Of a stretch of DNA of 64,000 nt, positions 1 to 64,000 are shown in pieces. The position numbers were made by a program, and so were the translations under genes. The stretch lies in assembly GCA_001940925.1 (NCBI GenBank), contig MSGZ01000024.1:46799-110798 (forward strand). The letters run 5' to 3'. Under the pieces are notes generated by a model. It was not told the DNA's origin, made no database searches, and was given only the letters and a program-made list of their open reading frames with translations. Numbering within the stretch: the first letter of the stretch is position 1; every line of letters begins with the position of its first letter. Source of the stretch: Ruminococcus sp. Phil11. GTDB taxonomy: Bacteria; Bacillota; Clostridia; Oscillospirales; Ruminococcaceae.

Positions 1-999
1 CTTTGTTGTTGTCGTGGTCGCCTTAGCCGTTGTCGTGGTCGTCTTGGCGGTTGTTGTTTCCGCAGGCGGCATCGTAATCAGGTCAACGATCTCCGGCTGA
101 CCGATGAGTCCCGGTTCATCTATGGTAATCGCCGTATCTGCCGCATAGACGGAAACCGTATCCGTCAGCACCGTGCCGTCAAGGAAATGTGCAGCAGCCG
201 TCACGGTTCCCCGTACCCGGTCGTTTTCCTCATAATTGAAGCTTGTGATCCGTCCGTTCCGATCCAGCCGGATATCCGGATTGTCCGTGCTCCATTCGAT
301 ATAATCAAGGTTGTCGCTCGCCGTAAAGGGGATCGGATAAACCTTGTAGCCCCGAACCGGATCACGGTCCCAGACCGAAACATCCGTATACTCCGTCAGA
401 TCGAGCGCGTCCTCCGTAATGTCAAACGCTGCCTGAACCGGCGCGGCAGTCGTGGTGACGGCCGGCTGACCGGTGACGGTGATCATGCCGTTCGTGACCG
501 AAGATGTCAGATAATCTGTCAGAAAATCCCCTGTCAGAACATCGGCCTTCAGGGTCAGCGGATACTGTGTTCCGACAGCCGCATCCGCCGGGATCTCAAA
601 CCAGACCGTGATCGTGCCCTGCCGAAATATATATGTATAGGAGGGGTAGATCTCATGCCGCTCCGGATTCAGGAAAATATCATGAAGCTGCCGAACCGGC
701 CGGGCAAAGCGTGAGGTACGCATATCGACCTCGGCCTTCGGCACAGTGGGAACATCCTGATCAGCCGGAACCGGCGTCAGGCTGCTGTCATATTTCAGGG
801 TCAGTCCCATCATGCCGACAGTGTATTCCGTCCGGATATCAACGGAGACCGGCACGCTGCTTCCTGCCGTGCCGGAAACGGAACCGACCGTGAAATATAC
901 GGTTTCGTCGGTCTCGGCAAAAGCAGTCTGCTGCGGGATCCCGGCGCAGAACAGCATTGCCGCAGCGGTTGTGAGTGCAGTGATTTTTTTCAGAAACAT
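1..999 (-). CDS. Cohesin-domain secreted protein (scaffoldin-like), truncated at window edge
   Basis: Translated by hand: MFLKKITALTTAAAMLFCAGIPQQTAFAETDETVYFTVGSVSGTAGSSVPVSVDIRTEYTVGMMGLTLKYDSSLTPV...VWFEIPADAAVGTQYPLTLKADVL...GMITVTGQ; signal peptide, cohesin-like fold pattern, then Thr-rich linker TTTAKTTTTAKATTTTK. RBS AAAGGACG upstream of ATG at 999. No stop within window so absent from ORF track. Confidence 0.8.
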   Translation of the reverse strand, partial: MFLKKITALTTAAAMLFCAGIPQQTAFAETDETVYFTVGSVSGTAGSSVPVSVDIRTEYTVGMMGLTLKYDSSLTPVPADQDVPTVPKAEVDMRTSRFARPVRQLHDIFLNPERHEIYPSYTYIFRQGTITVWFEIPADAAVGTQYPLTLKADVLTGDFLTDYLTSSVTNGMITVTGQPAVTTTAAPVQAAFDITEDALDLTEYTDVSVWDRDPVRGYKVYPIPFTASDNLDYIEWSTDNPDIRLDRNGRITSFNYEENDRVRGTVTAAAHFLDGTVLTDTVSVYAADTAITIDEPGLIGQPEIVDLITMPPAETTTAKTTTTTAKATTTTTK

Positions 1000-1116
1000 A
1001 TCAATTCGTCCTTTCATGTAACAAGTACGGGTGGATAACCACTGCTCATTATATCACATTTTCATGCTTTTCGCAAGTCTGCGGCTGTTTTTCAGACGGT
1101 AGGCTGCCGGAACGCA

Positions 1117-1148
1117 AAAGCCGCCTGACTGCGCAGACGGCTTTTTTT
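1117..1148. terminator. Rho-independent terminator (CPBP/TetR operon side)
   Basis: GCCG-CTG stem with poly-T on + and T-rich on - strand. Confidence 0.5.
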
Positions 1149-1181
1149 GTATTCAGATCGCGACTCTTTTCTGCGCACGGT

Positions 1182-1931
1182 TCAGGCCGCATCCCGGAGC
1201 GGCTCTGCGGTGAGCGGACACTCCGCTCTGTGGGTATACAGCAGAAAGGCACCGTATGCAAGGTAAATCGCGCAGACCGGAATGAAGAACCAGAGATGCT
1301 CTGTTTCCGTATTGCCGACGAAGCTCAGCGAATTGTGCAGGATATGCAGCAGCACGCAGGGGCGCAGGCTTTTGCCTGTATACAGCAGAGCACCGCTGCA
1401 GATGCCGAAGCAGCAGGCGAATCCGACCTGCATCAGCGTTTCCCCGACCGGTGCGCCGTAGGCGATGTTCACCAGATGCCCGATGCCGAAGCTCAGTGCC
1501 GCGATCCAGAAGGCGCGCCGTGTGTTCTTTCCTGCGACCGCGCGGAACAGAATGCTCCGGAGGATCAGTTCCTCAAGGAACGGGCCGAGCACGCCGATCG
1601 CGAGCACGCCGAGCAGATTTGCGGCGATCGTCTGCTCCCGCAGGCCGAAGCCCGACCAGATATTGACCGTTGCAGCGAGCAGCGGCGGGATCAGATACAG
1701 AAAGCGTCTGAGATTTCCGCGGAACCGGCACAGCCCGAAATGCTCCGCAAGCCCGTTCTTCCGGATAAATGTCAGCAGCACCGCGCAGATCACCAGTCCG
1801 GCGGCGATCTGCAGGGCGTAATTCAGTGCCGCGTTTTCCGTCTGGATGCCCGCCGAACCGAACCCGACCACGTAGATCACGATCCAGATGACCGCGAACA
1901 GCACCGGCTTATTCTCATAAAGCTTCTTCAT
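1182..1931 (-). CDS. CPBP family intramembrane metalloprotease
   Basis: Multi-TM protein with EELILRSILFRAV and GHLVN motifs typical of CPBP (Abi/CAAX) family. Confidence 0.85.
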   Translation of the reverse strand: MKKLYENKPVLFAVIWIVIYVVGFGSAGIQTENAALNYALQIAAGLVICAVLLTFIRKNGLAEHFGLCRFRGNLRRFLYLIPPLLAATVNIWSGFGLREQTIAANLLGVLAIGVLGPFLEELILRSILFRAVAGKNTRRAFWIAALSFGIGHLVNIAYGAPVGETLMQVGFACCFGICSGALLYTGKSLRPCVLLHILHNSLSFVGNTETEHLWFFIPVCAIYLAYGAFLLYTHRAECPLTAEPLRDAA

Positions 1932-2505
1932 GTTCTTCTCCTTTCACGGCGGCAACTGCCCCGAACAGGCTGCGGGTCAGCAGCTTTTTGCAGTACGCCG
2001 CATCATACTGCAGGGCATTGTTTGCAAGCAGACAGGCACAGCCGTGCACGGTCATGAACAGCTGCGCAAAGACCGCCTCTGCCTGCTCCGGGGTCAGCTT
2101 TGCCTCTGCTGCGACCGCCTCCAGCAGCGGGGCATTTTCCGGCGCGGCGGTCAGCGCGGCAAGCGGCGTATCCGGCAGCATCCCCGACTGAAACAGAAAC
2201 CGGAACAGATCGCGCTCCTCCGCGGCAAATCGGATATACCGCAGGCCGATGCAGAGCAGCGGGTTTTCCCCTGCTGCGGGCGGCTGCATCAGGAATGCGG
2301 TGTGGAACGCATCAGCCTGCGCAAAGACTGCGGCCTTCAGTGCCTCTGCGGTATGGTAATGGTACATGACCGGCTGTGTCGAGCAGCCGAGCTTTTTGGC
2401 CACGCTGCGGATATTGAGTGCCTCAAAGCCGGATTCCCGCACAAGCTGAAAGCCGGCCTCCGCGATCATCTCCGCGGTGATCTTTGCCTTCGGCGGCATC
2501 ATCAT
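1915..2505 (-). CDS. TetR/AcrR family transcriptional regulator
   Basis: N-terminal HTH: ITAEMIAEAGFQLVRESGFEALNIRSVAKKLGCSTQPVMYHYHTAEALKAAVF. Confidence 0.85.
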   Translation of the reverse strand: MMMPPKAKITAEMIAEAGFQLVRESGFEALNIRSVAKKLGCSTQPVMYHYHTAEALKAAVFAQADAFHTAFLMQPPAAGENPLLCIGLRYIRFAAEERDLFRFLFQSGMLPDTPLAALTAAPENAPLLEAVAAEAKLTPEQAEAVFAQLFMTVHGCACLLANNALQYDAAYCKKLLTRSLFGAVAAVKGEEHEEAL

Positions 2506-2513
2506 CCCTCCTT

Positions 2514-2541
2514 ATAACGAATGTTATATAACACCTGTTAT
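2514..2541. promoter_or_regulatory. Two abutting 14-bp inverted repeats ATAACRNNTGTTAT, candidate TetR operator
   Basis: ATAACG-AA-TGTTAT (2514-2527) directly followed by ATAACA-CC-TGTTAT (2528-2541), in the TetR/ABC divergent intergenic region. Confidence 0.6.
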
Positions 2542-2742
2542 TATACATATCAGAGCGTGTTTTGTCAAGATGCTGCCGACACGATTCGGAAGAATGCACA
2601 AAAAGGCGATTAAAAAACTGTACAGATGCACAAAACGCCGAAATCTCTTTTGTATCACAGAACATACACATTTTTATGATATACTCCCCACATATTTCGG
2701 TACGGGATGCCGGAATATCAATTTATGAAAGGTCGTGATACT

Positions 2743-5700
2743 TTGCTCGGACTGAAAGGAATTACCAAGGATTATCTCTCCGGAGATACCGCGGTACATG
2801 CACTCAGAGGAATTGACATCCAGTTCCGTCAAAACGAATTTGTCGCGGTGCTGGGACCGTCCGGCTGCGGCAAGACCACGCTGCTGAACATCATCGGCGG
2901 TCTTGACCGTTACACGGAGGGCGACCTGACCATTGCGGACAAATCGACCAAAGAATACAAGGACAGAGACTGGGATCATTACCGGAACCATACGATCGGG
3001 TTTGTCTTTCAGACCTATAACCTGATCCCGCACCAGACCGTGCTCTCCAATGTGGAGCTCGCGCTGACGCTCTCGGGCATTTCCAAAGCGGAACGCCGCG
3101 AGCGCGCCGTCAAAATGCTGGAGCGCGTCGGACTGGGCGACCAGCTCAAAAAGAAGCCGAATCAGATGTCCGGCGGTCAGATGCAGCGTGTTGCGATTGC
3201 GCGTGCGCTCATCAACAATCCGGAGATCCTGCTCGCCGACGAGCCGACCGGCGCACTTGATACTGAGACCAGCGTGCAGATCATGGATCTGCTGAAGGAG
3301 ATTGCGAAAGACAGACTGGTCATCATGGTCACGCACAACCCCGACCTTGCAGAGCAGTATGCAACGCGCATCATCCGTCTGCTGGACGGCAAGGTGCAGA
3401 GCGACTCGAAGCCCTATTCCGAAAAGCAGGCAGTGGCCGACCGCAAAAAGGCACTGAAAAAGAAGGAAAAGGAAGAAGCCGCCGCCGCGAAAAAGAGCAA
3501 AAAGGTCTCCATGAGCAGCGGTACTGCGCTTTCGCTGTCACTGAACAATCTGCTGACGAAAAAAGGCAGAACGATCCTGACGGCGTTTGCGGGCAGCATC
3601 GGCATCATCGGCATTGCGCTGATCCTGTCGCTCTCGGACGGCTTCCAGACCTTTATCAATACCGTGCAGGAGAACACGCTTTCCTCGTATCCGCTGACGA
3701 TCATGTCGCGGTCGGTCGATCTGACGAGCCTGATCGAGAATGTGACGGGGCAGGCGGAGCATAAAGATGAGCACCCGCTTGATAAGGTCTATGCGACCGG
3801 ACAGCACGCAGAGATGCTGAACTCCATGATGTCAGAGGTCAAGCAGAACGATATGGCAGGCTTCAAAAAGTATATTGAAGATCATGCTTCGGAGCTGGAA
3901 TCCTATAATATTGAATACGATTACAACATTCAGCCGCAGGTGTTCATGGCCGATACCAGTGAAAAAGTCACACCGGTCAACCCGAATCCGCTGGTCGATG
4001 CCTATTATCAGGCACTCGGTTATGACATGAACAATATGTCATCCTCATATTCGCAGATCATGTCCATGAGCACAGACGGTATGGATATCTGGACGCTGAT
4101 TTACGGCGACCGCGGGCTGCTTGAACAGCAGTACGATGTCATCAGCGGTCACTGGCCGGAGAACATGAACGAAGTCATCCTCGTGGTCGATGAGTACAAC
4201 GAGATCAACGGCATGACGCTCTACGGTCTCGGTCTGCGCGACCCCGCCGAAATTTCGGAGATGATGACGCAGATCATGTCCGGCGAGCCGATCGAAGCAA
4301 AATCCGAAAGCTTCAACTATAAGGATCTCATGAACATGCAGTTCAGCGTGATCCTCAATACAGATTACTACGAATTTGACAAAGCGGCAAACTGCTGGAA
4401 GGACCGCACCCGCGATGAGGAATATATGGCAAAGAAGGTCGATGACGGCGTTCAGGTGCATATTTCTGGTATTGTCCGCAAAAAAGAGGGTGCCGTCAGC
4501 GGTGCGCTGATGCCCGGAACGATCTGCTATACGCAGGAGCTGGTCGATTATCTGCTTGACGAGATCGCCGATACCGAAATCGTCAAGGCACAGCAGGACG
4601 ACCCGGAGACTGACGTTTTCACCGGCTACGAGTTCGAGGATCATGATGATGTGACGATCGACGATGTGTACGAGTATCTGGACAATCTGAGTGAGGCGGA
4701 ATTTGCACAGCTTCAGATGATGTTCTCCAATATGTACGGTAATTCGATCAAGCCGGAGGATGTGATCGGCAGCCTCAATTCCATGAGTGACGAGGAGCTT
4801 GTTGAGGCAGTCGCACCGTCGGTCATGGGCGATATCAGGCTGGAGGATGCAAAGGCATTTGCCGCGACCGAACAGGGTCAGGGCGCACTCATGATGATGC
4901 TCGCGGAGCAGGCCGGCACCGACCCCGATCCCGCAATGCTCGCGAACCTTGACGATGATACGCTGCTGACGCTCTATACAGAGATCGTCAAGTCGCAGCT
5001 GACTGCCGATGCGCTGCGCGAGAAGATCGCGAACATGAGCGAGGAGGAGGTCACGCAGCTGACCGAATCGCTCAATCCCGCAAAGGACAGAGAGAGCATG
5101 AAGGCCGCGCTCAAGACCATGGACGAGGAAATGCTGCTCAAGGTGTTCAAAGAGCAGATCCTTGCGCAGAACACCGACAACACCTATGAAGGCAATCTGC
5201 AGAAGCTCGGCCTGCGCGACCCCGACAGCCCGTTTGCGATCCAGATCTACTCCGAGAGCTTTGCGGCAAAGGAGGAGTTCGAGGACTTTATCAAGGGTTA
5301 CAACGACAGTCAGAAGGACGATGACGGCAAGATCGAATACACCGACTACATCGGTATTCTGCTGAAATCCGTGACCAAGATCATCAATATGGTTTCCTAT
5401 GTGCTGATCGGCTTTGTCTCGATTTCGCTGGTCGTGTCGTCCATTATGATCGGCATTATTACGTATATCTCGGTGCTGGAGCGCACAAAGGAGATCGGCA
5501 TTCTCCGTTCGATCGGTGCCTCCAAGCGCGACGTCAGCCGCGTGTTCAATGCGGAGACGTTCATCATCGGACTGGTCGCCGGACTGATCGGCGTGGCGGT
5601 CACGGTGCTGCTGGATATCCCGATCAATATCATCATCGAGAAGGTCTCCGGTGCGGCGCATGTCGCATTCCTGCGTCCGGCTTACGCGGCAATTCTGGTT

Positions 5701-5793
5701 GCGATCTCCGTTGTGCTGACGTTGATTGCGGGCATCATTCCCGCAAGACTGGCCGCCAAGAAAGACCCGGTCATTGCCCTCCGCACCGAATAA
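2743..5793 (+). CDS. ABC transporter, fused ATP-binding and MacB/FtsX-type permease
   Basis: Walker A GPSGCGKTT, signature MSGGQMQRVAIARAL, Walker B ILLADEPTGALD; C-terminal FtsX TM region (VLERTKEIGILRSIGASKRDVSRVFNAE). TTG start at 2743 preferred over 2707 because AAAGG lies just upstream. Confidence 0.88.
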   Translation: MLGLKGITKDYLSGDTAVHALRGIDIQFRQNEFVAVLGPSGCGKTTLLNIIGGLDRYTEGDLTIADKSTKEYKDRDWDHYRNHTIGFVFQTYNLIPHQTVLSNVELALTLSGISKAERRERAVKMLERVGLGDQLKKKPNQMSGGQMQRVAIARALINNPEILLADEPTGALDTETSVQIMDLLKEIAKDRLVIMVTHNPDLAEQYATRIIRLLDGKVQSDSKPYSEKQAVADRKKALKKKEKEEAAAAKKSKKVSMSSGTALSLSLNNLLTKKGRTILTAFAGSIGIIGIALILSLSDGFQTFINTVQENTLSSYPLTIMSRSVDLTSLIENVTGQAEHKDEHPLDKVYATGQHAEMLNSMMSEVKQNDMAGFKKYIEDHASELESYNIEYDYNIQPQVFMADTSEKVTPVNPNPLVDAYYQALGYDMNNMSSSYSQIMSMSTDGMDIWTLIYGDRGLLEQQYDVISGHWPENMNEVILVVDEYNEINGMTLYGLGLRDPAEISEMMTQIMSGEPIEAKSESFNYKDLMNMQFSVILNTDYYEFDKAANCWKDRTRDEEYMAKKVDDGVQVHISGIVRKKEGAVSGALMPGTICYTQELVDYLLDEIADTEIVKAQQDDPETDVFTGYEFEDHDDVTIDDVYEYLDNLSEAEFAQLQMMFSNMYGNSIKPEDVIGSLNSMSDEELVEAVAPSVMGDIRLEDAKAFAATEQGQGALMMMLAEQAGTDPDPAMLANLDDDTLLTLYTEIVKSQLTADALREKIANMSEEEVTQLTESLNPAKDRESMKAALKTMDEEMLLKVFKEQILAQNTDNTYEGNLQKLGLRDPDSPFAIQIYSESFAAKEEFEDFIKGYNDSQKDDDGKIEYTDYIGILLKSVTKIINMVSYVLIGFVSISLVVSSIMIGIITYISVLERTKEIGILRSIGASKRDVSRVFNAETFIIGLVAGLIGVAVTVLLDIPINIIIEKVSGAAHVAFLRPAYAAILVAISVVLTLIAGIIPARLAAKKDPVIALRTE

Positions 5794-5796
5794 CCG

Positions 5797-6213
5797 GCGG
5801 GGAGCCCCCGCTGGCGTTTCCCTCCGGGGGCGGTTAGCGGAGAACGCCCAACATTCCAAGCACACGCCGCGGAGCGGCTTCTGATAGGTTCCTGCTCCCA
5901 GCGGGGAGCCCCCGCGGGCAATTTCCTCCGGGGACGGTTAGCGGAGAACGCCTATCATTCCAAGCACACGCCGCGGAGCGGCTTATGACAGGTTACTGCT
6001 CCCAGCGGGGAGCCCCCGCGGGCAATTTCCTCCGGGGGCGGGGAGCGGAGAACGCCCAACATTCCAAGCACACGCCGCAGAGCGGCTTATGACAGGTTAC
6101 TGCTCCCAGCGGGGAGCCCCCGCGGGCATTTTCCTCCGGGGACGGTTAGCGGAGAACGCCCAACATTCCAAGCACACGCCGCAGAGCGGCTTCTGATAGG
6201 TTCCTGCTCCCGG
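5797..6213. repeat. Four tandem copies of a 104-bp GC-rich intergenic repeat
   Basis: GCGGGGAGCC occurs at 5797, 5901, 6005 and 6109 (exact 104-bp spacing); unit contains CCAACATTCCAAGCACACGCCGCRGAGCGGCTT. Confidence 0.9.
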
Positions 6214-6267
6214 CAATGGAGCTTCCACGGGCGTAACTTTGATTCGTTATTCATTATTCACTATCAT

Positions 6268-6303
6268 AATCGAGCCTTCCTGATGAAAAAGGAAGGCTCG
6301 ATT
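6268..6303. terminator. Strong hairpin terminator
   Basis: AATCGAGCCTTCC-tgatgaaaaa-GGAAGGCTCGATT, 13-bp perfect stem. Confidence 0.75.
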
Positions 6304-6448
6304 GTTAGATTAGAATTATTTTTCAGAACAATGTAACCTTTTTCCCTCCGTTCCGGTCATAAAGGATGAAGGGACAAATTCCGCCCGTTTTTCCCGTTCG
6401 GGCATCTGTGTCCCTCTGACATCATGGATCATGAAAGGAGTTTTTACC

Positions 6449-7735
6449 ATGAAACATATGAAATCAGCATGTATCATCACTGCAGCGGCATTCCTGACAG
6501 CCGCCGGGATCTGCGGCATACAGGCCGCAGCTGACGCAGGGTTTTCCATGACCGCAGCAGAGGAAACCGTCGTGGAGCGCGGCGATCTGCGCTTTACGGT
6601 CTGTGATGACCATGCGGTCGTCACCAAATGCCTGAACCAAAGCGGCGCGGTCATTCCGGAAGAGATCGACGGCGTTCCCGTCACGGAGATCGGCGAAGAA
6701 GCGTTTGCCGTATGCACGCAGATGAAGGAAGCTGTCATTCCGGGAAGCGTCGAGCGCATCGGAGCCAATGCATTCGGTAAGGATCCGATGCTGGAATCCG
6801 TCACGATCGGGAACGGTACGGTTTACATCGGCCGATATGCGTTTGACAGCTGCATCAACCTCAAATCCGTCAAGCTGCCGGATACGCTGCAGTGGATCGA
6901 CGATCGGGCGTTCTATTTGTGTACGGCACTCTCCGGGATCGAACTGCCGGAAGGCATCGAATACATCGGCGAGTGTGCGTTCTACGGCACAGCCATTCCG
7001 TCCGCCGAGGTTCCTGACGCATCCATCGGGATCGGCGCATTTGAAAACTGCACGAAGCTGAAAACCGCAAAGCTGCAGGCTGCGTATACTGTTCCGGACT
7101 TTGCTTTTTCGGGCTGTGAGGCACTGGAATCGGTCACGCTTTCTTCGCGGCTCGAAGCGATCGGCACCCGCGCATTTGACGGCTGCAAAGCCCTGAAAAC
7201 GCTGACGGTTCCTGCACGCGTTGAGAAGATCGGGAGCTATGCACTGACCGGCTGTGACGCGCTGACGCTCAAAGTCGCGGCGGATTCTGCGGCGGAAAAG
7301 CACGCGCAGAGATTCGCCATCAAATACGAGATCATCGACGCAATGGAGACCGGCGGCCTCATGACCGGCGACCTCAACGGCGACTGCAGGGTCTCGGTCG
7401 AGGACGTACAGCTTGCCCTGCAGGCGTATACGAATGTCCTTGCAAAGAAGGATTCCGGCCTGAATGCGCTGCAGTATGAGGCAGCTTCTTCTGTCTGCCT
7501 GTTCGGCGGTTCCCTCACCGTTGAGGACGTTCAGTTCATTCTCAGATACTACACCGAAAACGAAGTCGCGAAAAGGACGGTCAGCTGGGATGATCTGCGC
7601 ACTATTTATATGCCTGAAACGACGACTGCGCCTGCGGTCACAGTATACAACACCAGCGGAACCTGCATTTGCGATGAACTGACCACGCATACCACGGCAA
7701 TTCCGATGCCGGTCACCACTGCACCGGCACAGTAA
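6449..7735 (+). CDS. Secreted LRR_5 (BspA-type) protein with divergent C-terminal dockerin
   Basis: Repeats such as VTEIGEEAFAVCTQMKEAVIPGSVERIGANAFG; C-term GDLNGDCRVSVEDVQLALQAYTNVLAKKDSG...GGSLTVEDVQFILRYYTENEV. ATG 6449 with AAAGGAG RBS. Confidence 0.8.
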   Translation: MKHMKSACIITAAAFLTAAGICGIQAAADAGFSMTAAEETVVERGDLRFTVCDDHAVVTKCLNQSGAVIPEEIDGVPVTEIGEEAFAVCTQMKEAVIPGSVERIGANAFGKDPMLESVTIGNGTVYIGRYAFDSCINLKSVKLPDTLQWIDDRAFYLCTALSGIELPEGIEYIGECAFYGTAIPSAEVPDASIGIGAFENCTKLKTAKLQAAYTVPDFAFSGCEALESVTLSSRLEAIGTRAFDGCKALKTLTVPARVEKIGSYALTGCDALTLKVAADSAAEKHAQRFAIKYEIIDAMETGGLMTGDLNGDCRVSVEDVQLALQAYTNVLAKKDSGLNALQYEAASSVCLFGGSLTVEDVQFILRYYTENEVAKRTVSWDDLRTIYMPETTTAPAVTVYNTSGTCICDELTTHTTAIPMPVTTAPAQ

Positions 7736-7752
7736 TTTTTCTGCATAGGAAA

Positions 7753-7786
7753 GAGGACAGTCCCGAGGGGCTGTCCTCCTGCTTTT
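7753..7786 (+). terminator. Rho-independent terminator
   Basis: GAGGACAG...CTGTCCTC followed by T-rich run. Confidence 0.65.
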
Positions 7787-7917
7787 ATCGTATTTTATAT
7801 TGCGTTTCACAGGAATATCATGTGAAATATCATTGCGTTTTCCGGCATGATGTGTTATAATAAATAACAGCCGGCGCGTTCCGGCTGAAATGTGGAAAGG
7901 CAGGAAAAAGAAACATC

Positions 7918-9567
7918 ATGAGAAAATTTCAGAAAACAGCAGCGTTCAGTGCAGCAGTTCTGGCACTGACCGGTACCGCAGCCGTACTGCCGGCAGCACC
8001 CTTTACCGCAGCAATCACAGCTTATGCAGCAGAAGCAAACCGCGTCACGGTCGATGACGTCGAGTACACACTGTATGAAGATCATGCTGCCGTTTATGAT
8101 TATCACGGAAAAAGGCAGCCGGAAATGACGATCCCGGATACCGTGAAGGGTCTGCCCGTGACAGAAATCGAGGAGCAAGCCTTTGGGGGCGCATCCGTCA
8201 AAAAGGTGATCCTGCCGGAAAGCGTGACCGTGATCGGCCAAAGCGCATTTGCCGGGATCTTAAATCTGGAAAGCGTCATCTGCCCCGGTGTCAAAGAGAT
8301 CGGCCATATGGCGTTTTATATGTGTGAATCGCTGCAGTCCGTGACGCTGCCGGAGGGACTTACCACGATCGGCTGGAGGGCCTTTTTTGACTGCACCGCT
8401 ATGACAGAGGTCAAGGCACCGTCCACCCTGACCGAGATCGGCGCGCAGGCGTTCCGCGGGACGGCATGGTTTGATACACTGCAGGCGGAAGGCGTTCCGG
8501 TCGTGCTCAATCATATCGTCATTGACGGCACAACATGCAAGGGCACTGTCACGCTTTCGACCGATGTCACGACAATCGGTGCTTCAGCATTTGCGGAAAA
8601 CGAGGAACTGACCGAGATCAAGATCCCGAACACCGTCAAGGAAATCAGATCCGGGGCTTTTTCCAAATGCACCGGGCTGAAAGCCCTCGCCCTGCCGGAC
8701 AGCGTCACGGAGATTCCGGATTCTATGTGCAGCGGCTGCACGGCACTGGAGGAAATCACATTTTCCGACAAGCTGACTAAGATCGGAGAATATGCATTCA
8801 TGAAAACCGCACTCATAGAAATCAATCTTCCGGAAGGCGTGACCGTCATTGCAGATCATACTTTTGAAGAATGCAAGGCGCTGAGAACCTTTCAATATTG
8901 GAAACTGGAAAAAATCGGCAAAAGTGCTTTCAGGAACTGCACCAGTCTGTATTTCTTCGTGAACGGTGAGATCGAGGAAATCGGTGATAATGCGTTCCAG
9001 GGCTGCACATCCCTTGAGACAATATTATTCCCGCTGGCACTGAAAAAAATCGGAAATCAGTCCTTCAGAGGCTGCACAAAGCTGCGCAAAGTCACTATCA
9101 TGTATCATATCAGAAGCATTGACATGGCTGCATTCATGGACTGCACGGCACTGGAACAAGCCGATATCAAAGAACCCTTTGCAGAGCTGGACGATCAGGC
9201 ATTCAAGGACTGCCCGAAGCTCGTGCTCCTCGGCTATGACGGCTCCACGACGGAAGAATATGCTGCAGCGCATGGTCTGCAGTTTGAGTCGCTCGGCGCG
9301 ATCCGGAAGTCTGACGAGACCAGAGGCGATGTCACCGATGACGGTGAGGTCAGCATTGACGATGTGCAGACCGGGCTGAAAGCCTACACCGAACAGCTTT
9401 CGGGCAAGGATACCGGTCTGACAAAAAGACAGTTGTGGAACGCAGATGTTGACTACAACGGCAAGCTGGAGATCGAGGATGTGCAGAATACGCTGAAATA
9501 CTATACGGAAACTGCTGTTGCAGGCAAAAAGATTTCATGGGCTAGTATTATCCGGAGCAGCAAATAA
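7918..9567 (+). CDS. Secreted LRR_5 (BspA-type) protein with divergent C-terminal dockerin
   Basis: Signal peptide, many LRR_5 repeats, C-term GDVTDDGEVSIDDVQTGLKAYTEQLSGKDTGLTKRQLWNADVDYNGKLEIEDVQNTLKYYTETAV. Confidence 0.85.
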   Translation: MRKFQKTAAFSAAVLALTGTAAVLPAAPFTAAITAYAAEANRVTVDDVEYTLYEDHAAVYDYHGKRQPEMTIPDTVKGLPVTEIEEQAFGGASVKKVILPESVTVIGQSAFAGILNLESVICPGVKEIGHMAFYMCESLQSVTLPEGLTTIGWRAFFDCTAMTEVKAPSTLTEIGAQAFRGTAWFDTLQAEGVPVVLNHIVIDGTTCKGTVTLSTDVTTIGASAFAENEELTEIKIPNTVKEIRSGAFSKCTGLKALALPDSVTEIPDSMCSGCTALEEITFSDKLTKIGEYAFMKTALIEINLPEGVTVIADHTFEECKALRTFQYWKLEKIGKSAFRNCTSLYFFVNGEIEEIGDNAFQGCTSLETILFPLALKKIGNQSFRGCTKLRKVTIMYHIRSIDMAAFMDCTALEQADIKEPFAELDDQAFKDCPKLVLLGYDGSTTEEYAAAHGLQFESLGAIRKSDETRGDVTDDGEVSIDDVQTGLKAYTEQLSGKDTGLTKRQLWNADVDYNGKLEIEDVQNTLKYYTETAVAGKKISWASIIRSSK

Positions 9568-9579
9568 GAACGGCATCCG

Positions 9580-9616
9580 AAGAGCCGGGGTTTGATGTGC
9601 CCCGGCTCTTGCTGTT
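9580..9616 (+). terminator. Rho-independent terminator
   Basis: AAGAGCCGGGG-tttgatgtg-CCCCGGCTCTT then T-rich. Confidence 0.65.
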
Positions 9617-9727
9617 TCCTATGCAATACGGCAGAAACTTTTTCGCGTCTCTCCCATTGAATTTTTGCGTATAATATGGTATAATAAAGCATAAGTCCCG
9701 AATACGGAAAACAGACAGGAGATGCGT

Positions 9728-10087
9728 ATGATAAAAGTTGATCTGAACGATCTCGGCCGCTTTTTCAAAAAGAGCGAGCTGATCCCCGCGATCTGCTACG
9801 AGGTCGATACGAAAACCGTGCTGATGCTCGCCTATATGAATGAGGAGAGCCTGCGGCGCACACTGGAAACAGGCTACACATGGTTCTGGAGCCGTTCGCG
9901 GCAGGAATACTGGAACAAGGGCGCGACCTCCGGGCATCTGCAGAAGGTTGTCTCGGTCTACGCGGACTGCGATGACGACACGCTGCTGGTCAATGTCCGG
10001 CAGACCGGCGTCGCCTGCCACACCGGCAGCTACAGCTGCTTTTTCAAGGAGCTTTACAACGATCAGAAAGAGGAGAATGAAGTATGA
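9728..10087 (+). CDS. hisI: Phosphoribosyl-AMP cyclohydrolase
   Basis: [43 protein letters not shown]...[21 protein letters not shown]. Confidence 0.95.
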
Positions 10088-10422
10088 CAGTCTATCAGGA
10101 GATTTTTGAGGTCATCAAGGCGCGCAAGGCTGCGTTCGAGGCAGGCACTGCGCAGGAAAATTCGTACACCGCGTACCTGTTTGACAAGGGCGTGGACAAG
10201 ATCTGCAAGAAGGTCGGCGAGGAAGCGACCGAGACCGTGATCGCGGCCAAAAATAAGGATAACAATGAGCTGGCCAACGAGATCAACGACCTGCTTTATC
10301 ATGTCATGGTGCTGGCCGCGAATCAGGGGCTTGACTGGGCAGATGTCGAAAAGGTGCTTGAGGAGCGCAACGAAAAGATCGGCAACCTCAAGCAGTTCCA
10401 TCAGGTAGACAAGAATACCTGA
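10084..10422 (+). CDS. hisE: Phosphoribosyl-ATP pyrophosphatase
   Basis: [52 protein letters not shown]; overlaps hisI stop. Confidence 0.95.
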
Positions 10423-10535
10423 TCCGAAAGACGCACATTTCCGTTTCTCCCGGAATATACTGCACTGAGGATTCCGCAGGCTGCATGACCCTTGCCGCAC
10501 ACGGAACTCCAATTTCAGACCGGGAGGAATCCACC

Positions 10536-11315
10536 ATGAGTGAAATACCGAATGCCGAAAGCATCAGTGCCGTGCCGGTGAAGCTCGACCGCGTGTTCGA
10601 CAGCTGCAGTGACAAGGACTGCATCACGAATCTGCAGGTGATGCTGGAATCGGGCGGAGAGCTGCCGCCGCAGTTCACATCCGTAAAAACGCGCTGCTGC
10701 ACGATCGACAATGTGTGCATGAGCGTTGAGCCGATCCCGTTCAACCGCGGGTATTATACCGTGGATATCACATATACCTTCGGGGTGGAGCTGCTCTGCT
10801 ATACGCGGGCTTGCGACAGCCCCGCTGTGATGCGCGGAACGGCGTCTGCATCAAAGAGCGTGATTTTGTACGGCAGCGAATCCAGTACGCGTACATTTTT
10901 CAGCAGCGGCGCCAGAGTCGGGGACAATGACGGCTGCTGCGGCGTTGTCAATCTGCCGACGGCAAGCTGCCAGTGCGTTGATCCGATTGCACTGGAAACG
11001 CGCATCTGCGTGCTGCCGCCTGCGCCGGGTCAGCAGAATCCGGCAGAGCCGCCCGTGCCGCGCCGCGCCGTCGTGCTGACGCTCGGCGTGTTCTCGGTCG
11101 TGGAGTTGACGCGGCCTGTCACCATGACCGCGGCGGCCTATCCCTACAGCGTTCCGGCCAAGACCTGCTCGGGGGATACCGATTCTCCCTGCGAGATCTT
11201 CAACCGCATCTCGTTCCCGACAGAGGAATTTGTCCCGGCTGCGGATGCTGCGCAGCAGAACGCCGCAGAGCCGCTGCGCTATGAGGGTTTTTCCGGCTGG
11301 CATCCGATGCAGTGA
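10536..11315 (+). CDS. Conserved cysteine-rich protein of unknown function
   Basis: VPVKLDRVFDSCSDKDCITNLQV; paired Cys (KTRCCTID, GCCGVVN, ASCQCVD); RBS GGGAGG before ATG 10536. Confidence 0.6.
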   Translation: MSEIPNAESISAVPVKLDRVFDSCSDKDCITNLQVMLESGGELPPQFTSVKTRCCTIDNVCMSVEPIPFNRGYYTVDITYTFGVELLCYTRACDSPAVMRGTASASKSVILYGSESSTRTFFSSGARVGDNDGCCGVVNLPTASCQCVDPIALETRICVLPPAPGQQNPAEPPVPRRAVVLTLGVFSVVELTRPVTMTAAAYPYSVPAKTCSGDTDSPCEIFNRISFPTEEFVPAADAAQQNAAEPLRYEGFSGWHPMQ

Positions 11316-11463
11316 AAAACGCGCCGGCACGGGAACTGCTCTGAGGGTGTGTTCCTGTGCCGGTCTTTTGTATTGCCGACACGCGGAAATTGCTTACGAT
11401 TCACTTTTCATTCTTCACTTTCTGACTGAAGTGAATAGCGAATAATGAATAATACCTTTCGGG

Positions 11464-11850
11464 AGAAATACAATGTATCAATATATGCGCATTCAGGGCA
11501 GAGATAATTCATACGTCACGGGATATCCGAAGGGCATATTCGCGCTTTGCTGGAATCTGGTCAATGCAAAGGTGATGACTGCGGAAGAAGAAGCCCTGTT
11601 CATTTCTATAAACGAATGGTTCAAGGCGGAGCTTCCCGAACCGGAGCCCTGCAAACGGCATGAGCCGGTCATCACATTTTTCAAATGCGGCAGCACGGAG
11701 CTGATGCGGCAGAAGCTGGAACCGGCGATCGCGCTGCTGGACAAGTACCGCGTGCCTTACGATGTGGTTTACACGAATTTTGTCGGCACGGTCATCTATG
11801 AAGATGCATGGCAGGCCGCCGTTCCCGTGAAGGACGGCAAAATGGTGTGA
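11464..11850 (+). CDS. Hypothetical protein (ATG at 11473)
   Basis: 125-aa ORF directly preceding the MBL gene, same strand; RBS-like GGGAGAAA upstream. Confidence 0.6.
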   Translation, partial: RNTMYQYMRIQGRDNSYVTGYPKGIFALCWNLVNAKVMTAEEEALFISINEWFKAELPEPEPCKRHEPVITFFKCGSTELMRQKLEPAIALLDKYRVPYDVVYTNFVGTVIYEDAWQAAVPVKDGKMV

Positions 11851-11868
11851 TTGAAAGAGGAGACGTAT

Positions 11869-12562
11869 ATGGCTGATCCGGTCATCCGCACGGGACATAT
11901 CAATCTGTTTGCGCAGTCCGATGTGACCTGTTATATCATCCGCGGCGCAGAGGGTGATCTGCTCGTGGATACGGGCTTTTACATGAACCGCCGCGCTTTG
12001 CTGCAGTGGCTTTCGGTCTACAGCGTGAAATGGATCTTCCTGACCCATGCGCATCCCGATCATGACTGGAATGCCGCGGCGATCGCGCAGAAAACCGGCG
12101 CGAAAATTCTGCTGTATGAAGCTGACAGCACGCTGATCCGCAGCTTCCGGTCGCAGCCGGTGCACCCGACCGCCGACCGCTGGCGTCTGCGGAATCTGAC
12201 GCAGAATATCGGCGGGGCACTGGTCAAAAGTCCGCCGTATAAGCCGGATATTCTGTTCGGGGATGCGGACGGCGGTCTGCTCCGTCAGTACGGCTTTGAC
12301 GCGGAGATCGTGCACCTGCCCGGGCATACGCGCGGCTCGTCCGGCATTCTCTGCGGGGATGTGCTGTATTGCGGCGACGCGTTCACGGCAATTTTCGGCA
12401 GACCGGATATCACGCCGCACGCCGCTGATCTTCCGCAAATGACGGCATCTTTGCAGCGGATACTGGAAATCCGTCCGCGATGGCTCGCCTGCGGGCATGG
12501 GTTCCCGGTGAAGCTGCGGGATGCAGAACCGGTCATCCGCGCATATTTACAGGAGCACGCGC

Positions 12563-12573
<11 letters not shown>
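11869..12573 (+). CDS. Metallo-beta-lactamase fold hydrolase
   Basis: THAHPDHDWN, LPGHTRGSSGIL, GDAFTA, CGHG motifs; RBS AGAGGAG. Confidence 0.9.
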
Positions 12574-15038
<2,465 letters not shown>

Positions 15039-15081
15039 ACTGATCACGTGTTCCGGCGTTCGCTTTGACAGATTGAGCATC

Positions 15082-15115
15082 AGGCTGCACAGCCGGACGG
15101 TTGTGCAGCCTTTCT
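15082..15115 (+). terminator. Rho-independent terminator after ligA
   Basis: AGGCTGCACA...TGTGCAGCCTTTCTCTTT. Confidence 0.7.
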
Positions 15116-15279
15116 CTTTCTGTGAAAATAATTTGGCTGTGATTTCACATAACAATCACTTTGATTTTACAGCCCTTACACGCATTTTCAGTGCCAATTC
15201 AGCGTTCGCGGATATAATGAGAGCGTAGGATACAGCGCACGCGGGCAGCGTGCCTGTGAGAACGAAAAGAGGTGATTCA

Positions 15280-15948
15280 ATGCAATTCAGACATGAGATC
15301 AAGCACGAGATCAACTATTCCGACATGCTTATCATCCGGCAGAGGCTCCGCGCGGTTGCATATCCCGATCCCCACGCCGTAAACGGGAGATACTTTATCC
15401 GCAGCCTTTATTTCGACAATCCTGCGGACAAAGCCCTTATGGAAAAGGTCAACGGCATGAGCCGCCGTGAGAAATTCCGCATCCGCTATTACAACGGCGA
15501 CCCCTCGGTCATCCATCTGGAAAAGAAAAGCAAGGTCGATCATCTCGGGAACAAGCAGAGTGCCCCGCTGACAAAGGAGCAGGCACAGCGAATTGCGGAC
15601 GGGGATACCGAATGGATGATTGATTCGCAGTTTCTGCTGATCCGGGAACTGTACGCCAAAATGCAGACAGAGGGCATCGCGCCGAAAACGATCGTGGATT
15701 ACACAAGAGAGCCGTTCATCTATCCTGCGGGAAATGTCCGTGTGACGCTTGATTACGATATCCGGAGCGGCTTGCGGTGCACTGATTTTCTGAATCCTGC
15801 CTGCGTGACCGTTCCCGTTTCGGACGCGATCATCCTTGAGGTCAAGTGGGACGCATTTCTGCCCGATATCATCCGGGATGCAGTTGCTCTCGCGGACAGG
15901 CGCGAGGGTGCTTTCTCAAAATATGCAGCCTGCAGAATTTATGGATAA
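15280..15948 (+). CDS. VTC-domain (polyphosphate polymerase domain) protein
   Basis: RHEIKHEINYSDMLIIRQRL...YFIRSLYFDN...KFRIRYYNGD...IHLEKKSK...EVKWDAFLP; RBS AGAGGTG. Confidence 0.85.
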   Translation: MQFRHEIKHEINYSDMLIIRQRLRAVAYPDPHAVNGRYFIRSLYFDNPADKALMEKVNGMSRREKFRIRYYNGDPSVIHLEKKSKVDHLGNKQSAPLTKEQAQRIADGDTEWMIDSQFLLIRELYAKMQTEGIAPKTIVDYTREPFIYPAGNVRVTLDYDIRSGLRCTDFLNPACVTVPVSDAIILEVKWDAFLPDIIRDAVALADRREGAFSKYAACRIYG

Positions 15949-15963
15949 TAAGGAGTTTTTACA

Positions 15964-16635
15964 ATGAGTTTCAACGATATTTTCAAGTCTGATTTTATAG
16001 AGAACGTGACCAGCGTCAGCCTTCTTGATATGGCGGTCGCCCTGCTTCTTGCATTCGGTATGGGAATGTTCATCTTCCTTGTTTACAAGAAAACCTATTC
16101 CGGCGTGATGTACTCCGCCAGCTTCGGCACAACACTGGTCGCGCTGACCATGATCACGACGGTCGTGATCCTTGCCGTGACAAGCAATGTCGTGCTTTCG
16201 CTCGGCATGGTCGGTGCGCTTTCGATCGTCCGCTTCCGGACAGCGATCAAGGAACCGCTTGACATTGCGTTTCTGTTCTGGTCGATCGCGGTCGGCATCG
16301 TTCTTGCGGCCGGCATGATTCCGCTTGCAGTCATCGGCAGCGTGATCATCGGCGTGATCCTGCTTGTGTTCGTAAACCGCAAATCCTGCAAAAACCCGTA
16401 TATCGTTGTGGTGCGCTGTGACGGCCACGACAGCGAAACAAAAGCAAAAGCGTTCCTCGACGGCAAGACCGAACGCTGCGTCGTCAAGAGCAAGACGGCA
16501 CAGAAGGGCTCCGTTGAGCTGAATATGGAGATTCGCCTCAAGGATGACAACACCGATTTTGTCAATGCCCTTGCAGAGATGGAGGGTGTGAGCAGTGCAG
16601 TGCTTGTCAGCTATAACGGCGACTACATGGGATAA
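15964..16635 (+). CDS. DUF4956 family membrane protein
   Basis: Multi-TM N-term with LGMVGALSIVRFRTAIKEPLDIAFLFWSIAVGI, typical of DUF4956. Confidence 0.82.
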   Translation: MSFNDIFKSDFIENVTSVSLLDMAVALLLAFGMGMFIFLVYKKTYSGVMYSASFGTTLVALTMITTVVILAVTSNVVLSLGMVGALSIVRFRTAIKEPLDIAFLFWSIAVGIVLAAGMIPLAVIGSVIIGVILLVFVNRKSCKNPYIVVVRCDGHDSETKAKAFLDGKTERCVVKSKTAQKGSVELNMEIRLKDDNTDFVNALAEMEGVSSAVLVSYNGDYMG

Positions 16636-16647
16636 GGGTGTGATGGA

Positions 16648-18864
16648 ATGTCGGCACATAAAAGCATAGACCGGATCTGCATTGTGATAACGGCTGCCGC
16701 GATCGTGCTTGCGTTTCTTTTCTGCAGCGGCCGGACTTTCGGCATACAGACTGCAGCACACGCGATCGGCTATGAGAACAGACTGTTCGACCGCTCACGG
16801 GTGCATACCGTTGACATTGTGATGAACGACTGGGACAGCTTCATCCAAAATGCCGAGAGCGAGGAATATTATGCATGCAGCCTTGTGATCGACGGCGAGG
16901 CTGTACGCAATGTCGGGATACGCGGCAAGGGCAATACATCCCTCAGCTCCGTAAAGAACATGAACAGCGAACGCTACAGCTTCAAGATCGAGTTTGACCA
17001 GTACGAAAGCGGCAAGACCTATCATGGGCTGGACAAGCTCTGCCTGAACAATATCATTCAGGACAACACCTACATGAAGGATTATCTTGCGTATACGCTG
17101 ATGTATGATTTCGGCGTGGATGCGCCCCTTTGCAGCTATGCCTATCTCACGGTCAACGGCGAGGACTGGGGGCTGTATCTTGCGGTCGAGGCGATCGAGG
17201 ATTCCTTCCTTGAACGGAACTACGGCAGCAATTACGGCGATCTCTATAAGCCCGATGCGATGAGCTTCGGCGGCGGCAGAGGCAACGGCAAGGACTTCAG
17301 CATGGGCGGCTTCATGGAGAAAAACGGCGAAGCTGCAGAAGGCTCCGGTCAGGACGGCACGCAGCTTATGCCGCCCGGACAGGGCGGAGAAATGCCGGAC
17401 TTCGGCAATATGCCGGATTTCGGCGGGGAAATGCCGCAGTTCGATCCGGAAAAAATGCCCGGGGATCTCGGCGATTTTGATCCCCAAAAGATGTTCGGAG
17501 CAGGCGGCGAAATGCCGGATTTCGGCGGCGGTGAAGGCAAGGGCGGCTTCGGCATGGACAGCGACGATGTCAAGCTGAAATATACCGATGACGATCCCGA
17601 CAGCTATTCCAATATCTTCAGCAATGCAAAAACAACTGTGAACGGGGCCGATCAGAAGCGTCTGATCCGTTCGCTGAAGGCTCTGCTGGAGCAGTCCGAC
17701 CTTGCAAACACGGTCGATACCGATGAGGTCATCCGTTATTTTGTCGTCCATGATTTCCTTGTCAACGGCGACAGCTACACGGGGCAGATGATCCACAACT
17801 ACTATCTCTACGAGGAGAACGACAGGCTTTCCATGATACCGTGGGACTATAATCTTGCTTACGGCTCGTTCATGGGCGGCAATGCGTCGTCCTCTGTCAA
17901 TGCGCCGATCGACACGCCGGTATCGAACGGCATGAGTGACCGCCCGATGATCGCGTGGATCTTTGACAGCGATGAATACACAGCGCAGTATCATGCACGT
18001 TTCAGCGAATTTCTGAACAGTGCGGATTTTGAGACGCTGGTATCGGATACCGCTGCGCTGATCGCAGAATATGTCGAAAAGGACCCGACGAAATTCTGCA
18101 CCTATGACGAATTTCAAACGGGCGTTGAAGCAATCGGCAGATTCTGCACGCTTCGCGCAGAGAGCGTCCGCGGACAGCTTGACGGTACGATCCCTTCCAC
18201 GACAGAAGGACAGCGTGCTGACAGCTCCGCACTGATCAATACGGACGGCCTGAACATCTCGGATATGGGCTCGATGGGCGGCGGCTTCGGCGGCGGCAGG
18301 GGCGGCTTCGGCGGAAAGCCGGAGCGTTCCGGCATGCAGGACGCCGATGCGCAGACGGGTCAGTCCGGCGGCAGAGAGGCGGGACAGAATCCGGAGCGTT
18401 CCGGCAGACGCGGCCGGAGTACGCGGCAGGAGCAGTCCGGTGCAGCGGTGCTTTCGTTCGGAAGCGGCAGCCGTGCGGCCGTGCAGAGCTTGGCTGCCGG
18501 ACCGGGCTTCGGCGGCGGTGAAATGCCGGAGGGATTTGACCCCGGCAATATGCCCGGCGGCTTCGGCGGCGGTGACATGCCGCAGGATTTCAACCCGGAC
18601 AATATGCCGCAGGGCTTCTCCGGTGACCGGGATGACGGCAGCGCGGATGCCGCAAAGGAGGATGCTGCTTCGGCTGATCCGCAGGAAAAGCCCGCAGAGA
18701 AAGCGGACAGCGCAGGCGGCCAAAGACCGCAGCCGGGCGGCGGCAGCTTCCCGGGCATGAGCGGTGCTCCGCAGCAGGACAATACGGCAGCTTACATTTT
18801 GCTTGGCGTTTCCGCACTTGTGCTGCTGCTCGGGCTTGGATTCGCGCTGAAATTCAAGCGGTGA
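16648..18864 (+). CDS. CotH-kinase-family protein with Gly/Met/Pro-rich insertions and C-terminal TM
   Basis: IRGKGNTSLSS, YHGLDKLCLNNIIQDNTYMKDYLAYTLMYDFGVDAPLCSYAYLTVNGEDWGLYLAVEAIEDSFLERNYG; MIPWDYNLAYGSF. Confidence 0.88.
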   Translation: MSAHKSIDRICIVITAAAIVLAFLFCSGRTFGIQTAAHAIGYENRLFDRSRVHTVDIVMNDWDSFIQNAESEEYYACSLVIDGEAVRNVGIRGKGNTSLSSVKNMNSERYSFKIEFDQYESGKTYHGLDKLCLNNIIQDNTYMKDYLAYTLMYDFGVDAPLCSYAYLTVNGEDWGLYLAVEAIEDSFLERNYGSNYGDLYKPDAMSFGGGRGNGKDFSMGGFMEKNGEAAEGSGQDGTQLMPPGQGGEMPDFGNMPDFGGEMPQFDPEKMPGDLGDFDPQKMFGAGGEMPDFGGGEGKGGFGMDSDDVKLKYTDDDPDSYSNIFSNAKTTVNGADQKRLIRSLKALLEQSDLANTVDTDEVIRYFVVHDFLVNGDSYTGQMIHNYYLYEENDRLSMIPWDYNLAYGSFMGGNASSSVNAPIDTPVSNGMSDRPMIAWIFDSDEYTAQYHARFSEFLNSADFETLVSDTAALIAEYVEKDPTKFCTYDEFQTGVEAIGRFCTLRAESVRGQLDGTIPSTTEGQRADSSALINTDGLNISDMGSMGGGFGGGRGGFGGKPERSGMQDADAQTGQSGGREAGQNPERSGRRGRSTRQEQSGAAVLSFGSGSRAAVQSLAAGPGFGGGEMPEGFDPGNMPGGFGGGDMPQDFNPDNMPQGFSGDRDDGSADAAKEDAASADPQEKPAEKADSAGGQRPQPGGGSFPGMSGAPQQDNTAAYILLGVSALVLLLGLGFALKFKR

Positions 18865-18882
18865 TTTTGTACAGCAATCAAA

Positions 18883-18918
18883 AACAGGCAGATACCTCGT
18901 ATGAAGTATCTGCCTGTT
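18883..18918. terminator. Bidirectional terminator between convergent cotH-like and metK genes
   Basis: AACAGGCAGATAC...GTATCTGCCTGTT 13-bp stem, A-rich 5' and T-rich 3' flanks. Confidence 0.75.
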
Positions 18919-18934
18919 CTGTTTCAGCGGCTGT

Positions 18935-20104
<1,170 letters not shown>

Positions 20105-20105
20105 A

Positions 20106-20999
20106 TTAAACCTCCTGTAGTGTTTCGGGTTCGGCCGGGGTTTCCGGCCGGTTTTCGGTTGTCTGTGACCATGTTTCTGCCCACATATCGCAGATCTCAC
20201 GGCGCTTGGATCTCCGGATCAGGAAAAATCCGAAGGCGGCCAGTGCCGCGCAGAGCAGCACTTCGGAAATATCGCTGAGGCTTGCTTCTTCTGTGAGGAC
20301 AGCAGAAACTTCATCGGCCTTCATGAAGGAGAGCATCAGCATATCATGCAGCGTGTGCAGCAGCATCGGCACGAGAATATTGCCGCCCCGCATAAACACG
20401 GCACCGAGGAAAATGCCGATGCAGATTGTGACGACGCCCTGCACCAGACTTGCGCTGACCGATGCGCCGACAAAGATATTTGTGAGATGCGTCAGGCCGA
20501 AGATGATTCCGGTGATGATGACGATCAGCGGAACCTGCTTCTCGGAACGGAGCTGCCGCTTCAGATAGGAGAGCGGGAGCCCGCGGAAGATGACTTCCTC
20601 CGAAAAGCCGGCCGTCAGCGAAAGCGAAATGACCTTCAGATTAAAGGTCTGCGGGAAATCGCCGTGCAGGAAGTCCGGCAGGCAGAGCACCAGCCAGAAC
20701 AGCAAAATCACAGGACAACATCGCAGTGTTTTCAGGAAACCGCGGAATAAGATTCCCTTGAAATCCGGCAGGAACCAGAGCCTGTGGATCAGCAGCGTAA
20801 GGGGTGCCATGATGATCACGCCGAGGAAGATATAGTCCGTAGGGTCGCCGAGCCCCATCATTACGCTGACAACACCGATCACAAATGATGCCGGGATCAT
20901 TACGATGAAATATGCCCAGAGGATCAGAACGATTGTGCCGAGAACTGTGTGTCTGTCAAAAAAGGGATGCTGCCGCGTTTGTGATAGTGATTGTTCCAT
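20106..20999 (-). CDS. CPBP family intramembrane metalloprotease, first gene of SAM-riboswitch operon
   Basis: [21 protein letters not shown] and [12 protein letters not shown]; stop codon 1 nt upstream of metK ATG. Confidence 0.85.
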
Positions 21000-21027
21000 T
21001 GATTTATCCTTCCTTTTCCGTCAAAAA

Positions 21028-21052
21028 GGCGGCATACAGAACGTATGCCGCC
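21028..21052 (-). terminator. Expression-platform terminator hairpin of SAM riboswitch
   Basis: Minus strand GGCGGCATAC-gttct-GTATGCCGCC followed by TTTTT. Confidence 0.8.
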
Positions 21053-21067
21053 TATCGTTGCATTCGT

Positions 21068-21170
21068 TCCTCATCTTTCGGCTTTTGCCGCAGGATTTGG
21101 CACCGTGCATCGTTCGGATGCGGTTGCCGCGGCTTCACAGGACCTGATTCCTCCGCCGCTCATGATAAGG
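21068..21170 (-). ncRNA. SAM-I (S-box) riboswitch
   Basis: Minus strand CTTATCATGAGCGGCGGAGGAATCAGGTCCTGTGAAGCCGCGGCAACC...GGTGCCAAATCCTGCGGC...GAAAGATGAGG matches SAM-I core (CTTATCA..GGYGGAGGGA..GGCCC.RTGAARCC.CGGCAACC...GGTGC.AA.TCC.RC). Confidence 0.92.
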
Positions 21171-21179
21171 CTGTCATAT

Positions 21180-21208
21180 ATTATATCATATCAGAGGGGA
21201 TTTGTCAA
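21180..21208 (-). promoter_or_regulatory. Consensus sigma-A promoter TTGACA-17-TATAAT driving SAM riboswitch transcript
   Basis: Minus strand TTGACA (21208-21203), 17-nt spacer, TATAAT (21185-21180). Confidence 0.85.
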
Positions 21209-21298
21209 GACTTTTTCACAGGCAGCGTTATTGTTTTTTTCTATCGGAAGCATATACCGAACGTCCTGTGCATAAAATGCAGAAAAGGCGGTGGTACG

Positions 21299-21997
21299 GT
21301 GTTTGCATTTTTATCGGGACTGTTCGGGCAGATGACGGTGTTCCTTCTGCATGTCGATCATGCGGCGGCATTTCCGCCGGCACTGACGCGTACAGAGGAA
21401 GAGGAATGTCTGCGGCAGCTGGCCGCGGGCGATGATGCAGCGCGGCAGAAGCTGATCTCGCACAATCTGCGGCTGGTCGCGCACATCACAAAGAAGTTTT
21501 ATTCTCCTGACCGCGAGCAGGAGGAGCTCATCTCGATCGGGACGCTCGGGCTCATCAAGGCGGTGTCCTCGTTCAATACGGAGAAGGGCGCACGCTTTGC
21601 GACCTATGCTGCACGGTGCATTGAAAATGAGATCCTGATGCATTACCGCGCAAAAAAGAAGACCGCCGGAGAAGTGTTCTTCGACGATCCTCTGGAATAC
21701 GATAAGGACGGCAATGCGCTGACGCTGCTGGACATCATGCCGGACAGCACCGATCTGGAAACGCAGGTCGAGCAGTCCATGCAGGAAAAGCAGCTGTACC
21801 GCTTTCTTGAGACGCGGCTCGGAAAGCGCGAGTGGACGGTCATCGCGCGGCGGTACGGGCTGTTCGGCTATCCTGCGCAGACGCAGCGCGAGGTTGCGGA
21901 AACGCTTGGCATCAGCCGGTCGTATGTCTCCCGCATCGAAAAGCGCGCGCTGACGCTTCTGCGGGATGCCTACGAGGAAAGCGGGGAGCTTGCGTAA
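21299..21997 (+). CDS. sigK: RNA polymerase sporulation sigma factor SigK-like
   Basis: LTRTEEEECLRQLAAGDDAARQKLISHNLRLVAHITKKFYSPDREQEELISIGTLGLIKAVSSFNTEKGARFATYAARCIENEILMHYRAKKK...EVAETLGISRSYVSRIEKRAL; GTG start with AAAGGCGG upstream. Confidence 0.85.
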   Translation: MFAFLSGLFGQMTVFLLHVDHAAAFPPALTRTEEEECLRQLAAGDDAARQKLISHNLRLVAHITKKFYSPDREQEELISIGTLGLIKAVSSFNTEKGARFATYAARCIENEILMHYRAKKKTAGEVFFDDPLEYDKDGNALTLLDIMPDSTDLETQVEQSMQEKQLYRFLETRLGKREWTVIARRYGLFGYPAQTQREVAETLGISRSYVSRIEKRALTLLRDAYEESGELA

Positions 21998-22684
21998 TCA
22001 CCCGCGGTTCAGATACAGCACGACGCCGACGCAGACTGCGAGCAGCACCGCGGAAACCGCCGCGACCAATACGACGGACGTTTTTTTGTCCGCGAGGTGA
22101 TCGCCGACCGGGAATCCGCAGAGGCGGAGTACATGCAGGAACGGCCGGTACAGCAGCAGTGTGATTGCGGCATTGATGCCTGCCTTCAGCAGATTGAACG
22201 GCAGGAACATTGTGCTCAGCAGCGGGACGATCTCGGCGCGGGAAATGCCCATGTACAGCGGCGAGATCAGATAGTTCCACAGCAGCATGCACACGGTCAT
22301 CGCGGCGACGGCGCAGACAAGGCCGAGCGCGGCACCGTAGATATCGCGGCGTTTTTTGTAGATCAGCGAGGCGGTGCAGGCAAAGGCTGCACTCGCAATG
22401 ATGTTCATGATCATGCCGATCAGACCTGTCGAGCTGATGAACAGCTCCAGCACGCCGGTGACGACACAGCAGGCGAGTGCGGCAAGCGGGCCGTAGAGGA
22501 AGCCTGCGAGTGTCAGGAAAATGTCCTTCGGTTCATAGCTCAGGAAGCCGATGACCGGTACCTTGATAAACAGCATGGAGACATAGCCGACGGCACTCAG
22601 CAGTGCGAGGACGGTCAGCTTTCTGACGGCGGATGTGTTCTGCGCACCGGTCATCGGTACGGCAGCAGCGGCGGATTTTTTCAT
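21998..22684 (-). CDS. ECF transporter S component, riboflavin (RibU-like)
   Basis: Multi-TM ECF S protein (LTVLALLSAVGYVSMLFIKVPVIGFLSYEPKDIFLTLAGFLYGPLAAL) preceded by FMN riboswitch. Confidence 0.85.
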   Translation of the reverse strand: MKKSAAAAVPMTGAQNTSAVRKLTVLALLSAVGYVSMLFIKVPVIGFLSYEPKDIFLTLAGFLYGPLAALACCVVTGVLELFISSTGLIGMIMNIIASAAFACTASLIYKKRRDIYGAALGLVCAVAAMTVCMLLWNYLISPLYMGISRAEIVPLLSTMFLPFNLLKAGINAAITLLLYRPFLHVLRLCGFPVGDHLADKKTSVVLVAAVSAVLLAVCVGVVLYLNRG

Positions 22685-22726
22685 GGGGATCGTTCCTTTC
22701 TGACATGAAGATTTGCGGCTTCTTGC

Positions 22727-22767
22727 AGAAGAAAAACCGCCCGCAAACCTGTTCGGCTCACGGGCGG
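22727..22767 (-). terminator. FMN riboswitch terminator
   Basis: Minus strand CCGCCCGtgagccgaacaggtttGCGGGCGGTTTTTC. Confidence 0.75.
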
Positions 22768-22824
22768 AGATTGTATCAGTTCTGATGCTGCACTGCAGCA
22801 GGCGTACCGCGGTACACCTCTGAA

Positions 22825-22945
22825 CAATCTGTTTCTTCCATCCGGACTGTGACCGTCGGTACCGGAATTGCACCGGTTCGGCCGCTGAAAAGCGGTTCGC
22901 GGACTGTACCGCCGGTGAGGAGTTTCACCTCGCCCTGAAACAATT
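22825..22945 (-). ncRNA. FMN riboswitch (RFN element)
   Basis: Minus strand TTTCAGGGCGAGGTGAAACTCCTCACCGGCGGTACAGTCCGCGAACC...GGTGCAATTCCGGTACCGACGGTCACAGTCCGGATGGAAGAAA matches RFN consensus. Confidence 0.95.
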
Positions 22946-22964
22946 GTACGGGATGCGGGAATGC

Positions 22965-23525
22965 TTACTCGGCATCTCCCTCATCTTCCGGTTCGGCATC
23001 ATCGGCTTCGTCATCGTCTGCATCGGCAGAAAATTCCGTTTCGATGTTGTCGTAATCGAACTCGAGCAGCTCCCCGCAGTGCGGGCAGGTCATGCTGCCT
23101 TCCTCGAGCTGGCGCTCGCTCAGGCTGACCGTCTCATCGCAGCTCGGGCAGTTGACGACATACTGCACTTCATCGAAGTCCTCGTCGTCGTCATCATAAG
23201 CATAATCATCATAATCTGCCGGGAGGACCTGACCGATGTCGAAGTCATCATCATCGTCATCGTCGCTGTCATCATCGTCCTCATAGAGATCGTCGTCATC
23301 GTCATCGCAGTAGAGATCGGTCTCGACCTCGCCGAGATCCTTATCCAGCAGATCACAGAGCTCGGTCAGCTCATCGACCTGCGACTGCAGATCGTCGATG
23401 TAGACGCCCATTTCCTCCATGACCTCTGCCATTTGCAGGATGGCCTTGCCTTCCTTGGTGGAGCCGTCCAGCTCCATGCCGTCCAGAAGACCCTTCATAT
23501 AAGCGATTTTCTCAGTCAGCTTCAT
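22965..23525 (-). CDS. Highly acidic protein with zinc-ribbon (CD1247 N-terminal-domain-like)
   Basis: N-term MKLTEKIAYMKGLLDGMELDGSTKEGKAILQMAEVMEEMG; poly-Asp linker; CPSCDETVSLSERQLEEGSMTCPHCGE. Confidence 0.75.
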   Translation of the reverse strand: MKLTEKIAYMKGLLDGMELDGSTKEGKAILQMAEVMEEMGVYIDDLQSQVDELTELCDLLDKDLGEVETDLYCDDDDDDLYEDDDDSDDDDDDDFDIGQVLPADYDDYAYDDDDEDFDEVQYVVNCPSCDETVSLSERQLEEGSMTCPHCGELLEFDYDNIETEFSADADDDEADDAEPEDEGDAE

Positions 23526-23586
23526 GATGATTATCCTTTCTCACAAAACTTTTTGCTCCGCGAACGGAACGGGAAAACGCAGCAGA

Positions 23587-24144
23587 TTATGCGCGCTCCA
23601 TGTACTCACGGGTACGGGTGTCGATGCGGATCTTGTCGCCCTCGTTGATGAACAGCGGCACGCGGATCTCGGCACCGGTCTCGACGACAGCGGGCTTGGT
23701 CGCGTTGGTCGCGGTGTTGCCCTTGACGCCCGGCTCGGTGGAAGTTATCGTCAGCTCAACGAAGAACGGCGGCTCGATGCCGAACACGTTGCCCTTGTAG
23801 GACAGCACCTTGACGATCTCCTCTTCCTTGACGAAATCCAGCGCATTGCCGATGACGTCCTTGCTGATCGGGATCTGCTCATAGGTCTCCATGTCCATGA
23901 AGTAGTAAAGATCGCCGTCATTGTAGCTGTACTGCATATCCTTGCGCTCGACAAATGCAGTCGGGAACTTTGCGGTCGGGTTGAAAGAAGTTTCGACCAC
24001 GGCACCCGTGATGACATTCTTATACTTGGTGCGGACGAATGCAGCACCCTTGCCCGGCTTGACGTGCTGGAACTCGATAACCTGAACGACCTGACCGTCC
24101 ATTTCAAAGGTCATGCCATTGCGAAAATCACCTGCAGAAATCAT
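23587..24144 (-). CDS. efp: Translation elongation factor P
   Basis: [54 protein letters not shown]. Confidence 0.97.
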
Positions 24145-24318
24145 GTGTTTACCTCCAAAGAAACAGCTTGTAATTGGATGACGGTTCATCATCCCATATA
24201 CTGGTATTTTACACTATTTCGGAGCGTTTGGCAATAGCAAAAACGAAAAAATGAAGAGGTGCACAAAACAATTTCTCCGCAGGAAATGATTTTCAGCGTA
24301 TTGACGAAAGGAACCTGC

Positions 24319-25203
24319 ATGAAATCAGGAAGATCTGCGCTGCTGCTGTCGGTTTGCCTGCTGACCGGCTGCCGGGTACAGCCGGAACCCGCGCTGCCGC
24401 TGCCGGAGCCGGTTCTGACGGTGCAGTCCGCCGCGGAGTTGACTGATGCCGCTGCGGACATGCTGCTGCATACGGAGACCATGCTGACCGTTTCCGTTCC
24501 GGAAACGCTCTGCGGTGAGGCAGGAGACTGCCTGTGCGCTGCGCGGACGCGCTCCGTGCTCTGCGGGACGATGCTGGAAACGCTCGGCTGGCAGCGCAGC
24601 GGGCGTCTGCTGACGGTGACTGCGGTCTATACAGAACCGCCGGAAACGGTACGGGAAAAGAAGCGGCGGGTCAGTCTGTATGCAGCGGAATGGGCAAAGA
24701 CCGTGCTGCCGTATCCGCCGGCTGTGCGGGTGCTGCTTGCGCATGAGCGGCTCTGCAGTGCGTGTACATACAGCGAAACCGCACCGGACTGCGGCAGTGC
24801 ATACGGTGCGCTGTGCGGGGCTGCGGCGCGGTGTTCCGGCTATGCGGAGGGCTTTGCACTGCTGCTCGAAGCGGCCGGCGTCCCGGCAATGACCGTGACC
24901 GGCACGGCCTGTGAAAACGGCGAGCCGTCCGCGCACGCATGGAACCTTGTGCGGCCTGACGGCTCCTGGTATCATGTTGACTGCACATGGGACGACACCG
25001 CGGAACCCGGAGACACCCATGCGTATTTTCTCTGCGGGGATGACTTCATGCGGCAGACGCATACATGGGATGCTGCTGCATATCCGGCGGCGGAGGGCGG
25101 TGCGCTCCGGTACGAAACGGTCATGCAGCAGATGCGGGACGCGGTCATTCCTCCTTCGGATGATAAAACCGGCCGGAGAGCGTCTGCGTCCGCATCTCGT
25201 TGA
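24319..25203 (+). CDS. Lipoprotein with transglutaminase-like domain
   Basis: Lipobox LLTGC; AARCSGYAEGFALLLEAAGVPAMTVTG...HAWNLVRPDGSWYHVDCTWDD Cys-His-Asp triad. Confidence 0.85.
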   Translation: MKSGRSALLLSVCLLTGCRVQPEPALPLPEPVLTVQSAAELTDAAADMLLHTETMLTVSVPETLCGEAGDCLCAARTRSVLCGTMLETLGWQRSGRLLTVTAVYTEPPETVREKKRRVSLYAAEWAKTVLPYPPAVRVLLAHERLCSACTYSETAPDCGSAYGALCGAAARCSGYAEGFALLLEAAGVPAMTVTGTACENGEPSAHAWNLVRPDGSWYHVDCTWDDTAEPGDTHAYFLCGDDFMRQTHTWDAAAYPAAEGGALRYETVMQQMRDAVIPPSDDKTGRRASASASR

Positions 25204-26011
25204 TGAACGCCTCCGGGTCGGTCTCCCGGACGATGCGGATGACCTGCTTGGATTCCGCAGCCGATACCACGGAATAGACCACATTGCGCTCGCAGTGTTC
25301 GTAGGAGCCCTCGCCCTCTAAGACGGTCGCGCCGTGCTGTGTTGCGGCATAGATCGCATTGCAGACCGGGGCGGGCTTGGTCGTGACGATGAACAGCGTG
25401 CTCTGCTGATATTTCTTGTACGTGAGCCGCTGCACCACAGTTGCCGCATACTGGAAGATGATCGAATACAGTGCCTTGTCCCAGCCGAACAGAAAACCTG
25501 CGGCGAGCAGGATCACGGTGTTGAAGCCGAGGATCACGGAGAACGCATCCCCGCCGCGCCGCTCCGAAAGAAAAATGCCGATGAAATCCGTGCCGCCGGA
25601 GGTCGCGTTCGCATTCAGGCAGAGCGAGACCGCAAGCCCCTGAATGATCCCGCCGAAAATGCTGATGAGCAGAATGTCCTCCGTGACGATGTGCGGCGGG
25701 AGCAGGTCGGTAAAGAGACTGTTCAGCACGATCATCAGGCAGGAATACAGCGTGAATTTTTTGCCGATGTACCGGAATCCGATGTACACCGGAACGGCGT
25801 TCAGCAGCAGATTGATGACGGTGAACGGGACGCTGCGGTGCAGCATATCTGACAGCAGACGCTGAATCAGGATGGAAAGGCCTGCAACGCCGCCGGGATA
25901 CAGTCCGCCGGTATCGACAAAGGAATTTTTGTTGAGTGCCATGACGAAGGCAGCAGCCGTCACGGCGAGAACGGTCAGGAGATGTTTGCTGAGCGGCTTT
26001 TTCATCTTCAT
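25145..26011 (-). CDS. YitT family membrane protein (DUF2179 C-terminus)
   Basis: KNSFVDTGGLYPGGVAGLSIL, SLCLNANATSGGTDFIG, C-term KQVIRIVRETDPEAFINEMRTQTLSGRFY; ORF-track start at 26710 is an upstream over-extension. Confidence 0.85.
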   Translation of the reverse strand: MKMKKPLSKHLLTVLAVTAAAFVMALNKNSFVDTGGLYPGGVAGLSILIQRLLSDMLHRSVPFTVINLLLNAVPVYIGFRYIGKKFTLYSCLMIVLNSLFTDLLPPHIVTEDILLISIFGGIIQGLAVSLCLNANATSGGTDFIGIFLSERRGGDAFSVILGFNTVILLAAGFLFGWDKALYSIIFQYAATVVQRLTYKKYQQSTLFIVTTKPAPVCNAIYAATQHGATVLEGEGSYEHCERNVVYSVVSAAESKQVIRIVRETDPEAFINEMRTQTLSGRFYHPKEE

Positions 26012-26131
26012 TTTTCTCCTTATATTGTAAAGCTTCGCGCCGTTTCCGGCGGTAGGATGTTCTTTTTGCATATTATACCACAAATTCCGTGACAAATCAA
26101 CCCGAAATCCGCCTGATTCCTGAATAATCTC

Positions 26132-26160
26132 TTGACATACGGTGAAAGATATGTTATAAT
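26132..26160 (+). promoter_or_regulatory. Consensus sigma-A promoter TTGACA-17-TATAAT
   Basis: TTGACA 26132-26137, TATAAT 26155-26160, 17-nt spacer. Confidence 0.85.
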
Positions 26161-26206
26161 ATAACAAGGCTGAATGCCGAAATATTTGTATGAAAGGATG
26201 TGCTTC

Positions 26207-26695
26207 ATGATGGCAGAGAAAGCTGCTGAAAAAAAGGCACCCGCAAAGAAGACTGCTGAAAAGAAAGAAACCGCTGTGAAGAAGCCTGCTGAGAAGAAAG
26301 CTCCGGCAAAGACCGCTGCGAAGAAGGCACCGGCAGCAAAGAAGGCCGCTGAGAAGCCTGCCGCAGCACCCGCAAAGGCTGCGGAAGCTGCTGCAAAGAA
26401 ACCCGCGGCTGCAAAAAAGACTGCTGAAAAGAAAGCACCTGCTGAGAAGAAGGCTGCTGCAAAGAAATCTGCGAAGAAGCCGGCACTTGAGATCAGAACG
26501 ATCCTGCAGGTCGGCGGCAAGGATTTCGATATCAGTGCCATGGCGGAGAAGGCTCTGAAGGCTTACAAATCCGTCCACAAGAGAAAGGTCGTAAACGAGT
26601 TCGTGCTTTATGTAAAGCCGGAGGAGAATGCGGCATATTTCACGATCAACGGTGAGGGCGGCGACGAGGATAAGCTCCCGCTGAACGAGATCTGA
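26207..26695 (+). CDS. Lys/Ala/Pro-rich (histone H1-like tail) protein with DUF6465-like C-terminal domain
   Basis: PAKK/AEKKAPA repeats then ALEIRTILQVGGKDFDISAMAEKALKAYKSVHKRKVVNEFVLYVKPEENAAYFTIN. Confidence 0.75.
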   Translation: MMAEKAAEKKAPAKKTAEKKETAVKKPAEKKAPAKTAAKKAPAAKKAAEKPAAAPAKAAEAAAKKPAAAKKTAEKKAPAEKKAAAKKSAKKPALEIRTILQVGGKDFDISAMAEKALKAYKSVHKRKVVNEFVLYVKPEENAAYFTINGEGGDEDKLPLNEI

Positions 26696-26748
26696 ATCAC
26701 AGAACAGCATCCCTTCGTCTCCGGACGGAGGGATGTTTTGTATGCATA

Positions 26749-26786
26749 AAAAGCCTGCACGCTTCGGGTGAACGTGCAGGCTTTTG
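26749..26786. terminator. Bidirectional terminator
   Basis: AAAAGCCTGCACG...CGTGCAGGCTTTT. Confidence 0.75.
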
Positions 26787-26789
26787 CTG

Positions 26790-28835
26790 TTATGAAAGCG
26801 ATGTGATGATCTTTGCGATGTATTTCAGGAGCAGAACGATGTCCTCCATATCCGGCGAGCCGCTGACGTTGACATCTGCATTGCGGATGCCCTGATCCTT
26901 CACGACGGCCGTGCGGTCCTCCGCAAGGACTCTCGCTGTCAGAACGGCATCCGAAACATCCACGCTGCCGTCCAGATTGACGTCGCCCTTCAGACCGGTC
27001 TGTACCGGCACGGTCGTGGTGACGGGAGCTTTCGTTGTTGTGACCGGAGCCTTCGTTGTCGTGACGGGAGCCTTCGTTGTCGTGACGGGAGCCGCGGTTG
27101 TCGTGACCGGCGCCTTTGTGGTGGTGGTCGTCGTCGTTGTTGTGACGGTCGTTGTGACCGGTGCGGTTGTCGTCACAACAGCCGGGGTGAAGCCGATCGG
27201 CTTGCCGTCTGCCTTTTCGATCAGCCACTTCTGTGCTTCGGACTTTGTGTCCGTGAAAAGCACCATCTTGCCGTCCTTGTATGTGACGCAGCGCGAATAG
27301 GAAAGCTGCGGATAGATCGAATAGCTCTCGTCCGCATTCTGGCGGAGCTGATATTCCTGTGCTCTGTCCACGCCGGTCTCTACATAAATGATGACGGGAT
27401 TGTCGTCTACATCCCATGCGTTGCCGACATCGAAGCGGAGTGCCGGAGCGGCCTTCGGGGAGATGCGGACGAAATTGTCGCCCAGATAGGTGATCGTCCA
27501 GCAGATCGAATCATCCGTTTTGAAATCGGAGAAGGTGAATGCCTGTTTCTCTGCATCGAATGCAAGGTACTTGCCGTTCCCCTGATTCATCAGGTAGTAG
27601 TCGCCCGTTTCCCCGTAGCTGATCTTTGTGAAGGTGCAGTCCTTCAGCTGCGTGTTCTCATACGGGAACCGCCAGTTCGGGAACTTTCTGGAAAGCGACA
27701 TGATCTTGTTTTCTTCCAGCGAATAGTACATATCGAAGATATAGGAATCGTCCTGATAGACGATGCCGTTCTCGCGGCTCATCTCGGCGGTGTCCTCACC
27801 GAGAAATGCCTGATATTTGCCGTCCGGGTCGGTCGCGTAATACTCACCGAAGAAGCATTTTCCGTCGTAGACACGCCAGAAGGACGGGAACATGCCGAGG
27901 TAGCGGTCATTGGCGATATCGTGAATGTGACCGTTGAAATAAGCGCGTGCATAGGAGACGGAATCCGGCTCGCGGCCCTTGAGGAAATCTGTCGGGTTCT
28001 TGTAGACCGTGTCTTCCGGCCAGATGTAGTCCCATTCCAGCTGGTCGTTCGTGACCGTGCGCTGATCCTCCGAGATCCGCAGCAGATCGGTGCCCTTGCC
28101 GAAGATATCCGCGGACGGCATGACGATGCCGTCAAGATTCCGGAAGGATTCAAGCTGGTGGATCCATTCGTGCATCGCAAGGTCAACTGTATACAGATGC
28201 CACGGCTTATCCCTGACCGTCGGGTCATAGCTCTCGTGATCAAAAAGTGCGATTGGCACCCATGCGTAGCCCGCACTGGACATCGGCTCTCTGCTGGAGT
28301 ACGAAGTGTTCGGGCAGCCGAAATCGGTGTTCTCGCATGTGAAGGTGATGACGGTGTCATACGTGCCGTAGGGGGCGTGCTTCCGGATGAGTTTCTGCAT
28401 GTCGAAGTACGTGGTATAATCGGTGGTCGCCTGCACCTGCTCGTCCAGGATCAGCGTCTCCACGACGATATCGACATTGTAGTCCGTCAGATACTCGACG
28501 ATCTGCTCAAACTGCACAGCGGCCTTTGAGAAGATCTCGTCGTCCTCTGCTGTGGCCTTTGCATCATTGCCGTTCTGCGTCCTGACGTTTCGGGCTTCGA
28601 TGAACAGGAACCGGTACTTCGGCGGCGTGTCCGTCTCGTATTCGCATTTCTTGTGCGCGTAGCTGTTGTATTCGTAGAAGATCTCCGAACGGGTCTGCAG
28701 CAGCAGATTGACCCTGTCCTGCACGGAGTGCGGGAATGCCTGAACGTCGGCCGCTGCCTGTACCTGCATGACGGAGGACATCAGCAAAGATACTGACATG
28801 GCGGCTGCTGCTTTTTGCAAAGCTTTCTTTCTCAT
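26790..28835 (-). CDS. Secreted dockerin protein: HEWIH putative metallopeptidase, ricin-like region, Thr-rich linker, dockerin
   Basis: LAMHEWIHQLESF; GNGKYLAFDAEKQAFTFSDFKTDDSICWTI; TTTKAPVTTT linker; GDVNLDGSVDVSDAVLTARVLAE...ADVNVSGSPDMEDIVLLLKYIAK. Confidence 0.8.
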   Translation of the reverse strand: MRKKALQKAAAAMSVSLLMSSVMQVQAAADVQAFPHSVQDRVNLLLQTRSEIFYEYNSYAHKKCEYETDTPPKYRFLFIEARNVRTQNGNDAKATAEDDEIFSKAAVQFEQIVEYLTDYNVDIVVETLILDEQVQATTDYTTYFDMQKLIRKHAPYGTYDTVITFTCENTDFGCPNTSYSSREPMSSAGYAWVPIALFDHESYDPTVRDKPWHLYTVDLAMHEWIHQLESFRNLDGIVMPSADIFGKGTDLLRISEDQRTVTNDQLEWDYIWPEDTVYKNPTDFLKGREPDSVSYARAYFNGHIHDIANDRYLGMFPSFWRVYDGKCFFGEYYATDPDGKYQAFLGEDTAEMSRENGIVYQDDSYIFDMYYSLEENKIMSLSRKFPNWRFPYENTQLKDCTFTKISYGETGDYYLMNQGNGKYLAFDAEKQAFTFSDFKTDDSICWTITYLGDNFVRISPKAAPALRFDVGNAWDVDDNPVIIYVETGVDRAQEYQLRQNADESYSIYPQLSYSRCVTYKDGKMVLFTDTKSEAQKWLIEKADGKPIGFTPAVVTTTAPVTTTVTTTTTTTTTKAPVTTTAAPVTTTKAPVTTTKAPVTTTKAPVTTTVPVQTGLKGDVNLDGSVDVSDAVLTARVLAEDRTAVVKDQGIRNADVNVSGSPDMEDIVLLLKYIAKIITSLS

Positions 28836-29005
28836 ACTTTTAACTCCTTTTTCATTCTGTCATGATCGGCTGTTTGCTCCGCCGGAACGAAGCATTTTTA
28901 TTATACAATAAAAGCCAATTCTTTGCAAGTTATTTTGTAAAAATACTGAATGTTGCAGCAAAATCCGGCATGAATACACAGAAATGACTGTCAGAATCAC
29001 AACAG

Positions 29006-29034
29006 AAAGCATCTCCCCGCAGAGAGATGCTTTT
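29006..29034. terminator. Terminator downstream of esterase gene
   Basis: AAAGCATCTC...GAGATGCTTTT. Confidence 0.65.
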
Positions 29035-29122
29035 GTTGAAAAATGTTTCTGCTTCGCGATGATCTGTCATGAGGGTGCAGTCCCATTCCGGATGCATCGC
29101 GGATACCGCTTTTTCGGTATGC

Positions 29123-30223
29123 TCACGCCTTGAACAGTGCGCGGATGAAATTATAGAAAAACGGTGTGCCGACGCCGCCGTCATGTCCGCCGCCCGGCAC
29201 GGAGACCCAGATATGATCGGTGTTGTTGCGCGTGAACAGATTGTGGTACTGCTCCGGGAAGTCTCCGACCATGCCGTCCGCCGTGCCGCCGGTGATCATC
29301 AGCAGATACGGCAGATACGGCTCCGACATGCGGAACTGCTCCTCACGGATACTGCCCACATGCTCCATGAAATTGTCGCGGGCGGGCACAACGCCAGGAG
29401 CAGGGGAGCTCGCCGCGATATAGCCGAACAGATCCGGCCGCATGATGCCGATATAGAGCGACTCTCTGCCGCCCATGGAAAAGCCGCCGATCGCGGTGTT
29501 CTCGCGCCCCGTTTTGCAGGGATAATGCGATTCGATATAGGGCATCAGGCTGCCGGTGAGGTCATCCAGGAAGGCGTCGTAATACGGCACCTCCTGTGCG
29601 TTGATGCCGTCGCAGTTGTCCTTGTTCGGGTTCGTATACATGAAGGTGAACACAATGATCATCGGCTCCGCCTCGCCGGCTTCGATCAGGCCGGCTGCGC
29701 TCTCCATGATGCCGAAGCCGTTGAGCATCGTATACTCATTGCCCTGAATGCCGTGGTTGACGTAAAAGACCGGATACTGCTTTGCGGGATCGTACCCGGG
29801 CGGCAGCCAGACATGCGCGCCCTTTTCCTTGTTCGCCTTCTGCGAGAAATACGTGATGTGCGTCAGCTCGCCGCCGCGTGCGTTCAGTATGTTCTGCGGC
29901 ACCTGCTGCACCCAGCTGCTGCGCACCTGCTCCATATAGGCTTTCGGGTCGGTGCTGCTGTGCTGCGCGGGCGGATTCAGGATCAGTGCCTTGAGCAGCG
30001 AAAGATCGGCGGCATCCAGCCTGCCGTTTGCGTCCAGATCGGCGGCCTCAAGGTCCGGACTGCCGCTTTCCTTCAGCAGCCAGTCTGTCAGGCAGCGGAC
30101 GTCGTTCCGGTCGGTGCTGCCGGTTCTGTCTGCGTCTCCCAGGACGGCAGCGGATGCCGGACAGACTGCTGTACAGAAGGTCAGGAGCGCGGCAGCCAGT
30201 ACCGCTGCGTGTTTCATGTTCAT
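29123..30223 (-). CDS. Secreted N-terminal-dockerin CE1-type esterase (feruloyl/acetyl xylan esterase-like)
   Basis: GDADRTGSTDRNDVRCLTDWLL...ADLDANGRLDAADLSLLKALIL then alpha/beta hydrolase: YPVFYVNHGIQGNE, IGGFSMGGRESLYIG, HIWVSVPGGGHDGGVG. Confidence 0.88.
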   Translation of the reverse strand: MNMKHAAVLAAALLTFCTAVCPASAAVLGDADRTGSTDRNDVRCLTDWLLKESGSPDLEAADLDANGRLDAADLSLLKALILNPPAQHSSTDPKAYMEQVRSSWVQQVPQNILNARGGELTHITYFSQKANKEKGAHVWLPPGYDPAKQYPVFYVNHGIQGNEYTMLNGFGIMESAAGLIEAGEAEPMIIVFTFMYTNPNKDNCDGINAQEVPYYDAFLDDLTGSLMPYIESHYPCKTGRENTAIGGFSMGGRESLYIGIMRPDLFGYIAASSPAPGVVPARDNFMEHVGSIREEQFRMSEPYLPYLLMITGGTADGMVGDFPEQYHNLFTRNNTDHIWVSVPGGGHDGGVGTPFFYNFIRALFKA

Positions 30224-30486
30224 AAGATGTATCCCCCAGTCAAATAAATTGATATTTTCTATGATCTCCGTGTCCCTGAACGGCGCGGAGAAGGCTGCGG
30301 AAGATACGGCTCTGCGATGAAACCGGTACAGGATACCGCTTTCCGCTTTTTATACTATAACACATATCCAAAGAGAATGCAAGAGAAAATATACAGGTAT
30401 CTGTTGATTATTTCTGCTTTTCCGCCCTTGACGCGGCGCAGGGATTATGATACAATAAATATATCAATTGACGGAGGTGCAATGTC

Positions 30487-31539
30487 ATGCCTTTGAAGCT
30501 GTTATATACCGATCTGACACGGTTCCCGTGTGATGCGGCTGTGATCGCCGCGGACGAATCTTTGCAGTACGGCGGCAGCGTGTTCGGTGCGTGCGGAAGC
30601 AGAGCCGGTATGTCGCTGACGGATGAACTGCGGGCACTGGGCGGATGTGCGGCAGGGGAGGCAAAGACCCTGCGCAGCCGTGCGGCCGTATCCGGGCTTT
30701 CCTGCAAAAAGCTGATCGTCACAGCGGCACCGGTCTGGCGCGGCGGAGATCAGCATGAAACAGAGACGCTCGCGGACTGCTACCGGCACAGCCTAGAAGA
30801 AGCCGCGGCGCAGGGCTGCAGAAAGATCGCCGTCAGTCTGATCGACTCCGGCGTTTATGGCTTCCCGAAGGACATTGCGCTGGAAACTGCGGTGCAGACG
30901 ATCCTGTCACATCCGCTGACTGCAAAGCTGGACGTTTATCTCGTCCGGTTTGACTGGCACAGCTACGGCGCACACCGGGAGACGCTCGCGGAACTGGAAC
31001 AGTATCTTGCAAAGCGGCTTCATCCGGCGCAGGCGCATCCGCTGCATGATACGTTCGCAGGGGCTGCGGCGAATGCTTCCGCATTCTTCCGGAAGGAAAA
31101 GAAGTCTGATTTTGCCGCTTCGGCATACATGGAGAGCGGGATCCCTGCGGAATGCGCTGCGGAGAAAGCGTCGCTGGACGAGCGTCTGAAGCAGCTTGAC
31201 GAGGGCTTCACGGAAATGCTGCTGCGGCTCATTGACGAGCGGGGCATGTCGGATGCCGAATGCTATAAAAAGGCGAATCTCTCGAAGCAGCTTTTCTCCA
31301 AGATCCGCTCGAAACCGCATTACCGCCCGCAAAAGGAGACCGCGATCGCGCTGGCACTTGCACTGAAGCTTGACCTTGAAAGCACGAACGCGCTGCTGCG
31401 GACGGCGGGGCTTTCGCTCTCGCACAGCAGCAAATTTGACGTCATCATCGAATATTTCATTGACCGGAAAATCTACAATGTATTCGAGATCAACGAGGCA
31501 CTGGAGCAGTACGATCAGCCGCTGCTCGGCTCGGAATAA
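30487..31539 (+). CDS. Macro-domain-like protein with C-terminal helical (HTH-like) domain
   Basis: VIAADESLQYGGSVFGACGSRAG...VTAAPVW...SLIDSGVYGFPKDIALETA; C-term LLRLIDERGMSDAECYKKANLSKQLFSKIRSKPHYRPQKETAIALALALKLDLESTNALLRTAGLSLSHSSKFDVIIEYFI. Confidence 0.78.
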   Translation: MPLKLLYTDLTRFPCDAAVIAADESLQYGGSVFGACGSRAGMSLTDELRALGGCAAGEAKTLRSRAAVSGLSCKKLIVTAAPVWRGGDQHETETLADCYRHSLEEAAAQGCRKIAVSLIDSGVYGFPKDIALETAVQTILSHPLTAKLDVYLVRFDWHSYGAHRETLAELEQYLAKRLHPAQAHPLHDTFAGAAANASAFFRKEKKSDFAASAYMESGIPAECAAEKASLDERLKQLDEGFTEMLLRLIDERGMSDAECYKKANLSKQLFSKIRSKPHYRPQKETAIALALALKLDLESTNALLRTAGLSLSHSSKFDVIIEYFIDRKIYNVFEINEALEQYDQPLLGSE

Positions 31540-31631
31540 AAGTCAACTGCCGGTTGACCCTTTTCCTTTCGGTTTGTGGTATGATAAAGACACAGGAAAC
31601 AATCCGCCCCAAACCGAAAGGAGAAATCACA

Positions 31632-32252
31632 ATGAAAAACAATCTCACGGAAATGGTCTTTATCCTCGACCGCAGCGGCTCGATGAGCGGGCTGGAAAAC
31701 GACACGATCGGCGGCTTCAACGCGATGATCGCGAAGCAGAAGAAGGAGGAAGGCGCGGCGTTCGTCACGACGGTGCTGTTCGATACGCGGCATGAGATCC
31801 TGCATGACCGTCTGCCGCTGGACAAGGTGCCGGTCATGACGGACAAGGACTACTGCGTCGGAGGCGGAACGGCTCTGCTCGATGCAGTCGGCGCGGCGAT
31901 CAAACAGATCGAAATGATCCACAAATACGCCCGCCCCGAGGATGTGCCCGAGCACACGATCTTCATTATCACGACGGACGGACACGAAAATTCCAGCTGC
32001 AATTACAGCTATGCCGACATCAAGAAGATGATCGAATCGGCGAAGAAAAAGGGCTGGGAGTTCCTGTTTCTCGGCGCGAACATCGACGCTGCCGCCGAAG
32101 CTGCAAGGATCGGCATTTCCCGCGACCGTGCGGCGGATTATCAGGCGACCGAATGCGGAACACAGTGCCTGTTCGAGGCTGTGCACAAATCGGTCGCGGC
32201 GGTGCGCCGGAAGGGTACCCTCGCGGACAACTGGAAGGACGCGCTCAAATAA
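31632..32252 (+). CDS. VWA (von Willebrand factor A) domain protein
   Basis: MVFILDRSGSMSGLENDTIGGFN MIDAS DxSxS motif; GGGTALLDAVG; FIITTDGHENSS. Confidence 0.88.
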   Translation: MKNNLTEMVFILDRSGSMSGLENDTIGGFNAMIAKQKKEEGAAFVTTVLFDTRHEILHDRLPLDKVPVMTDKDYCVGGGTALLDAVGAAIKQIEMIHKYARPEDVPEHTIFIITTDGHENSSCNYSYADIKKMIESAKKKGWEFLFLGANIDAAAEAARIGISRDRAADYQATECGTQCLFEAVHKSVAAVRRKGTLADNWKDALK

Positions 32253-32258
32253 GACAAA

Positions 32259-32297
32259 CCCCTGCACCCGGTACATCGCCGGGTGCAGGGGCTTTTT
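32259..32297. terminator. Terminator between VWA gene and pilus operon
   Basis: CCCCTGCACCCGG...CCGGGTGCAGGGGCTTTTTG. Confidence 0.75.
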
Positions 32298-32298
32298 G

Positions 32299-32976
32299 TT
32301 ATGATGCTTCTTCCGGTTTGTCCAGCCTGTCGGCGCGGATCGTGACACGGCTCTGACCGCTCAGCGTACAGGTATACAGCGTCAGATCCCAGTCTGCCGA
32401 CTGCCCGCGGAACATCTGCTCAACATCCTGTCCCCCGATCACCTCAATGAACGAGACTCTGTACGGATGCCCGATGCCGTTTGTATCGGTGAACGAGAAC
32501 TGCGAACCGGTCGTCAGTTCTCCGATCCTGCCGAAATGCGAGGAATAATTGTGCGCCATGATGATGAGATCGTTCGTCTCCGCGCTTCCGCTGTAGCGGC
32601 AGGGTGCCAGCTTCAGATTCGGATAGCTCCAGCTGCTCATGACGGGCAGCTCAAGACCCAGCGAGGGCAGCGTAAGATATCCGCAGTAGGCGGCATTGCC
32701 GATGACAATGTCCGCGGTCTCACTCTGCACGGGTGCAGTTTCGGCTTCTTCGTAGTATGTAAACAAATCCTCTTTTGCCGGGACGGGTGCTGCTTCTGCG
32801 GGTTTCGGTGCTTCTGCGGGCGGCTCCGGGATCTGCTTTTTCAGGGTTTCCAGAATCGCCTCCGAATGCGCCGCCGCTTCATTGCTCTGCCGGATATTGT
32901 ACAGGCAGAGCAGACCCGCTGCGGCGATCATCAGAACGCCGAGGAGTACGACAAGCTTCCATGTATTATTCTTCAT
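32299..32976 (-). CDS. Sortase family protein
   Basis: Single N-term TM; LIIMAHNYSSHFGRI; TLYTCTLSGQSRVTIRADR (His, TLxTC, Arg). Confidence 0.85.
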   Translation of the reverse strand: MKNNTWKLVVLLGVLMIAAAGLLCLYNIRQSNEAAAHSEAILETLKKQIPEPPAEAPKPAEAAPVPAKEDLFTYYEEAETAPVQSETADIVIGNAAYCGYLTLPSLGLELPVMSSWSYPNLKLAPCRYSGSAETNDLIIMAHNYSSHFGRIGELTTGSQFSFTDTNGIGHPYRVSFIEVIGGQDVEQMFRGQSADWDLTLYTCTLSGQSRVTIRADRLDKPEEAS

Positions 32977-33934
32977 CTTTCTTCTTTCCCGCACGCATCG
33001 AAATGCCTGCGCCGATCAGGATGATGCCGCCCAGTGACAGCGGCAGGACAGGCCACCAGAGCTGACCCGTCTGCACGAGCTGCGGCGGAGGCGTGGTCTG
33101 CGGGGGCACGGTCGTCTGCGGCGGTGCCGTGGTTTCCGGCGGTGCCTGATAGGAATTGCGGATCACGAACTGCGTGTTGTTGGAGTCGATCATGACGGAA
33201 TAATCCGCGGGGATCTCCCGCTCCGCTACCGTCCAGACTGCGCCGTCATTCAGCGCGCTCCATGTATATTCCCATTCGTTCTCCGCGTTCAGCAGGACAG
33301 TATCATACCGTGTGCCGTCTTTGAACAAATCAACGCTGATTTCCTGCGGACGCTTTTGGTACTGGTCGTCGTTGTCAGCCCAGATCTTTCTGACCGTATA
33401 TTTCGTCGCCTGATTCGAGAGGTCGGAATAATAGAATTTCGGATATGCGTCATAGTCAATGCCGGCATCGGCATCGTTGATCTCAAGCAGCAGCGCAGAA
33501 GGGAAGTAGGTCGTGTTGCCGACCTGCAGCGTTTTGCCGACGGCAAGATACAGACCGTTGTTCAGGCCGCCGAATGCAAGCTCGCCGGACGTATTTGTGC
33601 TGCCGTTTGAAAGCGGCGCAAGTCCTGCTTCGGCCACGTAGCTTGCAATGGTTTTGGCAGCGGTATCGACCGCGTCCGCAGAAAGGTCGCCGAGATCCAT
33701 GCTGTAGCCGGAAAGCTCCGGGATGAATTCGACTTCTGAGCCGTTCCGTTTACCGATCCGGTACAGTGTCCACTCCATGCCGCTGAGGATCGTATCGTCC
33801 TGACGGCAGACCAGTGTAATTGTTTTGTTTTCAGCAGCCTCTGCTTTTTGTGCGTACTGCTGCGGCAGCATCAGGAGCACCGCTGCGATCAGCGGCAGAA
33901 TCATCCGATGTTTTCTTCTTCGTGCAGCCGTCAT
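32966..33934 (-). CDS. Sortase-anchored minor pilin with Cna-B-like domain, LVQTG sorting signal
   Basis: TKYTVRKIWADNDDQYQKRPQEISVDLFKDGTRYDTVLLNAENEWEYTWSALNDG; PPETTAPPQTT linker; LVQTGQLWWPVLPLSLGGIILIGAGISMRAGKKK. Confidence 0.85.
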   Translation of the reverse strand: MTAARRRKHRMILPLIAAVLLMLPQQYAQKAEAAENKTITLVCRQDDTILSGMEWTLYRIGKRNGSEVEFIPELSGYSMDLGDLSADAVDTAAKTIASYVAEAGLAPLSNGSTNTSGELAFGGLNNGLYLAVGKTLQVGNTTYFPSALLLEINDADAGIDYDAYPKFYYSDLSNQATKYTVRKIWADNDDQYQKRPQEISVDLFKDGTRYDTVLLNAENEWEYTWSALNDGAVWTVAEREIPADYSVMIDSNNTQFVIRNSYQAPPETTAPPQTTVPPQTTPPPQLVQTGQLWWPVLPLSLGGIILIGAGISMRAGKKKDEE

Positions 33935-34857
33935 TCTGATTCACCTTTCCTTTCCTTCTGATCCAGCTCTTTTTGGAGCGTATATGCGGAGAGATATCGT
34001 TTTTTGCCGCGTCTGCCGGTGATCGTCCAGTAGATGATCAGGACAATGACCAGCGGGACAATGACAAACGGCAGAGAGATCATCTGATCGACAAGGATCG
34101 CGTCAGCGGGAATTCTGACTCTGCGGACGGTTTCATCGCCTTCGTCTTCTTCCTCGGAAATGACCGTGTCGATGCGGTGCCCTCTGACCAGAAGTCTGTG
34201 CGTGTTGATGCCGTAGGGGGTGCAGGTCATCAGCGTGACCAGATCCTTGTCAGGCTCCGGCCGGAGCAGCTCCGTTTCATAGGGACGCACGACATTGATC
34301 TGATCGACCTCATAGGTAAAAATATCGTCGAGGACGGAGATGCTGAACTGATCGTCCTCGGTCAGCTGATCGAGATCGGAAAAAAGCTTTGCCGAGGGCA
34401 GGCCTCTGTGCGCGGAGATGACCGCGTGGCTGCCCTTGCCGCCGACCGGCAGTGAGGTACCCTCCAGATGTCCGACTGCGACATTGAGCACCTCCGGACT
34501 TGTGCCGTGATAAACAGGGAGATGCACGCCGATCTTCGGGATATCAATATAGCCGATGATGCCCGTGCCCGGAATGTTCAGCACGCTGGAGTAATCGGTC
34601 AGGGCTTCATACTGCGACATCGGGTCTGCAAGAGATGCCAGTGCCGTATTGTAAGCATGTGCCCGGTCGAGCATTTCATCCTTCTGGGACGTATCCAGAA
34701 CACCGACGGCTTTGTTATAGTCCTCGATGATCTTGGTCTGCGTCCGGTCATTCCACCAACTGCTGAACGGCGGATACAGAAAAACTGCAATGCCGGTCAG
34801 CATGATGAGAACAAGCAGTGCCGTCAGCAGGATATCAGACGCTTTCTTTTTCTTCAT
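33931..34857 (-). CDS. Class C sortase
   Basis: GTGIIGYIDIPKIGVHLPVYHGTSPEVLNVAVGHLEGTSLPVGGKGSHAVISAHRGLPSAKLFSDLDQL...LVTLMTCTPYGINTHRLLVRGHR; C-term TM. Confidence 0.95.
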   Translation of the reverse strand: MKKKKASDILLTALLVLIMLTGIAVFLYPPFSSWWNDRTQTKIIEDYNKAVGVLDTSQKDEMLDRAHAYNTALASLADPMSQYEALTDYSSVLNIPGTGIIGYIDIPKIGVHLPVYHGTSPEVLNVAVGHLEGTSLPVGGKGSHAVISAHRGLPSAKLFSDLDQLTEDDQFSISVLDDIFTYEVDQINVVRPYETELLRPEPDKDLVTLMTCTPYGINTHRLLVRGHRIDTVISEEEDEGDETVRRVRIPADAILVDQMISLPFVIVPLVIVLIIYWTITGRRGKKRYLSAYTLQKELDQKERKGESE

Positions 34858-35449
34858 GGGGGTTCTCCAGGATATGCGGCAGATCAAACGGATACAGCCG
34901 GAACCGCACAACGCCGAGGATGTTCTCATCCGGAACGGCACCGAACGCGGAATAGCGGCTGTCCACGGAGACTGCGCGGTTGTCGCCCATGACGAACCAG
35001 CGGTTCTCCTTGACCAGATAAGGGAATACGATGTCGCATTCGCCGAGTGCTGCGGAATTGATATACGGCTCGTCCAGCGGCTCGCCGTTCAGCGTGACAT
35101 TGCCTTTTTCGTCGATGTCTATCGTGTCGCCTGCAACGGCGATCACGCGCTTCAGCAGCAGCTTTTTATTATAGTATAATGCAATGATATCGCCGCGCTT
35201 TGCATTCTGCAGCTTGCTGCAGAAAACGATCTGATTGCTGAACAGGGTCGGCTCCATGCTCGTGCCGGTCACGCGGACGGCAGGCAGGAACAGCCATGAG
35301 ATCAGCACGGCGGCGGATGCGGCTTCTGCAACGGAGATGAACGTATTTTTCAGCGTGGCAGCGAACTGCTTTTTATAACGCCGCCGGTTCAGCTCCTTTT
35401 TGAACTGCTCCGCGGTCGGGATCTCGTCAAGGCTTGTGAACTTATGCAT
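34835..35449 (-). CDS. Signal peptidase I
   Basis: GTSMEPTLFSNQIVFC, LLKRVIAVAGDTIDI, WFVMGDNRAVSVDSRYSAFG. Confidence 0.92.
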   Translation of the reverse strand: MHKFTSLDEIPTAEQFKKELNRRRYKKQFAATLKNTFISVAEAASAAVLISWLFLPAVRVTGTSMEPTLFSNQIVFCSKLQNAKRGDIIALYYNKKLLLKRVIAVAGDTIDIDEKGNVTLNGEPLDEPYINSAALGECDIVFPYLVKENRWFVMGDNRAVSVDSRYSAFGAVPDENILGVVRFRLYPFDLPHILENPHEEKESV

Positions 35450-35609
35450 CGCTGTCACCGCTTTCGGCGGGCTGCTCACCAGAGAGCAGGAGCACCTTTG
35501 CGCGAAGCGTATCGTTTTGTGCCTTCAGCTCGTCGATTTCTGTTCTGAGATAGTAGAGCATTTCGATCAGATCTGTTTTTTTTGCTTTTCGCAGTTCCTT
35601 GTCAGTCAT
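35442..35609 (-). CDS. Small coiled-coil protein, paralogue of 36240..36587
   Basis: MTDKELRKAKKTDLIEMLYYLRTEIDELKAQNDTLRAK; shares MTDKE-x(4/5)-DLIE-LY start with 36240 product; overlaps signal peptidase start. Confidence 0.7.
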   Translation of the reverse strand: MTDKELRKAKKTDLIEMLYYLRTEIDELKAQNDTLRAKVLLLSGEQPAESGDSDA

Positions 35610-35664
35610 CCGGTACCTCCTGCGTACAATCATGAATTCGGTGCAGCATCTTCTTTTATTTACT

Positions 35665-35693
35665 ATTATACATCGAAAGAGAAGTCAAGTCAA
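35665..35693 (-). promoter_or_regulatory. Near-consensus sigma-A promoter TTGACT-17-TATAAT
   Basis: Minus strand: TTGACT (35693-35688), 17-nt spacer, TATAAT (35670-35665). Confidence 0.8.
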
Positions 35694-36025
35694 CCGATGT
35701 TGCAAAAAAAGACGCTGATTTCAAAAAAACTGTCACATCTTATAATTTAGATAGATCAAAATCGTGCATAATGCCCCCCCTTTAGCTGTTCGATTTGTGA
35801 AAAAACCTTTAATATTATACGAAATGTAATGAATCGTAAAATTGTACTTCAAACGAGCAGAGGCACATTATAACAAAAGGTATATATTTTTTTGAAAAGA
35901 ACTTTTAGTAAAAGTTGCTTTCCCGGAATGTGTCGCGTCTCCGGCTGTTTCGACAAGAAAGCATGACAAAGCTTGTGTAGTTTTCACCAAAATTGCGCAA
36001 ATAATGAAAAAACGGATAAAAGAGA

Positions 36026-36054
36026 TTGACAAATATTACAGAAGGTGTTATAAT
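36026..36054 (+). promoter_or_regulatory. Consensus sigma-A promoter TTGACA-17-TATAAT
   Basis: TTGACA 36026-36031, spacer 17 nt, TATAAT 36049-36054; ~180-nt leader before 36240. Confidence 0.85.
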
Positions 36055-36239
36055 TAGAACATGAAAGACAGAGCAAGATAGTAAATATTATATATATGCA
36101 ATTATAAAACGGAATCCGAAACAAATTCAAAAGCAACGGCGGAACCGGAATATCATTAACATTTTGAGTGAATAATTTTTATACATATCGTAATGAAACA
36201 AAAGCAGCAACATTTTTATGATTATAAAGGTGAAATCAC

Positions 36240-36587
36240 ATGACAGATAAAGAATTCAAGCGGCTCAGACGCTCCGATCTGATCGAGATCCTATATGAAT
36301 ATCAGAAGCGCGAAAAGGCACTCAACGAGGAGATCGCATCACTGAAATCCGAGCTTGAAGCCAGAGAACTGAAGATCCGGAACGCCGGGTCGATCGCGGA
36401 GGCAGTCGTGAAGCTCAACGAGCTGTTCGAGACCGCGCAGAAAACCGCAGACGAATATGTCGAGCAGGTCAAACGAAACGCAGAAAGAGAAATAAAGGAA
36501 GCTGCATCGGCGGCGGAGCAGCAGACGGCGCAGACGGAACAGTCCGCTCCGGCTCCGGAAGCTCCCGCAGCAGAAAACAGCATATAA
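36240..36587 (+). CDS. Small coiled-coil protein, paralogue of 35442..35609
   Basis: MTDKEFKRLRRSDLIEILYEYQKREKALNEEIASLKSELEARELKIRNAGSIAEAVVKLNELFETAQKTADEYVEQVKR. Confidence 0.75.
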   Translation: MTDKEFKRLRRSDLIEILYEYQKREKALNEEIASLKSELEARELKIRNAGSIAEAVVKLNELFETAQKTADEYVEQVKRNAEREIKEAASAAEQQTAQTEQSAPAPEAPAAENSI

Positions 36588-36604
36588 TAATAAAGGAATC
36601 AGAT

Positions 36605-37192
36605 ATGGCAGCTGAAAACAAGGCTCCGGTCGTGATCCCCTCGGAGGAGCAGGTCGAATCCGAGCTGAACCGGATACGCTACCGGAAACGGTTTATCCGT
36701 ACATTGCTCAATACCGCGGCCGTGCTGATCGTTGTAGCGGCGGCAGCGGTACTGGTATCGACAATATTGATGCCGGTCATTCAGGTATCAGGCGACAGCA
36801 TGAGCCCGACGCTGAATGACGGCGACATTTTAGTGACGCTTAACACAGACAGCGTCACTTACGGGGATCTCTGCTGCGTTTCGTGGCAGAACAAAATGCT
36901 CCTGAAGCGCGTGATCGGGCTGGCGGGTGACGTCATTTCGATCAGCGAAGAAGGCAGCGTCACTGTCAACGGCAAGCTCCTCGATGAACCTTATGTTACA
37001 GAGAAGAGTGCCGGACAGTGCGACATTGCATTTCCGTATGAGGTGCCCGCTGATAAAATCTTCATTCTCGGAGATAACCGCATGCTTTCGGCGGACAGCC
37101 GGAACAGCGATATCGGCAGCATCGGCGCGGAACAGATCGTCGGAAAGGTTTTGTTCCGGGTCTGGCCGCTGCGGAAACAGGATCAATCCTAA
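36605..37192 (+). CDS. Signal peptidase I
   Basis: VSGDSMSPTLNDGDILVTL, LLKRVIGLAGDVISI, IFILGDNRMLSADSRNSDIG. Confidence 0.92.
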   Translation: MAAENKAPVVIPSEEQVESELNRIRYRKRFIRTLLNTAAVLIVVAAAAVLVSTILMPVIQVSGDSMSPTLNDGDILVTLNTDSVTYGDLCCVSWQNKMLLKRVIGLAGDVISISEEGSVTVNGKLLDEPYVTEKSAGQCDIAFPYEVPADKIFILGDNRMLSADSRNSDIGSIGAEQIVGKVLFRVWPLRKQDQS

Positions 37193-37234
37193 AATCATTC
37201 CGTTATCACGGAGGAAAGGAGGAGCAGATCACCC

Positions 37235-40200
37235 ATGAAAACAATCTATGAGGTCATTTTGTCAGAAGTGAACAGGAAAAAGATGCGTCGTCAGCGTATG
37301 ATTTCACTGCTCCTGGTCCTTTCACTGTTCGTGACCTCCGGCGTCTCGTGGGCACTCCACGGCGTTGGCCTGACACTGGCCAATGAAGCGGAGTGCGGGA
37401 TCGAAGAGCATGTCCACACGGATGAATGCTATGAAGAACAGCTTGTGTGCGGACTTGAGGACGACACGGAGCACGTTCATACCGACGAATGCCGGGAAAT
37501 GAAGCTCGTCTGCGAACTGCCGGAGCATGTGCATGATGCCGCCTGCTATACGGGCAGCACGGATTTTGCGGCACTGCTGGGCGGCAGCAGTGTGAGCTTT
37601 GATGAAGCAGTCGCCAATGCTGAGGGCATTGCAGATGTTGTTTACACGGATGACTATGAGATCGAATCTGATGAGGCTGATGAGGCTGATGAGGCCGATG
37701 AGGCCGATGAGGCCGATGAGGCCGGTCAGGAGGACATGCCTGTTCTGAAAGCACCTGTGCTGAGAGCGGCAGGAGACAGCAGCGGCGGCAGCTACGACGA
37801 TCAGGGACGCTACATGGTCGATACGATCGACAATATTGCGGAAGGCATCAAGTTCACGCTGTTTGATTACAGCGGCGAAAAAAACGGTTCGAGCGGTGAT
37901 ACGCTCGAATCGCAGAACAACAACTACGGCTTCGCAACGGACGGATGGAACGGTCCGCTGATCGGCCCGCCGTATGAGCACAATAATGTTTCCTATACCG
38001 GTATCAACACCGGCAGAACGATAACGGATGATATCCTGTTCCTGGCATACGGCACGCCGGTGCCAAGCGGCGCAACCGGCGAGACTGTGTACGACGAAAA
38101 CGGCGAGCCTCATGTCGTGAATATCAATCAAGGGAGCGGCACGAATCAGCAATATGTACCGGATAAGAACAGCTACGCGGGCGACTACTACGCAGATCCG
38201 GTTTACTCCGGCAACAGAGCGGTGCAGGGAATTGTTCGGAAGCAGCTTGGCGCGGACGGCTACCCGGTGATTAACACGCCAAACGGCAGCAGCCTCGCTT
38301 ATCTGTTCGCCCCGAATACAAATGTGGGCGGCGACCAGAGTGCTTATAAGACTGTTTATGACGGCGTAAACCATGAAGGTGTGAACCACCTGCTGCAGAA
38401 GGATGAAGAAACCGGTCATCTCGTCTACAACAGCGATCTGAACTACGCCTATTTCGATCAGTCAACCGGAAACTTTATCGTATACGGAAATGATCCGGCG
38501 GATTCGAGTGATAACGGTTTTAAGGGTACTTTTGATATCATCAACGACGCGCATCATAACGGCGGTGAGTTCACCGGCAGATACGATACCGACGGAAACA
38601 AGATTTATTACGCTGAGGATGACACGGTAGATCCCGGTTTCAAGATCGGCTTCTTCCCGTTTGATCCCTATGACATAACGAGAAGAGACCCGAACTTCGA
38701 CGGAAACGGTTACAATCACCACTTCGGCATGACGATGGAAGCCGAATTCTCCAATCCGACTGCTGCGAATACCCCCGAGCCTGTTACATTCAAGTACAGC
38801 GGTGACGATGACATGTGGGTCTTTGTGGATGACATGCTCGTGCTTGACATCGGCGGTATCCACGAACCGGCCGGCGGTATGATCGACTTTACAAACAACC
38901 TTGTCTGGACACAGGATAACGGCAACGGCGGTCATGATCTGGATGATGTCAAGACACAACTGCAGGGCTGGGGCGTCATTTCCACCGAAGAGGACTGGGA
39001 AGCACTGCCGAAGCCGATCGGCATTGACACTTCATCGACGAGTTCCGGTTCCGGTACCAAGTGGATCGTGACGAAAATCTCCGATTACATTCCTGACTGG
39101 AACAGCACCGCTCATACAAAGACACACAAGATCAATATGTTCTATCTGGAGCGCGGCGGCTGCTATTCCAACCTTGCAATGGAAATGAATCTTCCGACAC
39201 TGAAACCGCTGACGGTTATCAAGAATGTCGATTATCAGCAGCATCTGGTCAAGGGACTTTACGAAAATACGGAGTATACCTTCCGTGTCTGGGAGTGGGA
39301 CAGTGCAAACGGCATCTGGGTTCACACCCAGAGTACGGATTCGGAGGGTCTTTTCTATCTGAAGGGCCTGAATGCGGACGGCACGTTTACCCTTAAGGAC
39401 GGTGAACGAAAGACGTTTGACGACCTCGGACAGGACCGAACCTTTAAGGTCGTGGAGGAAGGCATCAATCCGAATATCATCGGGCAGGTCACTGTCAACG
39501 GCAGTCCGGTCACGGTTGCCGGCGGCGAAGCTTCTTCAGACAGTGCCATGCTCAAGGATGTAAACAGCTACACCTTCAACAACCGGATTGTCGAAGAAGT
39601 CGGACCCGTCAGTATCAAAAAGGCATGGGCACCTGAGAATGTGACAATTCCGGCAGGCTACGATGCCGTCAAATTCAAAATCCTGCGGACCGATACCCAG
39701 ACGGGTGAGGTCAAGCAGGTTGCACTGAAGCAGGGCAGCGTCAAAACCAGAACCTTTGTCCTCTCCGCAGAGGAATGGGCACAGGGCAAGACCATTGACG
39801 GACTGCTGAAACGGTACGGCAATCACTACTACACCTATCAGGTAGAGGAGCTGAATGTACCGAGAGGCTTCAAGGCAGTCTACAGCACGGATGATAACGG
39901 AAACCTCGTGATCACCAATACTGATATCCGCGAGATGAATCTCAATGTGAAGAAGCAGTGGGAGAACAAGGAGAACCCGCCGAAGGTTCAGTTCAAGCTG
40001 ACGCGCAAGCGTGTGGGATATGAAGGCAGCAAGCCGACATCGCTGACCGTCAAAATTGTGGATGAAGCGGGCAATCCGATTATCTCCTACACAACACCGG
40101 CGTATGCCGAGGGACAGCCTTACAGCGGTCCTTATGTAGGCGGTGCCCTTGAATTATCCTACGTGATTCCGGAAGGCGCGGAGTATTACAGTGCAGACCC

Positions 40201-41977
40201 GAATTACCCGAAGGTTACACCGGGAACGATGGGACTTGAGGTGCATCCGGACGATAAAATTCTGGTCGTCAGCAATCTGGCTGCCAGCGGAAATGAAGTG
40301 ACGATCAAGATAAAGACAGCCGATGCGTGGGACAGCAAGCTTCTGCAGCATCATTCCTTCTCTGATTCCGACCCGAATGCGGAAGAGGAGGTGCGGAAGC
40401 AGAGCTGGACTGTGCAGAACGGTGTGGGAACAAATGCAAAAGCCGGCTATGACAGTTCTGTTTCCTACGGAAAAAACGGCGGCTCGCTGCTGATCTCCGA
40501 CAGATCGAAATCCTACAACGGCGCGGTTCTTTACCTCGATCCGTCAAAGTATTTCGGAAACAAGACCTACACGTTCAGTGCTTATGTTTACAGTCCGATT
40601 GCGGATACGTTCAAGATGACCTTCAACAACGGTCTGGGCGATTATCGTCCGATCGGACAGACAAATGTTCCGGCTAATACATGGACGCAGGTCAACGGAA
40701 CCGTTCAGCTTTCAGGCGATATCGACCCGTACGGTATGTTCCTGGTGCTCGAGTCGCTCCCGACGAATAACGATTATACGGATTATCCGCTGAAAGACGG
40801 CGGAACCTGGTTCCGCATGGACGAGTTCACGGCGATCGAAGGAACCGACCCTGTCACGGTCTCGCCGACTGACGGCAAAGTGACAGTCGGCGGAGGCAGC
40901 GGCGACAATGTCATCTATGATTTCCAGTTCCGTAACGGCTGCAGTGATGAAGGCTGGAGCGTTCAGGATTATAACAATAACAACAATAACAGAACAAGGA
41001 TTGAACCGGGGCGGCCGAATCACGGCTTTGACGGTATTGTTGTAGTCGGCAGAAATGCGCACAATGACGGTGTTTCGATCAGAGTTCCGAATCTGGTGCC
41101 CGGAAAAACCTATCACTTTGAAGGTCAGGCACAGGAACACAGCAACGGAAGTCCTGCGCAGACAATTCAACTGAGCATGAACACAGGAAACAATAGTTAC
41201 CCGCCTGTTGTGCAGAACATTCAACTGAATGCGAACAACAATGCAAACTATGAAATCCATGATTTTGCAGGCGACTTCACGGTTCCGGCGGATGCGAATC
41301 AGAACACCATGACCATCTATTTTGAAACGCCGTATAATTCCGGTGATAACGGTGATTTCAGATTGCTGTATCTCACCGTTACAGAGCCCGGTACTGCGGC
41401 ACCGCCGACAGATGAGATCGGCTACGATGAATCGAGCGGACAGTATGTCACCGATTTCAGTGACCGCAGTTACCAGATCGTGCCGGACGAAAATTCGTAC
41501 ACGAATCCGCCGCATCTCGCAGAAAGCGGCTATCAGACGGAAGCAGGCTGGCAGAGAATCATTACACTTCCTGATGATTCGGATGACGGTGCGTCCTGGA
41601 CCTATCACTGGGACAACGACAGCAGCCGTTCTTCGACTGATCCGCATTACATCTTCGAGGATAACAGTTGCCTCTACGAATATCACATTGAAGAGATTTT
41701 AGTAGATCACAACGGCAATGAACTGACAAAGGATGATGACGGCAACTGGGTTGACGCAAACGGCAAGGTTGTTTACCTTGTCAGTTATCAGAACAACGAT
41801 GTTGACTCAAATGTTCCCGAAAGCCCGATCGTGGTGAAGAACACTTACACCCGTTACTGGCTGCCCGATACGGGCGGCATGGGAGCAAACGGTTACTGCT
41901 TCACAGGCCTGCTCCTTGCAATGACTGGTATGATTGGCGGCTACGCCTTGAAAAGACGCGAAAGGAGGTTCCGATGA
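37235..41977 (+). CDS. Large sortase-anchored pilus/adhesin protein: His/Cys repeats, fibro-slime domain, Cna-B domains, CBM-like modules, LPDTG
   Basis: EEHVHTDECYEEQLVCG/EHVHTDECREMKLVC; FKYSGDDDMWVFVDDMLVLDIGGIHEPAGG (fibro-slime); Cna-B segments; beta-sandwich CBM-like segments; YWLPDTGGMGANGYCFTGLLLAMTGMIGGYALKRRERR. Confidence 0.85.
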   Translation: MKTIYEVILSEVNRKKMRRQRMISLLLVLSLFVTSGVSWALHGVGLTLANEAECGIEEHVHTDECYEEQLVCGLEDDTEHVHTDECREMKLVCELPEHVHDAACYTGSTDFAALLGGSSVSFDEAVANAEGIADVVYTDDYEIESDEADEADEADEADEADEAGQEDMPVLKAPVLRAAGDSSGGSYDDQGRYMVDTIDNIAEGIKFTLFDYSGEKNGSSGDTLESQNNNYGFATDGWNGPLIGPPYEHNNVSYTGINTGRTITDDILFLAYGTPVPSGATGETVYDENGEPHVVNINQGSGTNQQYVPDKNSYAGDYYADPVYSGNRAVQGIVRKQLGADGYPVINTPNGSSLAYLFAPNTNVGGDQSAYKTVYDGVNHEGVNHLLQKDEETGHLVYNSDLNYAYFDQSTGNFIVYGNDPADSSDNGFKGTFDIINDAHHNGGEFTGRYDTDGNKIYYAEDDTVDPGFKIGFFPFDPYDITRRDPNFDGNGYNHHFGMTMEAEFSNPTAANTPEPVTFKYSGDDDMWVFVDDMLVLDIGGIHEPAGGMIDFTNNLVWTQDNGNGGHDLDDVKTQLQGWGVISTEEDWEALPKPIGIDTSSTSSGSGTKWIVTKISDYIPDWNSTAHTKTHKINMFYLERGGCYSNLAMEMNLPTLKPLTVIKNVDYQQHLVKGLYENTEYTFRVWEWDSANGIWVHTQSTDSEGLFYLKGLNADGTFTLKDGERKTFDDLGQDRTFKVVEEGINPNIIGQVTVNGSPVTVAGGEASSDSAMLKDVNSYTFNNRIVEEVGPVSIKKAWAPENVTIPAGYDAVKFKILRTDTQTGEVKQVALKQGSVKTRTFVLSAEEWAQGKTIDGLLKRYGNHYYTYQVEELNVPRGFKAVYSTDDNGNLVITNTDIREMNLNVKKQWENKENPPKVQFKLTRKRVGYEGSKPTSLTVKIVDEAGNPIISYTTPAYAEGQPYSGPYVGGALELSYVIPEGAEYYSADPNYPKVTPGTMGLEVHPDDKILVVSNLAASGNEVTIKIKTADAWDSKLLQHHSFSDSDPNAEEEVRKQSWTVQNGVGTNAKAGYDSSVSYGKNGGSLLISDRSKSYNGAVLYLDPSKYFGNKTYTFSAYVYSPIADTFKMTFNNGLGDYRPIGQTNVPANTWTQVNGTVQLSGDIDPYGMFLVLESLPTNNDYTDYPLKDGGTWFRMDEFTAIEGTDPVTVSPTDGKVTVGGGSGDNVIYDFQFRNGCSDEGWSVQDYNNNNNNRTRIEPGRPNHGFDGIVVVGRNAHNDGVSIRVPNLVPGKTYHFEGQAQEHSNGSPAQTIQLSMNTGNNSYPPVVQNIQLNANNNANYEIHDFAGDFTVPADANQNTMTIYFETPYNSGDNGDFRLLYLTVTEPGTAAPPTDEIGYDESSGQYVTDFSDRSYQIVPDENSYTNPPHLAESGYQTEAGWQRIITLPDDSDDGASWTYHWDNDSSRSSTDPHYIFEDNSCLYEYHIEEILVDHNGNELTKDDDGNWVDANGKVVYLVSYQNNDVDSNVPESPIVVKNTYTRYWLPDTGGMGANGYCFTGLLLAMTGMIGGYALKRRERRFR
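37668..37722 (+). repeat. 9-bp tandem coding repeat (GATGAGGCY)n encoding (DEA)n
   Basis: Six consecutive GATGAGGCT/GATGAGGCC units; DEADEADEADEADEADEA. Confidence 0.85.
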
Positions 41978-42053
41978 TGTGAGCTTCCCGTAACGTGATG
42001 AAAAAGGCGTCCACCGAAAAAACAAAAAAATTATGATTATGGAGGATAAAAAA

Positions 42054-43826
42054 ATGAAAAAGACGAAGAGATTTGCAGCATTGCTGACAGCCGGCCTGCT
42101 GGCACTCGCTCCGTGCGCAATGGCTTCCATGAGCCTGACCGCATTTGCTTCCACGCTCACCGTGACTGATACGGATCCGGCGGAGCATACTTACAATGCT
42201 TATCAGCTCATTACCGGTACAAAGGATGCTGACGGCAACCTTTCCGATATGAACTGGGGTGACGCGATCACCGACGACGGCGCGGCTCTGATTGCTGCGC
42301 TGAATGCCAAGAAGACTGATCTCGGTATTGATGAGCTTGCTTCCGATGCAACCGTCAACCAGGTTGCGGCACAGCTTGCCAAGATCAAGGACGCAGACAA
42401 GATTCAGATTCTTGCAAAGGTGTTCAACGAGACAGGCGTTCTGACCAAGACGGCAGCGAAGCCGCTGGCGAAATCCGGAACAAAATATACAAACACTACA
42501 CTGGCTGACGGCTGGTACCTGATCCTTGATGAAAGCGATCCGCTTGTGTCCGGTGAAACAGAAGGCGTCAAGGTCAGAAGTGCAAATCTGCTGAAGGTTG
42601 TTGAGGATACCGAGGCCGTGGCAAAGCACTCTCTGCCGAGCGTTGAGAAGAATATCGTGGAAGATACGGGGAAAGTGAAAGCAAACTCCGCTTCGATCGG
42701 CGATACTGTGAACTATGAGATCAAAACAAAGAGCCCCGATGTGACAGGCTAAGACAAGTACTACTTCGTGCTGAATGATACGCTTTCCAAGGGCCTGACC
42801 TATGCCGATACACTGACGGTTACGCTCGGCGGGTCGCCTTTGACGCTTGATGAGGACGGCGCAGGCACTGATAAGGACGGTCAGTACTATCTGGTTCAGG
42901 GCACTTACAGTGATACAACCGGTACGACGCTCAAGATCGTTTTTAAAGACTGTGTTGATCTCTTCAAGGATGTTGATGCCGGCACAGATATCGTCGTCAC
43001 GTATAAAGCCACTCTGAACGAGAACGCTGTTATCACGGATGCAGGCAACCCGAATACGGTCAATCTTCAGTATTCCAATGATCCGAATGAGGACACGGAC
43101 AATACGAACGAGCCCGGTAAGCCGGATGAGCCGAACGAAGATGCTCCGACCGGCAAGACCCCGGATGATGAGGTCAAGACCTATACCACGGCACTCAAGC
43201 TCCAGAAGCTCGATAACAAGAACACCCCGCTTGCAGGTGCATCGTTCAGACTCACCGGCAACGGCGTGAACAAGGTCATCACCGTCGGTACGTTCTATGT
43301 CGAGGATGCGGCAGGTACCTACTATAAGCTGAATGACGGTTCCTATACTACAACCGCTCCGACAGATGCAACCGCTTCCAGCTATGCAGACACAACGAAG
43401 AAGTACAAGGTCGAGACCACACAGACCATTACGCAGAATACGACTGAGGGCAGTGAGGTTTATGTGGAAGCGTTTGTTGACGCAAACGGTGTTCTGACCT
43501 TTACGGGTCTCGGCGACGGCGAATATAAGATCGAGGAAATCGTCGTTCCGGACGGCTACCAGAAGGCTGCTGACGTCACGATCAAGATCGAATCGAACCC
43601 GAATTTGACGAAAGCAAACTGGACCGTCACAAAGGACAGCGAAACGGCACTGACGCAGAATGCAGAGTTCCAGTATGAGTTCAATGTGGTCAATGTTCAG
43701 AAATCGAACCTGCCGACTACCGGCGGCATGGGCACCAAGCTGTTCTACCTGCTCGGCGGTATGCTGGCAGTCGGCTCGGGCATCGTGCTGGTCACCAAGA
43801 AGAGAATGTCCGATGCTGAGAAGTGA
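42054..43826 (+). pseudogene. Major pilin backbone gene (LPTTG) interrupted by one in-frame TAA at 42750-42752
   Basis: Signal peptide MKKTKRFAALLTAGLLALAPCAMASMSLTAFA; ...YEIKTKSPDVTG-TAA-DKYYFVLNDTLSKGLTYADTLTV...KSNLPTTGGMGTKLFYLLGGMLAVGSGIVLVTKKR; both halves in the same frame; ORF track shows 42033..42752 and 42768..43826. Confidence 0.85.
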
Positions 43827-43864
43827 GACATTCTGACAGAATGACGCACAATCCATGAATCAAT

Positions 43865-43892
43865 GCAGCGGGAGGTATCACCCTCCCGCTGC
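43865..43892 (+). promoter_or_regulatory. Perfect 11-bp hairpin between pilin and sortase genes
   Basis: GCAGCGGGAGG-tatcac-CCTCCCGCTGC, no following T-run. Confidence 0.7.
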
Positions 43893-43919
43893 AAAGCTTA
43901 TCCGAAAAAGGAATCGCAG

Positions 43920-44747
43920 ATGAAGCACAAAATACTGAAATACGGACTGGCGGCAGCATTTTTCATCGGCATTGCACTGATGCTGTATCCGCCTGTCAGC
44001 GATTATTTCAACACGCGGAACAATGCAAGGGTCGTGCAGAAGTATCAGGATGCCGTGCGGGATATCCGGGAAAGCGAACAGCAGCAGATTCTTGCTGAGG
44101 CGCAGGATTATAATCAGCGGCTTGCGGAAACCCCGGAGGGCTTTTATTATCCGGCGCGCGTGTCCGGCTATGAAGATACGCTGGACATCACCGGAACCGG
44201 CATCATGGGCTATCTGAATATTGACAAGATCAATCTGGAGCTGCCGATTTATCACTCCGTGGAGCCGGAGGTGCTGCAGGTCGCGATCGGACATCTGCCG
44301 GGCAGCAGTCTGCCGGTCGGCGGTGCGGGCACGCATACGGTGCTTTCGGGGCACAGAGGCCTGCCGAATGCAAGGCTCTTTTCCGATCTTGACAAGCTGG
44401 AACCCGGCGACCGCTTCACAATTACGATCCTGTCTGAGGTCTTTACCTATCAGGTGGAGAAAACCAAGACCGTCGAGCCGTATCAGGTCGATGATCTGCA
44501 GATCGAACCGGGAAAGGACCTCTGCACGCTGTTCACCTGCACGCCATACGGCATCAATACGCAGCGGCTGTTCGTCCGGGCGATCCGTGTTCCGAATGAC
44601 GAGAAGGAGGAATCCCGCGTTTACTACCGGAATGAGGCTTACCGCGTGACGCCTGCAATCGTCGCACCGATACTCGGTGCACCTGTGCTGCTGATTCTGT
44701 ATATCCTGCTGCTCGTTTTCGGAAACAAAAAGTCACGCAGACATTAA
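43920..44747 (+). CDS. Class C sortase
   Basis: GTGIMGYLNIDKINLELPIYHSVEPEVLQVAIGHLPGSSLPVGGAGTHTVLSGHRGLPNARLFSDLDKL...LCTLFTCTPYGINTQRLFVRAIR; C-term TM. Confidence 0.95.
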   Translation: MKHKILKYGLAAAFFIGIALMLYPPVSDYFNTRNNARVVQKYQDAVRDIRESEQQQILAEAQDYNQRLAETPEGFYYPARVSGYEDTLDITGTGIMGYLNIDKINLELPIYHSVEPEVLQVAIGHLPGSSLPVGGAGTHTVLSGHRGLPNARLFSDLDKLEPGDRFTITILSEVFTYQVEKTKTVEPYQVDDLQIEPGKDLCTLFTCTPYGINTQRLFVRAIRVPNDEKEESRVYYRNEAYRVTPAIVAPILGAPVLLILYILLLVFGNKKSRRH

Positions 44748-44753
44748 AACAAA

Positions 44754-44799
44754 AGCTCCCTCCGGAATCCGGTTCCGGAGGGAGCTGCTTGCTTTTTGT
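44754..44799. terminator. Terminator at end of pilus operon
   Basis: AGCTCCCTCCGGAA...TTCCGGAGGGAGCT then T-rich. Confidence 0.75.
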
Positions 44800-44802
44800 G
44801 CA

Positions 44803-45957
44803 TTATTTGTTTCTGAGAATGTTCTGCTTGAGCAATGCGAGGTCGGAGGCTTCCAGCTTGCCGTTCTTGTCCAGATCGGCGATCTTTGCCTTTTCTTCAT
44901 TCAGGAATTCGATCGTCAGCAGATGCTTTTGCAGCAGCACGGCGTCTGCGGAATCGCATTTGCCGTCTGCATTGATGTCTCCGATGACCTCATCGACCGG
45001 CTCCTGATAGCTTTCATCGAATACCATTTTTGCACGCTGCAGGAATGCGTCACCGGACGGCTTTTCCACACTGTTCCACGCAGACTGGCTGCCGTAGAAT
45101 GTGATCGTAGCGGTCGCGTCGTTGTCTGTGAAGGTGTAGCCGTCGATTTTCGTCAGTTTGCCGGAAATCTTCAGATCCGTCAGCTTATCGCAGTCTCCGA
45201 ATACGCCGAATCCGAGCTCTGTGACACCCGGCATTTCGACCGAGGTCAGAGCGGAGCACTGCCAGAACGTATTTTCCTGCATGTGCTTGACGCTGGCAGG
45301 GAACTTGACTGAGGTGATCTTGTTATTTTTGGAGAATGCGCCGGTTGCAACATACGTCACGCCCTTCGGAATCACGACATCACCGGTGCAGGTTCTGCCG
45401 TCAATCACGGAGCCGTTGACGATGACAAGCGGATCCTTTTTGCGCTGCGCTTCCAGCCACGGCGTCTCGTCAAAGGTGAAGTCACCTGTCCAGATCGGCT
45501 GTTCGGGGAAGTTGATCTCCGAAAGCTTCTTACAGTATTCAAACGCATGGAACTTGATGACCTTCAGGGAACTCGGGAACGTCACAGAGGAGAGGTTTTC
45601 GCTGAAGCCGAATGCATACGGCCCGATCTCCTCAAGAGTATCCGGGAATATGATTGACGTTGCACTGCACTGCTGAAATGCATAAATGCCGATTTTCCTG
45701 ACCGGCAGTCCGTCAATGCTGGACGGAATCTCCAGTGTGCCGGAAGCCTGCTTGCCGCCGGTGATCTCAATATACTGCGAATATTTTTTGTAATCAAACG
45801 TGCCGTTAGACTTGTATTCGCCTTCTTCCTCTGCGTAGGCTGTAATCGGCGCAGCAGAAAGAATCACCGGCTTTGCAGCCAGAGACATTCCGCCTGTCAG
45901 CATGACGGCGGCGAGGATCGCAGAGACCCTCAGAATGCTTTTTCTTGTTTTCATCAT
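44803..45957 (-). CDS. Secreted LRR_5 (BspA-type) protein with canonical dockerin
   Basis: LRR_5 repeats (IGPYAFGFSENLSSVTFPSSLKVIKFHAFEYCKKLSEINFP); GDINADGKCDSADAVLLQKHLLTI...ADLDKNGKLEASDLALLKQNIL; RBS AGGAGGGG. Confidence 0.88.
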   Translation of the reverse strand: MMKTRKSILRVSAILAAVMLTGGMSLAAKPVILSAAPITAYAEEEGEYKSNGTFDYKKYSQYIEITGGKQASGTLEIPSSIDGLPVRKIGIYAFQQCSATSIIFPDTLEEIGPYAFGFSENLSSVTFPSSLKVIKFHAFEYCKKLSEINFPEQPIWTGDFTFDETPWLEAQRKKDPLVIVNGSVIDGRTCTGDVVIPKGVTYVATGAFSKNNKITSVKFPASVKHMQENTFWQCSALTSVEMPGVTELGFGVFGDCDKLTDLKISGKLTKIDGYTFTDNDATATITFYGSQSAWNSVEKPSGDAFLQRAKMVFDESYQEPVDEVIGDINADGKCDSADAVLLQKHLLTIEFLNEEKAKIADLDKNGKLEASDLALLKQNILRNK

Positions 45958-46182
45958 AGCCCCTCCTGTACATATCATGGATCGTTCCCCCTCCCGGAAA
46001 CGTCTGTCAGCGTCCTGCCACCCGTGTCAGGAACGCTCAACTTTATTATACATGATTCCGGCGCGAAAGTCAATGATAAATATGCGAAATATGCAAAAAG
46101 CCGTGGAAGCAGCAATTCCTTTTTATGCGGTATTTCTGATAGATTTATAATCATCTTCCATTGTGATCTTAGTCTTGCAGCG

Positions 46183-47124
46183 TTATGGTTTTACAGTGCT
46201 GCCGGAAGGATCTTCTTTGGCTTTGGTTCTCGCACTGAAATATCCTCTCGGTTCCTTATAATTCGGATTCGTTTGAGCGTTGTCGGCACAGTGCTGTCGA
46301 AGGGTACTGGTAATATATTCAACTTGCTGTTCCGACAGAACGTCCGGATCGTTCGTGAACATATCTTCCAGAAAATCTCTTAATACAAAAAGATTCAAAA
46401 CAAATACGCCCGGAGAGTGAATGTCCATGTAATCTAATTCACAGGTATCGGAAAACGCGACCGCCGAATAATACTTCTGGCATTGGACGGCTCTTTGAAT
46501 TGCATTGATATGCGATTGGTTTTGCAGTACAGGATTGTTGAACTGGTAATCCCTTCGCCTTGTTTTGAGTGTCCACTTGTTCTGATATTCAGCACCGTGT
46601 ATTCTTCCGTTATAGTTTTTAGTCTCGAAAACGAATATACCTTTTCTGGTAATATACACGACATCAATTTGAATGGTTCTGTTCCCGGCTTCAAATTCAA
46701 GGTTGTGAACGATATTCCCTTCAAATCCCGCTCTGCTGCAGAGTTCCAGTTCAAAAACGGTCAGTTTCTCCCCGAATAAACCGTCTAACGTGGAAGATAC
46801 TCCGCAGCCTTCATCACGGGAGCACTCAGTTGATATTCGCTTTTCAACATAGATTTCATGCGTAAGAATGCTTATTGCTTCTTCTCGTTCTGTCGGATTA
46901 TCAAACTCTATTTCATGCAGACGTTCTTCTACTCGGCGTCCTAGCTCAATTCCTTCTATCATCAGTGAAAAACGTATTCTTGATTCTATAATTCCATTTG
47001 CAAATAAAGGCTGACTTTGAAAATATTTGTCTGCATTTTCGACAGCTTGTCTTACGAGGTGATCTGCCTTTTTCAAAGAATCGGCATACAGTTGTTCAAT
47101 TTCAGTCTTTGACAGTATATTCAT
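46183..47124 (-). CDS. NERD (nuclease-related) domain protein
   Basis: GNIVHNLEFEAGNRTIQIDVVYITRKGIFVFETKNYNGRIHGAEYQNKWTLK. Confidence 0.8.
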   Translation of the reverse strand: MNILSKTEIEQLYADSLKKADHLVRQAVENADKYFQSQPLFANGIIESRIRFSLMIEGIELGRRVEERLHEIEFDNPTEREEAISILTHEIYVEKRISTECSRDEGCGVSSTLDGLFGEKLTVFELELCSRAGFEGNIVHNLEFEAGNRTIQIDVVYITRKGIFVFETKNYNGRIHGAEYQNKWTLKTRRRDYQFNNPVLQNQSHINAIQRAVQCQKYYSAVAFSDTCELDYMDIHSPGVFVLNLFVLRDFLEDMFTNDPDVLSEQQVEYITSTLRQHCADNAQTNPNYKEPRGYFSARTKAKEDPSGSTVKP

Positions 47125-47232
47125 TATTCCACTTCCTTCCATAGATGAAATATTGATGATTCATATTTATTATAGCACTGATCATTTCAGATTGTCAAGA
47201 TATAATTGGCAGGATTATTGAGCAAGTAAAAA

Positions 47233-47260
47233 GAGAAGCTCCCGCAAAGGGGAGCTTCTC
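47233..47260 (-). terminator. Terminator downstream of 30-aa peptide gene
   Basis: Minus strand GAGAAGCTCCC-ctttgc-GGGAGCTTCTC followed by TTTTTA. Confidence 0.75.
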
Positions 47261-47283
47261 AGGATGATAGGGGTCAGGATGCA

Positions 47284-47376
47284 TCAGAATTCATCATCCA
47301 CAAGGCTGATAGACTCCGTGATAACATCTTCAGCATCAAATGCAATGATCTGAACCTCAGGTGCTGTGTATTCCAT
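47284..47376 (-). CDS. Unlisted 30-aa peptide MEYTAPEVQIIAFDAEDVITESISLVDDEF
   Basis: ATG 22 nt after stop of the 1890-aa gene, GAAAGGA RBS, own TGA stop, terminator just downstream; too short for the ORF track. Confidence 0.7.
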   Translation of the reverse strand: MEYTAPEVQIIAFDAEDVITESISLVDDEF

Positions 47377-47398
47377 CTTCGTTTTTCCTTTCTGTGTA

Positions 47399-50300
47399 TT
47401 ATTCCTCATAAGCTGCAGCGGCTTCGCCGTATTTCACGATCGCCTTCAGCAGGTTTTTGAGATCATTGTTTGTGCTCGTCTCGAGCATTCTCTTGGCGTA
47501 GGTGTACACGCCGTACTGCACCTCTGCACAGTCAGCAGGGTCAGCAACGGATTCTGCGCGCACGACATACATCTCATCGAAGTCGGTCGGTGCGATGCCC
47601 CTGCAGGACACGACATAGACGTCGCCGTCCTTTACGGGCTTCACAGTCTGGCCGTTCACAGTGAATCTGTAATCGGAGACAGATGCGCCTTCTGCAAGCG
47701 TGAACTTCACGTTCAGCGAGATCAGGGATGCGATCGAAAGGTTGGCACTCTTTGCTCTGACGGTCGTTCCGTTGTTCGCAATCACAGCCTTGTACTCGTC
47801 ACCGATCGTGACTACTTCGTTGTCGAGCGGCATGTTGATCAGATTGTTGATGAGCTTTTCTTCCGGCTCGCCGTTGAACTTCTGGAGATATCCGCCGTAG
47901 TTCACCAGTGCCTTGATCAGGGCTGCCATTTTGGGATCGAGGTTCGTTTTACGCAGAACATTCTGGAAATAGGTTCTGAGGCTGTAGTCGAGAACCGTTC
48001 CGCGAACGCCGTCCGAGTACAGGATCTGTGCTCTTACGTTGTCAGACATCTTGATCGGGTCGATCTTGCAGGTGAAGGTATAGGTGCCGTCGCCGTTTGA
48101 TCTTGCCTGCGTCATCTTCACGTTCTGGACGGTGCCGTCCTCGAACTCGAAGCGGATGACTGCGTTCTTGTCTGCGAATGCTGCCGGGCTGAGCTTTGCC
48201 TTGAGGTTCAGCTTGACCTCGCCGCTGATCGAGACATTTGCGCCGGTGAATGCATCTCTGCCGTTATGCAGTTCGCCGCAGAGCCTGCACTTTCCGTGGT
48301 CGTTGAAGTCATGGTGAATGTCTGCGTAGTAGATATGTGCACCTGCCTCTGCACCTGCCGTGAACGGCTCAAAAACTTCATCGTGTGCATCGTCTGCGTA
48401 CCAGCCGAGCAGCGGGCAGGTCTCTGTGCCGATATCCGGCAGGCTGTTCACGACAGTGCCTGCAGGGACCTGCATGAGCTCGGTTCTGCCTTCCCAGTAG
48501 TTCAGCAGAATGTTGACGCGGAGGTCATTCTCGCGCTCGCTGAAGTCCTTGACTTCACCCTCTGCAACGAAGGAGCAGCCGTTTTTGACGGTGATGTTCG
48601 TGCCCGGTGCAAGGATCACGGTGATGAAATCCGGAATCGTCACATTGGTCGTGATGTTGATGTTGCCGAACAGGGTCATCATGGTCGGCTCGCCGGCTGC
48701 TGCCGCATCGGCGATCGCGCCTCTGACATCCTGATAGCACTCGCCGTTTGCGAGCATTGCCGTTGCGCTGCTGTGGACGTACTTTGCATTGATGAGCTGA
48801 CCGCAGGTCTTGCAGACCTTGATCGCAGTGCCGTTCTTGCCGTTGGCCGGAACGTCGAGCACATAGTAATCGCCGGTGCAGTCATGCGGCTCAAGGCTGT
48901 GGAGCGGATAGTCGATCACATAGCCGTTGTCATACTCAATATGTACGACAGCGTCTCTGTTTGCTTCCAGTGCGGTGATGCTGAGCACAGCGTCGCCGCT
49001 GATGACCAGCTTGCCGTCGTCCTGCTGCTCGTAGTCGCCGTAGATGACGCCGAGCTCAAACGGAACAGAAGGCGTGCTGCGGCTCAGCAGGCTCATCAGA
49101 CGCTGGAATGCCGGTGCCGGGGTGCGCGGTGTGCCGTCTGCATTTCTGACCTCGACGGTTGCGGTGACGGATTCCTCCGGCTGCTTGAGGATTGCGATGC
49201 AGTCCTCAACAACGGTGTAGCCCTCGCCGAGACCGTTGATGTCGTATTCGGAAGCGAATGCATCGACCAGGAAATTGTCATAAGAGGTGCGGTTTTCCTC
49301 GCTGTCCGGACCGTTTGTCCAGTCGTAGTCGAGGAGCAGGTACTTCTTTGCTGCGCCCTCTGCGCCCGGAAGCATGGACTGACCGCCGGGGCCGCAGTTG
49401 TCGATCGCATAGGAAGCCGCTGCCTTTGTCATGGCACGGAAATAATGGCTGGAGTTCTTTGCCTTCAGCTCGTCGGAGACATCGCCGACGATGACCTCAA
49501 ACGGGATCTCCGTCGTGGAGCCTTCCAGTGTTGCCACGGAAACTCTTTCGAGCACATGGCCGATGTGGATCTCAGACAGGTATGCGCTGTAAAGTCTGGT
49601 GCAGAAGTTGAGTGCCTTCAGCCACGGATTTGTGCCGAAGGAGCTTGCGAGAACGATCGCATCCGCTGCGAGCTTCTGCTTTTCAAGGTCCTTTTCAATG
49701 ATCGACTTCCAGATGTCGTTGATGACGACCGTGATCTCAACGGATTCGCCCGGGAGCAGCTCGTCAACATGGACATGCTCCACATTGCCTGCGCATTGCA
49801 GGCGCTTGTTTTCGGTCTCAAGTCTGGAGGTGCCGTTTTCATAGATCTTACGGGTTGTCAGGGTGCCCTGCTCGACCTTCTTGATTCTGTGGTCGAGGTT
49901 GTAGATCGGCTTGTCGGAGACATTTTTCAGGGTGATCTTGACCGGGTACGGCTCATTGTAGAAGGAGTAGCCCGGCATTTCAATGATCATCTTCAGAGCG
50001 TCGCCTGCATAGACATGCAGATCATTCTTGGAGTGGAAGGTGTACTCGAATTCCTCGCCGCCGGATTCGCCGGTGAACTTGGAGCTCAGGGTATAGATGC
50101 CTGCCTTGTCGCCTCTGAGGTACCAGTGCACATCAAAGACACCGCCCGGAGCGAGGTTGCCCAGCTGCTGGGTCTGTGCGCTGTTGCAGAGCGTGAGGCC
50201 GTCCGGAACGTCCAGGACCGTTTTGCAGTTTCTCATGGTCTGGGTGTCCTTGTTGACTACGATGAGCTGGACATCATAGAATTCCTTGAGCCATTTTGCC

Positions 50301-53071
50301 TCACCGTAGATGATCAGGTACATTTCCTCCTTGACGGTCTCGTAATGGCCGACATAACCGCCGATGGAAGGAACATAGACCGAACCGCCGCCCGAGGGGA
50401 TGACGATCGGATCGCTGTCCGGAGGCGTGATATGAAGGACGGTGTCGATCACGACGCCGGAGGGATCGACGACCGTATACTTGTTGAAGTCAACACGCTC
50501 GGCCTCGAATGTCATTTCGATCGCATAATTGAAAACGTGGTAGTTGTCCTCTGCAGAGATGTCGATGCCCGCATTGATGATGTCATCCATGGTCATCGGC
50601 GTGACAGTCATCTCGCCGTCGATGTTGAGGCGGCGCGGCTGTTCCTGTTCCTCCTCCAGATCAGGGACATACTCTGTGGTGACCGGTGCGAACGGCTCTG
50701 CCGTTGTGGTAGTCACCGGCTTCGGTGCGGTGACGGTCGTGGTGGTCGTCGTTGTGGTGGTCGTCGTTGTCGTGGTGGTCGTTGTAGTTGTTGTCGTTGT
50801 GGTCGTGGTTGTTGCCGTTGTGGTGAACGCAGGATCATAGTGATTGCACTTGCGGCCTGTGTTCGGGTCGGTGTTCTGGCAGTAGCCGGAAGCATCGTGA
50901 TTGTGACCAGTTGCCTGCTGGCCTTCCTCGCCTCTGTCGAAGCGTTCGTCGGTCTCATACTCACAGTTTCTGCACTTCTTGTTCCAGAGCTCATTCTCGG
51001 TGCAGTTTGCATACCGGACAACTCTGCCCCAATCCAGCACATGCTCAACGGTGAGCACCTTGTTGGCCATTGTGCTGTCATTGGTGTAGTGCGTCAGCGG
51101 GTCCGGATTAGACTGGCTGCAGGAGCGATTCTCGGTATACTTGTACACGCTCAGGTCATTGCCGAGGTGCGGGAGTGCTTCGCCGTTTTCCAGATCCTGC
51201 GACCATGAAGCACCCATGGCGAAAGCGATTTTGCCGCTTGCGAAATCCTCTGCGGAAGCCTTATAGGAAGCGTCTGCATTCTCAGAAAGGATGTACACAT
51301 TGGTGAACACGGAATTTTCCGTATTCCCGCCGAAGAGCTGCTCTGCGCCGCTGCCTGCGAAATAAGAGGAGACAACGGTCGAATCGACAGCATCATAAAT
51401 CAGACCGCCGGCCTGACTGCCGGTGACGGCAGCCGTGCTGAAGACGTTTCTGATGATCGAGCTGTTATCCGCGGAGGCTGCGATCGAGCCGGACGGAGCT
51501 TCCGTTTCAAAGCTGGAGTTCACAATGCCGACATTCTGAACGGTCGCGCCGCTGAGCGAGCCGAACAGACCGCCCGCCTCGGTTCCTTCATAATAGAGGC
51601 CGCTGATCGTATGGTTCTTGCCGTCAAACTTGCCGGAGAACTGTGCGATCGGCGTCCACGCCAGCGTATCGGACAGCGCGGAAGTGCCGTCGTCCTGCTG
51701 CGTGAGGTTCATGTTGAAGCAGATATCGTTGACGAGGTCGATGTTCACATTGTTTGCGATCTCGCCGCTGTTGATATTCTGTGCCAGCCACATGAGCTGA
51801 CCCGCGTTTCTGACCTCGTATCTGGTGTTGCCGTTCTCCTCAAAGCTCTGCGGCTTCTGGAAGAACATCGGGGCCTCTGCGGTATGATCCATGGAGAGCG
51901 GGCAGCTGTTTCCGCCGTAGCAGATGCCGTCCGCATTGAATGCGTGCGTCTTGAAGAGGTGGATATCGCCGACTGCGAAAATAACGCTCTTCTCGATCGT
52001 TTCGCCTGCGGGAATGCTCAGACCGCTCCAGGAATATGCGATACCGGAGTCATAGCCGACATTGTAATCGGAAGCGGTGTGATCGCTGTAGGCATAGCCG
52101 CCTCTGCTGCCGTAGTAGCCCCAGCAGCATTTTGCATCTTCCGGGATCGAAAGCAGGAAGATGTTCTTGCCGCCGTCACGCATCTCTACGTTCTTGACAT
52201 TGTAATTTGCGCAGTTCTCTGCATTGAGCTGCGTATCGTCATCCGAATACGCATAGATCGCTGCACGGTCATTGCCGCCGATCTGGACGTCTGCGGTGCT
52301 TGCAAGGCAGAAGCCGTCAACGTCGGAATCAGAACGGTTCTGAACGATGTAGGTGATCTTGGTGTACAGATTGTCTCCCGGATTTACGGAGACATTGCCG
52401 TAGCAGTCGCAGAAGGAGAACACCGGTGTGACTGCAAGGCCGGAAGAGATCTCATAGGTTGCCTTGAGACCGTTTCTGTAGATATCGGTCTGATAGCTGC
52501 CGATTTTGTAATTGATGTTGTAGCCGTTGTCGCCGAAGGTCGTTTGCAGGCCGCCGTTGTTGCCGCGGAAGTCATAGTAATTGCTGTGGTTGAAATAATT
52601 GACGAGTCCGGAATTGGGGTTTGTCACCTGATAACTGCCGTAATTCCATGAAGCATAGTACGTTGTGTCATTCTCAAATGTTGTGATCACAGAGCCGGCC
52701 GCATTCGTCCAGCCTGCAAACACAAGATCGGAGAGTGCCGGGGCCTCGGGTGTCGGTGCATCTGCGGAGGTGTTCTCATTCGCAAGTACCGCAACACCGT
52801 CGGTGACTGTGAACTTCGCATCGTTCAGTGATCCGCCGTTCAGGTCGAACCGGATCGAGGAGGATCTGACCGCACGGAGTTCTTCGATCTCGGGTGATTC
52901 GGGATCGACTGGAGCTTCGCCGCTTTCGGATTCCCCGGATTCGTCGAGCACGGGCGTCACCTCGGCACAGGCAGTCAGAATCGCACCCGGCTGATAAGCC
53001 GGCAGCATTCCGCCGAGCATCGTCAGCGATGTGACGGCTGCGAGCAGTCTGCTGAATTTTGAATGATTCAT
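47399..53071 (-). CDS. Very large secreted multidomain protein (1890 aa) with InlB-like, GLUG-like and poly-Thr regions
   Basis: Signal peptide; IRFDLNGGSLNDAKF...LVFAGWTNAAGSVITTFENDTTYYASWN (InlB/Flg_new-like); GLFGSLSGATVQNVGIVNSSF (GLUG-like); long TTTTTTT tract. Confidence 0.8.
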   Translation of the reverse strand: MNHSKFSRLLAAVTSLTMLGGMLPAYQPGAILTACAEVTPVLDESGESESGEAPVDPESPEIEELRAVRSSSIRFDLNGGSLNDAKFTVTDGVAVLANENTSADAPTPEAPALSDLVFAGWTNAAGSVITTFENDTTYYASWNYGSYQVTNPNSGLVNYFNHSNYYDFRGNNGGLQTTFGDNGYNINYKIGSYQTDIYRNGLKATYEISSGLAVTPVFSFCDCYGNVSVNPGDNLYTKITYIVQNRSDSDVDGFCLASTADVQIGGNDRAAIYAYSDDDTQLNAENCANYNVKNVEMRDGGKNIFLLSIPEDAKCCWGYYGSRGGYAYSDHTASDYNVGYDSGIAYSWSGLSIPAGETIEKSVIFAVGDIHLFKTHAFNADGICYGGNSCPLSMDHTAEAPMFFQKPQSFEENGNTRYEVRNAGQLMWLAQNINSGEIANNVNIDLVNDICFNMNLTQQDDGTSALSDTLAWTPIAQFSGKFDGKNHTISGLYYEGTEAGGLFGSLSGATVQNVGIVNSSFETEAPSGSIAASADNSSIIRNVFSTAAVTGSQAGGLIYDAVDSTVVSSYFAGSGAEQLFGGNTENSVFTNVYILSENADASYKASAEDFASGKIAFAMGASWSQDLENGEALPHLGNDLSVYKYTENRSCSQSNPDPLTHYTNDSTMANKVLTVEHVLDWGRVVRYANCTENELWNKKCRNCEYETDERFDRGEEGQQATGHNHDASGYCQNTDPNTGRKCNHYDPAFTTTATTTTTTTTTTTTTTTTTTTTTTTTTTVTAPKPVTTTTAEPFAPVTTEYVPDLEEEQEQPRRLNIDGEMTVTPMTMDDIINAGIDISAEDNYHVFNYAIEMTFEAERVDFNKYTVVDPSGVVIDTVLHITPPDSDPIVIPSGGGSVYVPSIGGYVGHYETVKEEMYLIIYGEAKWLKEFYDVQLIVVNKDTQTMRNCKTVLDVPDGLTLCNSAQTQQLGNLAPGGVFDVHWYLRGDKAGIYTLSSKFTGESGGEEFEYTFHSKNDLHVYAGDALKMIIEMPGYSFYNEPYPVKITLKNVSDKPIYNLDHRIKKVEQGTLTTRKIYENGTSRLETENKRLQCAGNVEHVHVDELLPGESVEITVVINDIWKSIIEKDLEKQKLAADAIVLASSFGTNPWLKALNFCTRLYSAYLSEIHIGHVLERVSVATLEGSTTEIPFEVIVGDVSDELKAKNSSHYFRAMTKAAASYAIDNCGPGGQSMLPGAEGAAKKYLLLDYDWTNGPDSEENRTSYDNFLVDAFASEYDINGLGEGYTVVEDCIAILKQPEESVTATVEVRNADGTPRTPAPAFQRLMSLLSRSTPSVPFELGVIYGDYEQQDDGKLVISGDAVLSITALEANRDAVVHIEYDNGYVIDYPLHSLEPHDCTGDYYVLDVPANGKNGTAIKVCKTCGQLINAKYVHSSATAMLANGECYQDVRGAIADAAAAGEPTMMTLFGNINITTNVTIPDFITVILAPGTNITVKNGCSFVAEGEVKDFSERENDLRVNILLNYWEGRTELMQVPAGTVVNSLPDIGTETCPLLGWYADDAHDEVFEPFTAGAEAGAHIYYADIHHDFNDHGKCRLCGELHNGRDAFTGANVSISGEVKLNLKAKLSPAAFADKNAVIRFEFEDGTVQNVKMTQARSNGDGTYTFTCKIDPIKMSDNVRAQILYSDGVRGTVLDYSLRTYFQNVLRKTNLDPKMAALIKALVNYGGYLQKFNGEPEEKLINNLINMPLDNEVVTIGDEYKAVIANNGTTVRAKSANLSIASLISLNVKFTLAEGASVSDYRFTVNGQTVKPVKDGDVYVVSCRGIAPTDFDEMYVVRAESVADPADCAEVQYGVYTYAKRMLETSTNNDLKNLLKAIVKYGEAAAAYEE

Positions 53072-53644
53072 GCTTGATTCCTTTCTGTTTTTGGCAATGC
53101 CATATTTTTATAGTACACACGGCAGTCGGCAGCCGTGACACTATACAAAATAAATGATTATTTTCGGCCGTGCTTCCGGTTAAAGGCACAGCTAGCCTAT
53201 TATATCATGTTTCATTCGGATTGTCAATAATTTTTAAATGCACGTTTTTACGCAAAAAATCCAACAAAAATGCCTGCCGGATTATGCAGTTTGCAGACTG
53301 CGGCGCAGGTGCTGCTTTGTCATGACACGAATGAAGCCCCCGTTTGTGAAAGCGGGAGCTTCATCGGATCGGAATGCGGTTCCTTTTTGTCGTTATTTTA
53401 CAATTTCATGCCGGGGTCTCCGTAATTTTTCGTCATCTGATCTGCAACTTTCATCATGTGTGCAAACTCTTCTGCTGCTGTCAATCGCCTGATAATCAAT
53501 CAGTATCGTATCGCGGATGCCTTCTTCCCTGATCTGACTGTCATATCTGTCCCCGATGTCCGCAGTTTCAATGCCGGGCGGCTGTCCTCGCCGGGTGTGA
53601 AAACGGAGCCGCTTTGCCCGCGGATAACCCTCTGTATAAAAGAA

Positions 53645-53672
53645 GGGAGCAGGGCACATGGCTCTGCTCCTT
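53645..53672 (-). terminator. Terminator downstream of GH9 gene
   Basis: GGAGCAGAGCC-atgt-GCCCTGCTCC then T-rich on minus strand. Confidence 0.6.
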
Positions 53673-53707
53673 TGGTATATTTGAATTGCCGGAAGCCGTC
53701 AGCGTGT

Positions 53708-56671
53708 TCAGCCGACGGGAAGCTTGTCAAGCGGAAACTGATCGAAGCGGATCTTCTTCGCAATGATCATGAGGATTGCGGTGAGATCGGAGGAATCGAG
53801 CGGACCGCTGATGACATTCGCCTGCATTCTGCCCTGATCGGTGATGATCGCTTCTGCATCCTCTGTCAGATACCGCGCAAGCAGAACGGCATCGGAAACG
53901 TCGGTATTGCCGTTGCCGTCGGCGTCACCCCAGACCGTCTCCTGCGGCGAACCCGGGCAGTACCAATCCTGCAGGTAATATACGATCCATGCCAATTCCG
54001 CATTCCAGCTGAGCGAGACCGAATTGCACGACCATGCTTCAACAGAATCAACATAACATTTCTCGGACGGGTTCTTCTCATCATTCCGGATGAATCCGAG
54101 AGCACGGAGATACGGGTCAGCGAGATCAATGGTCGGACCTGCGACAAGTACGCCGTCGGGTGCCGCCGGCAGTGTGTTGTCCAGCTCATAAGTCCAGTAT
54201 CTGTGCTCCGGATTCCACACTTTGTATTTGCCGTAGCCGGTGACATAGGAGAACGAAAGCGGGTTGCAGCCGAACAGATATCCCATGCCGGTCGTGATGC
54301 CGTTATAGTATTTGGCATTACTGGTCAGGTCGTATGCATATGCCATTGCGATCATATTGCTGACTGCTCTTGCATTGGAACCGTACTCAAAGCCGTCAGG
54401 GGGCAGGATCTCAGGTCCGGACGGCATAATATAGGGGTCGGATTTGCGCCCCTTGTACGGGATGCCGTAGCCTTGCTCCTCCTCCGCCGCGATATATTCA
54501 TCGGCAGCCGCAAGGATCGCTTTGTCCAGCGTGTTCTTCTGTTCCGCGGTCAGCATATCCGTATGCAGTGCCAGCGACAGAGAACCTGCCGCACCGGTGT
54601 TGCCCCAGTTGAACAGCGTGAGGGAACCTTTATCGTCTTCATTGTCACCGCCGGTGATCCTTGTCGGCAGCTTGAATGCTTCCTGATACGCGGAGAGGTC
54701 TTTCAGATAATCCTCTGCACCGGCAGTTCCCATGGCCTTCGCGGAAAGATACAGCTCACAGGCTGCCCAGTAGGCATCGTCGCTGACATCGCAGTCGCCG
54801 TAGCCGTTCGTGATGTAGTTCTGTAATTTCGGCGCATACTGCGATTTCTCATTGATTTCCTCGCGCGTGCTGTCGTTCTTGTAGCGCGGATGCACGGCAA
54901 AGGAAAGGTCTGCATCGTAATAATGCTGCTTGAATGCCTGATAGGCTTCCGCTGCCTTTGTCATAAGTGACTGTGCATAGTCTGCATCATACTCCTGCCA
55001 GAGTCTTGCCGCCTGTGCCGCACATGCAGCGTAATTCAGCGTCGCGGCGAAGGTCGGCGGCTTGATGATGCGTTCGGTTTCCCATTCTTCCTGATAATCC
55101 CACGGTCTGACCGCAAGTCCCGTCCATTTGCTGTCCTGCACCTGGTGATAGTAGAGACCTGCCAGCTCACCCCATGTCGGTTCGTTTGCATCGACCTTCA
55201 TCTTCTCCATGAAGTCGAGTTCGTATCTGCATTCATCGAGAATATCCGGCGCGGCATTGCCTGTCTCCGGAACCACACAGGTACCTGAACCGTCCTTGAA
55301 TACAGACCTGCCTGCGCGCTTCAGAGACCGCTCATACATATTCTGGAGCGTCCAGACAGCCATGCCGCCTTCGATCATGGATTTGGTGTGATCTGCAGCG
55401 TTGTACCAGCCGCCGGTCACATCTGCTTTGGAGGATGCGTATGTCTGATGCGCTTCCTGCTTATCCATGTAAATATCGCGCCACTCTGTCTGGATATACG
55501 CAAGATCCTGTTTATGGCTGCCCCTGTGTGCAAGCGTCCCCGTTTCACCGGAGGTAATGTACTTTGCTTCAATATCCATACCGGAACGGTTCTGGTAGAA
55601 ATAATTGAGCGCATTCGTCAGCATATCATTTGTGTCATCCTGATAAGGATTGTCTGCGATCTGAAATTCAAAGGAGCGCCATTCCGTATCCTTGATGCGA
55701 AGATAATAGGTACCGGGCGTCGTATACTCGGAGAAGTCGATCCTGCAGACATTCTCCTGCGAATCCTCGTCATAGAACTTCTTGCCGGTCGTGCCGGTAT
55801 AAACGGTCTCGCCGGAGGATGCACCGACCAGCTCAAAGGTGTAGCTGTCCTCAGTCAGGTCAATGGACTCCGACCACGGCAAGTGTGAAGGATTCGACTG
55901 ATTGTCGCCGAGTGTTGCAGTCTTTGCGCCTTTCGTGAAATAGCCGAGCTGATTCACAGAAATAAAGTTGTCCTCAAGACGGCTCCAGTAGCGGCTGACT
56001 CTGCTATAACTCATATCCATGGGGTTGAGGTCGCATCCTATCGAATTATCAATAATCGACATGTTGTCAAACCAGATCTCATCGCCGTCCGTTGCATTGC
56101 CCTTTTCACCGTCAGCATAGTGGAACACCCACTCTTTCGCTTTGAGGCATTCGGTGCATTCAAAGGTGCCTTCAAAGGTCTGCCACTCCGTCGTCAGCGT
56201 GACCGGCTCGCCCCAGCCCTGGCCGCCGCCGTCCATGTGCGGCCCCTGCACGAAGCCTTCCTTTTTCAGACAGCAGTATTCATGATACGGTTCACCGGTA
56301 TCGCCGATGTGGGAATTGATCTTCAGGCCGTCTCTGCTTGCCTTTGCGCTGAAGCTGACCTTGTATGTATGACCTGCATTGAAATCCAGTTTTCTGTGGC
56401 GGAACTGCAGATCCCACGCCTCGCCGTCCCAACCCCTTGCTGTGATGATCCGAATGTGTACGGTTCCGTCCTCAAGCTGGAATTCCTGTCTGGCCGGCAT
56501 ATTTTCGACTGTGTGCCACGGAAGCATTTTGTAATCAAAGGTCGATTCGCCGCAGATCTCTCCATGTGCGGCTGATACGGTCAGTGCCGGAAACATGCTG
56601 ACTGCTGCGGATGCTGTCACAGCAGCAGACATGACTGCCGCCGTGATCCGTTTGGATAGTTGTTTTTTCAT
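53708..56671 (-). CDS. CBM-like + Ig-like + GH9-family protein with C-terminal dockerin; catalytic acid apparently missing
   Basis: CBM4-like N-term; NFISVNQLGYFTKGAKTATLGD (CelD_N); GGWYNAADHTKSMIEGGMAVWTL; SFSYVTGYGKYKVWNPEHRYW; CYVDSVEAWSCNSVSLSWNAELAW; dockerin GDADGNGNTDVSDAVLLARYL...QANVISGPLDSSDLTAILMIIAK. Confidence 0.88.
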   Translation of the reverse strand: MKKQLSKRITAAVMSAAVTASAAVSMFPALTVSAAHGEICGESTFDYKMLPWHTVENMPARQEFQLEDGTVHIRIITARGWDGEAWDLQFRHRKLDFNAGHTYKVSFSAKASRDGLKINSHIGDTGEPYHEYCCLKKEGFVQGPHMDGGGQGWGEPVTLTTEWQTFEGTFECTECLKAKEWVFHYADGEKGNATDGDEIWFDNMSIIDNSIGCDLNPMDMSYSRVSRYWSRLEDNFISVNQLGYFTKGAKTATLGDNQSNPSHLPWSESIDLTEDSYTFELVGASSGETVYTGTTGKKFYDEDSQENVCRIDFSEYTTPGTYYLRIKDTEWRSFEFQIADNPYQDDTNDMLTNALNYFYQNRSGMDIEAKYITSGETGTLAHRGSHKQDLAYIQTEWRDIYMDKQEAHQTYASSKADVTGGWYNAADHTKSMIEGGMAVWTLQNMYERSLKRAGRSVFKDGSGTCVVPETGNAAPDILDECRYELDFMEKMKVDANEPTWGELAGLYYHQVQDSKWTGLAVRPWDYQEEWETERIIKPPTFAATLNYAACAAQAARLWQEYDADYAQSLMTKAAEAYQAFKQHYYDADLSFAVHPRYKNDSTREEINEKSQYAPKLQNYITNGYGDCDVSDDAYWAACELYLSAKAMGTAGAEDYLKDLSAYQEAFKLPTRITGGDNEDDKGSLTLFNWGNTGAAGSLSLALHTDMLTAEQKNTLDKAILAAADEYIAAEEEQGYGIPYKGRKSDPYIMPSGPEILPPDGFEYGSNARAVSNMIAMAYAYDLTSNAKYYNGITTGMGYLFGCNPLSFSYVTGYGKYKVWNPEHRYWTYELDNTLPAAPDGVLVAGPTIDLADPYLRALGFIRNDEKNPSEKCYVDSVEAWSCNSVSLSWNAELAWIVYYLQDWYCPGSPQETVWGDADGNGNTDVSDAVLLARYLTEDAEAIITDQGRMQANVISGPLDSSDLTAILMIIAKKIRFDQFPLDKLPVG

Positions 56672-57031
56672 TGAACCCCGTCCTTTCCTGTCGGTGCAGC
56701 CGGTGCGGTACAGCATCCGGCTGCGTGCTGTGTATACAGTCTGTTTTCCCTCTCGCTTTGCAGCTGCGTCCGTACTTCGCTGCTGTTTTGCGGTCTGAAC
56801 CGGAGGGCATGTTCTGTGATGCGCTCCGGGAAGCATTTGCGCCGTACCGCAAAGCTCCCCGCTTTTCTCATTATACAACAAAAAGATTCACTTGTAAAGA
56901 GGAGAGTTGGGGAAAATGTCAAAATTCCGTAAATCTTAATTTTCCGCAGCAGACGTAATACAGAGCACGCCCATGCGTTCCGTGCGCATACGGAACGCGT
57001 GATCCAAACACTTCTGCATAATCATCCGCTC

Positions 57032-57060
57032 TTGACTTTACGCCTGAAAAACGCTATAAT
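57032..57060 (+). promoter_or_regulatory. Near-consensus sigma-A promoter TTGACT-17-TATAAT
   Basis: TTGACT 57032-57037, TATAAT 57055-57060. Confidence 0.8.
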
Positions 57061-57166
57061 ATAAAAAAGTGCGCCCGCTCTGTCCGGAACAGGCACGGTT
57101 TCTTCTGCGCACGGATCAACGAAAAAAGATAGGAGAGCTGTGAAACAGCCTAGTGTTTGAGCACCC

Positions 57167-58492
57167 ATGAATCATTTGAAATACATGTATCTGTTTGCCG
57201 GTATCATGTCCGCCTGTTTGTTCACAGGCTGCGCGGACAGACCGGCGGAAAGCCGCAGTCCCGACTCCGCGGCAGAAGCCGTCACGACTGCGCCCGCGGC
57301 GACAACTTCATCGACTGCAGCCGTCACCACGACGACGACTGTCACGACGACCGTTGTTACAACGACGCAAAAGATCGACCCGCCCGATGATCTTCACATG
57401 ACCTGCCTTGACACGGTCGAAGCAGGTTCGGATATCACGCTGGATGCGTTCATCACCGACCGGAATGTTGCACTGAAGGACGGCTCCGCTTTGCTCGATA
57501 CTTCCAATCCCGGCTGGTATAACGCGGAGATCCCGTATCTTTATCACGGCGCAGAATTTACGCATACACTCCAGTATCATGTGATCGACACGACGATACC
57601 GTATGTCATCAATCCCGGACTGGAGTCCTATCACAAGGTCGAAACCCCCTTTGATCTTAATGATTATATCGGATTTGCGGATAATTGTGACAGCCGTCCG
57701 GTACTCACCTATGAGGGCGAGATCGACCCGGATACCGTCGGTTCCTATCCGCTTGCCGTGACTGTCACAGACAGCTCCGGCAATTATAACACCTGGAACA
57801 TCACGGTCAATGTGGTCGAGGAGGTGCCGAAGTCTGTTGATACGGAGCCGCGTGTGAATTACAGCGATTTCATCAGCCGCTACGAAGGCGATGATGTACG
57901 GTTCGGGATCGACGTTTCTGCATGGCAAGGGGATATTGACTACAAAGCCGTGCGCGATGCCGGATGCAGCTTTGTGATCATTCGCGCCGGATATTTTTAC
58001 AGTCAGGTCGTTCCGGACGATTATTTCCGTCAGAATCTGAAAAACGCGGCGGCCGCCGGTCTGGATGTGGGCGTATACTTCTACACGACCGACCGCAGCG
58101 AGGAAGAAGTCCGGGAGCATGTGCGCTGGATCACGGAGCAGCTGGACGGCCAGAAGCTCGACCTGCCGATCGTCTTTGACTGGGAGGAATTCGCGCACTT
58201 CCAGAAATACGGCATGAGTATCCATGATCTGAACAATGTCTATGCTGCATTTGCCGATGAGGTCAGAAAGCAGGGCTATACGCCGATGCTTTACAGCAGC
58301 AAGATCTTCCTTGATACGATCTGGAGCGAGCACACAAAGGCGTCCTCGCCCGTATGGCTGGCGCACTACGTAGACGAAACGACCTATACGGGAGAATACG
58401 AGATCTGGCAGGCAAGCTCCTGCGGCCGCATTCCCGGGATCGACGGCGATGTGGATATGGATATTCAGTATTTGGACCGGAAGCAGGACTGA
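57167..58492 (+). CDS. Lipoprotein GH25 lysozyme-like hydrolase with Thr-rich linker
   Basis: Lipobox LFTGC; TTTTTVTTTVVTTT; FGIDVSAWQGDIDYKAVRDAGCSFVIIRAGYFY...VFDWEEF...VWLAHYVDETTYTGEYEIWQASSCGRIPGIDGDVDMDIQYL. Confidence 0.92.
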   Translation: MNHLKYMYLFAGIMSACLFTGCADRPAESRSPDSAAEAVTTAPAATTSSTAAVTTTTTVTTTVVTTTQKIDPPDDLHMTCLDTVEAGSDITLDAFITDRNVALKDGSALLDTSNPGWYNAEIPYLYHGAEFTHTLQYHVIDTTIPYVINPGLESYHKVETPFDLNDYIGFADNCDSRPVLTYEGEIDPDTVGSYPLAVTVTDSSGNYNTWNITVNVVEEVPKSVDTEPRVNYSDFISRYEGDDVRFGIDVSAWQGDIDYKAVRDAGCSFVIIRAGYFYSQVVPDDYFRQNLKNAAAAGLDVGVYFYTTDRSEEEVREHVRWITEQLDGQKLDLPIVFDWEEFAHFQKYGMSIHDLNNVYAAFADEVRKQGYTPMLYSSKIFLDTIWSEHTKASSPVWLAHYVDETTYTGEYEIWQASSCGRIPGIDGDVDMDIQYLDRKQD

Positions 58493-58535
58493 CCTGCCGC
58501 CGTCTGCGCACGCATCGCATGATGAAAGCAAACAA

Positions 58536-58578
58536 AGGAACCGCTGAACAATCGGGTTTGTTCAGCGGTTCCTGTTTT
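58536..58578. terminator. Terminator between convergent GH25 and M6-like genes
   Basis: AGGAACCGCTGAAC...GTTCAGCGGTTCCTGTTTTT. Confidence 0.75.
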
Positions 58579-58613
58579 TCGGAAAAGCAGCCGATTCCTG
58601 CGGATGTGCGTGT

Positions 58614-60902
58614 TCATGCAGCATCTGAAACCGTGATCTCTGCAATGCCGCTGATCCATCCGGAAAGATCGGGGGCGGCCGGGTCATAATACGGCCCCTC
58701 ATGCACCGCGCCGACCTGAATGACCAGCCCCGTCTCTGCGGTCAGACCGCCGTCCGCATCATACCAGTGAAAGCCGGCCGTGCTGCCGTCGAGCCGGTCA
58801 GTTCCCTGCTCTCCCTTCTTCGGGCGGAGAAAACAGCCGTTTTCATTGACGAGCCGCAGCACGCGCTGCTTTTGATGACTGCTGTCATAATGCTTTCCGT
58901 GATTGCTGTAGGTCAGCTCCGGCCCGAAATTGCCCTCCGAGACCTCCGCCTGCACATGCAGCACGCGGATTCCGCTTCCGCCGTATTCCCGCTGATTGCC
59001 CTCCGGCGTCAGATACTCGATCAGGAAATATTCGCTGAGCAGTCCGGCTGCCGGATCCTTCGGGATCATGATGCAGGACGGCGCATCCGGAGCCGCCTGC
59101 AGGAAAAAGTGCTGTGTCCCGCCGGTATAGACCTGCACCTCGTCTGCTGTGATCCAGCCGAGCAGCAGTTTGGAGCAGGCGGAAAGATCGCCGTCGCCCT
59201 CGTCCATCAGCTCGTCGCCTGCTTCGCCGTCAAGCCCGTCGTGTTCGCCGGACGTTTCCGTGGCATACTGATAGTAGTCCGGCAGTCCCATTGCGTGGCA
59301 GAGCTCGTGTGCGGTGCGGCAGACAAAATCCGAGGCATATTTCGGCTCGTAGGGGACCGCGCAGAACGTCCCGGCGCGCACGCCGTCATATTCATCAGGG
59401 GTGACGGCATCCACCGAGAACGGCCACCAGTCCGGCTTTCCGTCCTGATCGCTGTCAATGCCCGCCGCCATATCCGGCAGCGCGATCACGAAGGAATCGA
59501 GAACGCCGTTTCCGTCCGCATCGTAATCGCGGAAATCGAGCTGTCCGTCCGTCGCCGCAAGGATCTCGTCGGCAAGGGAACGCGCATAATCGTCCGCATA
59601 GCTGCCGATCGGCTTTTCTGCGGTATAGGGGATCACATCGCCGGTCAGCTGCAGCCTGCCGTAGGAAGCACGTTCAAAGTATGCGGCAATGCTCTCGTGC
59701 GGATAATACGGATCATCGGGATCGGATGCGGAAAAGCACCGTTTCTGCAGCAGCGTATATTCTTCGTCATCCAACTGAAAACAGTCCGGGAAGGTGACCG
59801 CAAACACCGGCACCCGCACCGTCCCGGCCGAAGGCAGCGAAGGCTTCACTGCCCGGATCGGCGGATCGGCCGGCTGCGCTGCGGCGGGCGGCTTCTGTCC
59901 GAGCTTCACGCGCTTCATGAGCGTCAGGTCAGCCGCATTGATCCGGCCGTCCGCATTCAGGTCGCCTGCCTGCGGTGCGGCGAGATCCCCGCAGCCAAGC
60001 AGATACCGGGATGCAGCGGCAATGTCGTCCGCATTGAAGCGTGCATCCGCATTGACGTCAAACGGAACGCCGGCGCATTCCTGCGGCACGGGCGTCTGCA
60101 TGGCTGCAAGATCCGTGTTCATATCCGGCACGATGCCGAGATCGCGGTACAGCTGCAGGGCAAGCTCCCAGTGTTCCTGAAATGTCAGCTCCTCCGGCGG
60201 GACCACAAAAAACGCCGTATTGTATGTCCGCTTTTCTGTATAGAGCGTGCAGTCCGGCAGATGCCCGTCCAGATAGGTCTGCAGCTCCTCCGCGGTCAGA
60301 TCTCCGCGTGCGGCGGGGCTGTAGCTCTGCTGATCCGAATAGCCGGTCAGATACCGGACACTGAGCTGCCGCTTCTGATAAACGGGGACATGATAATAAA
60401 AGCAGGCGAGCAGGTCAGCCGCCGTCAGCTCCTTCCGGAGCGCGTCCAGATCGGCCTGACTGCGGTTCGTCAGACGAAAGCAGTTCCCGCTGACGCTGTA
60501 GGACTGCCGTGCCGTTTCCGTCTCATACTTCTGCAGGACGGCTTTGGCTGCTTCGGCATCCTCCGGCGACTTCACGCAGAACATGGCGGAGTCCCCTTGC
60601 GGGATCATGACCGAGATCCACTGTACACCGCGCGCCGCGAACGGAATCGCGGGGTCATACCATGAGGTGAACGCAGAAAGCGAATCGCCGGCAGAGAGAA
60701 AATAACCGTTCTGTATCTCCGCACCGAAGCAGAGCTCCTGCACATAACGCTGCAGCATCCCGCCGTCGGATAATATGTTCTGCCGCCATTCGGCATAATT
60801 CTCTTTCAGCTTTGCGGAAGTGACCGCCTCTGCGGAAAGATCGCCGCAGAAGGCAGCTGCGATGCAGCAGGTCACTGCAAATCCGTACAGTCTTTTTTTC
60901 AT
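58614..60902 (-). CDS. Secreted M6-like metalloprotease with internal dockerin-like repeats
   Basis: CRTAHELCHAMGLPDYYQY; VPVFAVTFPDCF; FDVNADARFNADDIAAASRYLLG...GDLNADGRINAADLTLMKRVKLG. Confidence 0.87.
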   Translation of the reverse strand: MKKRLYGFAVTCCIAAAFCGDLSAEAVTSAKLKENYAEWRQNILSDGGMLQRYVQELCFGAEIQNGYFLSAGDSLSAFTSWYDPAIPFAARGVQWISVMIPQGDSAMFCVKSPEDAEAAKAVLQKYETETARQSYSVSGNCFRLTNRSQADLDALRKELTAADLLACFYYHVPVYQKRQLSVRYLTGYSDQQSYSPAARGDLTAEELQTYLDGHLPDCTLYTEKRTYNTAFFVVPPEELTFQEHWELALQLYRDLGIVPDMNTDLAAMQTPVPQECAGVPFDVNADARFNADDIAAASRYLLGCGDLAAPQAGDLNADGRINAADLTLMKRVKLGQKPPAAAQPADPPIRAVKPSLPSAGTVRVPVFAVTFPDCFQLDDEEYTLLQKRCFSASDPDDPYYPHESIAAYFERASYGRLQLTGDVIPYTAEKPIGSYADDYARSLADEILAATDGQLDFRDYDADGNGVLDSFVIALPDMAAGIDSDQDGKPDWWPFSVDAVTPDEYDGVRAGTFCAVPYEPKYASDFVCRTAHELCHAMGLPDYYQYATETSGEHDGLDGEAGDELMDEGDGDLSACSKLLLGWITADEVQVYTGGTQHFFLQAAPDAPSCIMIPKDPAAGLLSEYFLIEYLTPEGNQREYGGSGIRVLHVQAEVSEGNFGPELTYSNHGKHYDSSHQKQRVLRLVNENGCFLRPKKGEQGTDRLDGSTAGFHWYDADGGLTAETGLVIQVGAVHEGPYYDPAAPDLSGWISGIAEITVSDAA

Positions 60903-60992
60903 CTTATGCACATCCTTTTATATGATTTTGAGCACGCATCTGATGATTTTATTGTAGCGGATATGCAGGCTGTTGTCAATATCTTTTCGTCC

Positions 60993-61743
60993 TTATTCTG
61001 TGTGCAGTGCTGTTTCACGGCGCAGCGGAAGCAGTACGCCGGCAAACCGCTCTGAAAAAACGGGCAGCTCCCTGTGCGGGGAACTGCCCGTTGATCTGCA
61101 AAAGCGGATGCGGCTGCTTTCCGGAGCGCATGAGCCGGTGCCGCATCCGGCCATGCGCTGTGTTTCAGGCTGCGCTAATTTGACGGTCAGGGTCGCGGTG
61201 CCTGAGACCGTTTTTGCGGCGTTTGCGGATTTTACAATGCAGCGGAACTTATAACCGTTTCTGCCGGCTGCTGCGGGAACGCTCAATACAGTTGTGCGGC
61301 TGCCTGTCCATGTGCAGTTCTTCCAGCCGGAGCCGTCGTTGTACTGCCACTGATAGGTGAGGGAGCTGCCGGAAGCACTGATGCTGAATTTGGCGGCCTT
61401 ACCGGCTTTCTGCGTCACGCTGACCGGCTGCAGGATGATATTGGTTTGCGCCGTCAGCGTCACAGCGGCGGAGATATCCCGTGTGCCGTTTGCTGCGTTC
61501 ACGATGCAGCGGTATTGTTTGCCGTCATTTGCTGCCGTAGACCGTCAGCTTGCCGTCACTTTCCAGCTTCCAGGATGCCGTTACGCCGCATTTGCCGTAT
61601 GCGGTGACCGTTCCGGCCGCTGATGCCGTGATCGGATTCAGCAGCAGAGCCTGCTGCGGCAGGGCAGCGGGGGCGGTGAGCAGCGTCAGGGCTGCCATTG
61701 CGGTTGAGAGAATGCGTTTTCCTTTCATAAGAACACTTTTCAA
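60993..61743 (-). pseudogene. Remnant of secreted BspA/Ig-like protein (frameshift/deletion junction near 61525)
   Basis: 61743-61525: signal peptide + YGKCGVTASWKLESDGKLTVYGSK*; other frame: NDGKQYRCIVNAANGTRDISAAVTLTA...SSLTYQWQYNDGSGWKNC...GYKFRCIVKSANAAKTVSGTATLTV. Confidence 0.7.
61059..61092 (-). terminator. Terminator downstream of pseudogene
   Basis: CGGGCAGTTCCCCgcacaGGGAGCTGCCCG then TTTTTT on minus strand. Confidence 0.6.
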
Positions 61744-61789
61744 AATTGCCTTTTGTTTATGGATGCGCCGCGCGCATGGAGAAACAGGG

Positions 61790-62032
61790 TTATTCGTGCT
61801 CCTTTCTGACTTCGATCTCGACCTCGTCCTCTTTTTCCTGTCCCTTCTTTTTCTGTGTCAGCAGGCAGCCGGAGCACGCGCTCAGGCAGCAGAGATTGAT
61901 GATGCCGCTTCTCAGGCTGTCATCGTCTTTGTTCACAGCAGATAAGATCAGAGATGCGATCGTGACGATGATCGCAAAGATCATTATGCCGCGGAGTGCC
62001 TTCTCCGCTTCAACTTTGGTTGTCTTTTTCAT
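61790..62032 (-). CDS. Small membrane protein of unknown function
   Basis: 80 aa with TM ALRGIMIFAIIVTIASLILSAV and acidic/basic tail; RBS AGGAGG. Confidence 0.65.
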   Translation of the reverse strand: MKKTTKVEAEKALRGIMIFAIIVTIASLILSAVNKDDDSLRSGIINLCCLSACSGCLLTQKKKGQEKEDEVEIEVRKEHE

Positions 62033-62237
62033 ACGATATCCTCCTGTTTACGGGCACCGGGCATGTTCTGCCAGCCCGGTGCGTGTTTGATGCTCTGAGT
62101 ATAGCACGGTTTTTCCGGAAACGGGAAAAACTGTCGTGAACGGTGCGGATTTTGTCGTGAACTGCAGATGCCGCACTTGCATTTTTGCATCGTATATGGT
62201 ATACTTTGTTAAGGAAAATCAAAAATGGAGGACTTCT

Positions 62238-62939
62238 ATGCGAATTGCAATCTGTGACGACGAACAGCAGTTTCTCAGCGATTTCCGGCGCATCACCGAC
62301 CAGCTGTATAAAAGCCTTGACATGCTGGTGGACAGCTTTTCGGACGGTGCGGCACTGCTGAAGCAGTTTCGGCTCCGCGCCTACGATCTGGTGTTTCTGG
62401 ATATTGAAATGCCGGAAATGGACGGTATCACGCTGGCGGAGGAGCTGCGTGCGCTCAGCGATACGGTCAGCATCGTCTTTCTCACCGGGCATATCGAGTA
62501 TGCGATCCGTGGCTATGAGGTCAACGCGCTGCGGTATCTGACCAAGCCGGCCGACGAACAGAAGATCCGGGCGGTGATCGACCATGTGCTGCAGAAAACG
62601 GAAAACGAAAAAACGCTCTGGATCCGGACGGACGAAGGGGAGATCCGGCTGCGGCTGGCAGAGATCCTGTTCATCGAATCCCAGAACCAGAACGTGGTCA
62701 TCAGCACGGATACGGAAAGCTATTCCGTGCGCGGCAACATGCGCGATTTTGAGCAGCGTCTGACGCCGGAGGGGTTTTTCCGCATCCACCGCTGTTATCT
62801 GGCTGCACTTTCCAAAATACGGCAGATCTCCGGCCGGGAAGTGGTCATGGAGGACGGAACGAAGCTTCCGGTCGCACGCAGCAAGGAGACTGCGCTGCGG
62901 GAGGCACTGTTTTCATTTGTCAGCAGGGAGGCGTTTTGA
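62238..62939 (+). CDS. LytTR-family response regulator
   Basis: REC: AICDDEQQFLSDF, DLVFLDIEMPEMDG, YLTKPADEQ; LytTR: LRLAEILFIESQNQNVVISTDTESYSVRGNMRDFEQRLTPEGFFRIHRCYLA. Confidence 0.93.
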   Translation: MRIAICDDEQQFLSDFRRITDQLYKSLDMLVDSFSDGAALLKQFRLRAYDLVFLDIEMPEMDGITLAEELRALSDTVSIVFLTGHIEYAIRGYEVNALRYLTKPADEQKIRAVIDHVLQKTENEKTLWIRTDEGEIRLRLAEILFIESQNQNVVISTDTESYSVRGNMRDFEQRLTPEGFFRIHRCYLAALSKIRQISGREVVMEDGTKLPVARSKETALREALFSFVSREAF

Positions 62940-64000
62940 TGCAGGATTATGTTTCTATGCTGTTCTCATGGGAGATGCTCGTCACGACGGTCATTGATTT
63001 TTTCATGATCCTGTTTCAGTATCTGGCGACCGCACTGATCGTGCACTGCTTTTATGACGATGCGGTCGTGATCTCGCGAAAACGTGCGGCGTTCGTGATC
63101 GTCGGCTTTCCGGTCACAATGATCGCCGTGATGATCGTTTCGCTGATCATCGGAATCGCGATCGGCCGGAACATGGCGGAGAACGGTACCATGACGGATA
63201 CGTTCCTAATCAGTGATCTGGGCGATCGTGTGTTCCTGATCGGCGGCTCGTCGATCTTTTTCTGGGTCGCCGCAGTGATCGCGGCCGGAAAAGGGATCGG
63301 GTTCCGGAAGGGGCTGCTGCGCTTTTTGATCGCATTCGGCGTTTGTATGCTGATCAGCTTTGTGTGCAGTCTGCCGCCGGAAATGATCCGCTACTGCATC
63401 ACGGAAACCGGTATTTCCGGCAAGCATGTCGCGGAAACGTCCATGGCGGAGATGCTGCAGCTGGATATCATCCGTCTGGTGCTGGCGGTCATCATCACGC
63501 TGCTGCTGTATTTCCGCGTATACAAAAAAGGCATTGCGCTCCGGCTGCGGAAAATTGATGTGGCATCGGTCCTGTTTTATGCCGTCATCGCGCTGCTGAT
63601 CAATATTCTGTTTGAAACTGTGGAAAAGCAGGGCATCCCGCTTGCAGGCGGCAGTCTGTCCGTGCGGATCATTCTGGTGCTGTTCATGCTGCTGCTGATC
63701 CTGCTGATCCCGCTGCTGATCGTGCGGAACCGTCTCAGTGCGTCCTACAAGGAACAGGCTGCATATCAGCAGAATTTCCTCGAAACTGAGCTGAATGCAT
63801 CCCGCCAGTACCGGGCAGCGCAGGAGGATACCCGCGCATTCCGGCATGATGTGCAGAACAATCTGACGGCGGTTGCCATGCTCATGGAGGAGGGGAAGAT
63901 CGGGGAGGCAAAGCGGTATCTGGATGATATGCGCACGGAGGTCAGTGCGCTGTCCCCGAAGGTCGTCACGGGAGACGACATGGTCGATGCGCTGATCTCA
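62939..64000 (+). CDS. Sensor histidine kinase (AgrC/GHKL type), truncated at window end
   Basis: Open frame from ATG overlapping the regulator stop; multi-TM N-term then TRAFRHDVQNNLTAVAMLMEEGKIGEAKRYLDDM; not in ORF track because no stop. Confidence 0.88.
   Translation, partial: MQDYVSMLFSWEMLVTTVIDFFMILFQYLATALIVHCFYDDAVVISRKRAAFVIVGFPVTMIAVMIVSLIIGIAIGRNMAENGTMTDTFLISDLGDRVFLIGGSSIFFWVAAVIAAGKGIGFRKGLLRFLIAFGVCMLISFVCSLPPEMIRYCITETGISGKHVAETSMAEMLQLDIIRLVLAVIITLLLYFRVYKKGIALRLRKIDVASVLFYAVIALLINILFETVEKQGIPLAGGSLSVRIILVLFMLLLILLIPLLIVRNRLSASYKEQAAYQQNFLETELNASRQYRAAQEDTRAFRHDVQNNLTAVAMLMEEGKIGEAKRYLDDMRTEVSALSPKVVTGDDMVDALIS

Follow-up and report, generated by a model that had tools for sequence, protein, structure and literature searches.

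The linear polyphosphorylated peptide (LPP) RiPPs, represented by lppAKBSDN of Paenibacillus alginolyticus, have been described from Bacilli (Popov et al., PMC13381572, May 2026). Their precursors carry the leader motif YxxPxVLxHQxIxFETxxS, the YxxP part of which is bound by LppB, where Asn33 fixes the leader proline; the SipW-like LppS, helped by LppB, cleaves after T-1, and LppK phosphorylates S3 of the core repeatedly (PMC13381572). The biological role of LPPs is stated there to be unknown, and the Clostridial order to which the locus reported here belongs is absent from the main text of that paper (PMC13381572).

Other systems resemble the present family in part. Paeninodin-type lasso peptides have, like it, an RRE-binding [Y/W]xxPxL leader, an HprK-like kinase, a PF14907 NTP transferase, and an ABC exporter, but need a B2 protease and a macrolactam cyclase as well, and the aromatic residue of their leader is Trp where in this family it is Tyr. 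The SynChlorMet cassette (TIGR04248-04250) contains radical SAM proteins together with an HprK-like ScmC (E 2e-8) and a weakly related PqqD-like ScmD, all of these matches being far below the curated cut-offs. In the prochlorosins (ProcA/ProcM), many dispersed precursors with one leader are served in trans by one enzyme set, with lanthionine chemistry; this trans-acting organisation resembles that of the present family, while the leader and enzymes are unrelated.

The family member considered here is a 30-aa gene in the window, by which is meant the whole stretch of 64,000 nucleotides analysed from Ruminococcus sp. Phil11. The gene, its signals, and the gene upstream of it are as follows:

47284..47376, (-) strand: 30-aa gene, predicted LPP-type RiPP precursor, translation MEYTAPEVQIIAFDAEDVITESISLVDDEF; supported by the translation, 13 paralogues, and codon-level selection
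47387..47392, (-) strand: Shine-Dalgarno-like GAAAGG, 10-15 nt upstream of the 30-aa start
47233..47260, (-) strand: intrinsic terminator with a perfect 11-bp stem, 6-nt loop, and T5, 23 nt past the peptide stop codon
47399..53071, (-) strand: paired secreted host protein of 1890 aa, with a signal peptide-like N terminus and a Thr-rich linker, from reading of the ORF
47402..48256, (-) strand: C-terminal domain of the host, two repeats, ~285 aa, common to peptide-paired secreted proteins; model pLDDT 92

These coordinates, the translation, and the 22 nt that separate the stop of the 1890-aa ORF from the start of the peptide reproduce those of the preliminary description, and the ribosome-binding site and perfect terminator that it reported are likewise present. 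There is an alternative in-frame ATG at 47409, which would give a 41-aa peptide; the 30-aa start is preferred over it since the inner Met is where the family members begin and the ribosome-binding site is placed to match. When the gene is compared with its orthologue in L124, third positions account for 7 of the 8 base changes within the first 22 codons, with 6 synonymous changes and 1 non-synonymous codon, while the codons of the tail change freely. This third-position bias suggests that the 30-aa frame is translated under selection, with a fast-evolving end. The ORF is confirmed as a real gene rather than a chance one.

Nearby in the window, a perfect 12/12 sigma-70 promoter with an extended -10 is present at 47198-47169 (-), just upstream of a 319-aa ORF (46183-47142) that, when read, looks like a NERD nuclease-related protein. 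Also by reading, there is an LPXTG pilin-type operon with a class-C sortase at 37235-44747 (+), and there are flanking dockerin genes for a leucine-rich protein (44803-45978, (-)) and a GH9-like enzyme (53708-56881, (-)), neither of which has a family peptide behind it.

Within its own genome, the peptide is one of 13 paralogues scattered over many contigs, found by single-sequence tblastn, with the same 13 found by profile search. By profile search of the order sample, family members are present in 59 of 247 genomes and 41 of 127 genera; the statement in the preliminary description that similar short peptides recur in ruminococci was correct. A phylum-wide sample has the family in only 2 of 299 genomes. 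First searches of the literature on small ruminococcal proteins gave nothing relevant, and Pfam and NCBIfam have no model for the window peptide or for any of 30 relatives. The consensus over 82 members is Y, P, E, a hydrophobic residue, E-[IV]-[IV], F, and E-D-[VI]-I-T-x-S, with L/I/M/V two residues after the leader P, and the Y is conserved in 72, P in 73, F in 69, D in 81, T in 65, and S in 76 of these peptides. Past the ITxS are tails of 6-39 mostly acidic residues, from which Cys and His are almost absent. The family is one with a conserved leader of ~20 aa (YxxPE...EDVITxS) and short, acidic, fast-changing tails. In one region of the same genome (L045, C41:94000-107020) two near-identical host-peptide units are in tandem, the pair having been duplicated recently, and in L256 (766-1336) five tandem peptide genes precede a kinase/PqqD/S26/NTase cassette, in a MAG that is labelled Synergistaceae and is possibly mis-binned.

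Division of the window peptide on the LPP model would give:

47317..47376, (-) strand: predicted leader, residues 1-20 MEYTAPEVQIIAFDAEDVIT, with the YxxPE RRE-binding motif, from conservation over 82 peptides and the binding of YxxP to LppB (PMC13381572)
47287..47316, (-) strand: predicted core, residues 21-30, ESISLVDDEF, if cut after Thr20 as in LPP (Thr in 65/82, Ser in 76/82)
47311..47313, (-) strand: codon of Ser22 (Ser in 76/82), predicted target of the HprK-like kinase by analogy with LppK acting on core S3

The peptide had been called leaderless, which is accurate in that it has no Sec signal, but a RiPP-type leader is present. The LPP junction is FETxxS with HQ in the leader, whereas the family has EDVITxS and no HQ, the Thr and Ser being kept with their spacing off by one. 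On account of the ITxS junction and the missing HQ, the window peptide is filed as an LPP variant rather than a canonical LPP, and the predicted cleavage after DVIT (Thr20) and predicted phosphorylation of Ser22 are shifted guesses because the junction is not FETxxS. The cores differ in length as well, being mostly 6-25 aa in the family and 45 aa in the LPP, and a genome has as many as 13-17 dispersed precursors, probably acted upon in trans, compared to 1-3 within the cluster for the LPP.

It had been noted that no modification enzymes are obvious beside the gene. This is so for the immediate neighbourhood, but not for the genome, the enzymes having been missed because their cassette is on another contig. 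There is one PqqD above the cut-off in the genome (PF05402, E 4.8e-15), a divergent family member encoded on contig C35. Its operon also encodes an HprK-like kinase, an S26-like protease, and an ABC exporter; no PF14907 NTase is present within the 19 kb read around this cassette. A second HprK-like kinase is 17 kb from it, with no PqqD nearby (L179 6004-6753; C35:34019-34744). In L113, L117, and L084 the peptide is followed directly by the HprK-like kinase, PqqD/RRE, S26-like peptidase, and ABC exporter, often with a PF14907 NTP transferase, and the peptide adjoins the same cassette in L097, L110, L111, and L190. All four LPP-type enzymes (RRE, kinase, SpI-like peptidase, and MsbA-like exporter) are together on C35 and in L113, L097, and L110. 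Within 5.5 kb of 80 GTDB HprK loci there is a PqqD in 59, S26 in 53, ABC in 38, the peptide in 34, and the PF14907 NTP transferase in 31. Among the named carriers are Ruminococcus flavefaciens Y1, with its cassette in L207, and Kandleria vitulina DSM 20405. Across the 247 genomes of the order, 53 have peptide and kinase, 6 the peptide alone, 9 the kinase alone, and 179 neither (p ~2e-37, uncorrected for phylogeny); within the genus these numbers are 14, 6, 1, and 9 (p 0.005). Where peptides are present but no kinase was detected, in 6 of the 59 peptide-bearing genomes of the order sample and 6 of 20 in the genus, the assemblies are mostly drafts.

The cassette proteins bear out the likeness to LPP, with which the family has in common the YxxP leader motif, variable C terminus, discrete RRE (LppB), HprK-like kinase (LppK), SipW-like leader peptidase (LppS), MsbA-like exporter (LppD), lack of need for a cyclase, NTP transferase (LppN) in many relatives, and frequent siting near polysaccharide genes. 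A search of the PDB with the single PqqD sequence of this genome returned only noise, and a profile was needed for matches, which were to LppB (9x8z, 4.5e-9), TbiB1 (9.5e-10), and PbaB1 (3.7e-8). These scores to LppB and to the lasso RREs are similar, so similarity alone does not set the clade. The Asn aligned to the LNG of LppB is 95% conserved in the family RREs, where PbaB1 and TbiB1 carry G and D. The model of the S26-like protein (pLDDT 91) resembles SipA, SpsB, and LexA (S24/S26 fold), and Ser23, His62, Asp48, and Asp77 are invariant in the alignment of its family; catalytic Ser, His, and Asp as in LppS are present, the equivalent of LppS D93 being either D48 or D77.

The coupling to a large secreted protein, proposed for this one gene, is seen generally. 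A gene was counted as paired when a co-directional gene no more than 100 nt upstream encoded a protein of 230 aa or more with a signal peptide, the latter called by a simple rule. By this count 63 of 113 peptide genes are paired, compared to 24 of the 591 control genes (odds ratio 30), and the median gap between host and peptide gene is 17 nt. No Pfam or NCBIfam domain is above cut-off in the 1890-aa host, but many hosts carry the same two-repeat C-terminal domain. The domain profile matches ten loci in this genome, and all ten are directly upstream of a peptide gene. Comparison of the domain model with the PDB found no close solved relative, the matches being to generic tandem beta-sandwiches with TM ≤0.25 to the query. 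Fusion of the peptide to the host C terminus was suspected in three cases; it is rejected in L106 and L109, where the upstream open frames are only short, and is possible in L120, where the upstream frame is of 310 residues.

A Cys is found past the leader region in 8 of 126 peptides, and a radical SAM enzyme is adjacent to 6 of these 8, compared to 2 of the 118 others (p 1.5e-7). The enzyme in L205 has its best scores to RiPP maturases, and the maturases are of the radical SAM/SPASM type. Those of ~450 aa beside Cys-core members are in L205 (969-2342), L213 (4631-5992), L269 (7766-9124), L274 (4619-5989), L276 (5235-6614), and L192 (4873-6192). The Cys-core members are probably a separate, thioether-type RiPP branch with a common leader.

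The window gene is therefore best read, with considerable though not complete confidence, as encoding an LPP-type RiPP precursor that would be matured in trans by the remote cassette. The gene may be co-transcribed with that of the upstream secreted protein, given the 22-nt gap and the shared terminator. By homology to LppB, the YxxPE leader would bind the only PqqD/RRE protein of the genome; the HprK-like kinase, if it acts as does LppK, would phosphorylate the conserved Ser, which here is Ser22; and the cytoplasmic SipW-like serine peptidase, if similar to LppS, would cut the RRE-presented leader after DVIT. The acidic core of ~10 aa, ESISLVDDEF, could then be exported by the ABC transporter of the cassette, and the single C35 cassette would serve all 13 dispersed precursors. 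The RiPP-like nature raised in the preliminary description is strongly supported by the conserved leader, the co-occurring cassette of RRE, kinase, leader peptidase, and exporter, and the Cys-core members beside radical SAM/SPASM maturases.

Within the same system, the S26 protease may instead cut after ITxS according to the -3/-1 rule of signal peptidases, which also fits this junction, so that the Ser stays on the leader and the core is ISLVDDEF. With T at -3 in 65/82, S at -1 in 76/82, and the S24/S26 fold of the enzyme, this was the first idea; it was demoted on the LPP biochemistry, in which the cut made by the characterised LppS follows T-1 and the kinase acts on the Ser further downstream (PMC13381572), and is now considered unlikely. 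A lasso peptide precursor is far less probable. Lasso leaders do have [Y/W]xxPxL and a penultimate Thr, comparable to the YxxPx[L] leader, the T at -2, and the Ser as core residue 1 seen here, and the RRE profile matches TbiB1 as well as LppB. However, lasso membership is rejected on the missing B2 protease (Transglut_core3, PF13471), for which nothing in the genome is above cut-off (best E 0.18); neither it nor a macrolactam cyclase (Asn synthetase-like) is present in the cassette regions read, many cores have no D/E at ring positions 7-9, and the protease is S26-like rather than B2.

That the product is an unmodified small protein, acting as partner or chaperone of the host C-terminal domain, with the enzyme cassette coincidental, would account for the strict pairing with all ten copies of the domain and for the translational-coupling distance. 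It is nonetheless improbable in view of the genome-wide association with the RRE/kinase/protease cassette, the direct adjacency in many genomes, the contrast in conservation between leader and tail, and the radical SAM enzymes beside Cys cores; the chaperone-type role suggested in the preliminary description found no support, and the signalling role that it also suggested is a possible one. Least probable, and given hardly any weight, is that recombination at the 3' end of duplicated secreted-protein genes left the sequence behind as an untranslated or regulatory remnant. The tandem units on C41 speak for this, but the third-position bias in orthologues, the ribosome-binding sites, and the spread across ~40 genera with unrelated hosts argue against it. 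As an LPP-type system, the family is new in its many in-trans precursors, its pairing with a secreted C-terminal-domain protein, its stalk-echoed cores, and its Cys-core/radical SAM subgroup, neither this subgroup nor the association with secreted and anchored stalk proteins being known for LPP.

Behind many peptide genes there is a gene for a small protein that has a disordered linker and is a lipoprotein, membrane-anchored, or of the SLH type, and the C terminus of this downstream stalk protein often repeats the core. The repeats are located as follows:

L190 8409-9848: core repeat GDNGTGWG
L193 4508-6692: core DNDIADPWG, recurring inside a nearby SLH protein
L238 ~5253-5378: core repeat GGAG(N/T)ED
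L248 ~5205-5306: core repeat ELPFVPA

For 22 pairs of core and stalk C terminus, the match is better than in permuted pairs (p 5e-5, or p 0.008 without the best three). Tested against all neighbouring proteins, 7 of 82 cores are top-ranked where ~3 are expected, which is not clearly an enrichment overall, and the signal is present only with directly downstream anchored stalk proteins; the echo is graded as suggestive for this reason. In L118 (11692-12974) the tail TTERFSE is identical to the residues just past the site at which the SLH protein encoded downstream (AGMTTERFSESP) is predicted to lose its signal. The repeats suggest a common tag recognised outside the cell, perhaps, by conjecture, by the host C-terminal domain. 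It is possible, if tentative, that outside the cell the C-terminal-domain protein, secreted alongside, has the exported core as its partner or ligand. More doubtful is a three-part surface docking system, in which the domain would bind the acidic tag, the stalk would display it, and the exported, possibly phosphorylated core would control attachment or release.

This case illustrates that RiPP precursors, as genes of 30-60 aa, can escape notice when their enzymes are encoded in another part of the genome and there is no model of their family. There appears to be a large Clostridial branch in which the precursors are scattered and each goes with a secreted protein, usually one that has the common C-terminal domain, and in which cores are echoed in nearby surface-anchored proteins. 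The pairing with one class of secreted protein is a first clue to what LPP-type peptides do, and it makes of the question of what LPPs are for a concrete one of binding; the docking system, if true, would be the first function for LPP-type RiPPs.
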